Source: an uncultured Actinomycetes bacterium (GTDB lineage Bacteria > Actinomycetota > Thermoleophilia > Miltoncostaeales > Miltoncostaeaceae). From it: 64,000 bases of DNA. This document shows, piece by piece, positions 1-64,000 of the stretch. The stretch spans positions 1 through 64,000 of the forward strand of contig CAJAPZ010000072.1 of the NCBI GenBank assembly GCA_903943955.1, written 5' to 3'. Positions within the stretch are counted from its first letter, which is position 1. Every line of letters starts with the position of its first letter. Position numbers and translations under genes: made by a program. The notes under the pieces are model-generated. The model made no database searches, was not told the origin of the DNA, and worked only from the letters and a program-made list of their open reading frames with translations.

Positions 1-1233
1 CCGCTGCGCCTGAATGCAACCCACCGACATCATGGCCTCGCGTCCCACGTTGATGATGTCGGCACCGAGCGCGAATGCCATCATCGCCTGCTCGGGCAGA
101 CCCAGACGCCCCGAGCCGATCCATGTGACGCGATGCTGGAGCCCGCGCTCGGCGAGTGCGCGATAGGCACGCCCCTGCGCGAGGCGGTAGGGGAGCGCCA
201 CGTGATCCACGAATGCCAGCGGGCCGGCCCCCGTGCCGCCCTCGCCGCCATCGATGGTGATGAAGTCCACGCCGCGAGTACCCGACTCCATGAGGCGTGC
301 GAGGTCATCCCAGAAACCCGGCATCCCGACAGCCGACTTGATGCCCACCGGCAGCCCGGTGGCCTCGGCGATGCGCTCCACCGCGTCCAGCATGCCGTCG
401 GCATCATGGAAGTCGGGATTCACCGATGGGCTCGCGCAGTCCACACCCGCCGGCACACCGCGGATGCGTGCGATCTCGGGGGTCACCTTGTGCGCTGGGA
501 GCAAGCCCCCGAGCCCGGGCTTGGCCCCCTGGCTCAACTTCAGTTCAATCGCCCGGACGGGGTGACCATCAATGGACTCGAGCAGGTGCGGAATACTCAG
601 TCGTCCCCGCTCGTCGCGCGCGCCGAACCACCCCGTGCCCAACTGCATCACCAGGTCGCCGCCGTGGAGATGGTGGGGTGAGATCCCCCCCTCGCCCGTG
701 TTGTGCAGGCACCCGGCCAGGTGCGCGCCTTCGTTCATGGCACGCACTGCCGTTGCCGACAGCGCACCGAACGACATGCCCGACACGTTCACAACCGACG
801 GGGGGCGGAAGGCCCCGGGCCGCATACGCGGCCCGCCGAGCACCTTCGCCGACGCCAGTGGCCAGTCATCAGGATCCCCGGCCACAGGGGGCGGGGCGGG
901 AAATGCGGTGGGACTGATGAGGATGTAGCCCGGTGACCTCTCGAAAACGGCGTCAGAGCCGAATGAGAATGCGCTGTTCTCGCCCTTCGACGTCGCATAG
1001 ATCCAACGCCGCTGATTTCGGTTGAAGGGCCGCTCATCGTCGTTGCTGGTGACGATGTACTGCCGCAGTTCCGGACCAAATGCCTCAAGGATGTACCGGA
1101 GGTGGCCGATGATCGGCCAGTTATGAAGCACGGGGTGGCGTCGTTGGAGCACGTCGTAGAGCACCAGCAGCAAAAGCGCCGCGGCAATACCGATGAGCAC
1201 CCACCATCCCACGCCCACACCTGCTCCATTCAT
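1..1233 (-). CDS. FMN-binding glutamate synthase-like protein (C-terminus beyond window)
   Basis: The frame is open from an ATG at 1233 to the window edge and encodes 411 residues, so the C-terminus is missing. Residues about 7-26 form one membrane segment (WWVLIGIAAALLLLVLYDVL). After that comes the FMN-binding TIM-barrel region typical of the glutamate synthase large-subunit family: the stretch NVSGMSFGALSATA, then NTGEGGISPHH, then GTGWFGARD, VDFITIDGGEGGTGAGPL, and finally GADIINVGREAMMSVGCIQ. These are hallmark segments of the stand-alone, membrane-anchored members of about 500-540 aa. Such proteins lack the glutaminase domain, so the electron donor and true substrate are not known. It is divergent from the carbamoyltransferase gene, and both start in the 70-bp interval around 1234-1304. 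Confidence 0.88.
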   Translation of the reverse strand, partial: MNGAGVGVGWWVLIGIAAALLLLVLYDVLQRRHPVLHNWPIIGHLRYILEAFGPELRQYIVTSNDDERPFNRNQRRWIYATSKGENSAFSFGSDAVFERSPGYILISPTAFPAPPPVAGDPDDWPLASAKVLGGPRMRPGAFRPPSVVNVSGMSFGALSATAVRAMNEGAHLAGCLHNTGEGGISPHHLHGGDLVMQLGTGWFGARDERGRLSIPHLLESIDGHPVRAIELKLSQGAKPGLGGLLPAHKVTPEIARIRGVPAGVDCASPSVNPDFHDADGMLDAVERIAEATGLPVGIKSAVGMPGFWDDLARLMESGTRGVDFITIDGGEGGTGAGPLAFVDHVALPYRLAQGRAYRALAERGLQHRVTWIGSGRLGLPEQAMMAFALGADIINVGREAMMSVGCIQAQR

Positions 1234-1292
1234 TGAGAGCCGTCGGGGGATGGTGGCGCATCACATGCCACTGCCGCCCGGGGTCGGCGCGA

Positions 1293-1298
1293 TACGCT
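1293..1298 (+). promoter_or_regulatory. Putative -10 box (TACGCT) for leaderless argF-like mRNA
   Basis: TACGCT lies six bases before a GTG at 1305. That spacing places the transcription start on or next to the start codon. No Shine-Dalgarno sequence is visible before either GTG 1305 or ATG 1314. It is one member of a recurring pattern in this window. Confidence 0.5.
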
Positions 1299-1304
1299 GC
1301 ACAC

Positions 1305-2249
1305 GTGACGAACATGACGCCCCACCCCGCCATCCAGGGCCGCTCAGTGCTCTCCCTCATGCATCACCCCGCGGATGCGATCAGGGGCGTGCTCAACCTG
1401 GCCGACCAATTGAAGGCCACACCGCAGTGGCCGGCAGCGCTTGCTGGGAAAAGCATCGCAATGATCTTCGAGCAGCCCTCCACGCGAACCCGTGTGTCGT
1501 TTGAGGTGGGTATCGCACGCCTGGGGGCGCACCCGGTCGTGCTGGCCGGCCGCGACATGCAGCTTGGGCGCGGCGAGACCATCGAGGACACGGCCAAGGT
1601 GCTCTCGCGATTCGTTGACGCCATCGTCATCCGCACGGTGGACCACGGCAAGGTGATGGAGCTGGCCGAGCATGCAGATGTGCCGGTGATCAACGCCCTT
1701 ACCCACGCCCATCATCCATGTCAGGGTCTGGCTGACGTCATGACCATCCGCGAGCGCTTTGGCGACCCGCGTGGCATCCGTGCCGCCTACGTGGGCGATG
1801 GCAACAATTGCTGCCATTCGCTGATGGTGGTGGGTGCACAGATGGGTATGGAGATCGTGGCCGGCTGCCCGGCGGGATACATGCCCGACCCCGAAGTGGT
1901 GGCCACGTGCGATGCCATCGCACGCGAGCATGGTGGCTTCGTGCGCGCGATGGAGGACCCCCGTGAGGCAGTCACCGATGCCCGGGCGATCTATACCGAT
2001 GTATGGGTGTCAATGGGTGACGACGTGGCTGAAGAGGCCCAGCGAATCGCTGTGTTCACTCCGTATCAGGTGAATGACGCACTCATGGAGGCCGCCGCAC
2101 CTGACTGCCTTGCCCTCCATCCGCTCCCGGCACACGATGGCCTGGAGATCACCCGGTCGGTGTACCACGGCCCGCAGAGTGCGATCTGGGACGAGGCGGA
2201 GAACCGCCTGTACGTGCAGGCCGCGCTCCTGATGCACTTGCTGGGCTAG
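1305..2249 (+). CDS. argF: Ornithine carbamoyltransferase-family protein with altered HCLP motif
   Basis: It would transfer the carbamoyl group from carbamoyl phosphate to ornithine, giving citrulline for arginine synthesis in the cytoplasm. The carbamoyl-phosphate loop STRTR and HPCQ are present, as are the GDGNN segment and the TDVWVSMGDD (SMG) loop that mark the ornithine branch of the family. The usual HCLP catalytic motif reads HPLP, with Pro at residue 273 in place of the ornithine-contacting Cys; HPLP is what aspartate carbamoyltransferases carry. The length of 314 aa is normal. The start was taken as GTG 1305 because of the upstream -10-like hexamer; ATG 1314 is the alternative. No other arginine gene is nearby. 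Family membership is clear, but substrate is less certain because of the substitution. Confidence 0.85.
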   Translation: MTNMTPHPAIQGRSVLSLMHHPADAIRGVLNLADQLKATPQWPAALAGKSIAMIFEQPSTRTRVSFEVGIARLGAHPVVLAGRDMQLGRGETIEDTAKVLSRFVDAIVIRTVDHGKVMELAEHADVPVINALTHAHHPCQGLADVMTIRERFGDPRGIRAAYVGDGNNCCHSLMVVGAQMGMEIVAGCPAGYMPDPEVVATCDAIAREHGGFVRAMEDPREAVTDARAIYTDVWVSMGDDVAEEAQRIAVFTPYQVNDALMEAAAPDCLALHPLPAHDGLEITRSVYHGPQSAIWDEAENRLYVQAALLMHLLG

Positions 2250-2265
2250 GAGGCCTGGCGGGACG

Positions 2266-2997
2266 ATGCTGCCCCTCGCCGACGACGTCCCGAACCGCCG
2301 GGCACCGGTTCTCACCATGTTCATCATCGCCGTCTGGGTGGCGATGTGGATCGCGCAGCTACTGCGCCCCGACGACGGCAACATCGCCGATTCGAGCCAG
2401 GCGCTTGACTGCCGCTGGGGCGTGGTGCCCGAGAACCTCATCCATGGCACGGGCTCCAGCACCGACCCCTGCGCCCTAATCAATGCAGACCATCAGGGAT
2501 GGATTGAGGTCGTTACGGCACAATTCCTGCATGCCTCGTGGTGGCACATTCTCGGCAACGTGCTGTTTATGTGGGTCTTCGGTGCGTCCGTTGAGGCTCG
2601 GCTCGGACGCGTGCGATTCCTGCCGTTCGTGCTCGCCTGCGGATCGCTGGCGCTCGTGGTGCAGGCGCTCGCCTCGTCAACATCCACCAACCCGATCATC
2701 GGCGGGTCGGGCATGGTGGCCGCAGTACTGGGGGCGTACATCGTGCTGTTCCCATCCGCGCGCGTCTGGGCACTCGTCATCATCATTCCGCTGAGGCTGC
2801 CCGCGTGGATCCTGCTGGTCGCCTGGTTCGGCTACCAGCTGGTTGCGGCGCTCGGAGGCGCCGAGACAGGAACCGCCTACTGGGCACACGTGGCTGGTTT
2901 CGCCGCGGGTGCACTGCTCATCCGCATGGCCTCACTGGGCCTGCCGCCCCCGCCTGTGCCCCGTAGCGCCGTGCCGGCGGAAGCGGCCCCGGCATGA
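2266..2997 (+). CDS. Rhomboid family intramembrane serine protease
   Basis: This 243-aa polytopic membrane protein has the rhomboid features in order: a first membrane segment at about 15-33, an insertion with a Cys pair (C49, C69) facing the L1 side, the WWHILGN motif (H94, N98), the catalytic serine in GGSG (S148), and the catalytic histidine in AHVAG (H208). It should cleave membrane-anchored substrates within the bilayer. Its ribosome-binding site AGGAGG overlaps the stop codon of the carbamoyltransferase gene 16 bases upstream, suggesting co-transcription. The tail is Pro/Ala-rich. Substrates cannot be deduced. Confidence 0.93.
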   Translation: MLPLADDVPNRRAPVLTMFIIAVWVAMWIAQLLRPDDGNIADSSQALDCRWGVVPENLIHGTGSSTDPCALINADHQGWIEVVTAQFLHASWWHILGNVLFMWVFGASVEARLGRVRFLPFVLACGSLALVVQALASSTSTNPIIGGSGMVAAVLGAYIVLFPSARVWALVIIIPLRLPAWILLVAWFGYQLVAALGGAETGTAYWAHVAGFAAGALLIRMASLGLPPPPVPRSAVPAEAAPA

Positions 2998-3263
2998 GCG
3001 CGCTCTTCCGGCGACGGCCGCGCTCGGAGCGCCAGCCCGAATGGGTGCGGGTGGCCATCGTTGCCAACCAGGCCGAGGGCGAGATGCTTCAGGGCATGCT
3101 GGCCAATGCCGGAATCCCCTCGTTCCTACTGAGGAACGCCGGGTTCGATGTACCGGACATGCTGGCCGGGGGACCGCGTGACGTGATGGTACCGGGAGGC
3201 CGTGGCCTCGAGGCCCATGCCCTTCTTGACCCGCTGGACCCGCTGGACGCTGGCGCGGCTTAG
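2994..3263 (+). CDS. DUF2007-type small protein
   Basis: The 89-aa soluble protein starts with an ATGA overlap on the rhomboid stop codon, so translation is probably coupled. Residues 17-85 show the DUF2007 layout: a beta strand (WVRVAIVANQ), a helix (EGEMLQGMLANAGIPS), then FLLRN and a final strand DVMVPGG. In the family this fold is thought to be a small signalling or regulatory module; no enzymatic residue is known. Because it is coupled to the protease it may act with it, but that is inference. Confidence 0.75.
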   Translation: MSALFRRRPRSERQPEWVRVAIVANQAEGEMLQGMLANAGIPSFLLRNAGFDVPDMLAGGPRDVMVPGGRGLEAHALLDPLDPLDAGAA

Positions 3264-4138
3264 CGGCCGAGAACGATCGGGACCCGGCGCGCACGCGCTG
3301 GTCTGCGCAGCAGCATTCCGGTGACCAGCATCGCGACACCGATCACCACTGTGACGATCAGGGCGATCCACCAGTTGGCCACCGTCGCCACCGTGGCGGC
3401 CGTCGCAATGTCACCGGCGTTCCCCTCGCCAACGGCGCCCCCCACAATCGGAGGCACGATGAGGCGCAGCAGAATCGGCACGATGCCCACCGCGATAAAG
3501 GCGATGCCGAGACGGCGCGCCATCCGTGCGCGATCGTCGGTCACGAGCACCCCGATACCGAGCAGCACAATCGTGGCGATGGCCAGCCACAGGGGCAGCA
3601 GGCGAAGTGTGTTCAGGGCACCGGCAGCGGTCGAGACGCCGGACGGGACCTGCTCCGGGGTGACGGTGACGGTGAGGTCCCTGGCGGGGGGGATCTGCGA
3701 AGCGAGTTGCGGTGCGGTCGCATCGAGCGCGGTGACGAGGCGTTCACGCACGGCGCCCAGATTGATCGTGACGCCACCGTCTGGGCGGTCCTCAAAACGG
3801 GTCCGGGCCTGATCAATCGCGGGTACGAGCAGTGTGCCGATGTCCGGCTGCGAGAGCAGTGACTGCACCGCACCACGCAAGGTGGACTCTCCAGCCACCG
3901 AGAGCGAGCTGCCCTTGCCGATGGCGTATGCATCGACGACGGTCACAACGGCATCAGCCGTGCCGGTGAGACCCGCAGGGCTCTGGATCGTTTCCACGGT
4001 GACATCCGCGAAGCCACCGGATTCCGTCACCCGGCCGAATGATGTCCAGGTGAGGACGGCGATTAGCCAGGTGAGCACCCCGAGTGTCGCGACGACCCCC
4101 AGCAGAAGCCGACGGCCGCGGGTCATGCGGCGATTCAT
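3260..4138 (-). CDS. Membrane protein of unknown function, 4 predicted TM segments
   Basis: I do not recognise a named family. Starting at ATG 4138 the protein has 292 aa: one membrane segment at 11-32, an extracytoplasmic domain of about 145 residues (35-178), and three more segments at about 181-200, 210-234 and 255-277. The outer domain is rich in Val/Thr and contains DGGVTINLGAVRERL. The layout resembles actinobacterial envelope proteins of unknown role. The frame stays open upstream to 4231, but that extra part is not protein-like. The stop overlaps the stop of the convergent DUF2007 gene. Confidence 0.7.
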   Translation of the reverse strand: MNRRMTRGRRLLLGVVATLGVLTWLIAVLTWTSFGRVTESGGFADVTVETIQSPAGLTGTADAVVTVVDAYAIGKGSSLSVAGESTLRGAVQSLLSQPDIGTLLVPAIDQARTRFEDRPDGGVTINLGAVRERLVTALDATAPQLASQIPPARDLTVTVTPEQVPSGVSTAAGALNTLRLLPLWLAIATIVLLGIGVLVTDDRARMARRLGIAFIAVGIVPILLRLIVPPIVGGAVGEGNAGDIATAATVATVANWWIALIVTVVIGVAMLVTGMLLRRPARARRVPIVLGR

Positions 4139-4302
4139 CGGAGAAGCCGTCCCGCGCGAGTGCCCGACATGCATTCCATACCCGTGAACCAGACCAGTGC
4201 GGGCCCGCCATGTCAAGGGGTGGTCCCACATATGGGGGAATCCCGCGGCGCCATGTCCCGACCCGGGTCCTCATCCATCTGCAATAGGCGACACTTGGAG
4301 TC

Positions 4303-5481
4303 ATGAATACCTTTGCATCTGCCATCAGCACGCGGGAGACCGGACGCACTGCGGCCACCGAGGCCGTTGCCGCAGTGCGCGCGGGCCTCAGTGGCGCCAC
4401 GCCCGACCTCGCCGTGGTCTTTGCCACCCCCGATCTCATGGCCGATGCCGCCGGCATCGCATCCGTCATCGGCGTCGGGCTCGGGCCAGCGAACCTGATC
4501 GGCTGCACCGCGGAGGGGGTCATCGGCACCGCCCGCGAAATTGAGCACGGACCCGCACTGACCCTCTGGGCGGCGTCACTCCCCGATACCGCCATTGACT
4601 CATTCATCCTCGATCCGGGGCAGGCACCCGATGGGGGGCCGGTGATGGTGGGCTGGCCGCCTGCCATCGACCCCTCCGCACCCCCCGATCTGCAAGGAGA
4701 CCAGACGGTGATCCTGCTGGCCGATCCGTTCAGCTTCCCACCCGACGCGCTTGCCGGACCGGATGGCGGAGGAATGGCACGTGAGGTGACCGGAGGAATG
4801 GCCTCGGGTGGTCAGGCCCCAGGAGAGCACCGCCTCATCCTCAACCAGAGGGTGACCCACTCCGGCGCGGTGGGGGTTGCGCTCTCCGGCGTCACGCCCC
4901 TCGTGTCGCAGGGCTGCCGCCCGGTTGGCCCCGAAATGACCATCACCGACGGGGGCGAGGGAGTCATCAGGCAACTCGCAGGTCGCCCCGCACTCGAGCG
5001 TGTGCGCGAGGTCATCGAGGCCCTTCCGGCAGATGAGCGTCGCCTGGTGGAAGACGGAGTGCTTGCCGGCATCGTCATCGATGAGAACCGCCCCGAATAC
5101 GAGCAGGGCGACTTCCTCATCCGCGGCATGATGGGTGGCGACCCCGGTACCGGCGCGATCGCCGTGGGTGAGCATGTGCGGGTGGGGCAGGTGATGCGTC
5201 TGCAGGCACGCGACCACCTCTCGGCGGATGCAGACCTCCGCGCCGCACTGGCCGCCGCGCGTGTCACGACCGCAGGTGCACCAGGAGGGGTACTGCTCTT
5301 TTCGTGCAACGGACGCGGCACCCGTTTGTTCCCCGATCCGCACCACGACGCGCTCGCAACCGCGCACGTGTTCGGTGAAATCCCGCTGAGTGGCCTCTTC
5401 TGCAATGGCGAGATCGGGCCGGTGTGTGGCCGTACCCACCTTCACGGCTTCACGGCCGTGATGGCCATCTTCCCTGCCTAA
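4303..5481 (+). CDS. FIST domain sensory protein
   Basis: This 392-aa soluble protein has a FIST N domain (residues about 20-230, with DLAVVFATPDL and NLIGCTAEGVIG) and a FIST C domain (about 240-390, with GVLLFSCNGRG, GEIPLSGLFCNGEIGP and HGFTAVMAIF). FIST proteins are proposed small-ligand sensors, often for amino acids, and usually act with two-component or c-di-GMP proteins. None of those is fused here, though a histidine kinase system lies 2 kb away. A GACACT hexamer lies seven bases upstream of the ATG, compatible with a leaderless start. Confidence 0.93.
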   Translation: MNTFASAISTRETGRTAATEAVAAVRAGLSGATPDLAVVFATPDLMADAAGIASVIGVGLGPANLIGCTAEGVIGTAREIEHGPALTLWAASLPDTAIDSFILDPGQAPDGGPVMVGWPPAIDPSAPPDLQGDQTVILLADPFSFPPDALAGPDGGGMAREVTGGMASGGQAPGEHRLILNQRVTHSGAVGVALSGVTPLVSQGCRPVGPEMTITDGGEGVIRQLAGRPALERVREVIEALPADERRLVEDGVLAGIVIDENRPEYEQGDFLIRGMMGGDPGTGAIAVGEHVRVGQVMRLQARDHLSADADLRAALAAARVTTAGAPGGVLLFSCNGRGTRLFPDPHHDALATAHVFGEIPLSGLFCNGEIGPVCGRTHLHGFTAVMAIFPA

Positions 5482-5503
5482 CACATAGCTGAACATGCAA
5501 CAT

Positions 5504-5565
5504 GTATGTCAGTCGATGTGTCATACGATGCAGTCACACTCCGCGTTTATATGTATCTCACATAT
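5504..5565. promoter_or_regulatory. AT-rich leader with two inverted repeats
   Basis: Between the FIST stop and ATG 5591 is an unusually AT-rich stretch. It holds a perfect inverted repeat ATATGT-5 nt-ACATAT at 5549-5565 and a looser one GTATG-13 nt-CATAC at 5504-5526. The first repeat ends 25 bases upstream of the start codon, a typical place for a repressor operator. No regulator is demonstrated. Confidence 0.45.
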
Positions 5566-5590
5566 CTGCGGATCACCCGGGAGTTCACTG

Positions 5591-6049
5591 ATGGATCAGC
5601 AGTCCCACGGCAACCCGCCATTCGGCGGCACACCGAAGCCCCAGACCCCGCCCCCGGTGCCGGTGCCGGTAGCCGAGACACCCCGTGGCGGAATCGCCGA
5701 GGGCATCTTTGCCGAAGTGGAGCGCATGACCGCCGGCGGCACCATGACCCGAAGCGACGCATTCGAACGCATCTCTGAGCGCACCGGCCGTCGCGCGGGA
5801 ACCGTGGCCGCCAACTACTACCGCATCGCCCGCAAGCGGGGCACGGTGGCCTCCCGCGCCAAGCGTGGACCCGGCCAGCCAGTTGGATCCCGCAGCGCCG
5901 ACGCCACCGCCGTAATCCTCGCCCGCTTGGAGTCGGCCGTCAAGGATCTGGGCGATCTGCTGCGTGCACAGGATGTGGAGATCAACAAGCTGCGTGAACA
6001 GTCCGCGCAGTTCGACAAGCTTCGGGAGTGGATGAGCAAGAACAGCTAG
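5591..6049 (+). CDS. Small basic protein with HTH-like and coiled-coil regions, unknown function
   Basis: I do not recognise a named family. From ATG 5591 (GGGAG seven bases upstream) it has 152 aa. Residues 1-33 are Pro-rich and disordered. Residues about 34-85 are helical, with TMTRSDAFERISERTGRR and VAANYYRIARKRG, resembling a compact helix-turn-helix. A basic Gly/Arg linker follows, then a heptad-like helix at about 108-150 (LARLESAVKDLGDLLRAQ, NKLREQSAQFDKLREW), likely a dimerising coiled coil. DNA binding is inferred. The palindromic leader would suit autoregulation. Confidence 0.65.
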   Translation: MDQQSHGNPPFGGTPKPQTPPPVPVPVAETPRGGIAEGIFAEVERMTAGGTMTRSDAFERISERTGRRAGTVAANYYRIARKRGTVASRAKRGPGQPVGSRSADATAVILARLESAVKDLGDLLRAQDVEINKLREQSAQFDKLREWMSKNS

Positions 6050-6071
6050 CCGGGTGAGCCGCCCGAGGACG

Positions 6072-6749
6072 TCACTCGGGGGGCAGCTCGAGGCGCCGCT
6101 CGCCAGCCCACGCAGCGGCCTGCGAGCGGCGCTGGAATCCGAGCTTACGAAGCAGCTGCGACACGTGATTGCGCACCGTCTTCTCGGAGAGGTGCAGCAC
6201 CTCGCCGATGGCACGGTTGGTGTAGCCCTCGGCGATGAGGGTGAGCATGCGGCGCTCGCGATCGGTGAGCCCCGCCAGTTCGGCCTCGGCCTGCTTGGCG
6301 GAAAGCTCCCTGAACTGCGAGAGGAGCGCCCCGGTGGCGCGGGGGTCGAGCGTGGATGCACCCGACGCGGCATCACGAATGGCCTGAGTGAGGCGCTCGG
6401 CGTCGGCCTGCTTCAGCAGGTAGCCGGATGCACCGGCCATCACGGCGCCCACGATGGCCTCCTCGTCGGAGTACGAAGTGAGCATGACGACGCTGATCTC
6501 ATCATTCTCCTTCTTGATCTTGCGGCAGGCGTCCACGCCGGAGCCATCCGGAAGGCGAATATCCATCAGCACCACATGGGGCGTGAGCTGCGCGGCCATC
6601 TGTACGGCCTCGGCCACAGACCCGGCCTCGCCCACCACGCGGAACCCGCTGGTGTGAGAGAGCAGCGACCTGAGACCAAGGCGCACCACGTGGTGGTCGT
6701 CGACGATCAGGACCCGAATCGGATCGGTGGGGCTCGGAATCGCGCTCAT
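6072..6749 (-). CDS. NarL/DosR-type response regulator
   Basis: The 225-aa protein has a receiver domain (about 11-127) with acidic pocket DD (17-18), phospho-acceptor D63 in LMDIRLPDG, T91 and K113 (YLLKQ). A LuxR-type helix-turn-helix follows (about 158-215; LTDRERRMLTLIAEGYTNRAI, EKTVRNHVSQLLRKLG). The C-terminal domain strongly resembles DosR/DevR, with the FQRRSQAA ending. Its start overlaps the kinase stop by one base (TGATG), so the two are co-translated. It should be phosphorylated by that kinase and bind sites such as the CATG boxes upstream of the operon. Confidence 0.95.
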   Translation of the reverse strand: MSAIPSPTDPIRVLIVDDHHVVRLGLRSLLSHTSGFRVVGEAGSVAEAVQMAAQLTPHVVLMDIRLPDGSGVDACRKIKKENDEISVVMLTSYSDEEAIVGAVMAGASGYLLKQADAERLTQAIRDAASGASTLDPRATGALLSQFRELSAKQAEAELAGLTDRERRMLTLIAEGYTNRAIGEVLHLSEKTVRNHVSQLLRKLGFQRRSQAAAWAGERRLELPPE

Positions 6750-8230
6750 CAGCTCATCACCTCGGTCGCGATGCCCTGCCTGGTGGCGGGCATCTCGGTT
6801 GACTCGACATCATCCAGCGGTACTGCCAGCACGACCCGGGTGCCGCCAGACGGCCCCGACTCGATCACGATACGGCCTCCAAGCCACCGGGCGCGTTCAT
6901 ACATGTTTCTCAGTCCGTTGCCATGGCCCGGGGCCACCTCACCGGCGATCTCATCACGAATGCCGTGTCCAGTGTCCGCGACAACCAGATTGATCTCGTC
7001 CGGCCGGAAGGTGAGCCGCACGCTCACGGTGCACGGACCGGCATGGCGGGCGGCATTCGCCAGCGATTCGCGCAGGATGTGGGCTAGGTGCTGACCGGCA
7101 TCCTCGGGCAGGGGCCCGCACGACTCCTGGCCCGTCACCCGAAAGGTCACCTCCACGTGCGAGTCGTCGACAAAGTCGTGCACGATGCGATCGAGGTCTG
7201 ATGCGATACCGGCCGGACCGCCGTCAGGAGCCTGAAGGCCGCGGATGTACCCACGTAAACCGTCGATGGTGGCGTTCAGGCTTCCCACGACCCGACGCAT
7301 CTCCTCGCGGGTGTCGGCATCATCGGTATTGAGCGCGACGGCCTCGAGATGCAGCCCGGACGCGTAGATCGACTGGATAGTGCCGTCGTGAAGGTCGCGG
7401 CCGAATCGCGCGCGCTCCTCGGCCACCAGCCGGGCGCGGTCGAGCGTTTCGATCTGCTGCTTGGCCTCCACCTCAAAGATGTCGAGCAGTTTGATGACCG
7501 CAAGGAGCAGCGCGAGGGCCACCAGGCCACGCAGCACCGCAAGCGGCAGGCCGGTGGTGGCGAACCAGCCCGACTCATTCGCGAGCCCCCCCGGCGCCCA
7601 CGGCGCAGGCTCCACGATGACCCCGCCCACCACTGCATAGACCAGTAGCGCGGCGGCTGCGAGCGCTGCGTACGGGCGGATTCCCACCATGCCCGACCGG
7701 GTCAGTTCATCGCGCTGCCGCCACATGCCGTATGCCGACAGCAGAGCGCCCGGGATGAGAAACACATACCGCGACAACGCTGCGGTGGTGTCTTCCCACT
7801 CGAGAACGTTCCAGCCGCGATTGCCCGCCGCAACCGTGGCGGAGATAATGATGGCGGCCCACGCGACGACCGAGGCAATTGAGAACGCCCGCAGGCGCTC
7901 CCGGGTCCATGGCACGAGCCGCAGCCCGAACTGCAGCAGGAAGACCACCGCCACTGACTGCAGCACGGCGCGCAGCACCACCAGCGCATGAATTACGCCG
8001 GGCGCGAGATAGGTGGACTGGATGGGGATGAACACGAATCCCCAGATGACCAGCGCCTCGAAAAATGCGTATGACGCAAGCCAGATCAGCGAAGATGTGA
8101 GGGTGAACCGCGTGGCGCGGCGGCGCTGAAGCCACGCGGCAAACCCGAGCGCAAACAAAATGACCCCGTGCGCAAACACGAGGACCGTTTCATTTTGCTG
8201 GAAGAAGGTCGCCACCTGCGGGACGTGCAC
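6749..8230 (-). CDS. Sensor histidine kinase with 7-TM input domain (HisKA_3 type)
   Basis: The 493-aa protein begins with about seven membrane segments (roughly 15-34, 44-68, 76-100, 115-135, 152-170, 186-207, 225-248). A short linker helix leads to the HisKA_3 dimerisation helix with phospho-acceptor H281 in GRDLHDGTIQ. The HATPase region (about 375-475) has the N box ESLANAARHAG, DTGHGI and GHGNGLRNMYER. The membrane input domain has no extracytoplasmic sensor domain, so it may sense the membrane itself or a small lipophilic signal; this is inference. Start is GTG 8230, as an in-frame stop lies directly upstream. Confidence 0.92.
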   Translation of the reverse strand: MHVPQVATFFQQNETVLVFAHGVILFALGFAAWLQRRRATRFTLTSSLIWLASYAFFEALVIWGFVFIPIQSTYLAPGVIHALVVLRAVLQSVAVVFLLQFGLRLVPWTRERLRAFSIASVVAWAAIIISATVAAGNRGWNVLEWEDTTAALSRYVFLIPGALLSAYGMWRQRDELTRSGMVGIRPYAALAAAALLVYAVVGGVIVEPAPWAPGGLANESGWFATTGLPLAVLRGLVALALLLAVIKLLDIFEVEAKQQIETLDRARLVAEERARFGRDLHDGTIQSIYASGLHLEAVALNTDDADTREEMRRVVGSLNATIDGLRGYIRGLQAPDGGPAGIASDLDRIVHDFVDDSHVEVTFRVTGQESCGPLPEDAGQHLAHILRESLANAARHAGPCTVSVRLTFRPDEINLVVADTGHGIRDEIAGEVAPGHGNGLRNMYERARWLGGRIVIESGPSGGTRVVLAVPLDDVESTEMPATRQGIATEVMS

Positions 8231-8233
8231 CTC

Positions 8234-8305
8234 GGGTCATGCCCCGGAACGACGATGCGGGACGCATCGGCCGGGACATGCCCCGCGAGGGGTGACACAT
8301 GACCC
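8234..8305 (-). promoter_or_regulatory. Three CATG-centred boxes upstream of the kinase operon
   Basis: GGGTCATGCCCC (8234-8245) and GGGACATGCCCC (8273-8284) are near-identical quasi-palindromes. A third core, CATGACCC (8298-8305), is the same motif inverted. CATG centres are 39 and 21 bases apart. Between the first two lies a perfect inverted repeat CGATGC-GGGAC-GCATCG (8253-8269). GGGAC is also the conserved half-site of DosR boxes. The region lies immediately upstream of the kinase GTG, so it is a candidate autoregulatory operator. Confidence 0.5.
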
Positions 8306-8326
8306 GGCAGAAGCGATGCTACTTCC

Positions 8327-8581
8327 TTATGCGCCTGCGAGTTCCGCCAAGTGCGATCGCAGGTCGTCCAGCGATTCCTCCTGCGCGGCATGCACGATCT
8401 CGGGCTCCTCAATCAGTGCGCAGCGCTGCATCGGGTTGAGACGGTTGGTCACATACGGATCAGCAACGATTTCCGACAGAGAACGCCCCTGCTTGAGCTG
8501 GCCCACGCAGTACTCGGTCAGGCGCTTGTGCGCAGCCGTCGGGTCGCTCAACAGCCGTGAAATCTCTTCCTTGATGCTCAT
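8327..8581 (-). CDS. 84-aa soluble protein of unknown function
   Basis: Not recognised. It is a short, mostly helical, acidic protein (MSIKEEISRLL at the start, EESLDDLRSHLAEL at the end) with two Cys (C25, C54). It has a strong ribosome-binding site, GGAGG, seven bases before the ATG, and the ATG overlaps the HtpX stop as ATGA. It is therefore probably made together with HtpX, and sits between HtpX and the kinase system on the same strand. A role as adaptor or substrate of HtpX is only a guess. Confidence 0.7.
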   Translation of the reverse strand: MSIKEEISRLLSDPTAAHKRLTEYCVGQLKQGRSLSEIVADPYVTNRLNPMQRCALIEEPEIVHAAQEESLDDLRSHLAELAGA

Positions 8582-9477
8582 GCGATTACCTCCTGGTGCC
8601 GGGCCGACAGGAGCGGGGCGAGCGCGCGCAGGCGTCGGATTCGCTCGTCCATCGGCGGGTGGGTCGAGAACAATTTCGAGGTGCCACGGCCATGCAGTGC
8701 CGCAAGCGGGTTGACGATGTACATGGGCGCCGCTGCCGGATTGACCTGCATGGGCACTTGCTCGGCACCGCGTTGCAGGTTCTCGAGGGCGCTCGCAAGC
8801 GGCTCGGGATCGCCCAGCAGTTCGGCTCCCGTGAGATCGGCCTGATATTCGCGCTGGCGGGAGATGGCCAACTGGATGATTGTGGCGGCGATTGGCGCGA
8901 TGATCATTGCGGCAAGCGTGCCGATGATCCCAAGCCCGCCTTCGTCATCCCCCCCGAACAGCATTGAGAACTGGAGCCACGTGGCGATGGCCGCGATCGC
9001 CCCGGCCACCATTGCCGCGACGCTCGCGATAAGGATGTCGCGATTGCGGATATGCGCCATCTCGTGCGCAAGCACTCCTTCCAACTCGCGCATGGTCAGC
9101 TGGTGCTGAATGCCCTGGGTCACGGCGATGGCCGAGTGCCGCGGATTGCGTCCGCAGGCGAACGCATTGGCCTGCTGGTCGGGCGTGATGTAGACGCCGG
9201 GCATCGGAACGCCTGCGCGATCTGCCAGACGGCCGATCATGGCGTGAAGCTCCGGGGCCTGTTCCGCCGACACAGGGACAGCATGCGCCATCTTCAGAGC
9301 GATAGATCCGCTGCCCCAATACATCGCAAAGTTGAAGACCACCGCGACGGTGGCCATCAGGAGAATTCCCGATGCCCCGCCGATCACACCGCCGAGAAGA
9401 ATGAGCACGGCGGTGAGCGCAGCCATGAGTAACGCCGTCTTGGTGTAATTCCAGGCCGTCATTGCACCTGTGGTCAT
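8578..9477 (-). CDS. htpX: HtpX-type membrane zinc metalloprotease (M48)
   Basis: The enzyme degrades damaged membrane proteins. From ATG 9477 (GGAGG with ideal spacing) it has 299 aa. Two membrane segments (about 10-50) precede the catalytic domain. The zinc site HEMAH is in VLAHEMAHIRNRD, and the downstream helix with the third ligand is EYQADLTGAELLGD. Two more membrane segments lie between them. Conserved ANAFACGRNPRHSAIAVTQG is present. An upstream extension of the frame to 10209 runs antisense to the lipoprotein gene and is not real. It is translationally coupled to the 84-aa gene. Confidence 0.95.
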   Translation of the reverse strand: MTTGAMTAWNYTKTALLMAALTAVLILLGGVIGGASGILLMATVAVVFNFAMYWGSGSIALKMAHAVPVSAEQAPELHAMIGRLADRAGVPMPGVYITPDQQANAFACGRNPRHSAIAVTQGIQHQLTMRELEGVLAHEMAHIRNRDILIASVAAMVAGAIAAIATWLQFSMLFGGDDEGGLGIIGTLAAMIIAPIAATIIQLAISRQREYQADLTGAELLGDPEPLASALENLQRGAEQVPMQVNPAAAPMYIVNPLAALHGRGTSKLFSTHPPMDERIRRLRALAPLLSARHQEVIA

Positions 9478-9544
9478 CGATCCTCCATGTCGTGACGCGA
9501 TGTCCGGGGACGCACCCCGCGCGCCTGCAAGTATAAGAGTGACT

Positions 9545-10156
9545 ATGGAAACCCTCCGGCGATCGCCCGTTATGCGTTGGTTCAGTTCGGCCGCCCTTGC
9601 GGCCACGTGCGGGATCGTTCTCACCGGCTGTTCGCTGGGGGGGCAGCAGGAGCAGCAGACCCGCGTGGCGGAGCCCGCCACCGTCGTGGGCGTGCTCCCC
9701 ACCCGACCAGGCCTCACCCCCGCTGGCCCCATCCGCGCCGTTGACGCGCAGGGATTTACCGCGGCGCAGCTCGGGCGCCCTGATTCGGCCCTCACCACCA
9801 ATCTGGAGCAGGCGGGCTTCCTCCGGGGCGCCACGCGCGAGTGGACCGGCCCGAAGGGCGCGAGGCTCGTGGCAGTGGTCGGCCTGTGGGATGACGGGAG
9901 CGCGGCGGCATCACTCGGCGGTGCCGTGGCCGATGCGGTAGTGCCTGAGGGCACGCCGTGGACGCCATCGCAGTACGGCGGGTCGCAGGGTTCACGGACC
10001 GACAACGCGCGGGCACTCAGCGTGGTGGTCGGTCGTGTGTCGCTGTTCCTCCGTGCCACCGGCCCGGTTGACGACGCCGCAGTACTGCGCCAGATGGATC
10101 TGATGTTCCAGACTGCGTCGGGGATGGATCGCCGGGGGACCTCGTCAAATGGGTAA
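9545..10156 (+). CDS. Putative lipoprotein of unknown function
   Basis: From ATG 9545 the protein has 203 aa. It starts with a signal peptide and the lipobox LTGCS, so it should be lipid-anchored on the outer face of the membrane. The mature part (ARLVAVVGLWDDGSAAASLGG and later ALSVVVGRVSLFLRATG) has no motif I can name. TATAAG lies seven bases before the ATG, compatible with a leaderless start, and the gene is divergent from htpX. Its 3' end overlaps hflX by 8 bases. Confidence 0.72.
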   Translation: METLRRSPVMRWFSSAALAATCGIVLTGCSLGGQQEQQTRVAEPATVVGVLPTRPGLTPAGPIRAVDAQGFTAAQLGRPDSALTTNLEQAGFLRGATREWTGPKGARLVAVVGLWDDGSAAASLGGAVADAVVPEGTPWTPSQYGGSQGSRTDNARALSVVVGRVSLFLRATGPVDDAAVLRQMDLMFQTASGMDRRGTSSNG

Positions 10157-11510
10157 GCAATCCGCACCCCTCGACGGCGACCTGCAGCGCACCTATCGCG
10201 GGCGGGCATGGCGTGATGAGGAACCCGACCGGCGCCTGCTGCTGGATACCAACGTCGAGGAGAAGGCGGTGCTCATCGCATCGCTCAACTGTTCCGCGGT
10301 GGAGGAAGCGGATCGCCTCACCGAGATGGGCGAACTGCTGCGCACCGCGGGGGCCACCGTCGTCCACCGCGTCGTGCAGCACCGCGAGCGCCCTGATCCC
10401 CGCCTGTACCTGGGAAAGGGGCGGCTTGAGGAACTGTCGGAGTGGGTGAAGGAGCACAAGCCCAACGTGGTGGTGGCTGAGGGTGACCTGGCAGCCGGTC
10501 AGCAACGGCATCTGGAGGACAAGCTCAATACGCGCGTGGTGGACCGCACCGGAATCATCCTCGACATCTTCGCCCTGCATGCCAAGTCGGCGGAGGGAAA
10601 GCTGCAGGTGGAGCTGGCGCAGATGGAGTACTCGTACTCGCGCCAGGAGGGCCTGTGGCAACACCTCGAGCGGCTCGGCGGCGGTGTGGGCACACGAGGC
10701 CCCGGTGAGAGCCAGCTGGAATCGGACCGGCGCATGATCCGCGAGCGCATGGGGGTGCTGCGAAAGCGTCTGCAGGAGGCGGCGAAAAGCCGCGACACCA
10801 TGCGCGAGGAGCGCATGGCCTCGGCCGTCACGCGCGTGGCGCTGGCCGGCTACACAAATGCCGGGAAGTCGAGCCTCATGAATGCGCTCACCGGTGCCGA
10901 GGTAGACGTGAACAACGCGCTGTTCGAGACGCTGGACGCCACCACGCGCGCATTCTCACAGGATGGCGTGAAGGTGCTGGTGTCCGACACCGTCGGCTTT
11001 ATCCGCCACCTGCCCCACCAGCTGGTCGAGTCATTCCGCTCCACCCTCGACGAGGTACGTGACGCCCACCTCATCCTTCATGTGGCCGACGCGTCAGAGG
11101 ACGACGAGGGGCGCGAGGCCCGCGCGAAGGCCGTGGTGGAGGTGCTCGACGAGATCGGTGCCGGCGAGGTGCCGCACCTGCAGGTGATGAACAAATGCGA
11201 TCTCCTTGACATTGAGGACCTCGACGCCCTTCGGCGTCAGTACCCCACCGCGATCTTCACCTCTGCCATCTCGGGTGAGGGCCTCGATGATCTGCGCGAT
11301 CGGCTGCTCGCCACGGCCCGCGCGCGATGGGACCGTGTTGTGCTCGAAGTCCCCTACTCCCGGGGTGACGTCATCTCGGCCATCTACTCCGCCGGACGCG
11401 AGGTCACCCAGGAAGCCGGGCCCGAGGGCACGCTCATCCGCGCACTCATGCCCCCGGTTGATGCGGCCCGCGTGCGGGCACTCGCCGCCAGGGAACGCCA
11501 GTCGCCGTAA
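10149..11510 (+). CDS. hflX: HflX ribosome-associated GTPase
   Basis: HflX splits stalled or hibernating ribosomes using GTP. The 453-aa protein has the N-terminal HflX domain (about 30-190), including the glycine-rich GGGVGTRGPGESQLE, a coiled-coil linker rich in Arg/Lys, then the G domain: G1 GYTNAGKS at 234-241, G3 DTVGF, G4 NKCD at 348-351, and G5-like SAISGEG. An HflX C-terminal part follows. Length and order are standard. The ATG overlaps the end of the lipoprotein gene. Confidence 0.97.
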   Translation: MGKQSAPLDGDLQRTYRGRAWRDEEPDRRLLLDTNVEEKAVLIASLNCSAVEEADRLTEMGELLRTAGATVVHRVVQHRERPDPRLYLGKGRLEELSEWVKEHKPNVVVAEGDLAAGQQRHLEDKLNTRVVDRTGIILDIFALHAKSAEGKLQVELAQMEYSYSRQEGLWQHLERLGGGVGTRGPGESQLESDRRMIRERMGVLRKRLQEAAKSRDTMREERMASAVTRVALAGYTNAGKSSLMNALTGAEVDVNNALFETLDATTRAFSQDGVKVLVSDTVGFIRHLPHQLVESFRSTLDEVRDAHLILHVADASEDDEGREARAKAVVEVLDEIGAGEVPHLQVMNKCDLLDIEDLDALRRQYPTAIFTSAISGEGLDDLRDRLLATARARWDRVVLEVPYSRGDVISAIYSAGREVTQEAGPEGTLIRALMPPVDAARVRALAARERQSP

Positions 11511-11519
11511 GGTGGCCCG

Positions 11520-11533
11520 CGGGTGAGCACCCG
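11520..11533. terminator. Short hairpin between convergent hflX and transpeptidase genes
   Basis: CGGGT-GAGC-ACCCG forms a five-pair stem with a tetraloop, 10 bases after the hflX stop and 13 before the stop of the convergent gene. No T-run follows on either side, so it would be a weak or Rho-assisted bidirectional terminator. Confidence 0.35.
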
Positions 11534-11545
11534 GAGCGACGCGGT

Positions 11546-12535
11546 TCAGCGGATGAAGACGGGGGTACCGACCTGCACACGTGGGTACAGGTTCTCCACA
11601 TCCGCGATGTACATGCGGATACAGCCATGCGATGCGGCCGAGCCGATCGACGACGGGTTCGGGGTGCCATGCATTCCGATGCCCGGGGCGGAGGTGCCGA
11701 TCCAGCGGGTGCCCAGCGGATTGCTCGAGCCGGGAGGAACGGGGCCCAAACCAGCAGCCCACGGCGAACTGGGCGGGAACCAGGTGGGGTTCATCTGCTT
11801 CTCGATCACGCGAAAGTTGCCCGTGGGAGTGGGATAGGCGGGTTGGCCAACCGCGACCGGGTACGTGCGGATGCGCCGGGTCCCCGAATAGAGCCGCAGC
11901 TTGAAGTTCTGCCGGGTCACTACGACCACCGGCCCGATTGATGTGACCTCGGGGGCCACCCGCGTCTCGGGCAGCGCATACGGGGTGGCGGGGCGAGCCG
12001 TGACGAGGGCGGGAGCCAGAAGCGCCACCGCCCGTGACACGTCAACGGTGTGGCCGAAGGTGGCCTTGCGCACCACCGGGCGAAAGGCACGGTTCAATGT
12101 GACGGTGGCATCTCGGGCTGGGATATCGATCCGGCTCGCCCGCCACTCGATGACGTCCCGCAGCTTTGACTTACTGATGGTCTCGACAAGGGGAATATTG
12201 GTGATCGTCCCGGGGGCGGGCACCGCCTGCATGGCAGCAATGACCGCCGCGTCCACATCGGCCGCATATCCCGCGGCATCCGGATCGATCTCCAGCGCAC
12301 GGCCATGGAACGTGAGCGGCATGGCGGCACGGTGCGGCGCGACGATGGTGTTGAGCACGAGCCCCTTCGCGTCGGTGGCCGCGAGCCCCGAGACATCCAG
12401 CCCCGCGATGGAGACGCCGACGGGGATCGTGCCCTCGGGCAGCGGCGTCGCCTGCTGGGCAAACGCGCACGCGGGAAGTGCCAGAAAGATGGCACCCGCG
12501 GCGAGGGCACGGACGCTGGGGTGAATCACTGACAC
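11546..12535 (-). CDS. L,D-transpeptidase (YkuD) with N-terminal PG-binding domain
   Basis: This exported 329-aa enzyme makes 3-3 cross-links in peptidoglycan or attaches proteins to it. It has a signal peptide ending near AFAQQ, a domain at about 45-110 resembling the PG_binding_4 module found with VanW/YkuD proteins, then the YkuD domain (about 200-329). The catalytic motif is GIGMHGTPNPSSIGS followed by SHGCIRM, which supplies the His and Cys. GTG 12535 was chosen because GGAG lies six bases upstream; GTG 12529 is the alternative. It converges with hflX and diverges from the RsbW-like gene. Confidence 0.9.
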   Translation of the reverse strand: MSVIHPSVRALAAGAIFLALPACAFAQQATPLPEGTIPVGVSIAGLDVSGLAATDAKGLVLNTIVAPHRAAMPLTFHGRALEIDPDAAGYAADVDAAVIAAMQAVPAPGTITNIPLVETISKSKLRDVIEWRASRIDIPARDATVTLNRAFRPVVRKATFGHTVDVSRAVALLAPALVTARPATPYALPETRVAPEVTSIGPVVVVTRQNFKLRLYSGTRRIRTYPVAVGQPAYPTPTGNFRVIEKQMNPTWFPPSSPWAAGLGPVPPGSSNPLGTRWIGTSAPGIGMHGTPNPSSIGSAASHGCIRMYIADVENLYPRVQVGTPVFIR

Positions 12536-12685
12536 GGAGTACTCCAGGACATCGGATCGGGACAGGTCCGATGGTAGCCCTCGCCTACGGCGCGCTCGCA
12601 CACACGGGTACGCAGGCCACCAACCAGTGTTACCGGTGACCACATGCAGGGCGATGCCGGGTGTGCGGCGTATTGTCGGGTTAAC

Positions 12686-13093
12686 GTGATTGCGGATTCG
12701 CACCACATCGAGGCGACCATCGGCGCCGACCCCTCGGAGATCGCCCCCGTGAGAGCGGCGGTGCACGACCTCGCGCAGCGTGCCGGGTTCGGCGACCGTG
12801 CCGACGATCTGGCGCTCGCCATCGACGAACTGATCGCCAATGCGCAGGAGCATGGCGCTGCCCCCATTCATGTGGTGGCCGACGCCGGTGCGGGCCTCCA
12901 CATCAAGGTGAGCGACTCCGGTGGCGGCTTCGACTGGAGCGAGGCCGTACAGGAGCACCCGCCCCGTCCCCACGCCCGTCGCGGTCGTGGTCTCTGGATC
13001 GTGCGTCAGCTGGTTGACAGGGTCACCGTGGACCGCGGCGGCGGCGATGGCACCACGTGCGTGCGCATCGATCTGCACCAGCAGGCCGCCTGA
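12686..13093 (+). CDS. RsbW-like ATP-binding (HATPase_c_2) regulatory protein
   Basis: A 135-aa single-domain GHKL ATPase of the anti-sigma/serine-kinase type. The N box is DLALAIDELIANAQEHG, G1 is VSDSGGGF, and the glycine-rich lid is ARRGRGLWIVRQLVD. Such proteins bind a sigma factor or phosphorylate an antagonist; no partner sigma or STAS protein is next to it. The start is uncertain: GTG 12686 gives the usual length, ATG 12644 adds 14 unlikely residues. Confidence in the fold is high, in the target low. Confidence 0.85.
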   Translation: MIADSHHIEATIGADPSEIAPVRAAVHDLAQRAGFGDRADDLALAIDELIANAQEHGAAPIHVVADAGAGLHIKVSDSGGGFDWSEAVQEHPPRPHARRGRGLWIVRQLVDRVTVDRGGGDGTTCVRIDLHQQAA

Positions 13094-13096
13094 CTC

Positions 13097-14752
13097 TTAG
13101 CGGCGCCCCGCCCGCGCGCCGATGCGCTCCAGCCATCGGGCGCCCTTCTCGCGCCGCTGGTCCAACTCATCGGCACTTGCCTCGCTCACGCTCTTGACCC
13201 CGCTCAAGCGGTTGAGCTCGCCGTTGACCTGCGCGTGCGTCATGCCTGCGGCACCCGCGATGGCGCGTACGATTACGGAGTTGGCATCGCGAAGCATACG
13301 GCGACGCTGTACCGGGGTGAGGCCCGAGGCGTCGGGGGCACCAACCTCGAGGTGCGGCGCCTCCATCAACTGCAGATCGAATCCATCGTCCTCAGGATCC
13401 TCGTCATCAAGCGACCCGAACAGACCCAGGTGCTCGTCGGCGCGGTGCACGACGGCCTCACCTGAGGGCGTCGCCGAGACCGCGGAGAACAACGACATCT
13501 GCTCGTCCTCGCGCGCCGTGCGCACCTCATCGAGGAGTCCGTCGGCCTCGCCGTCATCGTGCTCGCCCATCTTCTTCAGGAAGTGCCGGCGCTCCTCCGC
13601 GATGCCCATGGCGTGGGCACGAAGGCGCGGGTCATCGGGCATGAACATGTAGGACGGCTGGCGGTCATGACCTGGCACCCAGCGCACGATGCGCCCGACG
13701 GCCTGGCGGAAGAACAGCTCAGTGGTTGTGGTGGTGGCAAACACACCCACGCGAAGCCGCGGGATATCCACCCCCTCGCTCACCATGCGCACAGCCACCA
13801 GCCATGGATCGCGGTTCATGGCAAATACTGAGATGCGCTGGGATGCGGTGGGGTCGTCGCTGGTGACGACTACGGCCTTCACACCCAGGCGCTCGCGGAT
13901 AATCTTGGCCACCCCCCGAGCATGGTCGCGATCCATCGCGATGACCAGGCCACCGGCTTCCGGATGCGTCTGGCGCACATCTGCCAACTGGGCGTGGGCC
14001 CGTACAAGGGCGTCGGGCATCCACTCACCCGACGCATCAAGCGCCGTGCGAAGGCGCTGGGAGGCCAGGCGCGGGTCGAGGGCATCGTCAAATGACGCCG
14101 ACTGTGTACTGCCGTCGGGGCCGATCCACTCCATCTCGCCACCCAGCCGTGGGAAGTGCACCGGCCGCACCACACCGCGGTCGGCGAGTGCCGGGCCATA
14201 TCCGTACTCCACGTCGGGCTCCGCCTCGCCGCTCGCGTCGTAGTACACGAAAGGAATCGCAAGGCTGTCTGATCGAAATGGCGTACCCGAGAGGCACAGG
14301 CGTACAGCGGCCGCCTCACAGGCGCTCCTCACACCGTCGCCCCACGCCCGCTCATCCCCCGCATGGTGGATCTCATCCAGCACCACAAACGCCCCGGTCG
14401 CAATCGTTCGTACGGCGAGCGCCGACTGCGCCATCTGCTGGTAGGTGGTGACAATGCCGTGCACCTCTGCCGGCAGCGGCTCACCCGCGATCCACGCCGG
14501 GTCAAGGTGCAGGCCGAACCGCTCAGCCGCAGCGGCCCACTGCCCCTTCAGATGCTGCGTCGGCGCCACCACCACAAGGCTGCGACCGGGATGCGCGGCC
14601 AGATCCTGCCGCGCCGCGGCGAGCGCGAAGGTGGTCTTCCCCGCTCCCGGTGTGGCCACCGCCAGGAAATCATCTCCATCGCGCGAGGCAAACGCATCGA
14701 GTGCGTTCTTCTGCCACTTGCGGAGGCGGATTGTTCGGCTGGTGGCTCCCAA
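13097..14752 (-). CDS. DEAD/DEAH-type superfamily 2 helicase
   Basis: The 551-aa protein has RecA-like domain 1 (about 10-185) with Walker A ATPGAGKTT (33-41), motif Ia-like VVAPTQHLKGQW, motif II DEIHH and motif III SGTPF, and RecA-like domain 2 (about 250-385) with ISVFAMN, VSEGVDIPRLRVGV and RQAVGRIVR. The tail is acidic and contains a second small helical domain (about 475-551; LTPVQRRRMLRDANSVI). The ResIII-like core resembles restriction and XPB-type helicases, but no nuclease or methylase gene is nearby, so a general DNA/RNA role is more likely than restriction. Confidence 0.9.
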   Translation of the reverse strand: MGATSRTIRLRKWQKNALDAFASRDGDDFLAVATPGAGKTTFALAAARQDLAAHPGRSLVVVAPTQHLKGQWAAAAERFGLHLDPAWIAGEPLPAEVHGIVTTYQQMAQSALAVRTIATGAFVVLDEIHHAGDERAWGDGVRSACEAAAVRLCLSGTPFRSDSLAIPFVYYDASGEAEPDVEYGYGPALADRGVVRPVHFPRLGGEMEWIGPDGSTQSASFDDALDPRLASQRLRTALDASGEWMPDALVRAHAQLADVRQTHPEAGGLVIAMDRDHARGVAKIIRERLGVKAVVVTSDDPTASQRISVFAMNRDPWLVAVRMVSEGVDIPRLRVGVFATTTTTELFFRQAVGRIVRWVPGHDRQPSYMFMPDDPRLRAHAMGIAEERRHFLKKMGEHDDGEADGLLDEVRTAREDEQMSLFSAVSATPSGEAVVHRADEHLGLFGSLDDEDPEDDGFDLQLMEAPHLEVGAPDASGLTPVQRRRMLRDANSVIVRAIAGAAGMTHAQVNGELNRLSGVKSVSEASADELDQRREKGARWLERIGARAGRR

Positions 14753-14797
14753 GACGGCAGGACCCTACCCGGCGAACCCCACCTCGCCACGATTGCG

Positions 14798-15199
14798 TCA
14801 GGCCGGAGCAGTGCCCCCGTCGGCAGCAAGGCCGCCGACACGGATGACATCACGCATCGAGAGAATTCCCACGAGTTCGGGCCCGTCGAACACCAACACG
14901 TGCCGGATGCCGTGGCGCACCATCTGGTCGGCAGCCGTTGCGAGGGGCCATTCGGGTGCCGCCGTGATGAGCGACCCCGTCATGTGGTCCTCTACCAGCT
15001 CGGCGTCAACGTCCAGCCCTGCAGCCAGCGCTTTCAGCAGATCGCGCTCAGTGATGACACAGGGCCCGGGGAGATCCGGGTCCATCACAACCGATGCACC
15101 AGTGCGGTTCTCGATCATCCGCTCGGCTGCCTGGCGCAGCGTGTGCGCCGGGCCGACCATTGCATTCAGCGCGCTCATTGCGTCTCGTACCTGCGTCAT
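14798..15199 (-). CDS. CBS-domain pair protein
   Basis: The 133-aa protein is almost entirely two CBS motifs (about 5-65 and 72-130), with the typical ends VITERDLLKAL and GILSMRDVIR. CBS pairs bind adenosine nucleotides and regulate enzymes or act as energy sensors. No partner domain is fused. The ATG at 15199 fits the family start; an upstream extension is not protein-like. It diverges from rpoZ. Confidence 0.88.
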   Translation of the reverse strand: MTQVRDAMSALNAMVGPAHTLRQAAERMIENRTGASVVMDPDLPGPCVITERDLLKALAAGLDVDAELVEDHMTGSLITAAPEWPLATAADQMVRHGIRHVLVFDGPELVGILSMRDVIRVGGLAADGGTAPA

Positions 15200-15257
15200 T
15201 GCATGATTGTGCCATACCGCACAATCACCGTCAACTGCCATCGCCCCGCGGGAGCGC

Positions 15258-15263
15258 TACACT
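15258..15263 (+). promoter_or_regulatory. Putative -10 box of rpoZ
   Basis: TACACT is 34 bases before the rpoZ ATG. The message would have a leader of about 28 bases containing the GGAGG ribosome-binding site at 15289-15293. It contrasts with the leaderless pattern seen at other genes. Confidence 0.45.
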
Positions 15264-15297
15264 CCGCTGCTGCTCATGGAATGACCTTGGAGGTTTG

Positions 15298-15822
15298 ATG
15301 CTCTACGGACGTCGTCTGGACGAAGCGCTCGAGCACGTCGACGGAAGCCGATACGCGTTGGTGCATGCTGTTTCGAAGCGCGCGCGCCAGATCACGCTGT
15401 GGCTCACGGCCGACCCGGCAGAGTTGCGCTCCGAGGATGCGCCGCCGCCCGCACCGGGCGAGTTTTCGTCCCGCGACCCCGTCGCCCTTGCTGAGGCCGA
15501 GATCCTCGCCGGCGAGGTTGACGTGCGCTGGAATCCCGATGGCAGTCCCGAGGAGCGCGAGCTGCCCGAGGCCACCGCATTCGAGGCGGACCCGCTGCTG
15601 CTCGAGCTTGACGATGACGAGGCGTTCGAGGTGGACGACTCCCCCGCCGCCGGTGCCACCAGCCTGGCCGAGGCCCTCGAGGCAGTTGCCTCGGGCGAGG
15701 CCACGACCGTGGAGGCCGCCAGCGACGCAAGCATCGTCGAGGCCGGCGAGGAAACCGTGGATGACCTCGATGCAGACGTTGACGCCGACCTCGACGCGGC
15801 CCCGGACCCCGAGGCCGCGTAG
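15298..15822 (+). CDS. rpoZ: RNA polymerase omega subunit with long acidic C-terminal tail
   Basis: Omega helps fold and hold the beta-prime subunit. Residues 1-40 carry the omega signature: YGRRLDEALEHV, then GSRYALVHAVSKRARQI, matching the conserved RYxLVxxxAKRARQI helix. Actinobacterial omegas are usually about 90-110 aa; this one has 174. The extra part, from about residue 45, is very rich in Asp and Glu (ELDDDEAFEVDD, DDLDADVDADLD) with Ala, and is probably disordered. The start at 15298 is fixed by GGAGG four bases upstream. The annotation rests on the N-terminal motif. Confidence 0.85.
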   Translation: MLYGRRLDEALEHVDGSRYALVHAVSKRARQITLWLTADPAELRSEDAPPPAPGEFSSRDPVALAEAEILAGEVDVRWNPDGSPEERELPEATAFEADPLLLELDDDEAFEVDDSPAAGATSLAEALEAVASGEATTVEAASDASIVEAGEETVDDLDADVDADLDAAPDPEAA

Positions 15823-15846
15823 TCCGCGTGCGACGGTGAGTGCCCG

Positions 15847-16848
15847 ATGATCTCGGGCCTCACCGTCGCAGATCTGGCCCGCGACCCGCACGAGGTCGCA
15901 CGGGCGCTCCCGGCATGGCGCCGGGGCGACGCCGACGAGGCAGTGATGGCCACGCTCGATCTGGCTGCGCGCCATATGCATGACCGGGCCCCGGTCATCT
16001 GGATCTGGAGTGGTCCCACTCCAGACGACTGCCCCTCCTGGATCCTTCCCATACGTGCCACGCAGGCCATGGCATTCGGTCCCCGTGGGCCTGCCCGGGT
16101 GCTCATGCATGCGCTCCGGGCAGCCGTGGAGGCAGGTGTGCTCGCCGAGGCCGTGAGCGTGCTCGACTGGCATGGCTTCGTGCTGCTCACCCTCCCGAAC
16201 CTGGACGATGAGATCGCGCCGCTCGCGCTGACTGAAGCCTGCGCCGATGCAGACGCGGTTGTGCTGGCCCCACTCCCCGCATCACTCCGCCCGGACGGCG
16301 AGGACATCCCTCTCGTCGGGCCGCCCCCCCATCTGGACGCCGCCGACCCGCTGGCGGTGCTGTCACGGGGCACGTGGTCGCACCCCATCCGGGTTGCACT
16401 CACCCTGGCAGCCCACGGGCAATCGATCGACGCCCCCTCATACCCCGCCGAGATGGTGTCGGAGCTCCGACGCTGGGGGCTCGATGGAACCCCGCCCCCG
16501 CCCGGGGCCGCGAGCCTGGCCATTGAGGACGACCCCTGCCCCCGGCGCAGGCGCGCGCGCACCGTGCTGCGACGCCTGCTGCGCATGGGCAAGGTGGGCG
16601 ACCAGCACCACACTGAGTTCGACAACCTCTACCGCGGAGTGGCCGCCGATGACCGGCGCGGCGCGCTGGAGGTGGGCGAGGCGCTCGTCCGCGCGGGCCT
16701 CTTGGGGGAGAAGCCCAGCGTGGGCCAACGGCATGTGTACCTGCGGCGCGATTCGCTCCCCGACATCCACGCGCTCATCGATCGTGGGGAGACGCGCGAT
16801 ACCGTGCTCGCCGGGGAGTGGACCGCCCCTGGACCCGGCGAGGCCTGA
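15847..16848 (+). CDS. 333-aa protein of unknown function downstream of rpoZ
   Basis: Not recognised. It starts 24 bases after the rpoZ stop and is probably in its transcript. The N-terminal two thirds mixes helices with hydrophobic strands (APVIWIWSGP, SVLDWHGFVLLTLP) without membrane segments. A basic helical stretch at about 236-255 (RRRRARTVLRRLLRMGK) leads into a C-terminal winged-helix-like region (ALEVGEALVRAGLLGE, GQRHVYLRRDSLPDIHALI). Codon use matches the neighbours, and it is clearly coding. Nucleic-acid binding by the C-terminal part is inferred. Confidence 0.75.
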   Translation: MISGLTVADLARDPHEVARALPAWRRGDADEAVMATLDLAARHMHDRAPVIWIWSGPTPDDCPSWILPIRATQAMAFGPRGPARVLMHALRAAVEAGVLAEAVSVLDWHGFVLLTLPNLDDEIAPLALTEACADADAVVLAPLPASLRPDGEDIPLVGPPPHLDAADPLAVLSRGTWSHPIRVALTLAAHGQSIDAPSYPAEMVSELRRWGLDGTPPPPGAASLAIEDDPCPRRRRARTVLRRLLRMGKVGDQHHTEFDNLYRGVAADDRRGALEVGEALVRAGLLGEKPSVGQRHVYLRRDSLPDIHALIDRGETRDTVLAGEWTAPGPGEA

Positions 16849-16875
16849 CCACGCGCCGCGGGCAGGAGGCCGGGC

Positions 16876-17208
16876 TCACGCCCCGCCAGGCGTACCCTCG
16901 GCATCGCCCAGCAGCCCACGTCTCCTGGCGATGGCCTCGAACACAAGAGTGGTGAACGGCGGGATACTGGCCAGCAGGGCCCAGACCGTGACAGTCCGCG
17001 ACCAGCGAAGGCGCGACGCGGCAAACAGGGCGGCGCCCAGATAGGCGACGAAGGCGACGCCGTGCAGCGCACCGAACACCGACACCAGCACCGTCGTGGT
17101 CTCGGGGACGTACTTGACGTACATCCCCACCAGGAGGGCGGCCCAGGTACAGGCCTCGATGATGGCCGCGATAATGAACACGCGGGCCGCAATGTGTCGG
17201 CCGGACAC
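16876..17208 (-). CDS. DUF3817 membrane protein
   Basis: From GTG 17208 the protein has 110 aa with three membrane segments (about 7-27, 38-61, 70-90). The pattern ARVFIIAAIIEACTWAALLVG followed by VFGALHGVAFVAYLGAAL, with a conserved Glu in the first helix and HG in the second, matches the DUF3817 family. Function is not established. It starts two bases after the stop of the single-TM gene, as the end of a minus-strand run. Confidence 0.8.
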   Translation of the reverse strand: MSGRHIAARVFIIAAIIEACTWAALLVGMYVKYVPETTTVLVSVFGALHGVAFVAYLGAALFAASRLRWSRTVTVWALLASIPPFTTLVFEAIARRRGLLGDAEGTPGGA

Positions 17209-17210
17209 GG

Positions 17211-17453
17211 TCAGGGGGTCGATCCTGACGCCGGCATAGTCACCGTCACCGCCGGCAGGTCGGTGACCAACTGCAGTTGGGTTGGGGCATCGGGACCACC
17301 GGCAGCGAAGTACCCGAGCACGCCGCCGGCAACCAGTGTGGTGGTGGCGATGACGATGGCGACCCATCGACGCACGACCGGCCGCTCGCCCTTGCCGGTC
17401 GGGCGATCACCGCGGGCGCGGGCTGTGTTGGGCTGAGGCGGTTCCGTGCTCAT
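17211..17453 (-). CDS. Single-TM protein of unknown function, 80 aa
   Basis: Residues 1-28 are basic and Pro-rich, 29-50 form one membrane segment (VAIVIATTTLVAGGVLGYFA), and about 30 residues lie outside. Not recognised. The ATG overlaps the stop of the preceding gene (ATGA), and the next gene follows after two bases, so it belongs to a tightly packed operon. Confidence 0.65.
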   Translation of the reverse strand: MSTEPPQPNTARARGDRPTGKGERPVVRRWVAIVIATTTLVAGGVLGYFAAGGPDAPTQLQLVTDLPAVTVTMPASGSTP

Positions 17454-17758
17454 CGCGCCACCGAATCGCTGGCGTTACGTGCCCAGCGTGCGAATGCTGC
17501 GTCAAGGGCCACCGACGGGTCCCACGCATCGGGGGTCCCCGGCACCGTTGCGGCAGCGAGTTCGAGGTACCACCGCGAGGAGCCTTCGTACGCCGCGGTC
17601 AGATCGGCCAGCGTGTACCGGTTACCCACACGGCGGCGCAGTTGGTCCTCGACTGCGCTCACCACCCGAAGCCGGGCATCACGTGTCGGCGACGGCTTGG
17701 CCATCTGGCGCTCTCCGGCATCCCAGTCGAGGAGCGCGGTCATGACCTCGGGCTGCAC
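17450..17758 (-). CDS. 102-aa soluble protein of unknown function
   Basis: From GTG 17758 the protein is helical: ARLRVVSAVEDQLRRRVG, YTLADLTAAYEGSSRWYLELAA, and SVALDAAFARWARNAS. It follows the DUF501 gene. TATCGT (17766-17771 complement) lies seven bases upstream and GAGGGGC also precedes the start, so either a leaderless or an SD start is possible. The family is not known to me. Confidence 0.7.
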   Translation of the reverse strand: MQPEVMTALLDWDAGERQMAKPSPTRDARLRVVSAVEDQLRRRVGNRYTLADLTAAYEGSSRWYLELAAATVPGTPDAWDPSVALDAAFARWARNASDSVAR

Positions 17759-17763
17759 GCCCC

Positions 17764-18249
17764 TCACGATACCGGCTCCGCACAGCACGCGGCGGGCCAG
17801 GTGGCGCCGCTTCGCTGCATGATCCAGTCGCCCACGGGTGTCCCGCCCTCGGCCAGCGCGAAGGCCAGATGCGCATGAAGACACTTGACGTGCACGGGGT
17901 TGCCCGACCCGGCCACACGGTGGCCACCGTGCACGGCGGCGTGCTGGGCGTGGGCGGTGGCGAGGGCATCGGTCATCTCGGGGTCGGATTCCAGCATCCG
18001 GACACCCCCATCCGCCTCCAAACGGCTCACCGCTGTGACGAGCGCACGGCAGGCGAGCCAGTCGCGCGTGGGAAATGGATGCCCGTCCGCATCGATGGGG
18101 GCATTCTGAATAACGGCGGGATCACCAAATGGACAGCGCACTGCCACACGGAAACCTGCGTGCGGATCACGGCCGATCAGACGACGAACGGCGGCGGCGT
18201 CAGCCGATGATCCCGCTGATGAATCCCCAGACACCGGTTGTTCCATCAT
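17764..18249 (-). CDS. DUF501 protein
   Basis: The 161-aa protein carries the DUF501 hallmarks: VRRLIGRDPHAGFRVAVRCPFG, PFPTRDWLACR, VSRLEADGGVRML and GSGNPVHVKCLHAHLAFALA, ending with GTPVGDWI. Several Cys and His (CPFG, CLHAH) suggest metal binding. In actinobacteria this gene regularly follows eno and the FtsB/DivIC gene, as here. The start at ATG 18249 overlaps the FtsB-like end by 50 bases; GTG 18234 is an alternative. Function is not established. Confidence 0.85.
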   Translation of the reverse strand: MMEQPVSGDSSAGSSADAAAVRRLIGRDPHAGFRVAVRCPFGDPAVIQNAPIDADGHPFPTRDWLACRALVTAVSRLEADGGVRMLESDPEMTDALATAHAQHAAVHGGHRVAGSGNPVHVKCLHAHLAFALAEGGTPVGDWIMQRSGATWPAACCAEPVS

Positions 18250-18469
18250 CGGCGGGCCTCGGCGGAACTGCGGGGTGCTTGATGCCCCGTACCGCGTAGG
18301 GCGTCTCGCCCGGGCGCACCATGCCCAGCTCGCGGGCGCGCGACTCGAGTACCTGTGGCTCCTTGAGCGCACGGATCTTCGCTGAGATCGCGTCGCGGGT
18401 GGCACGGGCCTTGATGAGGGCGACCTGCTCCAGGCGAAGCTGTTCCTTCTGCCCGAGATAGTCCCGCAC
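18200..18469 (-). CDS. FtsB/DivIC-like septum protein (start region problematic)
   Basis: FtsB/DivIC proteins are bitopic divisome proteins. The frame encodes a coiled coil (YLGQKEQLRLEQVALIKARA, ISAKIRALKEP) and the family ending VLESRARELGMVRPGETPY. Upstream and in frame, 18480-18538 encodes a perfect membrane segment (KRLLVIGLFVGIAFAYIG) preceded by a basic disordered stretch, but that part has no ATG, GTG or TTG before a stop near 18617. The only standard start is GTG 18469, which would lose the membrane anchor. An ATG at 18540 is one base out of frame, separated by a four-G run. Gene order (eno, this, DUF501) supports the identity. Confidence 0.72.
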   Translation of the reverse strand: MRDYLGQKEQLRLEQVALIKARATRDAISAKIRALKEPQVLESRARELGMVRPGETPYAVRGIKHPAVPPRPADDGTTGVWGFISGIIG

Positions 18470-18637
18470 CGGGCCGATGTACGCGAAGGCGATCCCGACG
18501 AACAGCCCGATGACCAGCAGTCGCTTGAGCAGCGCCCCATCCCCACGTACGGAAGAGCCCCCGGTGGACCCCGTCGGATATGGGGTACGCCGCCGGTGAC
18601 CGGGCTCCTTCCCACGCCATCACGCGGGCGCGGATGA

Positions 18638-21008
<2,371 letters not shown>

Positions 21009-21012
21009 GTTG

Positions 21013-22005
21013 CTATCCGCCCGTGGTGCTGACGGGCTTCAGCGATTCGTCGGAGTACACGATGCGCGAGTCCCACTCCTTGAGGAGCTTGGTGCGCCAC
21101 TTCGCCTCTGCGGCGCTCTTCTTGATCTGCAACTGCTGGGTGATGATGTTCGTCTCGGCCTCGGCACACGGGATGTCACGGGCGGGCGCCACCTTGGCGG
21201 TGATGATGTGCCACCCGAACTGTGTCTGCACCGGTGCGGAGATCTGGCCGTCACCGAGCGCGAAGGCGACCTTCTCGAACTCGGGAACGAGGGCACCCTT
21301 CGCGATTGCACCGAGGCTCCCGCCCTGATTCTTTGAGCCGGGGTCTGTGGAGTACTGCTTGGCGAGCGCGGCGAAGTTGGACGAGTTGACCATCGCGCTG
21401 ATGCGGTCGGCCTCGGCCTTGGTCTTCACCAGAATGTGTGAGGCCTCGCGGCTGGCCGCCTGCTTGAACTCCTCTGGGTGCGCCTTGCAGTAGGCCAGCG
21501 CCTGGGCCGGGGTAAACGTGATGCCCTTGGTCACGCGGGCGACCAGCTTGGGCTGTTCGAGATTGGTGCGAATGATGCGCGTGACGTCGGCCTTGGTGAG
21601 GTTCGCCTTCTTGAGGAAGTCATCGAACTGCTTCTGGCTGCCGCTGAAGTTCGTTGTGATGATCTTCTTGGTCTCGGCCTTCAACTGCGAAGCGGTCGGC
21701 ATACAGGACTTGCCGCACTTCTCTGCCTCCTGGTCCACGATGCGCTGGAATACCAGCGACGCAAGCGCGGTCTGCGCAAGGGCCGCGTACTCATCGGTTC
21801 CCTCTGCCGGGAAGGTCTGCTGCTGTTGCTCGGCTGCGGACTTCTGCTGAGAGAGCGCCTGATCGAGCTCCGACTGCGGGATGACCTGATCACCCACTTG
21901 GGCGACACCGCCATCGGCGACGCCTCCGCATCCGGTCAGGGCGATCGCTGCCAGAGCGATGCCGGCCGCGAGCGCGGCGATTGCGGGGCGAAAGTGGGTC
22001 GGCAC
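21013..22005 (-). CDS. SurA/PrsA-like peptidyl-prolyl isomerase lipoprotein
   Basis: This extracytoplasmic folding factor has a signal peptide with lipobox ALTGC (C26), a SurA-type N-terminal helical chaperone region (about 35-175), and a parvulin domain (about 180-285) with ASHILVKTKAEAD, FAALAKQYSTDPGS, GGSLGAIAKG and FGWHIITAK. The 330-aa length is usual. GTG 22005 has no visible SD but TACAGT eight bases upstream, suggesting a leaderless mRNA and a separate promoter from mfd. MazG follows directly. Confidence 0.92.
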   Translation of the reverse strand: MPTHFRPAIAALAAGIALAAIALTGCGGVADGGVAQVGDQVIPQSELDQALSQQKSAAEQQQQTFPAEGTDEYAALAQTALASLVFQRIVDQEAEKCGKSCMPTASQLKAETKKIITTNFSGSQKQFDDFLKKANLTKADVTRIIRTNLEQPKLVARVTKGITFTPAQALAYCKAHPEEFKQAASREASHILVKTKAEADRISAMVNSSNFAALAKQYSTDPGSKNQGGSLGAIAKGALVPEFEKVAFALGDGQISAPVQTQFGWHIITAKVAPARDIPCAEAETNIITQQLQIKKSAAEAKWRTKLLKEWDSRIVYSDESLKPVSTTGG

Positions 22006-22013
22006 GGGGCGGG

Positions 22014-22019
22014 ACTGTA
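22014..22019 (-). promoter_or_regulatory. Putative -10 box (TACAGT) for the leaderless PPIase gene
   Basis: On the minus strand TACAGT precedes GTG 22005 by eight bases. The spacer is C-rich and contains no Shine-Dalgarno sequence. Confidence 0.45.
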
Positions 22020-22037
22020 CCAGCGGTCGAGCGCCGG

Positions 22038-22652
22038 TCAGGCACCCCCGGGCATGTCGTCACCCCTGCCGCGACGGCCGCGGTGGATCCTGAGGCGGTG
22101 ATCCTCGATTAGTGCCCGGTAGTCGATCCGCAGGACAATCAGCAGCACACCCACCACGATGGCCACTGCCACCACGACCGACCACGGGCCGATGAGGCCG
22201 CGCAGTTGATCTGCGAGGGCTGTCGCCGCCAGGCTGCCACCGCCGACGCTGATGGTGTACCCGATGATGCGTCCAACGAAGACCGACGCGGCCACCAGCC
22301 ACAACTTGACGCGCACGAGGCCGGCCACGATGAACAGCACACCGGCCGGCGGCGGGGATGCCGCCAGCAGCACGGCCACGCCCAGGTCTCCCGCCGCGCT
22401 CTCAAGACGCCCGTGCAGGTACTCAAGGTTGCCGCGTGACCATCGGCCGAGCATCCGCTCGCCGGCGACCCGCGAGATGGCCACCAGGCCCACGCGCCCG
22501 ACCGTGGTGCCAAGTGCGCCCGCGACGATAGCGACGGGGATCGAGAGCTTGTACTCCACCACCATGTACGCCACCACGATCCACGACGGGAAGAGCGGCA
22601 GCGGGATAAGGGCGAATCCCGCCGCGATGGCGCCCAGCACGAGATAGATCAC
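22038..22652 (-). CDS. Small DedA/VTT-like membrane protein
   Basis: The 204-aa protein has about five membrane segments. An amphipathic N-terminal part (LIPLPLFPSWIVVAY), a glycine-rich re-entrant region (AIVAGALGTTVGRVGLVAISR), and PPPAGVLFIVAGL resemble the VTT (DedA) superfamily. Such proteins move lipids or help membrane homeostasis. The match is partial, so a specific substrate is not claimed. Its ATG overlaps the mfd stop by four bases, coupling it to that gene. Confidence 0.65.
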   Translation of the reverse strand: MIYLVLGAIAAGFALIPLPLFPSWIVVAYMVVEYKLSIPVAIVAGALGTTVGRVGLVAISRVAGERMLGRWSRGNLEYLHGRLESAAGDLGVAVLLAASPPPAGVLFIVAGLVRVKLWLVAASVFVGRIIGYTISVGGGSLAATALADQLRGLIGPWSVVVAVAIVVGVLLIVLRIDYRALIEDHRLRIHRGRRGRGDDMPGGA

Positions 22653-25600
22653 GGCACAGTTGCCGGCGTTGCGATGGCGTCGAGGGCCGCGATGGCGGCA
22701 TCAATGCGCGCTGATGGATCAGATCCCGATGGAATGCTGATGAGGTTGTCAGTGGTGGAGTACAGCGCGCCCTCCACCCCATCGCGCAGCGCCCGCATAC
22801 CCACTGAGTCCAGCGTGACCGGACCGATGACCACACGTCCCGCCCGGGCCGCTGCCTGTCGTGCTCCGACGGCGCGCATGCGCAGGCGAAGAGCCTGCAC
22901 GCGCACGAGGGCATGGACTGGCTGGGGCAACTCACCGAACCGGTCCACGATCTCTGAGATGACGCGGTCGAGCGCCTCGGCGTCGGGTGCGAGCGCAATA
23001 CGGCGATGCAGATCGATCTTGGCGGCCTCAAGCGGCACGTAATCTGCCGGGATGTACGCCGAGACCGGGATCTCCACTCGCACCTCCTCCTCGGGCGGCG
23101 GGTCGCCGCGGCCAGCAGCAATGGCCTCCTGCAGCATGTCCACGTACATCTCAAAGCCCACGGCGGCCACATGGCCGCTCTGCTCGTCGCCCAGCAGATT
23201 GCCTGCCCCACGGATCTCAAGGTCGCGCATGGCGATTCGCAGGCCGCTGCCAAGCTCCGTATAGTCGGCCACAGCCCGCAGCCGTGCCGCCGCCTCGCGC
23301 GTCACCGACGCGGTATCGGGATAGAAGAGATAGGCGTGGGCGGTCACATCGCTTCGCCCCACCCGGCCACGGATCTGGTACAGCTGGCTCAGCCCGAGCA
23401 GGTCGGCCCGGTCCACGATGAGCGTGTTGGCTCGGGGAATGTCGATGCCCGACTCGATGATGCTGGTGGCCACCAGTACATCGGCCTCGCCCCGGACGAA
23501 CGCCATCATCACGTCCTCGAGCGCCGACTCGTGCATCTGGCCGTGGCCCACCAGCACGCGAAGGCCCGGCACCATCTCGCGCACGCGCTCGGCGGCCTCA
23601 TCGATGGTCTCCACGCGATTGTGCAGATAGAACGCCTGCCCACCGCGCTCCACCTCGCGCGTGAGCGCGGGGATGACCACCTGCTCGTCGAACTCGCCCA
23701 CATGCGTGGCGATGGGGCGTCGGCCAGCAGGGGGCGTTTCGATCACGCTGATGTCACGGAGCCCCGACATCGACATTTGCAGGGTGCGCGGAATGGGGGT
23801 GGCGCTGAGCGCGAGCACGTCAACCGTGAGCCGGAGTTGCCGCAGCGCCTCCTTCTGCGACACCCCGAACCGCTGCTCCTCGTCCACGATGACCAGGCCG
23901 AGGTCCTTGGGCTGCACATCCATGGACAGCACCCGGTGGGTACCGATGAGGATGTCGAGCTCGCCCGACTTGAAGCGCGCGAGCACCGCCTTTACCTCGG
24001 CTGCGCTCCGGAAGCGGTTCACCAGGTCAACGCTCACGGGCAGGTCGGCGAAGCGCTCCCGGAAGGTGGCCAGATGCTGTTGGGCCAGAATGGTGGTGGG
24101 CACGAGCACGAGCACCTGCTTGCCTCCGGCCGCCGCCTTGAAGGCCGCGCGCATTGCCACCTCGGTCTTGCCGAAACCCACGTCGCCGCACACAAGCCGG
24201 TCCATGGGTGATGACCGTTCCATGTCCTCGGTCACTTCGTCGATCGCCCGCTGCTGATCGGGCGTTTCATGGTGACTGAAGCGGCGCTCGAGCTCGCGGG
24301 TGAGGTCGTCGTCTGGCGGAAATGCGAAGCCCTCTGCGCGTCCCCGCGCTTCGTACAGCGAGATGAGCTCACCCGCCAGCTCGCGTACCGCCGCCCGGGC
24401 GCGGGCCTTCATCGTGCTCCAGGACTTGCCACCCAACTTCGACAGCGCAGGTGCGCTGCCGTCGGCACCGACGTAGCGCGACACCTTCTCGAGGTGGTCG
24501 TGCGGCACGTACAGGCGGTCGTCGCCAGCGAAGACAAGTGCCAAGTAGTCGCGGGTGACGTTGGCCACGGTGCGGGTCTCGAAGCCCTCGAGCCGCCCGA
24601 TGCCCTGATCCTCGTGCACGACGTAGTCGCCCACCTTGAGGTCAAGGAATGACGCGATGCGGCGGCCGGCGGTGAGCGGGGCGCGGGCCCCGGGACGGCG
24701 TCGACGGATGAGCGTGCCGTCGGGCACCACGGCGAGACCTAGGTCGCGCGACACGAACCCTGTGCGGAGGTCGAGGTGGGTAAATGCCACCGAGCCCTCC
24801 GGCGGCACCCGGCCGTCGGCATCCATGATCACGGGGGCCACCCGAGTCACGAGGTGCTGCGTGCGCTCCATGTCTCCGCGCCGGGCGAAGCACACCACCA
24901 GCCGCTGGCGATCAGATGACAGGCGGGCCATCTCGGATTCGGCCTCGGCCATACCCCGGGTGGCAAATCGCGCCTCACGCACGTCGAATGCCGGGGTCTC
25001 AGTGCCGGACGGCACGCGCAGATCGAGCACTGCCAGGTCGTCAAGGCGCGAGATGAGCATGGCCGGATCGTCCAGGGCACCAGCTGCGGCCTCGTCCTCC
25101 AACCGCTCGAGGGCCTCACGGAGTGCACCCTCATAGTCAGCCGGCTGCAGGCGCACCACGCGCGCGCCGCCGATGCCCGGATCCACGAGCGGGTCGACGA
25201 GCGGTACGTCGCCGGGCTCGGCTGCCGTCCAAATCCCCACCCGCGTGAGCGGCCGGATGGTCTTCTGGGTAAATGGCGAGAACGCGCGCAGCGACTCCAC
25301 CTCGTCACCGAACCAGTCGATGCGCACCGGACCATCGGCGGTAGAGGGATAGACGTCGAGCAGACCGCCCCGCACGGCCATCTCTCCCCGCTCCTCCACC
25401 TGGGGTACGCGCTCGTATCCCACCCCGGCAAGGCGGTCGACCAGGGCATCCATGTCAATGCGCATGCCGGACTCCAGCACCACCTCATCGGCGCGGACAT
25501 CCCGTGCGGGCACCCGCTCCATGAGTGCGGGGGTACTGGCTACCACCACGCATCCCGGCGTACCGAGCACCCCGAGCGCACGTGCGCGCAGGCCGACCAG

Positions 25601-25897
25601 GTGCGGGGAGATCCCCACCGCGCCTCCCGATACGGCACCCCGCGATGGCCACAGCGCAACGGCCAGAGGCCCAAGCAGGGCCTCGAGGTCGGTCACGAGG
25701 TCGCGGGCCTCCTCGTCGCGTGCCGGTACCACCAGGAGCGGCTGGCCACAGCGCCGTGCAACAGCCGCCAGCACCACAGCCCATGCCGGGCGTCCGAGCG
25801 ACAGGTGGCCGGCGTTGTGCCCCGCGAGCAGTCGATCGGCCGCTTCTCCCACCGGGCCAGATGCGAGCACCAGCTGATCGAGCGGGGGCGTGCTCAT
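22649..25897 (-). CDS. mfd: Transcription-repair coupling factor Mfd
   Basis: Mfd displaces RNA polymerase stalled at lesions and recruits UvrA. The 1082-aa protein has the UvrB-like N-terminal domains, the CarD-like RNA-polymerase interaction domain (DYVVHEDQGIGRLEGFE and DRLYVPHDHLEKV), the SF2 translocase core with Walker A DVGFGKTEVAMRA, motif II DEEQRFG, LSATPIPRTL, and motif VI QIRGRVGRSD, then the C-terminal TRCF domain (VEIPVSAYIPADYV). Length and order are standard. It overlaps pth by four bases (ATGA). Confidence 0.98.
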   Translation of the reverse strand: MSTPPLDQLVLASGPVGEAADRLLAGHNAGHLSLGRPAWAVVLAAVARRCGQPLLVVPARDEEARDLVTDLEALLGPLAVALWPSRGAVSGGAVGISPHLVGLRARALGVLGTPGCVVVASTPALMERVPARDVRADEVVLESGMRIDMDALVDRLAGVGYERVPQVEERGEMAVRGGLLDVYPSTADGPVRIDWFGDEVESLRAFSPFTQKTIRPLTRVGIWTAAEPGDVPLVDPLVDPGIGGARVVRLQPADYEGALREALERLEDEAAAGALDDPAMLISRLDDLAVLDLRVPSGTETPAFDVREARFATRGMAEAESEMARLSSDRQRLVVCFARRGDMERTQHLVTRVAPVIMDADGRVPPEGSVAFTHLDLRTGFVSRDLGLAVVPDGTLIRRRRPGARAPLTAGRRIASFLDLKVGDYVVHEDQGIGRLEGFETRTVANVTRDYLALVFAGDDRLYVPHDHLEKVSRYVGADGSAPALSKLGGKSWSTMKARARAAVRELAGELISLYEARGRAEGFAFPPDDDLTRELERRFSHHETPDQQRAIDEVTEDMERSSPMDRLVCGDVGFGKTEVAMRAAFKAAAGGKQVLVLVPTTILAQQHLATFRERFADLPVSVDLVNRFRSAAEVKAVLARFKSGELDILIGTHRVLSMDVQPKDLGLVIVDEEQRFGVSQKEALRQLRLTVDVLALSATPIPRTLQMSMSGLRDISVIETPPAGRRPIATHVGEFDEQVVIPALTREVERGGQAFYLHNRVETIDEAAERVREMVPGLRVLVGHGQMHESALEDVMMAFVRGEADVLVATSIIESGIDIPRANTLIVDRADLLGLSQLYQIRGRVGRSDVTAHAYLFYPDTASVTREAAARLRAVADYTELGSGLRIAMRDLEIRGAGNLLGDEQSGHVAAVGFEMYVDMLQEAIAAGRGDPPPEEEVRVEIPVSAYIPADYVPLEAAKIDLHRRIALAPDAEALDRVISEIVDRFGELPQPVHALVRVQALRLRMRAVGARQAAARAGRVVIGPVTLDSVGMRALRDGVEGALYSTTDNLISIPSGSDPSARIDAAIAALDAIATPATVP

Positions 25898-26598
25898 GCG
25901 GAGTCCGGCCCGGGCTCGACCGCATCGGTGGCGGTTGAGCCTGCGTCGTCCGGTGCATCGGCCTCACGACGCTCGGTGCGTGCCCGGGCACGCTCACCCG
26001 CCGGTCGTGCATGAAACCGGGCGATGGCCTCGTCCATGCCGTCAGCCAGTACGGCCTCGCTCATGGTGAGGCCGGCCTCGATGAGCGTGCGCACATCTGC
26101 CACCGGCTCGTCGAATGCGGCAAGCACCCATGCCGCTTCGTCACCGCGGAATGCGGCGGGCGCGCGACCCACACCCACACGGATGCGCAGGAAGTCGGAA
26201 CTGCCGAGCGCCGAGATGATCGATCGCAGCCCATTGTGGCCGCCGTGTCCACCGCCGCGCTTGCCGCGCACCTCGCCGAATGGCACATCGATGTCGTCGT
26301 GCACCACCAGCACCTGCCCGGCAGTGGCATGAAGCGTGCCCGCAGCCGGGCCCACCGATGAACCGGAGTCATTCATGTACGTGGCGGGGATGAGCAGAGC
26401 CACAGGGCCGGACGGTCCACGGGCCACTGCGTAATGCCCCGCGTAGCGCGTGGCGAACCGTCCTGCGTCGAGGCAGAGCGCTAGTTCCTCCACCACGCGC
26501 TGACCCGCATTGTGGCGGGTGCGCGCGTACTTCGCGCCCGGATTCCCCAGGCCGACCACCAGGCGGACCGGCGGCGCATCGGCTGCCGCGTCCGCCAC
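25894..26598 (-). CDS. pth: Peptidyl-tRNA hydrolase
   Basis: It recycles tRNA from peptidyl-tRNA released during aborted translation. The 234-aa protein has VVGLGNPGAKYARTRHNAG, with the catalytic His in RHNAG, the substrate-binding Asn in TYMNDSGSSV, and the second signature DDIDVPFGEVRGKRGGGHGG with GHNGLRSI. The last 45 residues are an acidic, Arg/Ala-rich extension beyond the usual ~190 aa. It starts six bases after the rplY stop and is coupled to mfd. Confidence 0.97.
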   Translation of the reverse strand: MADAAADAPPVRLVVGLGNPGAKYARTRHNAGQRVVEELALCLDAGRFATRYAGHYAVARGPSGPVALLIPATYMNDSGSSVGPAAGTLHATAGQVLVVHDDIDVPFGEVRGKRGGGHGGHNGLRSIISALGSSDFLRIRVGVGRAPAAFRGDEAAWVLAAFDEPVADVRTLIEAGLTMSEAVLADGMDEAIARFHARPAGERARARTERREADAPDDAGSTATDAVEPGPDSA

Positions 26599-26604
26599 TG
26601 GCCG

Positions 26605-27264
26605 CTACTCCTCCCCGGCTCCTGCGTCCTCCGGCGAGTCGGACTCGACGGCGCCGTCAGCGCCCTCTTCGCCGATGGTCTCGACGTCGGTATCGGCCAG
26701 GTTCGCACGGGTAATCATGATCGAGGCGATACCGGCCTCACCGTCAGTGATGATGGTGACGCCAGCAGGCGCGTTGAGGTCGGACACGTGCACCGAGCCA
26801 CCCAGCTCGACCTCTGCGATGTCGAGTTCGATGGAGCGCGGCAGGGCATCCGGCAGGGCACGCACGCGAACGGTGAGCGTGGTCTGATCGAGAATGCCAC
26901 CGTCACGAACACCCACGGCCGAGCCGGTGAGGATGACGGGCACGTCGGCCTCGACCTCGACGGTCAGGTCGACCTGCTGCAGGTCGAGGTGAGTGATGTC
27001 GTCACGCACAGGATCGCGATCCCACTGCTTGAACAGCACCGTGCGCGGAGGGTCGGAGTCGATGGTCAACTCGACGACCGCTGAGCGCACGCCACCGCGA
27101 GCGATGAGGCGACGGACCTCGTACTCGTCCGCGAGGAAGGGCAGCGAGTCGCCGCCGGGCTGGTACAGCACGCCGGGCAGGCGCCCGGCCTTGCGAAGAC
27201 GGCGCGTCTTGGCGCTGCCGAACTCGGTGCGTGTGCTGACAGAAAGAGGAACGTGCTGCGACAT
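26605..27264 (-). CDS. rplY: Ribosomal protein L25/Ctc (general stress type)
   Basis: It binds 5S rRNA in the large subunit. The 219-aa protein has an N-terminal L25 beta-barrel (about 5-95; GSAKTRRLRKAGRLPGVLY, HLDLQQVDL) and a C-terminal TL5/CTC domain (about 100-190; VPVILTGSAVGV, LPRSIELDIAEVELG). The acidic tail (ESDSPEDAGAGEE) is common in long Ctc forms. It is the first gene of the rplY-pth-mfd run; AGGAAGG lies nine bases before the ATG. Confidence 0.95.
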   Translation of the reverse strand: MSQHVPLSVSTRTEFGSAKTRRLRKAGRLPGVLYQPGGDSLPFLADEYEVRRLIARGGVRSAVVELTIDSDPPRTVLFKQWDRDPVRDDITHLDLQQVDLTVEVEADVPVILTGSAVGVRDGGILDQTTLTVRVRALPDALPRSIELDIAEVELGGSVHVSDLNAPAGVTIITDGEAGIASIMITRANLADTDVETIGEEGADGAVESDSPEDAGAGEE

Positions 27265-27314
27265 CGGGTGAAGCCTTCCTGGGTGGGTCCGGACCGACGG
27301 GGGAGGATAGCGAC

Positions 27315-29444
27315 TCAGGGGCCTTCTCTCACCCCAATCCGTTCATAAAGCTTGCGAAGGGGCTTCGGGGCCCACCAATTCCACTTCCCGAGCAGCGCCA
27401 TGAGCGATGGAACGAGCAGTGCACGGACGATCGTGGCATCGAGCGCAACGGCCAGCGCAGTGCCCAGACCAAGCTCTTTGATGATGATGATGCGCGACGT
27501 TGCGAAGGCACCCATCGCGATACAGAACAGCAGCGCTGCGGCCGTGACCACGCGCCCGGTGCGCTGCAGGCCGATGGCCACCGACTCGTGTTCGCCCGCC
27601 CCACTGTCGCGCAACTCCTTAATGCGTGACAGCAGAAACACCGCATAGTCGGTGGACAGCCCAAAGGCGAGCGCCCCGATGAGGATTGGCTGTGTGAGGT
27701 CCACCGCGCCCACCCCGGTGTACTGCAGCACCCCCTCGAGGCGACCATCTTGAAAGATGAGCACGAGCACGCCCAGCGTCGCGCCGAGCGTGAGCAGGTT
27801 CATGATCACCGCCTTGATGGGCAGGATCACCGATCCGGTCATCGCGAAGAGGGCGACGAGCGTGACCAGCACGATTACCAGCACCGCCCAGGGCAGGTAC
27901 GTGGCCAAACTCGCGCGCTGACTGACAAACAGCGACGTAAAGCCACCGATGAGCGCCGGGTACGGTCCGGCGCGGGCATCAATGGCATTGACCAGATCGA
28001 TGCTGCGCTGATTGAGGGCAGGTGTCTTGGAGTAGACGTCCACCTGCCACGTATTGCGGCCCAGATACCGGGCCGGGTGCACAGTCTTCACGTCCGGAAG
28101 CGTTGACACGCCCTTCGACCAGTCGGCGATCTTCGTTCTGGCCGCGGGGGTGTCGGGCGCGGTGAACGCCGCGAAGATCGGTGAATACCGATCATCCGGG
28201 AACTCAGCGGTCAGCGTCTCGTCGACCTGGCGGGCTGCCGAGGCCACTGGCAGTGCCTTGGAGTCGGTGGTGGTGAACCGGATGCCGAGCGCCGGCAGTG
28301 CCAGCAGCACCATAAAGGCGCCGCTCACAAGCGCCACGGCCACCGGCCGGCGCATGACGAACCTCGACAGCCGGTACCACCCGCCCGACTCCTCCACCGC
28401 ATCTGCATGCTCGCTGCGTGCCCGCCAGCGCCGGGGCGCAAGCGCGTTGATGCGGTTTCCCAGCAGTGCCAGGACGGCGGGCAGCACCCCCACGGCGACG
28501 ACGGCGGCGACCAGGGCCACCATGAGTCCCCCGAGCCCCATTGAGAACAGAAAGTTCTGCGGAAAGATCATGAGGCCCGCCAGCGCGGCACCCACTGTGA
28601 TGGCGCTGAAGATGACGCTCTTGCCCGCGGTTCGCAGCGTGGCCGTGAGCGCGTCCAGGCCCGGGCCGGAGCGCGCGATCTCCTCGCGGTACCGCGACAC
28701 GATGAGCAGGCTGTAATCGATTGCGAGCCCGAGGCCCAGGCCGGTCACCAGATTGAGCGCATACACGGACACGCCGAAGACCTGATTGCTGACCCCGAGG
28801 AAGAAGAAGCCCCCGAAGATCACGAGCGCACCCATCACGGGCGGCAGCAGTGCGGCCACCAGCCCACGGAACACCCAGAGCGACACCAGGAAGAGCAGCG
28901 GGAAGGCGATAAGTTCGGCCCGGAGGAGGTCCTCGCCCACGATCGCGCTGGTCTCTGCGGCGGCGGTCCATCCCCCGCCCACCTGCACGCCATCCATACC
29001 CGAGAGCTCGTCGTGCAGGCGCAGTGCCGCCACCTGCGACTGGCTGTCGTCGATGTTGCCGAAGTACGCGACCACGGTTGCCAGATCGCCATTCCGTGAC
29101 ACCAGGCCGGCCCTGCCCGGCACCGGACCCACCACGCGTGCCACATCTGGGTCGGCCTTCATCGTGCTGACCACGTCCGCCACTGCCGCCTGCCCGGTGG
29201 GTGATGCGATGGGCGTTCCGGGGTCGACAATGGCCACGACCGACGGCACGGCGGATGCCCCAGTGGCGGCAACCACGGCATCCTGGGCCAGCACCGCCTG
29301 AGATGCGGGATCGTTGAAGCCACCCGACGACAGCGATCCGATGAGGGCCGTCCCGATCCCGAGGGCGGCGGCACCCAGGACGAGCGCGATGATGATCAGG
29401 CGAATCGGATGCGCCTGGGAGGTCCTCGCGATTCGGTCAAGCAT
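27315..29444 (-). CDS. MMPL/RND-family membrane transporter
   Basis: The 709-aa protein has 12 predicted membrane segments in two halves, each with a large outer loop: segment 1 at about 17-37, five segments at about 175-330, segment 7 near 370-390, and five at about 520-690. The family motifs GLGLGLAIDYSLLIVSRYREE and GALAFGLSTDYAVFLLSRIKE include the proton-relay Asp-Tyr. MMPL proteins export lipids or hydrophobic compounds in actinobacteria. The adjacent genes do not reveal the cargo, and no lipid-synthesis gene is next to it. Confidence 0.93.
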   Translation of the reverse strand: MLDRIARTSQAHPIRLIIIALVLGAAALGIGTALIGSLSSGGFNDPASQAVLAQDAVVAATGASAVPSVVAIVDPGTPIASPTGQAAVADVVSTMKADPDVARVVGPVPGRAGLVSRNGDLATVVAYFGNIDDSQSQVAALRLHDELSGMDGVQVGGGWTAAAETSAIVGEDLLRAELIAFPLLFLVSLWVFRGLVAALLPPVMGALVIFGGFFFLGVSNQVFGVSVYALNLVTGLGLGLAIDYSLLIVSRYREEIARSGPGLDALTATLRTAGKSVIFSAITVGAALAGLMIFPQNFLFSMGLGGLMVALVAAVVAVGVLPAVLALLGNRINALAPRRWRARSEHADAVEESGGWYRLSRFVMRRPVAVALVSGAFMVLLALPALGIRFTTTDSKALPVASAARQVDETLTAEFPDDRYSPIFAAFTAPDTPAARTKIADWSKGVSTLPDVKTVHPARYLGRNTWQVDVYSKTPALNQRSIDLVNAIDARAGPYPALIGGFTSLFVSQRASLATYLPWAVLVIVLVTLVALFAMTGSVILPIKAVIMNLLTLGATLGVLVLIFQDGRLEGVLQYTGVGAVDLTQPILIGALAFGLSTDYAVFLLSRIKELRDSGAGEHESVAIGLQRTGRVVTAAALLFCIAMGAFATSRIIIIKELGLGTALAVALDATIVRALLVPSLMALLGKWNWWAPKPLRKLYERIGVREGP

Positions 29445-29480
29445 GAGTCATCCGGGCTGTGGAGCGCACAGTGAAATAGC

Positions 29481-31715
29481 CTACGACAGACGTGCCTGCC
29501 ATTCTGCAAGGAACGGGCGCGCAGCAGCGCCGAGACGGTACGCGCCCACTCCGTTGGCCACCATCGCGCGTCCGACGGGCGTGGATTCGGCCAGATGCCA
29601 TTCGCAGCGTTGGGGCGTTACACACCCACTGGGCAACCGTCCATCGGGGTACGCCGCGCTGCCGGTCATCAACAGGTGCAGGCGGGTGGGGTCGCCTCCT
29701 GCGCGGCGGTACTCGGCGGTCATCGCTGCTGGCGCCCGGGTCCATTCGCGAACCGTGAAGGGTGATGTGAGGCCCTCCGAAGTTCCGTGGTACATCTCCA
29801 TCCAGACTCCGCCCACGCGGGCCAGGCCTGCCATCACGGTGCGGTAGGTGCGGAAATGGGGCTTGCCGTCGCGGCCGAGGTTGCGGTTGGGGCCACGCCC
29901 CGCCGCGATCGCGGTACTCATGGCTGGAGCGAGGTACACGTTGACCCGCGATGCCCACGTTCCCCCATATGGCGAGGGTTCATCGAGGGCGGCAAATGCG
30001 GCTGCCAGACGTGAGGAGAGTGCCGAGACGGGGGCCACTGGAACCCTGCCACCCACCACCATCGGCGCAGCGGGGTCGGCAGCCGCCGGGATGATCTCGT
30101 CGAGCCCCACCACATGCGATGGGGCGTCATCAATCGCGGCGCGGATGAGGTCGGCCATCTCGCCCGAGGGCAGGTCCATGAGCTCATCAATGGTGACCTT
30201 CCCCACCATCCACTGCTCGTCGGCTGCACCGAACAGTGCGCTGGTGGACGGCTCCTGACGCCGGGCGCCCTGTGCACCAGAGAGCCCGGCGGCTCCGTCG
30301 GACGGGCGCACGATGTCGCGCACTGCGGTGTCCATGTCGTAGAGCATTGCGGTGGCATGTGATCGCATGCGCGTGGCCACCCGTGCGGTCTCCGCGGCGC
30401 GGGTGCGGGCGACAGCGGGGAGCGAAAGGGTGGCGGTGGCCACCTCACCGCGCGCGGTCCCGGCCACTGGACGGGCGGTCAACGTTCCCCCGGTGACGGC
30501 ACGGACCCCTCCAGGGATACGCACGAGCGTCTGCCCGGCCCCGAGCCACACGGCCATTGATGAGACGGCGGCACCGCGATTGGTGACGGTGAACGTGACC
30601 TCGGCAGAGCGACTGAGATTCACAGCCACGCGGCCTGCACCGCCCGCGGGTGCCAGCACGGTAAACGTGGTGATGCGCGGCGGCGTGCTCTCCACGACGC
30701 GGGGCGCTGGCGTGCGGGGTGTCGGGCTGGCGGGGTTCGAGGGAGCGCCTGGGGTGATTGCGTGAGCCTCGATGGCCACGCCCGCCGGATCGGAGCAGTT
30801 ACCCACCCGGTCGCAGGCCCGCAGGTAGAGCGTGCCGCCCGCATCAGTTGCCGCCACGGCCACGCGCATACCGGTTGCCGACGCCCAGGCGGTCTGCGTC
30901 CCCCCCTTCGACAGGAGCGACCACTCGTACGTTGTGGTGCCGGACCCCTGGTCGTATGACGCACCGAGCGCCACCGCCCCACCACTGGCATCCACCGTGA
31001 TGCTCTTGGACGACACAGACGGCACCGCGGGAGGGTCGGCATCGCTGAGGAGCGACATGGTTGTGGTGGCTCCTGTCAGGCCAGAACTCGCTCGCCGGTA
31101 CGCCTGCACCGAAATAACATTGGATGTGGGAATCGCCACCGGCGACTGGGCCTCGGTACCCCAGATTCCGTTCGGTGATTGGAATCGCACATACGACGTC
31201 CCCGCGGCGCCATCACCGGCGGCCCGGGCCACGCTTACCGTCTGGCCGCCGACGATTGCCCGCCAGCCATCGGCCGTGATGCGCGTGCCGGACAACGTGA
31301 TGGTGGGAGCGGCGGGACGCGTGATGACGATCGGCGTTGCGGCATCGCACCAGTCCACCGCACCGGTCGGCGGGGTGAGCTCAACCCGCCACGACCACGA
31401 GCCGGTGGTCAGACCAGGGATGGTCGTGGCGGTCGTTCTGGTTCCCGCGGTGCGGACGCCGCTGACAGTGGCCAACCGACTCCATGTCTCATTACTTCCG
31501 TATGGGCGCGCGAGGATGCGCGCCGATCCATTTGATGCCCACGTGATGGGGAGAGTCCACACGAACGCGGCGCGGTCAGGGGAGGACAGTGTCACGGCCC
31601 CGGTTGTGCAGGCGGTGCCGACCGCGCCCGCCGATGAGGCCAGCACACCAGCCGTGCAGAGCGTGGCCGCAATGAGGGCGAGGGGCCTGGCGGATTTCAG
31701 AGAGGGCACGGGCAC
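29481..31715 (-). CDS. Large secreted multidomain protein of unknown function
   Basis: From GTG 31715 (AAGGGAG eight bases upstream) the protein has 744 aa. A signal peptide (about 10-32) ends near SSAGA. Beta-rich Ig/fibronectin-like modules follow (about 40-390), including a Pro-rich linker (ASPTPRTPAPRVVES) and another beta module to about 450. A helical region with RAAETARVATRMRSHATAML comes next, then a C-terminal domain (about 600-744) with VNVYLAPAMSTAIAAGRG, GGVWMEMYHG and TRLHLLMTG, which reads like a substrate-binding barrel. No catalytic motif can be named. Four Cys in the first module and two near the C-terminus suggest disulphides. Confidence 0.72.
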   Translation of the reverse strand: MPVPSLKSARPLALIAATLCTAGVLASSAGAVGTACTTGAVTLSSPDRAAFVWTLPITWASNGSARILARPYGSNETWSRLATVSGVRTAGTRTTATTIPGLTTGSWSWRVELTPPTGAVDWCDAATPIVITRPAAPTITLSGTRITADGWRAIVGGQTVSVARAAGDGAAGTSYVRFQSPNGIWGTEAQSPVAIPTSNVISVQAYRRASSGLTGATTTMSLLSDADPPAVPSVSSKSITVDASGGAVALGASYDQGSGTTTYEWSLLSKGGTQTAWASATGMRVAVAATDAGGTLYLRACDRVGNCSDPAGVAIEAHAITPGAPSNPASPTPRTPAPRVVESTPPRITTFTVLAPAGGAGRVAVNLSRSAEVTFTVTNRGAAVSSMAVWLGAGQTLVRIPGGVRAVTGGTLTARPVAGTARGEVATATLSLPAVARTRAAETARVATRMRSHATAMLYDMDTAVRDIVRPSDGAAGLSGAQGARRQEPSTSALFGAADEQWMVGKVTIDELMDLPSGEMADLIRAAIDDAPSHVVGLDEIIPAAADPAAPMVVGGRVPVAPVSALSSRLAAAFAALDEPSPYGGTWASRVNVYLAPAMSTAIAAGRGPNRNLGRDGKPHFRTYRTVMAGLARVGGVWMEMYHGTSEGLTSPFTVREWTRAPAAMTAEYRRAGGDPTRLHLLMTGSAAYPDGRLPSGCVTPQRCEWHLAESTPVGRAMVANGVGAYRLGAAARPFLAEWQARLS

Positions 31716-31732
31716 ACCCGCATGCTCCCTTC

Positions 31733-31783
31733 CCACCCGATCGGGTGGAGGCCGCCACCCCCATCGCTTACCGCCGGGGCGGC
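31733..31783 (-). promoter_or_regulatory. Palindromic hairpin leader upstream of the secreted protein gene
   Basis: A perfect 16-base palindrome CCACCCGATCGGGTGG (31733-31748) forms a six-pair hairpin with a GATC loop just ahead of the AAGGGAG ribosome-binding site. A second inverted pair, GCCGCC (31751-31756) with GGCGGC (31778-31783), lies beside it. In the RNA these would be two neighbouring stems in the 5' leader. I compared it with c-di-GMP and c-di-AMP riboswitch patterns and could not match either. Confidence 0.4.
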
Positions 31784-31800
31784 AAGTCCTTACAAATTGC

Positions 31801-32640
31801 TCACGGACCGGCCGTTGCGACACATGGCTGGTCTGGTGCGCCGCTGGTGGCCGCGCATTCGGCGAGCGTCGTCACGGACGGAACCTTTCCCCGACCGGCT
31901 CTGGCGCCGATCTCGATGAGGGTTGATGCAACGTCATCTGAGCGGTCGCCAACCACGAGCCGCTTCTGGGGATCGGCCCGGTGCACCACCACGTAGCGGC
32001 CCGCTGGCACGTGCGTGATGTCGATGTACTGGAACTCGAGATATGCGGCGTAGTCGTCGGCGTATCCCACGTCGATACCCATGCGCATGCGCGTGAGCCC
32101 GGGGAGGAACCGGCCGCAGTTGGTGTTGATGGCCGGTACTGCGGGCGCGCCCGGCACCGGCGGCTCCATTGCGAAGCGGCTGCCCAGGCAGAACCCCACC
32201 TTGTGCCCCTCGCTCACGAGCGCGCCGCCCACCGGGTCGCGCAACTCGAAGGCGTCAAACTGAAGGAAATGCCAGTGGTTATGGCCGGATGGCGTGTACC
32301 GCATACCGCCCGCGATCGGCACGCGCACCCGGGTGCCATCGGTCTGCACGATCTCCTGAGTGACAGTCATCACGGAGCGGCGACGATCGCGGGTCCCGTT
32401 GAGGATGAGCGGCCCCTGCCCGCCGTTGCCGACGGCCGACGCAAACGTGAGCACCACACGTCCGTGCGGCGCGGTGCGCGCCGAAATACCGTACGGCGGC
32501 AGCTGGTGAAGATCGGGGAGCAGGCCACCATCGGTGACCACACCACCCACGGCTGCGGTGACCACCGCCCCGAGCGCCACGACCATTGCGGCGATGAGCC
32601 CGGCGAGCACGCGTGGGCGCGTTACGGATCGATGGGGCAT
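31801..32640 (-). CDS. Lysyl oxidase-like secreted protein
   Basis: The 279-aa protein has an N-terminal signal anchor (about 10-33) and a lysyl-oxidase domain. The copper-binding HxHxH core is GHNHWHFLQFDAFEL, preceded by MRYTPSG and followed by GFCLGSRF and the disulphide-type Cys in NTNCGRFLPG. Near the end are VPAGRYVVVHRADP. Bacterial members oxidise lysine side chains or are structural relatives of the eukaryotic enzymes. ATG 32640 has TACCCT six bases upstream and no SD. It lies directly upstream of the other secreted protein on the same strand. Confidence 0.85.
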   Translation of the reverse strand: MPHRSVTRPRVLAGLIAAMVVALGAVVTAAVGGVVTDGGLLPDLHQLPPYGISARTAPHGRVVLTFASAVGNGGQGPLILNGTRDRRRSVMTVTQEIVQTDGTRVRVPIAGGMRYTPSGHNHWHFLQFDAFELRDPVGGALVSEGHKVGFCLGSRFAMEPPVPGAPAVPAINTNCGRFLPGLTRMRMGIDVGYADDYAAYLEFQYIDITHVPAGRYVVVHRADPQKRLVVGDRSDDVASTLIEIGARAGRGKVPSVTTLAECAATSGAPDQPCVATAGP

Positions 32641-32646
32641 GTGCCA

Positions 32647-32652
32647 AGGGTA
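32647..32652 (-). promoter_or_regulatory. Putative -10 box (TACCCT) for leaderless lysyl-oxidase-like gene
   Basis: TACCCT on the minus strand is exactly six bases from ATG 32640. No ribosome-binding site fits in the gap. Confidence 0.5.
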
Positions 32653-32701
32653 TTGCACGTTCGGGGGGCCGTCAGGCGCGCAGGGTGCCACCATCGCGCC
32701 C

Positions 32702-33190
32702 ATGCCAAGTGACGACGACGTGATGGTTCAGGTGGAGATCCCTGCGGGGTCCCGCAACAAGTACGAGCTGGACGAGGAGAGCGGTCGCATCATGCTTGAC
32801 CGCATGCTCTTTACGGCCATGCGGTACCCGGCCGACTACGGCTATATCGAGGGGACCCTCGCCGAGGATGGTGACCCTCTCGATGCCCTGGTACTGCTGG
32901 GAGAGCCCACGTTCCCCGGCTGCTGGATCCGCGCCCGTCCCGTGGCGGTGTTCCACATGAGCGATGAGAAGGGACACGACGAGAAGGTCATCCTCGTGCC
33001 GCTGAAGGACCCGCAGTGGTCGGCGATCGAGGACATCACCGACGTCAACCCCAACCTGCTCAACGAGATCGAGCACTTCTTCACCGTCTACAAGGACCTG
33101 GAGCCGGGTGAGACCGAGGTGCGCGGCTGGGGAGATCGCGCCGAGGCGCTGGACATCATCCACGCCTGCCGGGAGCGCGCCACCACCTAG
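32702..33190 (+). CDS. ppa: Inorganic pyrophosphatase
   Basis: It hydrolyses pyrophosphate and so drives biosynthesis. The 162-aa soluble family I enzyme has VEIPAGSRNKYELDEESG, the strand with RYPADYGYIEGTL, and the signature DGDPLDALVL with the three Mg-binding Asp residues. HACRERA closes it. ATG 32702 gives the normal length; an upstream extension overlaps the divergent lysyl-oxidase-like gene and is rejected. The start region has CACCAT seven bases upstream, so it may be leaderless. Confidence 0.97.
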   Translation: MPSDDDVMVQVEIPAGSRNKYELDEESGRIMLDRMLFTAMRYPADYGYIEGTLAEDGDPLDALVLLGEPTFPGCWIRARPVAVFHMSDEKGHDEKVILVPLKDPQWSAIEDITDVNPNLLNEIEHFFTVYKDLEPGETEVRGWGDRAEALDIIHACRERATT

Positions 33191-33205
33191 CCCCCGGGCA
33201 GGCGG

Positions 33206-34546
33206 TTACCGATCGTCGTTGGCGCCCGTGGGAGCCGGAAGCGGGTAGGGCATCGTGTTGACCTCGCGCAGTTCCCGGCCGGCCGTCTCAAAGCGGAAGA
33301 CGGAGGTCACGATCATGCCGAGCGCGCTGACCCCAGCGATGATGTACATCGTGGCCGCGAGTCCGATCGATCCCAGCATGAGCGGCAACGAGATGATTCC
33401 GACCACGGCGCCCAGCTTGGCCGCGCTGGCCGCGAGCCCCGCGCCAGTGGCCCGCAGCTCGGTGGGGAACACCTCCGCTGCCACGAGAAAGGTGGTGGAG
33501 TTGGGGCCGGTGTTCACCATCAGGTTGAACACAGCGAACCCGATGAGGATGACGGGGTCGGATTGGGTCCCGAGCGATCCGGTGGCAAGGAGTAACAGGC
33601 CCACCGTCGCGCCCACGAAGCCCACGATCTGCAGCGACATTCGCCCCACCCGCTCCACCAGCACGATGGCGATGACGAAGCCGATGACCAGAAAGATGTC
33701 GAGGGCTGCGGTGCCCGCCGTGACGGCGATGTCCTTCCCGATGACCGTGCCGTCGCCACCGATGCTGATCATGGCGAGAACGGTGGGGGTGAAGATCCCC
33801 ACGCCGTACACCATGATGTCCATGAGGAACCACGGCACCACGGCGAGAATGGTGCGTCGCCGAAGGCCCGGTGCAAAGAGCGCCCGAATGCCGGGGTGTT
33901 TCTTCTGGGCCTTCTTCGTATGTTCCCACTCCGGGCTCTCCGGAATGGAGCGCCTGAGAAACACGATTATCAGCGCAGGCAGCGCTCCTGCCGCCAACAT
34001 GAGACGCCATGCCAGATCCTGATCGGCTCCCGAGAGCAGGATCAGCACACCGAGGCACGCGCCCAGGAGGATCCCAATGGCCTGAAAGCTGAACGCACCC
34101 ACCATCCACCGCCCGCGCACACTGGACGGCATGAACTCGGCCAGATACGACGACGCAATGGGGTAGTCGGCGCCCACGGCGAAGCCCAAGAGGAACCGGA
34201 AGGCCAGAAGGCTCCACAAGTCCCATGCGAATGCCGACAGCACCGCAAAGATGACGAATAGCAGCAGGTCGGCCACAAAAAGCAGCCGCCGCCCGAAGTG
34301 GTCGGCAAGGCGTCCCATGACCGCCGCCCCCACGACCGCGCCGAGAACCGCCGCGGCGCCCACCATGCCCTTGTCAAAGTCGCCCAGAGCGAACTGCACC
34401 GTGATGAGCGGCAGGGCCACTCCGATGATGAACAGGTCGAAGCCGTCGAGGAGCACCCCGAGGCCGGACAGAAACCACACCCGGCGCTGAAGCGGGTTCA
34501 GGGCGGACTCAGCACCAGAGGGGGGTTGAGGGGAATTGCGTGACAT
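33206..34546 (-). CDS. MFS transporter, metabolite:proton symporter type
   Basis: The 446-aa protein has 12 predicted membrane segments. The loop 2-3 motif GRLADHFGRRLLFVADL, the sequence GFAVGADYPIASSYLAEFMPSS in segments 4-5, and the conserved EVFPTELRATGAG in segment 11 place it near the sugar/phosphate/aromatic-acid symporter group. Substrate cannot be assigned. GTG 34549 immediately precedes the ATG and is an alternative start. It converges with ppa 15 bases away. Confidence 0.9.
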   Translation of the reverse strand: MSRNSPQPPSGAESALNPLQRRVWFLSGLGVLLDGFDLFIIGVALPLITVQFALGDFDKGMVGAAAVLGAVVGAAVMGRLADHFGRRLLFVADLLLFVIFAVLSAFAWDLWSLLAFRFLLGFAVGADYPIASSYLAEFMPSSVRGRWMVGAFSFQAIGILLGACLGVLILLSGADQDLAWRLMLAAGALPALIIVFLRRSIPESPEWEHTKKAQKKHPGIRALFAPGLRRRTILAVVPWFLMDIMVYGVGIFTPTVLAMISIGGDGTVIGKDIAVTAGTAALDIFLVIGFVIAIVLVERVGRMSLQIVGFVGATVGLLLLATGSLGTQSDPVILIGFAVFNLMVNTGPNSTTFLVAAEVFPTELRATGAGLAASAAKLGAVVGIISLPLMLGSIGLAATMYIIAGVSALGMIVTSVFRFETAGRELREVNTMPYPLPAPTGANDDR

Positions 34547-34731
34547 CACCGGATCAACTCAACACGACCACATCGCCCGGCGGCCGTGATGTGTCACAGG
34601 GCAGGCACACACCGGACGTCTGGTCAGCGCGGCGCGGCGCTGTGAGTGCCGATGGCAATCACGCGCCGGTGGTGCACAGCCGGCGCCCGGCATCCCCGTG
34701 ACCGCCGCCCGGAACGGCCAGCCGGCGCGCA

Positions 34732-35730
34732 TCAGAACAGCTGGTTCTCACCCGCGAAGATCTCCGACACCGACTCGTCGCAGAAGACGTTGTGGATGGT
34801 GTCGGACAGGATGCGGTCCACCGAGAGGATCTGGATCTTGCCGCCGGCCGAGCCCTCCGGGACCGGAATGGTGTCGGTCACCACGATCTCCTCGATCACG
34901 GACTCCTCAAGCCGGTCGAATGCCTTGCCCGAGAAGATTCCGTGTGTGGCAGCGGCCAGCACCTTGGTGGCGCCGGCCTTCTTCACCACGGCAGCCCCTG
35001 CGCACAGGGTTCCAGCGGTGTCGATCATGTCGTCAATGAGCAGGGCCGCCTTGCCCTCCACGTCACCGATGAGGAACGTGATCTCGGCGGTGTTGTGCTC
35101 GGGCCGCTGCTTGGCCAGCACCGCGAGGCGCGCGCCCAGCTTCTCGGCGAAGTGATTGGCGAGCTTTGCCCGCCCGGCGTCGGGCGACACCACCACGAGC
35201 CCCTCGGGGAAGTCGCCGGCGAACTGGCGCTCCAGGAAGTGGTCGGCGAGGATCGGCGTGGCCGTCATGTGATCCACCGGGATCTGGAAGAAACCCTGAA
35301 TCTGGCCGGCGTGCAGGTCCATGGTGAGCACGCGGTCGACACCCGCGGCCTCAAGCAGTTGAGCCACCAGGCGGGCCGTGATGGGCTCGCGCGGCGAACT
35401 CTTCTTGTCCTGTCGTGAATAGCCGTACCAGGGCATGACCGCGGTGATGCGGTGTGCCGAGGCGAGCTTGGCCGCGTTGATCATGATGAGCAACTCCATG
35501 AGGGAGTCGTTCACCGGCGTGCTGGTGGATTGCACCAGGAAGATGTCGGCGCCCCGGATGCTCTCCTCGAAGCGCACGTAGATCTCGCCATCCTGAAAGC
35601 GCTGGATGATGACCTCGCCGAGTTCGATACCCAGGCGACTGCCGATCTGCGCGCCCAGCGCCTTGCTGGACGTGCCGGCGAACACCATGAGGCGCTTGGA
35701 GTCGTCGCGATCGATGCTCTTGGTGCTCAT
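34732..35730 (-). CDS. prs: Ribose-phosphate pyrophosphokinase
   Basis: It makes PRPP from ribose 5-phosphate and ATP for nucleotide, His and Trp synthesis. The 332-aa protein has FAGTSSKALGAQIG, RFQDGEIYVRF, the signature near DLHAGQIQGFFQIPVDH, the flexible-loop region PWYGYSRQDKKSSPREPI, and the PRPP loop LLIDDMIDTAGTL. Length is normal. It starts two bases after the glmU stop, the classic glmU-prs operon. Confidence 0.98.
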   Translation of the reverse strand: MSTKSIDRDDSKRLMVFAGTSSKALGAQIGSRLGIELGEVIIQRFQDGEIYVRFEESIRGADIFLVQSTSTPVNDSLMELLIMINAAKLASAHRITAVMPWYGYSRQDKKSSPREPITARLVAQLLEAAGVDRVLTMDLHAGQIQGFFQIPVDHMTATPILADHFLERQFAGDFPEGLVVVSPDAGRAKLANHFAEKLGARLAVLAKQRPEHNTAEITFLIGDVEGKAALLIDDMIDTAGTLCAGAAVVKKAGATKVLAAATHGIFSGKAFDRLEESVIEEIVVTDTIPVPEGSAGGKIQILSVDRILSDTIHNVFCDESVSEIFAGENQLF

Positions 35731-35732
35731 GC

Positions 35733-37124
35733 TCAGTGTGCTCCGGGGTCGTCATCGGCTGCGGCCCTCTTGGCCCGCGCCTCGGCCTTGTCGGTGAAGC
35801 CCTCGATGTTCTGCTGCCGGGCACGTGCGATTCCGAGTGCACCGGGGGGAACGTCGCCGGTGATTATGGAGCCTGCCCCGGTCATCGCGCGGTCGCCGAT
35901 GGTGACCGGCGCCACCAGCACACAGTCGCTGCCGGTTTTCACGTCGCTGCCCACCGTGGTGCGGTGTTTCCGGAAGCCGTCGTAATTGGCCGTGATGTTG
36001 CCCGCCCCGATGTTGGTGCCACTCCCCACATCGGCATCACCGATGTACGAAAGGTGGGGCACCTTGCTCTTCTCGCCGAGCGTCGTGTTCTTCATTTCCA
36101 CGTAGGTGCCGGCCTTGCTGCCATCGTTCATGGTCACACCCGGGCGCAGATATGCGAACGGCCCCACCTGGCAACCATTGCCCACGGCCGACGACAGCAC
36201 ATGGGCACTCACCACAACGGTGTCGTTACCCACGGATGAATCGACCATCACCACGTCGGGGCCGATCTCGCACCCCTCCCCCACGCTGGTCGCGCCACGC
36301 AGCACCGTGCCGGGCCACAGCGTGGTGTCCTGACCCACGGTGACGAATGCGTCAACAAGCACGCGGGATGGGTCGGGCATCGTCACCCCGCCCAGCATCA
36401 ACTCGTTGCGAAGTCGTGCCTGGATCGCGGCCTCGCAGTCAGCCAGGTCGGCACGGGTGTTGACGCCCTGCACCACCGTGGCGTCGGGAGCCACCAGCGC
36501 CCCCACTTCGCCTGTCACCAGCGCGAGGGTATCCGGCAGGTAGATCTCGCCCTGTGCGTTGTCGCTGCCCACCTGAGCAATGGCGGTGTCGAGCGCGGCG
36601 CGGTCGAATGCGAACAAGCCCGCGTTGATCTCGCGCACCGCAAGATCGTCGGGATGCGCGTCGCGCGCCTCCACCACCCGCACGCCCGTGGGCTCACGGA
36701 TAACCCGGCCGTAGGCGCCACCGTCGGGAAGGATGGCGGTGACCATGGTGGCCGCACGGCCACTGTGCACGTGATCGCTGATGAGCGCGCTCACCAGCTC
36801 CGGATCCACCAGCGGAGTGTCACCGCATATGACCACCACGGTGTCCACCGCCGGGTCGAGGGCCTCGAGCCCGATACGCGTGGCACCGCCAGTGCCATCG
36901 CGCACCTCCTGAAGCGCCGTGCACATGCCGGCCGGAAGTGACTCGACGACCTCGTCACCCTCGGGGCCGAGCACCACCACCACCGAGGCCGGATCGACGT
37001 CACCGAGCGCGTCGAGCACCCACATGATCATGGGCCTGCCAGCGATCGGGTGGAGGACCTTCGGGAGGCGAGAACGCATGCGGGTTCCGTGACCCGCGGC
37101 AAGTACGACTGCGCCGACGCTCAT
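35733..37124 (-). CDS. glmU: Bifunctional GlcNAc-1-P uridyltransferase / GlcN-1-P acetyltransferase
   Basis: It makes UDP-GlcNAc for peptidoglycan. The 463-aa protein has an N-terminal nucleotidyltransferase domain (about 1-230) with LAAGHGTRMRSRLPKVLHPI and CGDTPLV, and a C-terminal left-handed beta-helix (about 255-440) with catalytic-site sequence YLRPG, GTYVEMKN, SYIGDADVG, GAGNITANYDG and KHRTTVG. The Lys/Ala-rich tail is acidic at the very end. It is upstream of prs. Confidence 0.98.
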   Translation of the reverse strand: MSVGAVVLAAGHGTRMRSRLPKVLHPIAGRPMIMWVLDALGDVDPASVVVVLGPEGDEVVESLPAGMCTALQEVRDGTGGATRIGLEALDPAVDTVVVICGDTPLVDPELVSALISDHVHSGRAATMVTAILPDGGAYGRVIREPTGVRVVEARDAHPDDLAVREINAGLFAFDRAALDTAIAQVGSDNAQGEIYLPDTLALVTGEVGALVAPDATVVQGVNTRADLADCEAAIQARLRNELMLGGVTMPDPSRVLVDAFVTVGQDTTLWPGTVLRGATSVGEGCEIGPDVVMVDSSVGNDTVVVSAHVLSSAVGNGCQVGPFAYLRPGVTMNDGSKAGTYVEMKNTTLGEKSKVPHLSYIGDADVGSGTNIGAGNITANYDGFRKHRTTVGSDVKTGSDCVLVAPVTIGDRAMTGAGSIITGDVPPGALGIARARQQNIEGFTDKAEARAKRAAADDDPGAH

Positions 37125-37147
37125 CTCGCTGGCCTGTGTTGTGTGCC

Positions 37148-37221
37148 TGGTTGGGGCGGGAGGATTCGAACCCCCGATCGCGGGACCAAAACCCGCAGCC
37201 TTACCGCTTGGCTACGCCCCA
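37148..37221 (-). tRNA. tRNA-Gln (anticodon TTG), CCA encoded
   Basis: Read on the minus strand, the acceptor stem TGGGGCG (37221-37215) pairs with CGCCCCA (37158-37152). The D arm is GCC...GGC. The anticodon stem GCGGG/CCCGC holds loop TTTTGGT with anticodon TTG. The T arm is GGGGG-TTCGAAT-CCTCC. Discriminator A is at 37151 and CCA at 37150-37148. It sits between glmU and the second MFS gene. Confidence 0.95.
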
Positions 37222-37295
37222 GCGCGCCTCCCGGAGAGGCCGCGGTGGACTGTACCAACACTCTCGGCCCCCACCCCGGGCCGCGGCGACGGACC

Positions 37296-38561
37296 TCAGG
37301 TGGTTGACGCGTGCGAGGTCGGAAGCCAACCGCGACGGAACGCCACGACCCCAACCAACGCGAGCGTGAGCGCCATTGCCCCGGCCACGAGTTGGATCCA
37401 CCACACCGGCAGCACATCGGCAAGTGCGCCCTCAACCAGAGTGGTCACCGTTGCTGCGGCCATTGCCGAGAACGTGATGGCTGCGATGGCGACGGTTCGC
37501 TCCGCTCCGGGAGCACTCACCTGCACAACCGCCAGCAACTTGTCACCGGCTGCGAAGCTGCCCAGAAAGGCTAGGCACACCGCAAGCGAGAGCAAGAGGA
37601 CGCCGGGCACGCCCTGCTGTCCCGTGGCGCCCACAACCCCGGTGAGCAGCAGTCCCAGTGCGAGCACCACAATGGCCCCCACCACAACGCCCGGGCGCTG
37701 TCGCCGCGCGTTGAGCCGCGCGAGGAGCGGCATGGTCAACACCATGCCGAACCCGGATGCGGCCGACACGATGCCGTAATAGGTGGCTGAGGTCCCAACG
37801 CCATTTGCCAGCTTCGTGAGAAGCGAAGTGGGGATTGAGAGCGCCACGACAGCGAGATCGAGCAGGATTCCAAGACGAAGCACCCGCGTACCGAACAAGT
37901 CGGCAAGTGCCGCCGCCATGTGGGGCCTGGGTTCGCCCGACGGTGTGCCCGCGGCCCGATCGGGCAATCGCAGCAGCACCCACAGCAGGGGCAGGTAGCT
38001 CAGCACATTGGCGAAGAGCAGCCAGGTGGGGCCCGTCGCGGCCAGCACTGCACCACCCACGATCGCCCCGATTACCGCCGCCGCTGAGTACCGCGACCCG
38101 ATGAAGGCATTGGCAGCTGAGACGCCGCGCTCGGGCGAGAGATCCTGCAGCACGTGGTAGTACGCGGGTTGGGTGGCCCCGGTGACCAGCCCCGTCAGGC
38201 CCATGACCAGAATGATGGATCCAACCGTCAGATTCCCAGTGAGCGACAGCACCCAGGGCAGGACGAAAATTAGAGCCTTGAGCACAACCTGAAGAACAAC
38301 CACACGGCGGTGGTCGAATCGCGCCGACACTGCGGGGCTGACGAATGACGCCAGCATGTAGAGGACCATGTACGCCGCGCTCACGTACGCGGCGTCTGCC
38401 GCGCTCCCCTGGCTGCTGAACGCCACAAAGAAGAGCGCCAGTGTGGATCCGGTGCTGCCGAGCCCCGACAGGAACTCGGCAACGCCCATTCGCCGCACCT
38501 CGGGCGCCACGTGACGTGCCCCAGGTAGCTGACCGAACCGGAAATGCGCCCGTTTCACCAC
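37296..38561 (-). CDS. MFS transporter, exporter type
   Basis: The 421-aa protein has 12 predicted membrane segments. The layout, with SARFDHRRVVVLQVVLK after segment 2, GATQPAYYHVLQDLSPERG before segment 5 and ANAFIGSRYSAAAVIGAIVGG, resembles the MFS_3 group of drug and siderophore exporters. Substrate is unknown. Two GTG codons begin the frame (38561, 38558) with no clear SD. The 3' end is next to tRNA-Gln. Confidence 0.85.
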   Translation of the reverse strand: MVKRAHFRFGQLPGARHVAPEVRRMGVAEFLSGLGSTGSTLALFFVAFSSQGSAADAAYVSAAYMVLYMLASFVSPAVSARFDHRRVVVLQVVLKALIFVLPWVLSLTGNLTVGSIILVMGLTGLVTGATQPAYYHVLQDLSPERGVSAANAFIGSRYSAAAVIGAIVGGAVLAATGPTWLLFANVLSYLPLLWVLLRLPDRAAGTPSGEPRPHMAAALADLFGTRVLRLGILLDLAVVALSIPTSLLTKLANGVGTSATYYGIVSAASGFGMVLTMPLLARLNARRQRPGVVVGAIVVLALGLLLTGVVGATGQQGVPGVLLLSLAVCLAFLGSFAAGDKLLAVVQVSAPGAERTVAIAAITFSAMAAATVTTLVEGALADVLPVWWIQLVAGAMALTLALVGVVAFRRGWLPTSHASTT

Positions 38562-38582
38562 CGGGGAGGTGGACTCGCGTCG

Positions 38583-40289
38583 CTAAAGATTTGGCAGCGT
38601 GACCGCTCCCTCGCTGGCAGACGACACCAGCGTGGCGTACTTGGCAAGCACGCCGGTGCGGTAGTTGGGCTCGGGGCGCGTCCACGATCCGAGGCGCGAG
38701 GCGATCTCCTCGTCGCTCAGTTCCACGTTCAACTCGCGCTTCTCCACGTCGAGCACAATGATGTCGCCCTCGCGGATGACGGCGATGGGACCCCCGCGAT
38801 ACGCCTCGGGAGCCACGTGACCCACCATCAGGCCATGGGTGGCGCCGCTGAAGCGGCCGTCGGTGATGAGCGCCACATCGTCACCGATGCCCTCGCCCAC
38901 GATGGCGGCCGTGACGTGCAGCATCTCGCGCATTCCGGGGCCACCGGCGGGGCCCTCGTAGCGGATGACCACCACATCGCCCTCCTTGATGGCACCGGCC
39001 TTGACCGCGGCGAAGGCCTCTTCCTCGCGGTCGAAGATACGGGCGGGGCCGCGGTGCAGCAGGCGCTCATGGCCGGCCAGTTTGACCACCGAACCCTCGG
39101 GCGACAGGTTGCCGCGCAGGATCGCGAGGCCACCGGTGGCCTTCAGTGGCGTCTCAATGGGCACAACCACGTCCTGCCCCGGGGCCTCCTTGACGTCGGC
39201 AGCGATCTGGGCCAGCGTGCGGCCATCCACGGTGGGAGCATCGCCGTCGATCTTCCCCTGCTTGAGCAGTTCGCGCATCACCAAACCGGGGCCGCCGGCG
39301 TTGTACAGATCAACCGCCACGTAGCGGCCACCCGGCTTGATGTCGGCCACGATGGGTGTGCGTTCGGCGATGGTGTCGAATTCGTCGATGGTGAACGGCA
39401 CGTCGAACTCACGCGCAATGGCCAGGATGTGCATGACGGCGTTGGTGGAACCACCCGTGGCGGCGACCGAGGCCACCGCGTTGTCGATGGCGCGGCGGTC
39501 AACGATGTCGCGCGGCATCAGGCCGTCGCGCACCAGCTTCATGATCATCTTTCCGGCATCTTCGGCAGCCGAGCCCTTCGCAGGGTCGGTGGCGGGAATG
39601 CCGTTCAGGTCGACCGGGGACAGGCCCAAGAACTCCGACACCATGGCCATGGTGTTGGCGGTGAACTGGCCGCCGCAGGCGCCAGCGCCCGGGCAGGCGG
39701 CGTTCTCGATACGCAGCAGTTCGTCGTCGTCGATCGTGCCCTTGTTGTGGGCACCAATGCCCTCGAACACATCCTGCACCGTCATATCGCGGTTGTCGTA
39801 GCGCCCGGCGGCAATGGAGCCGTTGTAGAGCACCAGACCCGGAATACCCAGACGGCCGAGCGCCATGATGGCCCCCGGAATCGTCTTGTCGCATCCCACC
39901 AGCATCACCACGGCGTCAAACGAGTGGCCCATGCAGGCGAGCTCGATGGAGTCGGCGATGATCTCGCGGCTCACCAGCGAACCCTTCATGCCCTCGGTGC
40001 CCATGGACACACCGTCCGACACCGAGATGGTGTTGAACTCCATGGGGGTTCCGCCAGCCTTCTGGATGCCTACCTTCACGTGCTTGGCCAGATCGCGCTG
40101 GTTGATGTTGCACGGCATGGTCTCGATCCATGTCGTGCCCACGCCGATGATTGGCTTGGCCAGTGCGGCGTCGTCAAAGCCAATGGCCTTGAGCATGGCG
40201 CGGGCCGCGGCACGGTCGGCACCGTCGGTCATCGCGGCGCTCTTGCGCTTGGCGGGGTCTGAAGGCTGCTGGTACGGGTTCGTCGTCAT
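38583..40289 (-). CDS. ilvD: Dihydroxy-acid dehydratase
   Basis: It forms the 2-keto acid precursors of valine, leucine and isoleucine. The 568-aa protein has the Fe-S ligands in MPCNINQ, VGCDKTIPG and GACGGQFTANTM, with the ITDGRFSGATHG signature near the C-terminus. Length is standard. ATG 40289 is preceded seven bases upstream by TAGAGT, whose TAG is the stop codon of the alpha/beta hydrolase gene, so ilvD probably has its own leaderless promoter embedded in the end of that gene. Confidence 0.97.
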   Translation of the reverse strand: MTTNPYQQPSDPAKRKSAAMTDGADRAAARAMLKAIGFDDAALAKPIIGVGTTWIETMPCNINQRDLAKHVKVGIQKAGGTPMEFNTISVSDGVSMGTEGMKGSLVSREIIADSIELACMGHSFDAVVMLVGCDKTIPGAIMALGRLGIPGLVLYNGSIAAGRYDNRDMTVQDVFEGIGAHNKGTIDDDELLRIENAACPGAGACGGQFTANTMAMVSEFLGLSPVDLNGIPATDPAKGSAAEDAGKMIMKLVRDGLMPRDIVDRRAIDNAVASVAATGGSTNAVMHILAIAREFDVPFTIDEFDTIAERTPIVADIKPGGRYVAVDLYNAGGPGLVMRELLKQGKIDGDAPTVDGRTLAQIAADVKEAPGQDVVVPIETPLKATGGLAILRGNLSPEGSVVKLAGHERLLHRGPARIFDREEEAFAAVKAGAIKEGDVVVIRYEGPAGGPGMREMLHVTAAIVGEGIGDDVALITDGRFSGATHGLMVGHVAPEAYRGGPIAVIREGDIIVLDVEKRELNVELSDEEIASRLGSWTRPEPNYRTGVLAKYATLVSSASEGAVTLPNL

Positions 40290-40296
40290 GGCCGGC

Positions 40297-40302
40297 ACTC
40301 TA
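40297..40302 (-). promoter_or_regulatory. Putative -10 box (TAGAGT) of leaderless ilvD
   Basis: TAGAGT on the minus strand lies seven bases before ATG 40289. Its first three bases are also the stop codon of the upstream hydrolase gene. Confidence 0.5.
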
Positions 40303-40932
40303 ATTGGTGGGGGCCAAAAGAACGCGGGCCAAAAAGTCACCAAGGTGATCTGACACCTCTCCCGCGCGATCGCGCAGGGAGTGGTCGGAACCGGGAATGA
40401 CCGCAAGCTCACCGCCGCCGATCGCCTGCAGCCAGTCGGCCAGCACCTGGGGCTCGGTGATGTGGTCATTCTCGGGGTGCGCGATGGCGATGGGGCGGCC
40501 GTCGAGGGTGACGGGCATCGACGCGCCCGGAGCCACCAACGCAATGGCCAGCACCCGGGGATCGCCCGCAGCCACGTTTACGGCACTCCAGGCACCAAAT
40601 GAATACCCGGCGAGTGCGAGCGGAGTACCTGGCGGCAGCGCATCCTCCAGCGCATCGAGGGCGCGAGTGACGTCGCTCCACTCCGCCGTGCTGCCCTGAG
40701 ACTCGCCCTGGCTCTCGCCTGCACCGCGGAAGTCGAAACTGAGCGCGGCCATACCCCGGTCGACGAATGCCCGCACCAGCGCCCGCACGATGTGCGACTG
40801 CCTCGTGCCGCCGTACGCAGGGTGGGGATGGCACACCACCACGCCCGCCACCGGTGCCCCGAGATCGGGCCGGGTGATGTCGGCCGCAAGCGCCGGGCCA
40901 TCGCCCCCGATCGTGAGGAACTCGGTGATCAC
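40300..40932 (-). CDS. Alpha/beta hydrolase, dienelactone-hydrolase-like
   Basis: The 210-aa protein has the oxyanion region VVVCHPHPAYGGT, FDFRGAGESQG, nucleophile motif GYSFG (Ser), and the late His in IPGSDHSLRD, with Asp/Glu in AHPENDHI. This arrangement matches the short alpha/beta hydrolases (COG2945-like) of unknown substrate. GTG 40932 overlaps the stop of the preceding 99-aa gene (GTGA), so the two are coupled. Confidence 0.88.
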   Translation of the reverse strand: MITEFLTIGGDGPALAADITRPDLGAPVAGVVVCHPHPAYGGTRQSHIVRALVRAFVDRGMAALSFDFRGAGESQGESQGSTAEWSDVTRALDALEDALPPGTPLALAGYSFGAWSAVNVAAGDPRVLAIALVAPGASMPVTLDGRPIAIAHPENDHITEPQVLADWLQAIGGGELAVIPGSDHSLRDRAGEVSDHLGDFLARVLLAPTN

Positions 40933-41228
40933 GCCTGCTCGATCACCACGATGTCGAGCACGATGGCCACCGTCTTGTCGGAGGTCTCGATGCTCTCAGG
41001 CGACACAACCTCCTGCGTGTCGCCACGGCAGTCGATGCGCACGATCTGCCCCTCCTCAATCACATCTACCAAGCGGTCGGCCAATTCGCCCGTCACCTCA
41101 AAGGTGTTGAGCTCAAGCGGCACGGTGGTGTCGAGGGTGATGAGCAGGACCCGGCCCCGGTACGGGTGCTGGTCTTCGAACATCATGGCGATTTCGCCGG
41201 TGAATGAGCGGTGCTTGTGGGACGTCAC
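40929..41228 (-). CDS. 99-aa protein of unknown function
   Basis: Not recognised. It is a small beta-rich soluble protein: RGRVLLITLDTTVPLELN, FEVTGELADRLVDVIEEG, QIVRIDCRGDTQEVV and TVAIVLDIVVIE. GTG 41228 starts it, eight bases after TAGAGT. The start is part of an inverted repeat shared with the divergent gene, and the first two codons are the same in both genes. It is coupled to the hydrolase gene. Confidence 0.65.
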   Translation of the reverse strand: MTSHKHRSFTGEIAMMFEDQHPYRGRVLLITLDTTVPLELNTFEVTGELADRLVDVIEEGQIVRIDCRGDTQEVVSPESIETSDKTVAIVLDIVVIEQA

Positions 41229-41258
41229 GGGCGGGAACTCTATCCTCCCTCCCGTGAC
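41224..41258. promoter_or_regulatory. Symmetric divergent leaderless promoter
   Basis: GTCACGGG (41224-41231) and CCCGTGAC (41251-41258) are a perfect inverted repeat containing both GTG start codons. Between them lie TATCCT (41241-41246, plus) and TAGAGT (41237-41242, minus), sharing two bases. Spacing to the starts is seven and eight. Both genes would be leaderless and transcribed from back-to-back -10 boxes. Confidence 0.55.
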
Positions 41259-41511
41259 GGACACACCGACACCTCTGACCCCCAAGAGCTACCTGCTGCT
41301 CGGGCCGCCCGACATTCTTCACGACCTGCTGAACGAGTTCGCCGCGGATGGTTGGTACTGCTCGGCCGATCGCTGGAAAGCCGTGGTCACTGCACCGCCC
41401 GAGGATGCCGGGGGGGCCGACCCCGGATGGCCAGTGGAGGTGTCGCTTCAGGGCATCTCCCGGTCGGGCCACGAGGCGGCCTGTCGGGAGCATCTGGCCC
41501 CGATGGAGTAA
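41254..41511 (+). CDS. 85-aa protein of unknown function
   Basis: Not recognised. The protein starts at GTG 41254. Sequence such as KSYLLLGPPDILHDLLNEF, ADGWYCSADRWKAVVTA and WPVEVSLQGISRSGHEAAC suggests a compact soluble alpha/beta fold. It is leaderless by the divergent promoter described. It converges with the aquaporin-family gene, 14 bases apart. Confidence 0.65.
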   Translation: MTDTPTPLTPKSYLLLGPPDILHDLLNEFAADGWYCSADRWKAVVTAPPEDAGGADPGWPVEVSLQGISRSGHEAACREHLAPME

Positions 41512-41525
41512 GGGCGCCGCCCGGC

Positions 41526-42317
41526 CTACTTCTTCTCGGAATCCTTGATGAGGGTCTTGATGGAGCCCTGCGCCGCCTCCGAACCATCCATCCCTCCCCC
41601 TGACCCACGCAGCAGATAGGCGATGCCAACGGCGATGAACACGCCGGTGAATGGTCCGGCCACGTACACCCAGAAGTCGCTGAAGTCTCCGCCCACAAGA
41701 TCTGGCCCGAAGGTGCGGGCCGAGTTCATTGACGCCCCGGAGAGCGGTGCGCCCCACAGGCCAGCGAGCGCGATGTAGCCGCCCACGCCAATGGCGCCGA
41801 TGATGCCGATGTTCTGTGCGCCAGAGGCGGTACCGAGAATGACGCTCACCAGCCCGAAGGTGAGCACGGCCTCGGTGGCAAAGGCCGCCACGGCGCTGGT
41901 ACTGGCGCCCGGGTATGACCCGCCCACCTTGGCCGACTGGTTGGTGAGCACCTCAAGCAGCCCAGCGGCCGCGATGGCCCCCAGCAGCTGCATGACGACG
42001 TAGCCGGGCACGCGGTACCACGGGAAGTCGCCACGAAGCGCAAAGGCCACGCTCACTCCCGGATTGAGGTGCGCGCCCGACACCCTGCCCATGAACATGA
42101 TGATGGCCATCACCATGAGGCCCGGTGCCACCACTGCGGCCTGCAGCGTGACCGTTCCCGGATACTGGGCCATCACCATTCCGGCGCCCGCGGCGACCAG
42201 CACGAGGAAGAACGTGCCCACCAACTCGCTGAGCAGGCGCTTCCACTCCTGCTTGCCGTCGTGGAAGTCCAGGGGCGGCGGGTGCCGCAGGTCGTTGATC
42301 CATCTGGGGGTCTGCAT
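41526..42317 (-). CDS. MIP (aquaporin/glycerol facilitator) family channel with altered NPA boxes
   Basis: The 263-aa protein has six membrane segments and the two half-helices of the MIP fold. The first box, in GAHLNPGVS, reads NPG at 85-87; the second, in SGASMNSARTFGP, reads NSA at 198-200 followed by the conserved Arg 201. Canonical channels have NPA at both. ELVGTFFLVL is the usual first helix start. ATG 42317 follows TACGGT by six bases. What passes through the pore cannot be deduced, since the NPA constriction is changed. Confidence 0.9.
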   Translation of the reverse strand: MQTPRWINDLRHPPPLDFHDGKQEWKRLLSELVGTFFLVLVAAGAGMVMAQYPGTVTLQAAVVAPGLMVMAIIMFMGRVSGAHLNPGVSVAFALRGDFPWYRVPGYVVMQLLGAIAAAGLLEVLTNQSAKVGGSYPGASTSAVAAFATEAVLTFGLVSVILGTASGAQNIGIIGAIGVGGYIALAGLWGAPLSGASMNSARTFGPDLVGGDFSDFWVYVAGPFTGVFIAVGIAYLLRGSGGGMDGSEAAQGSIKTLIKDSEKK

Positions 42318-42323
42318 GGCCAA

Positions 42324-42329
42324 ACCGTA
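42324..42329 (-). promoter_or_regulatory. Putative -10 box (TACGGT) for the channel gene
   Basis: TACGGT on the minus strand is six bases before ATG 42317; no ribosome-binding site is visible. Confidence 0.45.
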
Positions 42330-42341
42330 CCGCCGCAACCG

Positions 42342-42467
42342 TCAGTGGGGAATGGCGAGCTCGCCACGGACAAACGTGGGCACGAAGGCGCCGATCACGG
42401 CCGGGATGACCAGCAGCCATACGGCGACTGCGTCGGGCGCACATGCGGCGACCAGTGGATTTCGCAT
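42342..42467 (-). CDS. Possible 41-aa membrane protein
   Basis: ATG 42467 opens a short frame whose product is one hydrophobic helix (VAVWLLVIPAVIGAFVPTFV) between short polar ends. Codon third positions are GC-rich as in neighbours. It lies between the DsbA-like and channel genes on the same strand. No recognised family; a chance frame cannot be excluded. Confidence 0.3.
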   Translation of the reverse strand: MRNPLVAACAPDAVAVWLLVIPAVIGAFVPTFVRGELAIPH

Positions 42468-42528
42468 CGGTCGACGCAGTCGTTCCCGAGCGGTTCGAGT
42501 GCCCGACCCTGGTGGCCGACCTCTTCTC

Positions 42529-43419
42529 TCATACCGTCTCGGTCGCGGTCCACAGGCCATCATCACCCAGCGGCCGCACCGCCACGGTGCCACGGCCTAC
42601 GGCACGGATGAGCGACTGCGCGGCGGCCTCGCGGTCAAGCGGACGCTCGATGTCGGTGCGCATCGCCTCGGCCACCTCCTGGGTGGTGAGGCCGAGCGGG
42701 AACTCACTGAGCAGCACCTCGGGGAGATCCTCGGGGACGTCTCGTCGGGATCCGGTGGGGTCGAGATTGGCCACGATTACGTCGTACGCCTCCATCGGCT
42801 GAAAGCCACCGGCCTCGAGCGTGCGGTCGCCGGCGCGGAAGATGAGTGATGGAGCGGTGTACCGCACGGCCCCATCGGTATTGGCTGCCTTGCCCTGAAA
42901 TGCCGTGGGGCTGCCCGCGGCCGTGCGCGCCTCTGCTCTGTCGGCCTGATACGCCGCCTCGATCGCGGGGTCGTCCAGCAGGCCCATCACTGCGGGCACA
43001 TCCAGGCCCGGGACGCGGGCGAGTGCCGTTGCGATGTTGTCGTCCTCATCCATGAGCATTCGCGTGGTGAACCAGCCGAACTGCAGCGCACGAAAGGCCG
43101 TGATCTCATCGCCGGGGGACAGCACCCGTACGGCGTGGATCGCCCTGCATGCCCGCCCGGTTCCGGTAAGGCGGGCGCGGGGACCGACCGTAAACGGCAT
43201 GCCGAACTGGCGGAACATCTCCATGCGCTCACCCATCATGAACGGGTCGTAGCCGCGCGACTCGTACATTGAGGCGTCCTCGGCGAGCCCGATGGTGACC
43301 AGTCGCCAGGTCAGGCGTGGGCCGTAGCGCCACTGCAGGGCGGCCAGCGATGGTGATGCGGAGTAGCCCCAGGGGCATCCCGGATCGGAGATGAAGGTGA
43401 TCTCGATTTCCATACGCAT
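42529..43419 (-). CDS. DsbA/FrnE-like thioredoxin-fold protein
   Basis: The 296-aa cytoplasmic protein begins with the strand EIEITFISDPGCPWGYS, giving a CPWG active site with only the first Cys. A helical insertion follows (about 40-190), then the conserved APSLIFRAGD (cis-Pro loop analogue) and a C-terminal helical tail. It resembles DsbA-family oxidoreductases and 2-hydroxychromene-2-carboxylate isomerases. With one Cys it may be a glutathione/mycothiol-type transferase or isomerase. It diverges from the GH15-like gene. Confidence 0.83.
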   Translation of the reverse strand: MRMEIEITFISDPGCPWGYSASPSLAALQWRYGPRLTWRLVTIGLAEDASMYESRGYDPFMMGERMEMFRQFGMPFTVGPRARLTGTGRACRAIHAVRVLSPGDEITAFRALQFGWFTTRMLMDEDDNIATALARVPGLDVPAVMGLLDDPAIEAAYQADRAEARTAAGSPTAFQGKAANTDGAVRYTAPSLIFRAGDRTLEAGGFQPMEAYDVIVANLDPTGSRRDVPEDLPEVLLSEFPLGLTTQEVAEAMRTDIERPLDREAAAQSLIRAVGRGTVAVRPLGDDGLWTATETV

Positions 43420-43442
43420 GATCTTAGATACTGAACCTCGGC

Positions 43443-43448
43443 TAGCCT
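43443..43448 (+). promoter_or_regulatory. Putative -10 box (TAGCCT) for the leaderless GH15-like gene
   Basis: TAGCCT is exactly six bases before ATG 43455, with no SD sequence. Confidence 0.5.
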
Positions 43449-43454
43449 GCCCAC

Positions 43455-44441
43455 ATGTCTGAACCCCTTCTGATCTCGGATGGCCGGGCCATGGGCCTGG
43501 TTGACGAGAACGCCACGCTCACCTGGCTCGTTGCACCGCGCATCGACCAGCCCACCATCATCAGCCGTCTTGTTGACCATGAGCGTGGCGGGGGTGTGGA
43601 GCTGATCTTCCCCGACTCTGAGACCGTGGCCCACCGCCACCGCGAGGGCACGCTCATTGTGGAGACCGACCTAAAGAGCCCGACCGGGCTCGTGCGGGTG
43701 ATCGACTGCATGATGGTTCCGACCCGTGGGCCCGTGCAGGCAGCACACCCCGGCATGTTCATCCGCCAGGTGGTGGTGCTTGAGGGCGAGGTGGAGATCG
43801 GAATGGTCACCCGCCTGCGCTACGCCTACGGACGCAACGCGCCGCGGTGGCGTACAGAGGGCCGCAAGATCATCGGGTACGGGCCGGGCCTCACCATTGA
43901 GCTGCAGAGCGAAGTGCGCCTGCGTGGGTACGGCGTCGACCTGGGAGGAACCACAACCCTGTCCGAGGGTGATCGCCGCATCATGGCGCTGCGCTGGCAG
44001 GACCCGAGCGCAAAGGGCACCGACCTGCGCCGCACGGTTGAGGAAACCGCCCTGTTCTGGCGAATGTGGGGTGCCGACTGCGATCACGACATGCGGGCGA
44101 TCATGCTGAAGGGGATGATGTACCACCCCACCGGCGCGATGGTGCGCTCGGTCACCACCTCATACGGCGATGGCCCCAAGGCCGATGGACGCCTGGCATG
44201 GATGGAAGACCAGCACCGCGCAGTGACCGTGTTCAACGATCTCGGCTACAGCCGCGAGGCCGAGTACGTGCAGAAATGGATCGACACCGCAGGCCCCGGG
44301 GGACCCGTCCGTGACATGTCCGGACAGGAGCCGCCGGCCGAGGCACGCGTTGACGACATCACCGCGGAGGTCGTGGTGGGGATGCCCCCCGGTGATGCCA
44401 GGGGAAACATTCCCTACCTGCCCGATCTCCTCGACGGCTAG
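43455..44441 (+). CDS. Trehalase-like/GH15 N-terminal-domain protein, shortened
   Basis: Residues about 5-190 resemble the beta-sandwich N-terminal domain of GH15 glucoamylase/trehalase-like proteins: LLISDGRAMGLVDENATLTWLVAPRIDQPTIISRLV in pieces, then VRVIDCMMVPT and DPSAKGTDLRRTVEETALFWRMW. A short stretch near 215-235 (MLKGMMYHPTGAMVRSVTTS) matches the first helix of the catalytic barrel, but the rest of the barrel, including its catalytic Glu residues, is missing. Full members have about 600 aa; this has 328. It may be a regulatory or carbohydrate-binding remnant rather than an active hydrolase. Confidence 0.72.
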   Translation: MSEPLLISDGRAMGLVDENATLTWLVAPRIDQPTIISRLVDHERGGGVELIFPDSETVAHRHREGTLIVETDLKSPTGLVRVIDCMMVPTRGPVQAAHPGMFIRQVVVLEGEVEIGMVTRLRYAYGRNAPRWRTEGRKIIGYGPGLTIELQSEVRLRGYGVDLGGTTTLSEGDRRIMALRWQDPSAKGTDLRRTVEETALFWRMWGADCDHDMRAIMLKGMMYHPTGAMVRSVTTSYGDGPKADGRLAWMEDQHRAVTVFNDLGYSREAEYVQKWIDTAGPGGPVRDMSGQEPPAEARVDDITAEVVVGMPPGDARGNIPYLPDLLDG

Positions 44442-44447
44442 ACACCC

Positions 44448-44786
44448 ATGGACTGGGGGATCCTCTGGAGGGCCACGCTGTGCCAGGCGATTGTCGTCGC
44501 CGTTCTGGGCGCGACGACCGGACTCACCCTCCCCCACTCGTTCTTTGAGACCTGGGGCTGGCTCATCGGGCCGGCTGCATGGCTCATCGCCACATATGTG
44601 ACGGTACGTGTGGTGCACCTGCCGCTGGTGCCCACATTTGCGGGTGCCATCGTTGCCGGGCTCATCAGTCTGCTGGGCGTGTTCACCGGCCAGCACTGGA
44701 CCGGGTCGGCAATCGCCATCGTGCTGTTTGCACTGTGGTGCGGCTGGCAGGGGCGGCGGCCGGAACTGCGACTCAGCGTGGCCTGA
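44448..44786 (+). CDS. Small membrane protein, 112 aa
   Basis: Three to four hydrophobic segments (about 8-27, 36-56, 62-80, 85-101) fill most of the protein; the tail GWQGRRPELRLSVA is polar. It starts six bases after the GH15-like stop and is in the same transcript. The family is not known to me. Confidence 0.7.
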   Translation: MDWGILWRATLCQAIVVAVLGATTGLTLPHSFFETWGWLIGPAAWLIATYVTVRVVHLPLVPTFAGAIVAGLISLLGVFTGQHWTGSAIAIVLFALWCGWQGRRPELRLSVA

Positions 44787-44797
44787 TCACTCTGGCG

Positions 44798-44803
44798 TAA
44801 ACT
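44798..44803 (+). promoter_or_regulatory. Putative -10 box (TAAACT) for the beta-helix protein gene
   Basis: TAAACT ends seven bases before ATG 44811; no ribosome-binding site is seen. Confidence 0.5.
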
Positions 44804-44810
44804 CCATCTC

Positions 44811-46643
44811 ATGTTTGTGCGATCGGCAGGACGGGGTGCCCTTCTGGCGCTTGGCTGTGCGGCCATCGCCGCCACCACTACTGGGTTTGCAGATGGACAG
44901 GCGCTCAACCCCATCTCCGTGGACCCCCTTCACGGAAGTGACGCGCAGTGTGTGATCACCCCGCTGGCGCCGTGCGCGACGCTGAGCGGGGCGCGCGCGG
45001 CGATTGCCGCCCTCCCTGTGGCCGGACCGGCTGTGGCCATCACGCTGGCCTCGGGATTCCACGTGCTTGACCGCTCGCTGGAATTCGGTCTCACCACCCG
45101 GAAGGTGAATATCAGCGGCCCTGGTGGGATCGGGGCGGTTATCCGGCTGGGCGCACCCCAGCCGGGGCAGACTCCCCACATCACGCTCGCCGGCAGCACG
45201 ATCCGCGCCCTGGCCATCGCGGGTACCCACATGCGTGATCCAGCCAGTCCCGCCAACGTGATCCTCCTGATGGCCGCGTCATCCATGCGGGGCGTGACGC
45301 TGGCAGTACGCGATGTCGACGGGGCACCGCTCGTGGCAGTGGACGGCGTCTCCACCATCTCGCAGAGCAGCATCACGGCGCTCGGCGGTGGCGCCAGGCC
45401 AGCGGTGCAACTGTTCGATGGCACGATTGATCGCAGCACGGTCTCGGGCAACGTCAGTACCACTGCCACTGACCGCGCCCGGGGAATGACGATCTCGTCC
45501 TCGGCCGTGCTCGGCATGCTCGAGGCCCGCAAGGGCCGACTCGACGTGGGCAACTCGATCATCGCCAACGTGCTGCCGTCGCAGCAGGCGCTGATGGTCA
45601 CCCATGCGCCGGGTGGCGTGGGGGCACCGAGTAGCCGCGTACAGCTCACGCTCTCAACGGTGTACGAGGCGGCCGGGGCGCAGTGCCGCGATGCCATCTC
45701 CATCTCCGGCCGGAACGAACAGGGCGCGTCGGCCTCGCTCGCGTCGCTCGCGGGCGTGATCAGCGCTGGAAGCAGCCAGTGCATTCCATCCGCAGTGAGG
45801 CTCGGAGTGAACCCGGCACCGGCATGGGGGGTCCGCGCGACCGGCGAGGCCGTGTTCACATCGGTGGGGCCGTCCCTTCTCTGGAGTCAGCCCGCACCCC
45901 GCGACATCAACCACCTCGTCGTGGCCGGGGGCGGAGGAGTGGTGGCGGGAAGCTGGCGGGCAGCCGACCCACGCTTTCTCTCGGATGTCAACCCGCTTTC
46001 ACCCGACCTGCGCGCGCTCACCCCGCAGATCGGGTCGCCCGTGGTTGACGGGTCCGACGATGCCTCGGTACGTGTTGCCGCCGCGGCATATGCCGCCGAC
46101 GTGTTCGGGAATCCACGTCGGGCAGGCGCGCACATCGACCTCGGCGCCATCGAGTTGCAGCCGCTGGCCCTCGGACCCATCGGGCGCCTTCCCGGAGTGC
46201 CGGGGATCGACCTCGGGGGCAACGGGGACGGTGCCCTCGTGCCCATCGCCCAGGGTCTTGATGGCGTGCCCGACGCACCCGGTGGCCCTGTGGCCGGTCA
46301 GCCGCCCACAGGCGAGGCGGCGACCGGCGCAATCGATGACGACCGGCCGCAGGTCCGCGTGCGCCTCACGGTGCCGCGCACCACCCCGCTGCATGGGCCG
46401 CTCCGTGTTCGCGTATGGGCGTCGGGCAAAGCACGCGCTGCGCTTGTCATCAGACGCCCGGCACGAGGGGGCCGTAGCCGGGTGATGGGTGTCGCGGTGG
46501 TGCGGTTCTCCCACCGGGGCACACGGTGGGCCACGCTGCGCCTCAACTCGGGGGTGCGTCGCGGTCGGTCAACGGTGACCGTGGTAGCCACGGCCCCCGG
46601 CTCGCTGCCGGGGACCGATCTCGGTCGTACGGTCCTGCGCTAG
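44811..46643 (+). CDS. Secreted parallel beta-helix protein (choice-of-anchor Q-like)
   Basis: The 610-aa protein has a signal peptide (about 1-28) and a repetitive beta-helix region (about 50-430) built from short strands such as GVTLAVRDVDGAPLVAV, ISQSSITALGG and IDRSTVSGNVST. The closing sequence DVFGNPRRAGAHIDLGAIE is the hallmark of choice-of-anchor Q and polymorphic outer-protein repeats. A linker rich in Gly/Pro/Asp leads to a basic C-terminal Ig-like module (about 520-610; RPQVRVRLTVPRTTP). It is probably a surface or matrix protein. Its stop overlaps that of the convergent dehydrogenase gene. Confidence 0.8.
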   Translation: MFVRSAGRGALLALGCAAIAATTTGFADGQALNPISVDPLHGSDAQCVITPLAPCATLSGARAAIAALPVAGPAVAITLASGFHVLDRSLEFGLTTRKVNISGPGGIGAVIRLGAPQPGQTPHITLAGSTIRALAIAGTHMRDPASPANVILLMAASSMRGVTLAVRDVDGAPLVAVDGVSTISQSSITALGGGARPAVQLFDGTIDRSTVSGNVSTTATDRARGMTISSSAVLGMLEARKGRLDVGNSIIANVLPSQQALMVTHAPGGVGAPSSRVQLTLSTVYEAAGAQCRDAISISGRNEQGASASLASLAGVISAGSSQCIPSAVRLGVNPAPAWGVRATGEAVFTSVGPSLLWSQPAPRDINHLVVAGGGGVVAGSWRAADPRFLSDVNPLSPDLRALTPQIGSPVVDGSDDASVRVAAAAYAADVFGNPRRAGAHIDLGAIELQPLALGPIGRLPGVPGIDLGGNGDGALVPIAQGLDGVPDAPGGPVAGQPPTGEAATGAIDDDRPQVRVRLTVPRTTPLHGPLRVRVWASGKARAALVIRRPARGGRSRVMGVAVVRFSHRGTRWATLRLNSGVRRGRSTVTVVATAPGSLPGTDLGRTVLR

Positions 46644-47740
46644 ATCATCTGGGGACCGGCGCTGTCACCAAGCGCCTCCCACACATCCAACTTCGAGCGC
46701 ACCCGTCGGATGACCTCGTCAGTGAAGTGGGTGGTGGAGCAGTCGCCGCCGAGGTCGGGCGTGCGTACGCCGTCAGACACCGCTTCGAGCGCCCCCTCGT
46801 AGATGGCGCGGGAGGCGCGGGATGCCTCGTCGGATCGCATGTACCCGAGCACCGCAGCACCAGCCAGGATCATGGCCAACGGGTTGGCGACGTCCTTGCC
46901 GAATAGTGTGGGAGCGGTGCCATGCGGCGCCTCGGCCATCACCACCGATGGACGGAAGTCGTCGTCGAATGCCAGAAGCAGCGACTCGGCCCCGGCGATG
47001 GTGCCGAACAGCTGCAGCACCATGTCCGACAACAGGTCGCCGTCACGGTTGAGCGATGGCACCACCAGGGTCTCGCCCGAATGGCTCACGAGCACGGCGT
47101 ACAGCGCATCGATGAGCGTGGGCTTGTAGGTGATGTCCGGGTAGCGGCCCGATGCCGCGTCCAGCTCCTCTTTGAGCATGCCCTCGTAGACCGGTGAGAC
47201 CGTCCACTTAGGGCCACCGATCACCGTGGCATTCATGCGGACCGCCTGCTGGAACGAGAACTCCGCCACCGCGCGGCACACCCGGCGCGAGATGTGCTCT
47301 TCCCGCCACGCCACCTCATCCATGCCCTCGCCCTCACGCCACTCCCTGGCCCCGTATGCATCGTCAACGGCCATGCGCACCACCGAAATGGGAGCGTGTA
47401 CGCCCCCGATGGGACGCACGCCGGGAATGCGGCGCCCGGTGCGGATGATCACACGACCATTGATCTCGGTGCGCAGGATTGCGTTGGGGCTACCCACCCC
47501 ACCTGTCTCCTCGGGCGTCACGGTGGCTGCCTTCAGGCCATACCCGGTGCGACGCAGCGCCTGGGCGGCGTCGTGCACCACCCCGTTGTTGCTCGCCCGG
47601 CGGGCGGCAAGTGAAAGGTCGTACCGCTCAACGGCAAGTGTGATGCCGATGACGTCCGGAGCCATCACGCGGAGCGACTGCTCCAGCAATTCCTGGCCTG
47701 TTTCGTCGCCCTCCATCACTACAAGTGTCGGTGAGCTCAT
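46640..47740 (-). CDS. Isocitrate/isopropylmalate dehydrogenase family protein
   Basis: The 366-aa protein belongs to the NAD(P)-dependent beta-decarboxylating dehydrogenases: MEGDETGQELLEQSL at the nucleotide end, ITYKPTLIDALYAVLV, VPSLNRDGDLLSDMVLQ (the N-x-x-G-D-x-x-S-D loop) and EAPHGTAPTLFGKDVANPLAMILAG. It carries VRMAVDDAYGA where isocitrate dehydrogenases have RENTED-like sequence, so the substrate-specificity segment is unusual. Isocitrate is the most likely substrate by overall similarity, but this is open. TAGAGT lies six bases upstream of the ATG. Confidence 0.85.
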   Translation of the reverse strand: MSSPTLVVMEGDETGQELLEQSLRVMAPDVIGITLAVERYDLSLAARRASNNGVVHDAAQALRRTGYGLKAATVTPEETGGVGSPNAILRTEINGRVIIRTGRRIPGVRPIGGVHAPISVVRMAVDDAYGAREWREGEGMDEVAWREEHISRRVCRAVAEFSFQQAVRMNATVIGGPKWTVSPVYEGMLKEELDAASGRYPDITYKPTLIDALYAVLVSHSGETLVVPSLNRDGDLLSDMVLQLFGTIAGAESLLLAFDDDFRPSVVMAEAPHGTAPTLFGKDVANPLAMILAGAAVLGYMRSDEASRASRAIYEGALEAVSDGVRTPDLGGDCSTTHFTDEVIRRVRSKLDVWEALGDSAGPQMI

Positions 47741-47746
47741 GCCGCC

Positions 47747-47752
47747 ACTCTA
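47747..47752 (-). promoter_or_regulatory. Putative -10 box (TAGAGT) for the dehydrogenase gene
   Basis: TAGAGT on the minus strand is six bases from ATG 47740. Upstream, a nine-base direct repeat ACGGTCAGG occurs at 47766-47774 and 47806-47814, 40 bases apart, and could be a regulator site. Confidence 0.45.
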
Positions 47753-47895
47753 TGCCCCGGGTTCAACGGTCAGGATCGATGGAACACCAGTGCGACAACC
47801 GCGTGACGGTCAGGGCGCCGGAACCTGTGCAGCCGCACGGAGCATCAGGCCGTGGACGCCGCCCTGCCGAAGATCATTCAAGATGATGCAGCAGA

Positions 47896-48306
47896 TCATG
47901 CAGGCGCGTGCGTGAACCCGAGCTCGGCGTAATGCGACCAATCGACCTCGATGAGGTACTGCGTGCCCTGATCAGCCCGCCACGGAAATGGCTCGCCGGT
48001 GTACTTGACGGACAGGCGGTCCATGGCCTCAAGGGCCTCGGCGCCGTGGCGGGTCTCGGCCACGTGCCCGCGAAGCTGTCCGCCCCGGTACGGGTTCTCG
48101 AAGTCGATGATGGAGATGGCCACGCGGCCGTCGCGCGCCAGGTTCTTGGCCTTGCGGCTCTCTGGGCCGCCCGTGAAGATGGTGACGAAGTCGCCCTCCA
48201 TGCCGCCCCACATCGCCACCGAGCTCGGTGAGCCGTCAGGCATGAGTGTGGCCACGTGCACGTAGTTGGCACGCTCAATCAGATCCCGCAGCCGTTCGTC
48301 AATCAT
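47896..48306 (-). CDS. PPOX-class flavin/F420-dependent oxidoreductase
   Basis: The 136-aa split-barrel protein shows the family pattern: LIERANYVHVATLMPDGSP, VTIFTGGPESRKAKNLARD and RVAISIIDFENPYRG, and a conserved YLIEVDWSHY near the end. Members bind F420 or FMN and reduce small molecules. ATG 48306 was chosen because GGGAGGAG lies just upstream; it overlaps the pyrF stop (ATGA). The exact cofactor is not settled by sequence reading alone. Confidence 0.88.
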   Translation of the reverse strand: MIDERLRDLIERANYVHVATLMPDGSPSSVAMWGGMEGDFVTIFTGGPESRKAKNLARDGRVAISIIDFENPYRGGQLRGHVAETRHGAEALEAMDRLSVKYTGEPFPWRADQGTQYLIEVDWSHYAELGFTHAPA

Positions 48307-49127
48307 CTGTGCTCCTCCCAGATGTTCCACACCATGTTGCGCAGGTCGCGTGCCGCCTGCGCCGGATCGTCGGCGTAGATCACGGATCGACTGGCCGACA
48401 CCAGCGCGCCGTGGGCACGGCCGGCGAATGCCGGGCCGAGCTCAGCCGGGTCGCCGCCCTGCGCCCCCACTCCGGGGAGCAGAAATGGCTGGTCGGGCAT
48501 CAGCTCGCGCAGCCGGTGGATACGCTCGGGCACCGTTGCCCCGACGACCGCGCCGATTGACGATCCCTGACCGGGCACAGTGGTGGTCCGCCCCCACTGG
48601 CGTACGCGGTCGGCCACGGCCTCGTGCCACGGGCGGCCGTCGGCCATCTCAAGATCCTCCAGTTCTGCTGCTCCCGGGTTGGAGGTGCGCACGAGGACGA
48701 AGAGCCCTCTTCCCCCGTGTGCCGCGGCCTCGAGGAACGGCGTGACTGAGTCGGTGCCGAGCATCGGGTTCACCGTGAGGGCGTCGATGGGATCGCGAAG
48801 AAATGCGGCGGCGTAGTGGCGAGTGGTGGCATCCACGTCGCCGCGCTTGGCATCAGCAATTACGAGTAGGCCCGCGTCGGCCGCTGCCTGCGAGACCTCC
48901 TCGAATGCCTGCCACCCGTCGGCCCCGAAGCGCTCGAAGCAGGCCAGTTGGGGTTTGGCCGCCACGCAGTGCTCGGCGGCCTTTGCGATGACGTCGGCGC
49001 AGAAGTCACGGGCACCGACCGCCCCGCCGTCCACACGTGCCGGGTCGGGATCGAGCCCGAGCACGATCTGGCTGCCGCGCGATGCGACGCGCTGGGCGAG
49101 GCGGGTGCAGAAGGGTGACGTGCTCAT
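48303..49127 (-). CDS. pyrF: Orotidine 5'-phosphate decarboxylase
   Basis: It makes UMP, the last step of de novo pyrimidine synthesis. From ATG 49127 the protein has 274 aa and is of the longer (type 2) form found in actinobacteria: IVLGLDPDPARV, KPQLACFERFGADG, the catalytic IADAKRGDVDAT (Asp-Lys-Asp), VNPMLGTDSV, VRTSNPGAAE and LPGVGAQGGDP. It is embedded in an overlapping run: AEC transporter, pyrF, PPOX protein. Confidence 0.95.
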   Translation of the reverse strand: MSTSPFCTRLAQRVASRGSQIVLGLDPDPARVDGGAVGARDFCADVIAKAAEHCVAAKPQLACFERFGADGWQAFEEVSQAAADAGLLVIADAKRGDVDATTRHYAAAFLRDPIDALTVNPMLGTDSVTPFLEAAAHGGRGLFVLVRTSNPGAAELEDLEMADGRPWHEAVADRVRQWGRTTTVPGQGSSIGAVVGATVPERIHRLRELMPDQPFLLPGVGAQGGDPAELGPAFAGRAHGALVSASRSVIYADDPAQAARDLRNMVWNIWEEHR

Positions 49128-50047
49128 TGAACCACCGCAGTGACGATTGGAAGAGTGAGGAGCGCAAGCACCGTGGTAACGGCAACGCACCCGGCCAGCA
49201 AGTTGACGGGCAGCCGGTAGTGCGCGCCCATCACCAGCACCATCATGCCGCTCGGCATGCCGCCGAGGACCGTAATCGTGTTGAGCTCCTCACCGCTGAA
49301 ACCAAAGGCCACCGCCACGGCGAATGTCACCACTGGTCCGATTGCCAACCGGGCGATGGAGACCCCGGCGATCACCCGCCAGTAGTCCCTGATACCCGAC
49401 CAGTCGAGCATGATCCCGGCATAGAGCATGACCACCGGCAGTACGCCCGCGGCGAGGTACGTGACCGGGAACTCGATGAGGTCGGGCAGGTCGTGCACGC
49501 CGGAGATCGTGAGGATGAGGCCGGCGATGAGTGCCCACATGGGCGGCAGCAGCAAGCCCTTGAGCGACTGCCGGATGGACGGGGCGTCCTCCACCTCGCC
49601 GCGCCCAAACCACGAGGCCACAATCGGACTGAAGGTCCAGATGAGGATTCCCGTGCCCAGGGCGTCGTACATCACGGCAACCGTCAGTGAGTAATCGTGC
49701 TGGCTGGCCGCGATAAGTGGCAGGCCGAAGAACCCGGTATTGGCCACGCCCGTGGCAATGATGACCGCCCCGGTTGCCGCACGCCCCAACCCCAGGCCAC
49801 GCGAGATGAGCAGGCCAATGGGGGCCATGATCGCGGTGACACAGAACGCCACGATCGGCACCAGAAGCAGGTTCCAGCTCAGATGGGAGCCCACGAGGAC
49901 CTTGAGCACCAGCGCAGGCAGCAGCACGTACAGCGTGATGCGTACGAGGATCTGCGACTGATCGCGGTTGACCACGCCTGTGCGGTTGAGCACCACACCA
50001 ATGGCGATCATCACCAGTGCCGCGAATGTGGTGGTGAACAGCGTCAT
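49124..50047 (-). CDS. AEC-family (auxin efflux carrier) transporter
   Basis: From ATG 50047 the 307-aa protein has about ten membrane segments. Characteristic pieces are MIAIGVVLNRTGVV at the start, TGVANTGFFGLPL (segment 4) and LGGMPSGMMVLVMGAHY near the C-terminus. Bacterial AEC members export or import malonate, malate and amino acids. Substrate unknown. The stop overlaps the pyrF start (ATGA). Confidence 0.9.
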   Translation of the reverse strand: MTLFTTTFAALVMIAIGVVLNRTGVVNRDQSQILVRITLYVLLPALVLKVLVGSHLSWNLLLVPIVAFCVTAIMAPIGLLISRGLGLGRAATGAVIIATGVANTGFFGLPLIAASQHDYSLTVAVMYDALGTGILIWTFSPIVASWFGRGEVEDAPSIRQSLKGLLLPPMWALIAGLILTISGVHDLPDLIEFPVTYLAAGVLPVVMLYAGIMLDWSGIRDYWRVIAGVSIARLAIGPVVTFAVAVAFGFSGEELNTITVLGGMPSGMMVLVMGAHYRLPVNLLAGCVAVTTVLALLTLPIVTAVVQ

Positions 50048-50054
50048 GCCCCGC

Positions 50055-50663
50055 CTACGCCCGGTCGGGGCCCACGAGGTACACGGCGCCTGCGCACAGC
50101 AGATTGGGGCGCCGGAGCGCCACCCCCTTGGCCGGCCGGCCGCGGTCATCCACGAGGACGCGCCGGATGGTGGCGAGGTGCTCGCGTGCCAGCAGCGTCT
50201 CGAAGTCGCGGATCGTGCACAGATGGATGTTGGGGGTGTCGTACCAGTGGTAGGGAAGCGACGACGACTCCGGCATGCGACCGCGCGCCGCCAGCGACCA
50301 TCGCAGGCGCCAGTGCCCGAAGTTGGGAAACGACACGATGCCGACACGCCCCACGCGCATCATCTCGTGCAGTACGAGGGTGGGTCGCTGGGTGGCCTGA
50401 AGGGTCTGCGAGAGGATGACCACATCGAATGCGCCGTCCTCCACATCGGCCAACCCGCGGTCGATGTCACCCACCATCACGGGCACGCCGCGGGCCACGC
50501 ATGCGTGGAAGCCCTCATCGCTGATCTCAACCCCGGTGCCGTCGCATTCCTTCTCGCGAATGAGGTGGTCGAGCAGCGCGCCATCGCCGCAGCCAAGGTC
50601 GAGCACGCGTGATCCACGCGGGACCATCGCGGCGACAGCATCAAGGTCGGGGCGGAGCGTCAT
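50055..50663 (-). CDS. metW: MetW-like SAM-dependent methyltransferase
   Basis: The 202-aa protein has motif I SRVLDLGCGDGALLDHL, an acidic motif II in GTGVEISDEG, and the MetW hallmarks VILSQTLQATQRPTLVLHEMMRVG, SFPNFGHWRLR and PYHWYDTPNIHLCTIRDFE. MetW usually pairs with MetX homoserine acyltransferase in methionine synthesis; no metX is in this window. The gene begins just downstream of the repeat patch and is followed closely by the AEC gene on the same strand. Confidence 0.92.
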   Translation of the reverse strand: MTLRPDLDAVAAMVPRGSRVLDLGCGDGALLDHLIREKECDGTGVEISDEGFHACVARGVPVMVGDIDRGLADVEDGAFDVVILSQTLQATQRPTLVLHEMMRVGRVGIVSFPNFGHWRLRWSLAARGRMPESSSLPYHWYDTPNIHLCTIRDFETLLAREHLATIRRVLVDDRGRPAKGVALRRPNLLCAGAVYLVGPDRA

Positions 50664-50678
50664 GACCGCCAGCGTATC

Positions 50679-50816
50679 GGGGTCAGTCCCCGGTGGGGGT
50701 CAGACCCCGGGTGGGGACTGACCCCGGGTGGGGTCAGTCACCGTCACAAATGTGCAGATGTGCGCGTATGCAGGCCCTTCCGTTAAAATTGGGGGTCAGT
50801 CACCGTCACAAATGTG
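50679..50816. repeat. 17-bp-period GGGGTCAG palindrome array with 25-bp direct repeat
   Basis: A 13-base core GGGGTCAGnCnCC starts at 50679, 50696, 50713 and 50730, exactly 17 bases apart; the third copy is inverted (GGGGACTGACCCC) and the second is a perfect palindrome. The fourth copy extends into a 25-base segment (50730-50754) that recurs identically at 50792-50816, 62 bases away. It lies in the interval between the alcohol dehydrogenase 3' end and the metW start. Such GGGGTC/GACCCC repeats resemble REP elements mobilised by RAYT transposases; no transposase gene is present here. Confidence 0.75.
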
Positions 50817-50863
50817 TACCGGAGATCAGGGTCCTGCGGCTGCTTCGGAGACTTGCCGCGGTG

Positions 50864-51886
50864 TTAGCGCACGACCACCGGGCGTTTCAGGCCGCTTCCG
50901 GCTGTGAGTACCCCGGGGACCTCCTCGAGCGTGATGGGTTCGCCAAGGAGTTCGCCATATGGGGCGTCGTCGGCGGCCAGATGCGCCAGGGCGGCACGCA
51001 CGGCGTCCGGGGTGTGGTGGTACGAGCCGCGAATGGACAATTCGCCGTAGTGCAGCGGGAAGGTGGGGAATGTCACGGTGGTGCCGGGAGCGCAGCCCCC
51101 ATACAGCAATACCTCGCCACCGGGACGGGCGAGGGCGACTGCGGCCTGCCAGGTCTCCGGGCGGCCAACCGCCTCCACCACGGCGGACGGACCACGACCG
51201 TCGCCGTGCACAGCGCGCAGTGCATCAATGGCAGCCGTGTCGCGTGGCGCGTCCATGGCACGTGCCGCACCAAAGCGGATCGCGCGCTCACGCCGCGCCT
51301 CATGCGGGTCACACAGTGTGACGACACACCCGCGTACGGCGAGCAGGCCGGCGATAAGTGTGCCCTGCGTACCGCCGCCCAGCACGACCACCTCGTCGCC
51401 CGCACCCGCCTCCACGCGCTCTACTCCGCGCACCGCGCACGCCAAGGGCTCCACCATCGCGGCCCGCTCCGGCGCGAGGCCATCAGGAACCAGCAGCAGG
51501 TTGCGCGACACGATGGGAGCGGGCACGCGCAGATACTCGGCGTAGGTGCCTGAGAGGTATGTGATGTGCTCGCACAGCGAGGGCCTGCCCACGGCGCATG
51601 GCGGACATGCCCCGCACGGCGCCGAATTGGCGGCCACGACCACGTCGCCCACCGAAACGCCGAGGGCGCCATCGCCCACTGCGGACACCACGCCGCAGGC
51701 CTCATGGCCCAGCGGGGCCGGCACCGGGGCGATGGATGGATGTGCGCCCTGCCGGACGATCTTGGCGTCGGTGGCACAGGTGAGCGCCCGCAGAACGGCG
51801 AGGATGACCTCACCGGACGCAGGTTCCGGAACGGGGACATCCTCCAGGCGGAGGTCTCCGGGGCCATGAAGAATGAGCGCGCGCAT
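50864..51886 (-). CDS. Zinc-type medium-chain alcohol dehydrogenase
   Basis: The 340-aa protein has the GroES-like catalytic domain with CATDAKIV, GHEACGVV, a structural-zinc Cys cluster CGACPPCAVGRPSLC, then a Rossmann domain (GGGTQGTLIAGLLA for NAD(P)) and GGEVLLYGG. It resembles sorbitol/threonine dehydrogenase-like enzymes; substrate not assignable. ATG 51886 follows TAGCGT by eight bases. It is divergent from the prenyl diphosphate synthase gene, so it may share control with the hopanoid genes. Confidence 0.9.
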   Translation of the reverse strand: MRALILHGPGDLRLEDVPVPEPASGEVILAVLRALTCATDAKIVRQGAHPSIAPVPAPLGHEACGVVSAVGDGALGVSVGDVVVAANSAPCGACPPCAVGRPSLCEHITYLSGTYAEYLRVPAPIVSRNLLLVPDGLAPERAAMVEPLACAVRGVERVEAGAGDEVVVLGGGTQGTLIAGLLAVRGCVVTLCDPHEARRERAIRFGAARAMDAPRDTAAIDALRAVHGDGRGPSAVVEAVGRPETWQAAVALARPGGEVLLYGGCAPGTTVTFPTFPLHYGELSIRGSYHHTPDAVRAALAHLAADDAPYGELLGEPITLEEVPGVLTAGSGLKRPVVVR

Positions 51887-51894
51887 CGACGCCG

Positions 51895-51900
51895 ACGCTA
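51895..51900 (-). promoter_or_regulatory. Putative -10 box (TAGCGT) for the dehydrogenase gene
   Basis: TAGCGT on the minus strand ends eight bases before ATG 51886. The divergent plus-strand box TACCCT starts 30 bases away. Confidence 0.4.
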
Positions 51901-51930
51901 CCAGCAGCGGGCCTCTGGAACCGTGGCCGG

Positions 51931-51936
51931 TACCCT
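51931..51936 (+). promoter_or_regulatory. Putative -10 box (TACCCT) for the prenyl synthase gene
   Basis: TACCCT is eight bases before ATG 51945 and no SD is visible, consistent with a leaderless start. Confidence 0.4.
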
Positions 51937-51944
51937 GCGCCCCG

Positions 51945-52868
51945 ATGAACGACGACACCGCACGCACCGTCCACGCGCGATACCCGGAGCACCTGCGGGC
52001 GCGGGTGGACGACTACCTCGATGGCCTGTGGTTCATGACCGGAGATCCGGTCGCCGATGCCGAGGCAGCCGGCACCGAGGGTCTGGTGGAGGCCATGCGG
52101 TATTCGCTGCTGGCAGGAGGAAAGCGCATCCGCCCGGTACTGGCACTGGCCACCTGCCAGGCGCTCGGTCGTGCCCCGGACGAGATCATGCCCGCGGCGG
52201 CCGCCATCGAGCTCATCCACACCTACTCGTTGATCCATGACGACCTGCCCGCGATGGATGACGATGACTTGCGTCGGGGCATGCCCACGTGCCATGTGGT
52301 CTACGGCGATGACGTGGCAATCCTCGCCGGTGACGCCCTGTTTGCCGAGGCCGTCCGTCTCATCTGTGAGGAACAGGGTGGTGGCCCCGCCGTGCAGGTG
52401 GGGATCCTGGGGGAACTCAGCCGCGCCACCGGCGTGGTCGGGATGGTGGGCGGACAGTACCTCGATATCGAGGATGCCGGCGGGTCCTCGGCAGAGGCCC
52501 TCGCCCGTGTCCATGCCCTCAAGACCGGTCGCCTGATGGCGGCGGCGGTGCATGTGGCACTCGTGCTTGCGCCCCCGCCCTCCGCGCAAGATGCTGCATA
52601 CCGCAACTTCGCCCGCGAGCTGGGTCTGCTCTTTCAGATCGTGGACGACATCCTGGACGTCGCAGGATCCGAGGAAGCGCTCGGAAAGGCTGTGGGCACC
52701 GATGAGCGTCTGGGCAAGGTCACCTACGTGAGCCTGCATGGAATGGAGCGCGCGCGGGAACTCGCCGCGGAGTCACACGCGAGGGCAATCGGCCTGCTTC
52801 AGCGGGTTGATGGCCAGGTGGATGATCTGGCCGGTATCGCTGACACCGCATTCACCCGCCAGAGCTAG
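51945..52868 (+). CDS. Short-chain polyprenyl diphosphate synthase (farnesyl/geranylgeranyl)
   Basis: It condenses isopentenyl diphosphate with allylic diphosphates. The 307-aa protein has GGKRIRP, the first Asp-rich motif DDLPAMDDDD, KTGRLM, and the second motif DDILD with GKAVGTD. Two residues before the first Asp motif are small/aromatic-poor, and the inserted Pro-Ala spacing (DDxxxxD) is the type found in bacterial IspA enzymes. Farnesyl diphosphate is the expected product because the hopanoid operon 90 bases downstream needs it; this is inference. Confidence 0.93.
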   Translation: MNDDTARTVHARYPEHLRARVDDYLDGLWFMTGDPVADAEAAGTEGLVEAMRYSLLAGGKRIRPVLALATCQALGRAPDEIMPAAAAIELIHTYSLIHDDLPAMDDDDLRRGMPTCHVVYGDDVAILAGDALFAEAVRLICEEQGGGPAVQVGILGELSRATGVVGMVGGQYLDIEDAGGSSAEALARVHALKTGRLMAAAVHVALVLAPPPSAQDAAYRNFARELGLLFQIVDDILDVAGSEEALGKAVGTDERLGKVTYVSLHGMERARELAAESHARAIGLLQRVDGQVDDLAGIADTAFTRQS

Positions 52869-52911
52869 TCATTCGCGGCAAACATGGGTGGCCCACGCCC
52901 GCGCGGTGGGA

Positions 52912-52917
52912 TACCTT
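52912..52917 (+). promoter_or_regulatory. Putative -10 box of the hopanoid operon
   Basis: TACCTT lies 42 bases before the hpnH GTG. Unlike the leaderless genes, a leader of about 35 bases carries a strong AGGAGG at 52948-52953, six bases before the start. This may be the promoter of the whole hpnH-to-PAP2 operon. Confidence 0.4.
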
Positions 52918-52959
52918 GGCAGAGCCGTTCGACCCCGTTGATCACCCAGGAGGCCACCA

Positions 52960-53964
52960 GTGCCCCGACGTCCCGTTTCGCTTGAACTTGGCATGGCGAC
53001 CTATATCGCCAAAAAGCACCTGCTTCAGCGCAAAGAGATGTTTCCATTCACGCTGATGCTGGAGCCGCTTGAGCTGTGCAATCTGGCCTGCAGCGGATGC
53101 GGTCGCATCCAGGAGTACAAGGACGTCTTCGACAAGCGCCTCACGTTGGAGCAGTGTCTGCAGGCGGCGGAGGATTGCGGTGCGCCCATCGTCAACATTC
53201 CCGGTGGCGAGCCGCTCATCCACAAGCAGATCGGCGAGATCGTCCAGGGAATCATCGACCAGGGGCGCTTCGTGTATCTGTGCACCAACGGCATCCTCAT
53301 GAACCGCGCGTTCGAGAAGATCACGGCGCAGAAGCGTTTCGCCTTCGTGGTGCATATCGACGGCATGGAGTCGGTGCACGACCACGCGGTCGACCGCGCG
53401 GGCGTGTTCAAGAAGGCCACGGCCCACATGCGCGAGGCGATTGCCCGCGGGTACCGGGTGTGTACCAACACCACCATCTTCCGCGGCACGCAGCCGCAGG
53501 AGTACGTGGACCTGTTCGTGTACCTCAAGGAGATGGGCGTTGAGGGCTGCATCACCTCACCCGGATTCGACTACGCATCGGTCACCGATCAGGATCAGTT
53601 CCTGGCCCGCACGGAGGCACAGGAGCTGTACAGCGAGGTGCACGCGCGCTGTGAGGGGCTCGACATCCCCTTCTACAACAACCCGCTGTTTCACGAGTTT
53701 CTGCAGGGCAAGCGCGAATACCGCTGCTCCGCTTGGAGCATGCCCACCTACACCGTCCAGGGCTGGCGTTCCCCCTGCTACATGCTCGCCGACAAGCATG
53801 TGGACACCATCAAGGAGCTCTTCGAGGACACCGACTGGGAGGCGTACGGCACCGACCGCGATCCCCGCTGCGCCAACTGCCTCATGCACTGTGGCTACGA
53901 GGCGTCAACCATCCTCGATGCTTTTTCAAGCCCCAAGGACCTGCTCGCGCTTGCGCGTGGCTGA
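52960..53964 (+). CDS. hpnH: Adenosyl-hopene transferase HpnH (radical SAM)
   Basis: It adds an adenosyl group to hopene (diploptene), giving adenosylhopane, the first step of side-chain extension. The 334-aa protein has the radical SAM cluster CNLACSGC (CxxxCxxC), the GGEP-type sequence NIPGGEPLIH, YLCTNGILM, and a C-terminal Cys region typical of HpnH (RDPRCANCLMHCGYEAS). The start is GTG 52960 with AGGAGG. It opens the operon, with HpnG next. Confidence 0.96.
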   Translation: MPRRPVSLELGMATYIAKKHLLQRKEMFPFTLMLEPLELCNLACSGCGRIQEYKDVFDKRLTLEQCLQAAEDCGAPIVNIPGGEPLIHKQIGEIVQGIIDQGRFVYLCTNGILMNRAFEKITAQKRFAFVVHIDGMESVHDHAVDRAGVFKKATAHMREAIARGYRVCTNTTIFRGTQPQEYVDLFVYLKEMGVEGCITSPGFDYASVTDQDQFLARTEAQELYSEVHARCEGLDIPFYNNPLFHEFLQGKREYRCSAWSMPTYTVQGWRSPCYMLADKHVDTIKELFEDTDWEAYGTDRDPRCANCLMHCGYEASTILDAFSSPKDLLALARG

Positions 53965-53982
53965 CGCGGACGGGTGCTCGTG

Positions 53983-54630
53983 ATGAGTCGGGGTGTCGTG
54001 GCGCTGCTGTGCGCTGTGCCTGCCGAGGAGCGCATGCTCCGACGGCTGGCCGGACCACAGGTGCGGATCATCGTGATGGGGATGGGGCCGGCCACGGCCG
54101 AGCGCCACGCGGCAGCAGCCATCGGTGGTGGCGCGTGCGCCGCCATCTCGGTTGGCTTCTGCGGTGCGCTCGACCCATCGCTCTCGGTGGGTGATGTCGT
54201 CGTGCCCGAACGGGTGCGCGACGCCCGCACTGGCGAGGAATGGGAGTGCGACGCTGCGCTCGCGAGTGGAGCCGGCCGACGCGGCGGCACGCTGGTGACC
54301 ACCGACCATGTGGTGGCGGACCTCGCGCTGCGCGCCGCGCTCATGGGTCTCGCCGTCGACATGGAAAGCGCAGGCGCGGCGCGGGCGTGTGCCAGGGCTG
54401 GCGTGCCGTTCGCCGTCATCCGTGCCGTCACCGACCGCACGGGAGACCGAATGCCCGACCTCGCCGGAGTCGTGGACGCCGCCGGAATCGTGCACGCCAT
54501 GCGTCTTGCCGGACGCCTCATCACCCACCCCGGCGCGATTCCCCTCTGGGTGCGACTCGCCCGTGGCGCAAGCGCCGCGCGTCGCGGCCTCGTGCCCGCC
54601 GTCACCCGTGCACTGGCGGATGCCGCATGA
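53983..54630 (+). CDS. hpnG: Hopanoid-associated nucleoside phosphorylase HpnG
   Basis: HpnG removes adenine from adenosylhopane to give the ribosyl (phospho-ribosyl) hopane intermediate. The 215-aa protein has phosphorylase features: GVVALLCAVPAEE at the N-terminus, IVMGMGPATAERH, ISVGFCGALDP, VDMESAGAARAC (nucleoside-phosphorylase MES motif) and AVIRAVTDRTG. GTG 53974 is a possible earlier start. Its stop overlaps the cyclase start as ATGA. Placement between hpnH and the cyclase supports the assignment. Confidence 0.88.
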   Translation: MSRGVVALLCAVPAEERMLRRLAGPQVRIIVMGMGPATAERHAAAAIGGGACAAISVGFCGALDPSLSVGDVVVPERVRDARTGEEWECDAALASGAGRRGGTLVTTDHVVADLALRAALMGLAVDMESAGAARACARAGVPFAVIRAVTDRTGDRMPDLAGVVDAAGIVHAMRLAGRLITHPGAIPLWVRLARGASAARRGLVPAVTRALADAA

Positions 54631-56522
54631 CCACCACCCCGCTTGCAGAAGGCGAGTTGCACGGCGCAGTTCGCCTCGCCGCCGATCATGGCGCCCGCCA
54701 CCTGCGCGACCTGCAGGGGCCTGAGGGCTACTGGTGGGGCGAGCTCGAGAGCAACGCGTCCATCACCGCCGAGCAGTTGTTTCTTCTCGAGGCGCTCAAC
54801 ATCGCCAGCGAATCCGACCGCAAGGGCATCGCTGCAGAACTCCTCGCGACCCAGGGCGAAGACGGCGGCTGGCCGGTGTGGTTCGGCGGCCCAGCCGATC
54901 TGTCCATCACGGTCGAGGCGTGGTACGCCCTGCGCCTTGCTGGAATTCCCGCCGATGCGGAGCCCATGGTGCGCGCCCGCGATTGCGTGCGCGCGTTGGG
55001 TGGCGCCAACCAGACCCGGTTCTTCACCCGCCTGTGGCTCGCGGTGCTGGGCAAGCACCCGTGGGATTCACTGCCCGCCGCGCCGCCCGAGTTGATGATG
55101 ATGCCCCCTCGGGCGCCAATCTCGGTATACCGCTTTGCATCGTGGGCCCGAGGCACATTCGTGCCCCTTTTGGTAGTCCTGTCGCGCAACCCCACGTACC
55201 CGCAGGACCCCTCGCTCGACGAGCTCTACCTTGAGGCGCCCGGCAGTGTCCCCGGACCGCCGCCCCGTACCCCGGGCACGCTCACCAAGATGATGTCCCG
55301 GCTCATGCCGCTCGCCCGTCGGTACAACCGAAAGCCCTTCGGGCCCCTTCGTCGGGCATCTGAGCACCGCATCCGCGAATGGATCCTCGACCGTCAGGAG
55401 GCCGATGGCTCCTGGGCCGGTATTCAGCCACCGTGGGTCTATTCCATCTTTGCCCTGCACGCACTCGGGATGCCGCTGGACCATCCGGTTATTACGCGCG
55501 CCATCGACGGCTTCTCCACCTTCCTGCAGCATCGCGACGGTCGCGTGCGCATGCAGTCGTGCCTTTCCCCCGTGTGGGATACGGCGCTGGCGACCATCGC
55601 ACTGGCGGAGTCGGGAACCGGGGATGACGACGATGCCGTGGCCCGGGCGCGCGACTGGCTCCTCGCCCGTGAGGTCACCCGCGAGGGGGACTGGCGGCGT
55701 ATCCCGCGCAGGGGCGAGGCGGGAGGGTGGAGCTTTGAGTTCCACAACGAGTGGTACCCCGACACCGATGACACCGCCGAGGTGCTCATTGCCCTGCTCC
55801 ATGCGGGCGTACCCCGCCACGACCACGCCATCCGTCGTGGCGTGGACTGGCTACTGGCCATGCAGAGCAAGGGCGGCGGCTGGGGATCGTTCGACGTCGA
55901 CAACACGAGCTCGCTCATCACCCAGTTCCCGGTGTGCGACTTCGGTGAGGTTGTGGATCCCCCCACCGAAGACGTCTCCGCACACGTCCTCGAGGCACTT
56001 GTTGAGTGCGGCGTCCCTACGGGGCACCCGGCAATCCGCTCGGGCATCAAGTACCTGCGCCGCACGCAGCGCGCCGACGGATCGTGGTGGGGTCGCTGGG
56101 GCGTCAACCACGTGTACGGCACAGGTGCAGTGGTGCCCGCGCTCATCCGCTGCGGATTGCGCCCCGACGACCCATGCATCAGGGCCGCCGTCCACTGGCT
56201 GAAGGATCACCAGAACGACGATGGCGGCTGGGGCGAGGACATCCGAAGTTACGCCGACCCGGACTGGGTGGGTCGCGGAGACTCCACCGCATCGCAGACA
56301 GCCTGGGCGCTTCTGGCACTCATGGACGGCGACCCCGGAAGCGACGCCGCCGATGCCGGTGTGCGCTGGCTGGTGGACACCCAGTGCGCCGATGGCGGAT
56401 GGGACGAAGATGCCTTTACCGGAACCGGGTTCCCACTCGACTTCATGATCAAGTACCACTATTACCGCCTGTACTTCCCGGTGACGGCGCTCGGGCGCTA
56501 CGCCACACGGATGCAGGCATGA
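54627..56522 (+). CDS. shc: Squalene-hopene cyclase
   Basis: It cyclises squalene to hopene/diplopterol. The 631-aa protein has the catalytic DXDD motif DTDD at 379-382 (WYPDTDDTAEV) and repeated QW motifs: QGPEGYWWG, QEADGSWAG, QSKGGGWGSF, QRADGSWWG, QNDDGGWGED and QCADGGWDED. PRAPISVYRFASWAR and GFPLDFMIKYHYYRLYFP are family landmarks. Length is standard. ATG 54627 overlaps the hpnG stop. It is a monotopic membrane enzyme. Confidence 0.98.
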   Translation: MTTTPLAEGELHGAVRLAADHGARHLRDLQGPEGYWWGELESNASITAEQLFLLEALNIASESDRKGIAAELLATQGEDGGWPVWFGGPADLSITVEAWYALRLAGIPADAEPMVRARDCVRALGGANQTRFFTRLWLAVLGKHPWDSLPAAPPELMMMPPRAPISVYRFASWARGTFVPLLVVLSRNPTYPQDPSLDELYLEAPGSVPGPPPRTPGTLTKMMSRLMPLARRYNRKPFGPLRRASEHRIREWILDRQEADGSWAGIQPPWVYSIFALHALGMPLDHPVITRAIDGFSTFLQHRDGRVRMQSCLSPVWDTALATIALAESGTGDDDDAVARARDWLLAREVTREGDWRRIPRRGEAGGWSFEFHNEWYPDTDDTAEVLIALLHAGVPRHDHAIRRGVDWLLAMQSKGGGWGSFDVDNTSSLITQFPVCDFGEVVDPPTEDVSAHVLEALVECGVPTGHPAIRSGIKYLRRTQRADGSWWGRWGVNHVYGTGAVVPALIRCGLRPDDPCIRAAVHWLKDHQNDDGGWGEDIRSYADPDWVGRGDSTASQTAWALLALMDGDPGSDAADAGVRWLVDTQCADGGWDEDAFTGTGFPLDFMIKYHYYRLYFPVTALGRYATRMQA

Positions 56523-57394
56523 CCAGGGCCGCAGGCGATACCAACGCCCAGGCGCACGCCGAGGCAATCGCGCGCGGCCACGACGAGAACTTCCCGGTCG
56601 CATTCATGCTCGCACCGCGCGACGTGCGTACGGACATGCGCGCCATCTACGCGTACTGCCGCATCACCGACGACATCGGTGATGCGGGCGATGCCACGCG
56701 CGATGAGCGCGTGGCCATGCTTGATGCGTGGGAGGACGACCTGCTGCGCTGCTGGGGAGGCGCGCCCCACGACTCGGTGCTACTGGCGCTGCAGGGTGTG
56801 GTGCGGCGACGTCGCCTCGACCCCGAGCCATTCCGTGCACTCATTGAGGCCAATCGCATGGATCAGCGCATCTCGCGGTGGCAGACGCACGACGATCTCA
56901 TCGAGTACTGCCGTTACTCGGCCATTCCGGTGGGGCGCATGGTGCTTGGTGTGCTGGGTATCGATGACTCCCGCTGCGAACACCTCTCCGATGCCACATG
57001 CGCGGGTCTTCAGCTGGTCAACTTCTGGCAGGACATCCGCCGCGATCTCGACGAGCGTGATCGTGTGTACCTCCCCGCTGAGGACATGGCGATCTTCGGT
57101 GTCACGGTGGACGACCTGCGTGAGCATCAGGCATCGCCGGCCGTGCGCGAGCTCATCCGCATGGAGGTATGGCGCGCCCGTGCCCTCCTTATTGAGGGGG
57201 CACCGCTTCGCGCCGAGGTACCTCGCCGGGTACGTCCGGACATTGCCATGTTCACCTCGGGTGGGCTGTGGGTGTGTGACGCCATTGCGCGTCAGGGGTT
57301 CGACACCATCGCCAGGCGCCCCGCACCGGGCAAATCCGGTCGGGTGCGCATGGCCGGGGCGGTGCTGGTAGGCGCCGTGCGGGGCGTGCGATGA
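56519..57394 (+). CDS. hpnC: Hydroxysqualene synthase HpnC
   Basis: HpnC converts presqualene diphosphate to hydroxysqualene. The 291-aa trans-prenyltransferase-like protein has the first Asp motif in YCRITDDIGD, and the second as FWQDIRRDLDERDRVYLP. NFPVAFMLAPR at the start is typical of HpnC. It overlaps the cyclase stop (ATGA) and its own stop overlaps the HpnD start, so expression is coupled. Confidence 0.95.
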   Translation: MTRAAGDTNAQAHAEAIARGHDENFPVAFMLAPRDVRTDMRAIYAYCRITDDIGDAGDATRDERVAMLDAWEDDLLRCWGGAPHDSVLLALQGVVRRRRLDPEPFRALIEANRMDQRISRWQTHDDLIEYCRYSAIPVGRMVLGVLGIDDSRCEHLSDATCAGLQLVNFWQDIRRDLDERDRVYLPAEDMAIFGVTVDDLREHQASPAVRELIRMEVWRARALLIEGAPLRAEVPRRVRPDIAMFTSGGLWVCDAIARQGFDTIARRPAPGKSGRVRMAGAVLVGAVRGVR

Positions 57395-58257
57395 ACGTGG
57401 ACCAGGCCTACGACCGCTGCACCCAGATCACCCGTTCCGAAGCCCGCAACTTCTACTTCGGCTTCATCCTGCTGCCACGCACCCGCCGTCGCGGCATCCA
57501 CGCCCTCTACGCCTTCAGTCGCCTGTGCGACGACTCCGTGGATGGGGTTGACGACATGGACGCCAAGCTGGATGCCGTCGCAGCGCGTCGCGATGAGGTG
57601 GCCCGGGTCTACGACGGCGACGTGCCGGCTGATGACCCCGTGCTCATCGCGCTGGCTGACGCCGTCCGCCGATTCGGCATCCCGCGCGCGCCCATGGACG
57701 CCTTGGTGGATGGCGTGGAAATGGATCTGGCCATTGATCGCTACGGCGACTGGCGCGCGCTCAAGGGCTACTGCGATCGCGTGGCGGGCGCGGTGGGCGT
57801 GCTGTCACTGCACGTGTTCGGGTTCCGCGATCCCATGGCCGTCGGTCACGCAGAAGACCTTGGGGTGGCCATGCAGGTGGTCAACATCATGCGCGACGTC
57901 CAGGAGGACGCCCTGCGCGACCGCATCTATCTGCCCGCCGACGAGATGACCACATGCGGCGTGACCGAGGCCGACATCCTCGCCGACCGGATGACACCCG
58001 AGATGCTCGGCCTCATGCGGTTGCAGGGGGATCGGGCACGCGACTACTTCGCACGCGGCGAACGCCTCATCCCGCTGCTCGACCTGCGCGCCCGCATGTG
58101 CGTGAGCATGCTTGCGGCTCTCTACGGCGACATCCTCGTGCGCATCACGGATGGGGGCTACGACTACACGCGCGGTCGCATATCGCTATCGGGGCGGCGA
58201 AAGATGTTTCTCATGGCTCGGTCGATTGGCAGGGCATTCACCGCGAGGCGGCGGTGA
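57391..58257 (+). CDS. hpnD: Presqualene diphosphate synthase HpnD
   Basis: HpnD joins two farnesyl diphosphates into presqualene diphosphate. The 288-aa protein has SEARNFYFGFILLPRTRR, the first Asp motif LCDDSVD, the Arg/Asp loop VEMDLAIDRYGDW and the second motif NIMRDVQEDALRDRIYLPADEM. The C-terminal RISLSGRRKMFLMARSI is usual. ATG 57391 overlaps the hpnC stop, and its TGA overlaps the hpnE GTG. Confidence 0.96.
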   Translation: MNVDQAYDRCTQITRSEARNFYFGFILLPRTRRRGIHALYAFSRLCDDSVDGVDDMDAKLDAVAARRDEVARVYDGDVPADDPVLIALADAVRRFGIPRAPMDALVDGVEMDLAIDRYGDWRALKGYCDRVAGAVGVLSLHVFGFRDPMAVGHAEDLGVAMQVVNIMRDVQEDALRDRIYLPADEMTTCGVTEADILADRMTPEMLGLMRLQGDRARDYFARGERLIPLLDLRARMCVSMLAALYGDILVRITDGGYDYTRGRISLSGRRKMFLMARSIGRAFTARRR

Positions 58258-59579
58258 GCCTCGCCGGCGCCCGCGTGGTGGTTGCCGGAGGCGGCCTTGC
58301 AGGCATCGCGGCGGCGGTCGAGGCGACCGCCTGCGGTGCGCGCGTCACCCTGGTGGAACGCCGTCCGTTTCTGGGGGGCAAGGCGTTCAGCTTCACGGAG
58401 CCCCGTACCGGTATCGAGATCGACAACGGTCAGCACGTGCACCTGGGCTGCTGCACCGCCTACATGGCGCTGCTCGACCGACTCGGCTCGCTCGGGCTCA
58501 CCACCATCCAGCCCGCGCTCCAGGTGGCGGTGCGCGACCGTGCTGGCACCCACGGCGTGCTCACCGCGGCACGCCTGCCGCCTCCACTGCACATGGGCCC
58601 CTCATTCACCCGGTTCGGATTGCTCTCTATGCGCGAGCGAGCGAGTGCCCTGCGGGCGCTCGTGGCCATCGTGGCGCTCGGCCCCACGGGGCGCAGAGGG
58701 CTCGACGACGTCACGTTCGGTGACTGGCTGCGCGCGCACGGACAGGGCGATGCATCCATCGAGCGCTTCTGGGACCTGCTCGTGCTGCCCACCTGCAACG
58801 ACCGCAGCGACCGCGTGTCCGCGGCCCTGGCCACGTTCGTGCTCACCGAAGGGCTCATGCGCACCCGCGGTGGATCGGCCATCGGCTGGTCGCTTGTGGG
58901 CCTGTCGCATCTCATCGATACACCCACCCGCCAGCACCTCACACGTGCGGGGGGCGAGGTGATTACTGGCCATGCGGTCATCCATGCGCATGGCGCGGGT
59001 GTGACCCTTGACGACGGCACGGCGATTGACGCCGACGCAGTGGTCGTCGCCCTCCCCCCGGGGCGTGCACGGGCGGTGGCACCCGATGCCCTCCCCGTTG
59101 ACCCCGCCCTTGGTGAGTCGCCAATTGTCAACGTGCACCTCTGGTATGACCGCCCGGTCATGCCTCAGCCCGTGCTCGCGGTTGTGGATAGCCCGGTTCA
59201 ATGGATGTTCGACCGCACGGCCATTACTGGCGAGGGGGCCCCAGGGCAACACCTGGCCCTCTCCATCTCGGGTGCCCACGACGAGATGGGTCTGCCGCGT
59301 GCCGTGCTGGCCGAGCAGATGGACCGCGAGATCCGCGTGCTGCTGCCGGCCGCCCGCAATGCGGTGCTCAGCGACTGGGCCGTCATCAAAGATGCCCGCG
59401 CCACCTTCGCCCCCTCCCCCGGGCAGGCGTCACGCCGACCGGGTGCCATCACTCCTGTCGAGGGGCTTGTGCTCGCCGGTAACTGGACAGCCACCGGCTG
59501 GCCCGCCACCATGGAGGGAGCCGTACGCAGCGGGCTCACCGCCGTGGACGCCCTGCACACCACCCTCGCCTGGGCATGA
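58254..59579 (+). CDS. hpnE: Hydroxysqualene reductase/dehydroxylase HpnE (FAD)
   Basis: HpnE reduces hydroxysqualene to squalene. The 441-aa flavin amine-oxidase-like protein has the dinucleotide fold RVVVAGGGLAGIAAAVEA near residues 7-24, RPFLGGKAFSFTE, NGQHVHLGCC and a C-terminal FAD motif GLVLAGNWTATGWPATMEGAV. HpnC, D and E together replace a single squalene synthase. GTG 58254 overlaps the hpnD stop by four bases. An upstream extension of the frame runs inside hpnD and is rejected. Confidence 0.95.
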   Translation: MSLAGARVVVAGGGLAGIAAAVEATACGARVTLVERRPFLGGKAFSFTEPRTGIEIDNGQHVHLGCCTAYMALLDRLGSLGLTTIQPALQVAVRDRAGTHGVLTAARLPPPLHMGPSFTRFGLLSMRERASALRALVAIVALGPTGRRGLDDVTFGDWLRAHGQGDASIERFWDLLVLPTCNDRSDRVSAALATFVLTEGLMRTRGGSAIGWSLVGLSHLIDTPTRQHLTRAGGEVITGHAVIHAHGAGVTLDDGTAIDADAVVVALPPGRARAVAPDALPVDPALGESPIVNVHLWYDRPVMPQPVLAVVDSPVQWMFDRTAITGEGAPGQHLALSISGAHDEMGLPRAVLAEQMDREIRVLLPAARNAVLSDWAVIKDARATFAPSPGQASRRPGAITPVEGLVLAGNWTATGWPATMEGAVRSGLTAVDALHTTLAWA

Positions 59580-60334
59580 GCCGGCGACGCGGACCCATCG
59601 CGGGATTCCGGGCCATCGCCGCGCGGCGCCATGGCCCGGTGATTGAGGCCGCCATCGGGGTGGGGGCCCTCCTCGCCTACAACCTGGCCAAGGCCCGCAC
59701 GGGCGGCAGTATCGATGAGGGCATCCGTAACGCACGGCGCATCGTGGCGCTCGAGAAACGGCTCGGCGTGTTCGTGGAGCCAGCCATGCAACGCCTCGTC
59801 CTTCGCGGTACCTGGTCGCGCCGGATCTGGGGCACGGCCTACCTGTCCAGTCAGTTGGTGGTGCTCCCCCTCACCCTGCGCCTGGCCTACCGACGTCTGC
59901 CCAATGCCTACCCGGCCATTCGCACGCTGGCAATCATTGCGTGGTCGGGCGGCGTCGCCTGGTACGCGCGCCAGCCGGTGGCGCCGCCACGGATGGTGCC
60001 TGGAATCGGTATCGAGGACTCCGTATCGGATGGGGTCATCCCCATGGATCACCCCATCGTCCGCCTCGTGTACCACCCGGTTGCGGCCATGCCGTCGCTG
60101 CACGTGGGGATGGCGCCCGTCGTTGCGTGGACCATCTGGTCGGCCACGACCCGGCCCTCGCTTCGTGCCGCCGCTGTGGCATATCCTTTCGCGGTCGCCA
60201 CCACCGTCGTCGTGACGGGGAATCACTTCCTCGCCGACATCGCCGGTGGACTCGCCATCGTTGCCCCTGCGGCTGCCGCGGCGAGATGGATCAGCCGTGC
60301 ACCGGGTATCCCGGGCACACCCGAGGACGCATGA
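59576..60334 (+). CDS. PAP2-family membrane phosphatase in the hopanoid operon
   Basis: The 252-aa protein has about five to six membrane segments and the PAP2_3-type (Aur1/Ipt1-like) motifs: GTAYLSSQLVV, AAMPSLHVGMA (second phosphatase motif with its His) and VTGNHFLADIAGG (third motif, His and Asp). ATGA overlap with hpnE places it in the operon. It could dephosphorylate a prenyl or hopanoid diphosphate, or move a polar head group onto the ribosyl/BHT side chain; both are inference. Confidence 0.85.
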   Translation: MSRRRGPIAGFRAIAARRHGPVIEAAIGVGALLAYNLAKARTGGSIDEGIRNARRIVALEKRLGVFVEPAMQRLVLRGTWSRRIWGTAYLSSQLVVLPLTLRLAYRRLPNAYPAIRTLAIIAWSGGVAWYARQPVAPPRMVPGIGIEDSVSDGVIPMDHPIVRLVYHPVAAMPSLHVGMAPVVAWTIWSATTRPSLRAAAVAYPFAVATTVVVTGNHFLADIAGGLAIVAPAAAAARWISRAPGIPGTPEDA

Positions 60335-60359
60335 CCAACACCCGTACATCACCCAATCG

Positions 60360-60373
60360 CGCGCTCCAGCGCG
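60360..60373 (+). other. Small hairpin before the VanW gene
   Basis: CGCGC-TCCA-GCGCG forms a five-pair stem with tetraloop in the 46-base gap after the PAP2 stop. It could attenuate or stabilise operon mRNA; it has no T-run. Confidence 0.3.
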
Positions 60374-60380
60374 TTCTGCA

Positions 60381-62186
60381 ATGACCGATCCCCGGCCACC
60401 GCGTGAGGACAGCCGCCCGGCTCGTCGCCGTGGTGAGGGGTCATCGTCGCGTTCCGCATCGCGATCACGCCCCGCCCGCAGGTCTCCTGGCCGCCGCGCG
60501 AAGGTCGTGGTCATCAGCGTGGCAGTCGTGGCGCTCATCGGCATCATCCTGCTCATCGCGGGTGGTGGAGGAGGCGTGGCGCCGCAGGTCGTGGTGGCAG
60601 GCGTGGACATGGGTCAGGACGAGGCGCAGGTGACCACGGCGCTCACGGCGCGGGGGAAGGCACTCACCCAACGTCTCGTCAACCTCGATGTCGATGGTGG
60701 TGTGCTGGGCGTCATGCGCCCGTCCGACCTCGGTGCCACCGCCAACGTTGCTGCCGCAAAGACCATGGCGGCAGGCGAGTCACCGGGGCGCCTGACCCGC
60801 GGGTTTCGCGCCCTCACGGGTGCCGCCCCCATCCCCTCCCCCCTGCCGGTGACGTACCGCAAGGGTGCCGTTGACGCCTGGGTGGCCGACATCGCCGCGC
60901 AGGTCGACCGGCCTGAGCAGAATGCACGTGTGCAGGTGCAGGGTGTGCAGTTCACCGTTACGCCTCAAGCCGACGGACGCGCGCTCGACCGCTCACGCCT
61001 CAAGCAGATGGTGTCCGGCGACCTGTCCAGTCTGCCGTCCCACCTGCAATTGCCGGTTCGCACGACCCGGCCCACGCTCACCACCGATGCCGCACAGGCG
61101 CAGGTTCGTGAGGCGCAGCAGGTGCTGCAGCGCGGCACCCAGGTATCGGTGGATGGTATTCGGGCCACGCTCGACCGCGCCGGGGTGGCAGCCGCATTCC
61201 ACTTCGGCCCCAAGGGGCTCTCGCTCTCGGGTGCCGACCTGCGAAAGACGCTGATTGCCGCCTACCCGGCGACCTCCGTCATCCCGGCTCCGGCGCGCTT
61301 CGAGGTTCGCGGCACCCAAGTGGTTGTGGTGCCATCCAAGGATGGCCGCCTGGTGGATGGCAAGCAGGTGGCCGATGGCCTGATGGGTGAGGATCGGCCG
61401 GCGGAATCAACCTACGTGGACGATAACCCCGTGTTCACCACCGAAAAGGCGCAGTCGCTCGGCATCAAGGAGGAGGTGGGCTCGTTCATGACCCCGTACT
61501 CCCCGGGCGAGCCACGGGTCACCAACATCCGACGGGCATCGCAGCTTCTGAACGGCACGATCATTCCGCCGAATGGGCGCCTGTCACTCAACCAGACGCT
61601 CGGCGAGCGCACTGTCGAGCGGGGTTTTGTGGCTGCCCCCATGCTGGCCGACGGCCTGCACGTGGACTCGATCGGGGGTGGCGTGTCGCAGGTGGCCACC
61701 ACGTTGTTCAACGCCGCATTCTTCGCCGGCTTCGAGCTGAACCAGCACACCGCGCATCAGCTCTACATCGATCGCTATCCGCTGGGTCGCGAGGCCACCA
61801 TCTCGTGGCCCATTCCCGATCTGGTTATCACCAACGACTGGGACGCCTCGGCGCTCGTGCGGGTGTTCAATTCCACGGACAGCATCACGGTCACCATCTA
61901 CTCCACCTCATTTGACCGCAAGGTCGAGGAGAGCACCAGCAATCCGTACGACTTCACAAAGCCCAAGACCCGTTACGTGGCCACCGAGGGCGTCCCCGCC
62001 GGACAGAAGCAGGAGATCACATCGGGTGACCGGGGCTACTCGGTGGATATCACCCGCAAGGTCTTCAAGGGGTCGGAGCTGCTCAGCGACGACACTTTCT
62101 TCACCGTGTACCTCGCCCCGCCCAAGGTGATCGGCGTGGCACCGGGTACCCCTGGGGCGGAGACGCCCTCGGCACCCTCCGGCTGA
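60381..62186 (+). CDS. VanW-family cell-envelope protein
   Basis: The 601-aa protein has a basic, disordered N-terminus (about 1-40), one membrane anchor (about 41-62), then extracytoplasmic PG_binding_4-type modules (about 90-350), a VanW domain (about 375-500; YSPGEPRVTNIRRASQLLNG, GRLSLNQTLGERTVERGF, GGGVSQVATTLFNAAFFAG, HQLYIDRYPLGREATIS) and a C-terminal G5-like tail. It is likely involved in peptidoglycan assembly or remodelling. It follows the hopanoid operon by 46 bases on the same strand, and co-transcription is possible. Confidence 0.9.
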   Translation: MTDPRPPREDSRPARRRGEGSSSRSASRSRPARRSPGRRAKVVVISVAVVALIGIILLIAGGGGGVAPQVVVAGVDMGQDEAQVTTALTARGKALTQRLVNLDVDGGVLGVMRPSDLGATANVAAAKTMAAGESPGRLTRGFRALTGAAPIPSPLPVTYRKGAVDAWVADIAAQVDRPEQNARVQVQGVQFTVTPQADGRALDRSRLKQMVSGDLSSLPSHLQLPVRTTRPTLTTDAAQAQVREAQQVLQRGTQVSVDGIRATLDRAGVAAAFHFGPKGLSLSGADLRKTLIAAYPATSVIPAPARFEVRGTQVVVVPSKDGRLVDGKQVADGLMGEDRPAESTYVDDNPVFTTEKAQSLGIKEEVGSFMTPYSPGEPRVTNIRRASQLLNGTIIPPNGRLSLNQTLGERTVERGFVAAPMLADGLHVDSIGGGVSQVATTLFNAAFFAGFELNQHTAHQLYIDRYPLGREATISWPIPDLVITNDWDASALVRVFNSTDSITVTIYSTSFDRKVEESTSNPYDFTKPKTRYVATEGVPAGQKQEITSGDRGYSVDITRKVFKGSELLSDDTFFTVYLAPPKVIGVAPGTPGAETPSAPSG

Positions 62187-62192
62187 TCCGGT

Positions 62193-62656
62193 TCAGCCGG
62201 CCACGGGGCGCTGGCTGGTCTTGTGGGTTCCATCGTCATCGGGCAGTCCAAGGGCCCGGTTGATGGCCTCGAGCGGGGTGACCCCCGCATCCACCGCATT
62301 GATGCTCGCTCGCGGAGCCTGGGGGGTGGACGATTCTTCAACTCGCGTCCGGTGATCCTCCACATCCCGGGCCCACGGTTCCTGCAGCACCGGCCAGTGG
62401 GCCAGCACCTCCCGGTGGCGCACGTCGCGCCCGCCCGTACCTCCCGCGGCCCGTGGGCTGGATGCGTGCTTCGGGATCACGGCGTCCCCACCGGCCAACA
62501 CCCCTCCGGGTGCGGCTGGATGCGTGCGGCGCTGTCATACGCAACGGCCATACCCCTGAAGCAGACCGTGCCCCTCCACATCGAGTGGTCGTTCCAGATG
62601 ATGTCGTCGCCCTGCCACAACTCCACGTGGGCCTCCATGATCGCGTCATGCCCCAC
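62193..62656 (-). pseudogene. Frameshifted or mis-assembled ORF of unknown function
   Basis: The 540-base interval between the VanW gene and acs holds a minus-strand protein-like frame split in two. The first part runs from GTG 62656 (or ATG 62638) to a TGA at 62477 and encodes MEAHVELWQGDDIIWNDHSM, then WRGTVCFRGMAVAYDS and IQPHPEG. The second, GTG 62501 to 62193, encodes DAVIPKHASSPRAAGG, HWPVLQEPWARDVEDH and VTPLEAINRALGLPDDDG. Both have GC-rich third positions. Adding one G in the four-G run at 62501-62504 joins them into one product of about 155-160 aa. Not recognised. Confidence 0.55.
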
Positions 62657-62679
62657 TCCGACAGCGAGTGGACGGTGCG

Positions 62680-62685
62680 TACACT
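62680..62685 (+). promoter_or_regulatory. Putative -10 box of acs
   Basis: TACACT, the same hexamer as in front of rpoZ, lies 40 bases before the acs ATG. The leader carries AGGAG at 62715-62719. Confidence 0.4.
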
Positions 62686-62725
62686 AGCCAGCGTCATCAC
62701 GATTCCCCTGCGCTAGGAGCATCAC

Positions 62726-64000
62726 ATGAGCGAATCCGGCCCGGCAATTCGCAATCTGCAGGCCGATGGTGCGCAGTACTCGCCGCCCGCAGCGTTTGCC
62801 GCCGCGGCCCGGATACACGACCGCAGCGTGGTTGAGCAGGCCGATGCCGATCCCATCGCCTGGTGGGAAGACCAGGCGCGGCGCCTGGCATGGGACACCC
62901 CCTGGACGCGTGCGCTGGACGATGACGACGCACCGTTCTACCGCTGGTTCACGGGTGGCACGCTCAATATCGCCGCCAACTGCCTCGACCGCCATCTCGC
63001 CGAGCGCGGCGACAAGGTGGCCATCCACTGGGAGGGCGAGCCGGGCGACACCGTCACCCTCACCTACCGCGATCTGCATGCGCGGGTGTGCCGCTTCGCA
63101 AATGCCCTGACAGACCTGGGCGTGGGCGTGGGCGGTCGCGTGGCCATCTACATGGGCATGGTCCCCGAACTACCCATCGCCATGCTCGCCTGCGCCCGCC
63201 TCGGCGCGGCACACACCGTTGTCTTCGGTGGGTTCTCGGGGGAGGCCCTCGGCGAGCGCATGGTCGATTTCGGTGCAAGCGTGCTCATCACCCAGGATGA
63301 GGGCTGGCGCGGCGGAAAGACCATCCCGCTCAAGGGCAACGCTGATGAGGCGCTCGACCGCGCGCCGGGCGTACGCCATTCGGTGGTCGTGTGCCGGACG
63401 GACGGCGACATCAACTGGACGCCCGGGCGCGACCAGTGGTTTCACGATCTCGAGGCGGCTGCATCGCCCGAGCACGTGGCCCAGCCAATGGATGCCGAGC
63501 AGATGCTGTTTGCGCTCTACACCTCGGGAAGCACGGGAAAACCGAAGGGAATCGTCCACACGAGCGGCGGTTACCTCACTGGTGTGGCCTCGACCCACGC
63601 CAACGTGTTCGACCTGCGCGATGACGACGTCTACTGGTGCGCGGCCGATATCGGCTGGATCACCGGCCACTCGTACATCGTCTACGGGCCGCTCGCCAAT
63701 GGTGCCACGAGTGTCATGTATGAGGGAGCACCCGGCTATCCCGGCCAGGACCGCCTGTGGGACATCGCCAGCCGGTACGGGGTCACCATCCTGTATCTCG
63801 CCCCCACCGCCATCCGGATGTTCATGAAGTGGGGCGACCAGGAGCCGGCCGGGCACGACCTCTCGCGCATCCGCCTGCTCGGCAGCGTCGGTGAGCCCAT
63901 CAACCCCGAGGCGTGGGAGTGGTACCGCACGCACATCGGCGGGGGCGCGGCACCTATCGTGGACACTTGGTGGCAGACCGAGACCGGCAGCATCATAGTT
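62726..64000 (+). CDS. acs: Acetyl-CoA synthetase (3' end beyond window)
   Basis: It activates acetate to acetyl-CoA through acetyl-adenylate. The 425 codons present include the Acs N-terminal domain (WWEDQARRLAWDTPW), the FGGFSGEALGERMVDFGA segment, the adenylate-forming P-loop YTSGSTGKPKGIVHT at 265-279, ADIGWITGHSYIVYGPL, GSVGEPINPEAW and VDTWWQTETGSI at the window end. Full-length Acs has about 650 aa, so about a third is missing. Propionyl-CoA synthetase is less likely. AGGAG lies six bases before the ATG. Confidence 0.96.
   Translation, partial: MSESGPAIRNLQADGAQYSPPAAFAAAARIHDRSVVEQADADPIAWWEDQARRLAWDTPWTRALDDDDAPFYRWFTGGTLNIAANCLDRHLAERGDKVAIHWEGEPGDTVTLTYRDLHARVCRFANALTDLGVGVGGRVAIYMGMVPELPIAMLACARLGAAHTVVFGGFSGEALGERMVDFGASVLITQDEGWRGGKTIPLKGNADEALDRAPGVRHSVVVCRTDGDINWTPGRDQWFHDLEAAASPEHVAQPMDAEQMLFALYTSGSTGKPKGIVHTSGGYLTGVASTHANVFDLRDDDVYWCAADIGWITGHSYIVYGPLANGATSVMYEGAPGYPGQDRLWDIASRYGVTILYLAPTAIRMFMKWGDQEPAGHDLSRIRLLGSVGEPINPEAWEWYRTHIGGGAAPIVDTWWQTETGSIIV

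Follow-up and report, generated by a model that had tools for sequence, protein, structure and literature searches.

The start codons of two small divergent genes, P0001 and P0002, lie so close together in the genome of an uncultured actinobacterium that the question arises of what the few bases between them do. An earlier note on this DNA, a window of 64,000 nucleotides, described a divergent promoter in which the -10 boxes TAGAGT and TATCCT share two bases, and placed it in a perfect inverted repeat holding both start codons. Re-reading of positions 41224-41258 found all its letters and coordinates correct (Table 1). Our comparison of related genomes indicates that the stretch is, in all likelihood, a bidirectional, leaderless promoter.

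Table 1. Features of the divergent start region, its surroundings and the other gene pairs with the same layout. Positions are those of the window unless a locus label is given.
Feature	Position	Strand	Remarks
P0001 start codon, GTG	41228 to 41226	minus	99 aa
P0002 start codon, GTG	41254-41256	plus	85 aa
Putative shared promoter core, ACTCTATCCT	41237-41246	top-strand reading	two TANNNT -10 elements overlapping in one TA step
-10 element TAGAGT (P0001)	41242 to 41237	minus	8 nt before GTG 41228
-10 element TATCCT (P0002)	41241-41246	plus	7 nt before GTG 41254
8-nt repeat arm, GTCACGGG	41224-41231		
8-nt repeat arm, CCCGTGAC	41251-41258		
Imperfect inverted repeat	41223-41259	none	13/14 of arms paired, 9-nt loop; judged non-functional as a unit
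P0001, 99 aa	40929-41228	minus	modelled as an SSB-like OB fold; heads an apparent operon
P0002, 85 aa	41254-41511	plus	orphan, alpha/beta model; a convergent aquaporin gene comes next
Long membrane-protein-like frame	37296-38561		
tRNA-Gln	37148-37221		
Choloylglycine-hydrolase-like / ABC-F-type ATPase			divergent pair, shared TA
SUI1 / PHP			divergent pair, shared TA
Leu/Phe-tRNA transferase / HemB			divergent pair, shared TA
HisC-like aminotransferase / LON-domain protein	L224:9756-9782		divergent pair, shared TA; relatives L233-L247

Results

Conservation of the core and of its distance to the starts

The divergent pair is present in 31-32 of the 42 genomes of the family Miltoncostaeaceae (P0001 homologues in 32, P0002 in 31). 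Among 249 genomes sampled from the class Thermoleophilia, P0002 was confined to this family and P0001 gave one weak match outside it. The core and its spacing were compared in the 17 genomes of the source genus that carry both genes; because these genomes are related, the counts are not independent, and the 17 contain 14 distinct 28-mers. The core ACTCTATCCT is identical in 15 of them. A single change in G036 gives TAAAGT, which retains the TANNNT form, and in G028 the plus box is lost and the plus start has moved. Both TANNNT hexamers, overlapping on opposite strands as in a bidirectional promoter, are formed in 16 of the 17 congeners, and the same number have TATCCT for the plus gene. On the minus side the distance from the -10 element to the start is 8 nt in every genome (17/17); on the plus side it is 7 nt in 15 genomes and 8 nt in G026, and G028 has lost it. 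At one and the same position, the plus gene starts with ATG in some genomes and with GTG in others. The core carries on average 1.84 bits of information per column, compared with 1.42 for the left spacer and 0.92 for the right one; even the NNN bases of the two boxes hardly vary. This conservation within the genus supports the divergent promoter with overlapping boxes, for which the earlier note had suggested looking for the same symmetric spacer in relatives.

Elsewhere in the family the minus box reads TAGAGT in genera g2, g5, g6 and g11, TAGACT in g12 and TAGGAT in g10. TATCCT is peculiar to the source genus, and the minus box alone persists in these six other genera. At a guess, g2, g5 and g6 (eight genomes) could represent the 18-bp class of bidirectional promoters, with NACTCT opposed to TAGAGT, an assignment that several of the spacings fit, not all.

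Recurrence of the layout in the genome

In a 674-kb (0.67-Mb) sample of the source genome, TANNNT occurs 34, 38, 10 and 13 times at 6, 7, 8 and 9 nt upstream of candidate start codons, and about twice per position elsewhere; leaderless mRNAs are therefore to be expected in this organism. The spacings at P0001 and P0002 both fall within this range of about 6-9 nt.

Two TANNNT hexamers on opposite strands that share their TA step read as A...TA...T, a pattern that occurs 55 times in 1.22 Mb of the source genome. Five of these 55 sites sit 6-8 nt from divergent starts with a coding-like open frame of 60 aa or more to either side, compared with 4 of 5,149 occurrences, between divergent starts, of ten control patterns matched in spacing and A/T content. 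At the wrong distances, 0-4 or 11-15 nt from such starts, A...TA...T was not found once in the 1.22 Mb. The paired arrangement of -10 boxes at starts is far beyond chance.

Four other gene pairs share the layout (Table 1). Of the 15 genus genomes read, 14 retain the shared-TA core AGGCTACACT between the starts of the HisC-like/LON-domain pair; G026 has the plus box alone. Since the layout recurs at these four pairs and is conserved at one of them, it is a recurrent, conserved device with no single function attached.

Simply counting the -10 pairs at each offset also gave seemingly striking figures, which were set aside as an unfair measure: sharing the TA lowers the number of fixed bases by two, which is why the composition-matched control is the fair test. 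A...TA...T itself (55 occurrences) is 3- to 15-fold rarer in the 1.22 Mb than the ten composition-matched patterns (178-855), a scarcity that suggests selection against stray TANNNT boxes.

The inverted repeat

The inverted repeat is longer than the earlier note had stated, with 14-nt arms at 41223-41236 and 41246-41259 that are complementary at 13 of 14 positions. Among repeats it stands out only a little. Arm pairs of equal quality with loops of 3-30 nt number five in the window and zero to three in Markov-shuffled windows, so the repeat taken alone is weak evidence. The 8-nt arms pair at 8/8 positions in the source genome only, and at 2-7/8 in the other genomes of the genus; in G025, where both proteins are identical to those of the source, one arm pair is already broken. 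Pairing of the flanks about the common centre averages 7.88 of 13 positions within genomes and 7.77 of 13 between genomes, so that the arms show no covariation. The conserved, covarying arms of a palindromic operator were not found in the genus genomes. The letters of the perfect repeat were right, and its mirror symmetry is private to the source genome; its role as a functional part, whether as operator or as hairpin, was rejected.

The symmetry around the core is mostly coincidence, since it can be traced to two start codons that are themselves nearly symmetric, to the frequency of GTG-AC at starts, and to spacers that are G-rich and then C-rich. The identical first two codons that had also been pointed out are real (GTG ACG, V-T, in both proteins); they reflect how common GTG-ACG is as a start, and relatives do not share them.

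The two genes and their neighbours

Searches of Pfam, NCBIfam and PDB sequences gave nothing significant on the function of either protein. P0001 is modelled (pLDDT 84) as a small, beta-rich fold, for which SSB proteins are the best structural matches in the PDB (Foldseek E 2.9e-4, TM 0.64, 13% identity). P0001 matched no SSB sequence profile and no Pfam or NCBIfam family, so that its description cannot go beyond a predicted SSB-like OB fold. For P0002, the fold search returned no significant structural match (best E 0.056).

Downstream of P0001, the source genus has an alpha/beta hydrolase gene and then IlvD, and in the source genome the hydrolase (GTG 40932) overlaps P0001 by 4 nt. The hydrolase and IlvD pair was not detected after P0001 in the other genera checked, where GlmU and ribose-phosphate pyrophosphokinase genes come next. 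In the window (35733-41228, minus), the hydrolase, IlvD, a membrane-protein-like frame and tRNA-Gln lie between P0001 and GlmU. Across genera the divergence of P0001 and P0002 alone is constant while the downstream genes vary, which suggests a functional link between the two genes or a linkage enforced by their shared promoter.

Discussion

Our results indicate that the 10-base core very probably holds the polymerase sites of both genes, and that both messages probably start at, or adjoining, the start codons. A housekeeping-type RNA polymerase would recognise TAGAGT or TATCCT, and one polymerase could bind in either orientation because the two boxes share a self-complementary TA step (41241-41242). 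The analysis brought no -35 element to light. Transcripts that begin about 7-9 nt from each box would start on, or 1-2 nt before, each GTG; for this reason both mRNAs are predicted to have little or no 5' UTR and no Shine-Dalgarno site. They would be translated as leaderless messages, a class whose 5' ends lie no more than 5 nt from the start codon. P0001, probably together with the hydrolase and IlvD, would be carried on the minus message, and P0002 on the plus message. By our own calculation, canonical starts 7 nt from each box are predicted at 41230 and 41253, 23 bp apart; starts on the first base of each GTG would be 26 bp apart.

Bidirectional promoters have been defined by divergent starts 7-25 bp apart (PMC10268837), with preferred distances of 18, 10 and 23 bp (PMC12825309). 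The P0001/P0002 region resembles those described by Warman, Grainger and colleagues in E. coli and other prokaryotes (PMC12825309, PMC10268837) in that -10 hexamers of the two strands overlap within one short element, and its shared-TA geometry, with the canonical starts predicted here, matches the 23-bp class of E. coli. If initiation occurs at the start codons, however, the distance of 26 bp departs from that class and would exceed the 7-25 bp definition by one. Unlike in E. coli, the mRNAs predicted in the two directions are both leaderless, and the start codons would therefore bound the element. In Mycobacterium tuberculosis, promoters contain TANNNT and roughly one gene in four is leaderless; closely juxtaposed divergent promoters are known, and both mRNAs of the divergent pair prpD/Rv1129c are leaderless (PMC3898074). 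The region is similar to those leaderless promoters in having TANNNT shortly before the start, in the use of both ATG and GTG and in the lack of a conserved -35 element (PMC3898074), and may differ from them in that its two -10 elements overlap.

The overlap of the boxes had led the earlier note to suggest that polymerase could serve one direction at a time and that the two genes are probably mutually exclusive or co-tuned. In a mutually exclusive switch, a polymerase working in one direction would block the other, and the genes would be expressed alternately. Two polymerases cannot, on steric grounds, occupy overlapping -10 boxes together (PMC12825309), which speaks for such a switch. However, the basal activity of the five E. 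coli bidirectional promoters tested was too weak for RNA polymerase competition, and interference was seen only when one direction was strongly activated (PMC12825309). Because the E. coli counterparts compete only under activation, the shared promoter is supported and mutual exclusion is not. The layout also serves unrelated housekeeping pairs, Leu/Phe-tRNA transferase/HemB and HisC-like/LON domain, with no obvious reason to alternate, and we consider a switch highly unlikely.

It is slightly less credible still that the core is the operator of a regulator repressing or tuning both genes, with the inverted repeat as its binding site. The position of the core within the repeat and the near invariance of the NNN bases would fit an operator; the unconserved arms, pairing no better within genomes than between them, do not, and the exact core has no second copy in 1.22 Mb and is hence no regulon site. 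What is conserved fits two TANNNT boxes at leaderless spacing. Least probable of all is that independent promoters lie nearby inside the opposite genes, the shared TA being a coincidence of dense packing. The starts are predicted ones, and an in-frame TTG upstream of the minus start, at 41285, leaves room for such an arrangement, against which stand the invariance of core and spacing across the genus and the enrichment of the layout in the source genome.

A bidirectional, leaderless promoter between P0001 and P0002 would be of a known kind, and the region a new, well-conserved example of it. It would extend bidirectional -10 promoters, studied mainly in enterobacteria, to an uncultured actinobacterial family, and join them with leaderless translation. 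More tentatively, and with less than even confidence, we propose that in this actinobacterial lineage the shared-TA, double-leaderless element (start, 6-8 nt, a core like ACTCTATCCT, 6-8 nt, start) may be a recurrent, selected unit that fuses the promoters and translation starts of two genes in about 32 bp and locks the pair together in the long term. Because the layout recurs, one can test whether sharing a promoter holds two genes together, and the fixed distance from -10 element to start is a strong comparative criterion for the annotation of start codons.

Other arrangements of divergent boxes occur in the same genome. The window holds another divergent pair (43413, minus, and 43455, plus), made up of a DsbA-like gene and one encoding a trehalase-like N-terminal domain; its TANNNT boxes lie 7 and 6 nt from the starts and do not overlap. 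At L065:3254-3275, the start codons of a metallophosphoesterase gene and a SPOUT methyltransferase (RlmH-like) gene are 21 bp apart and the -10 boxes overlap fully, matching the expectation for the 18-bp class.
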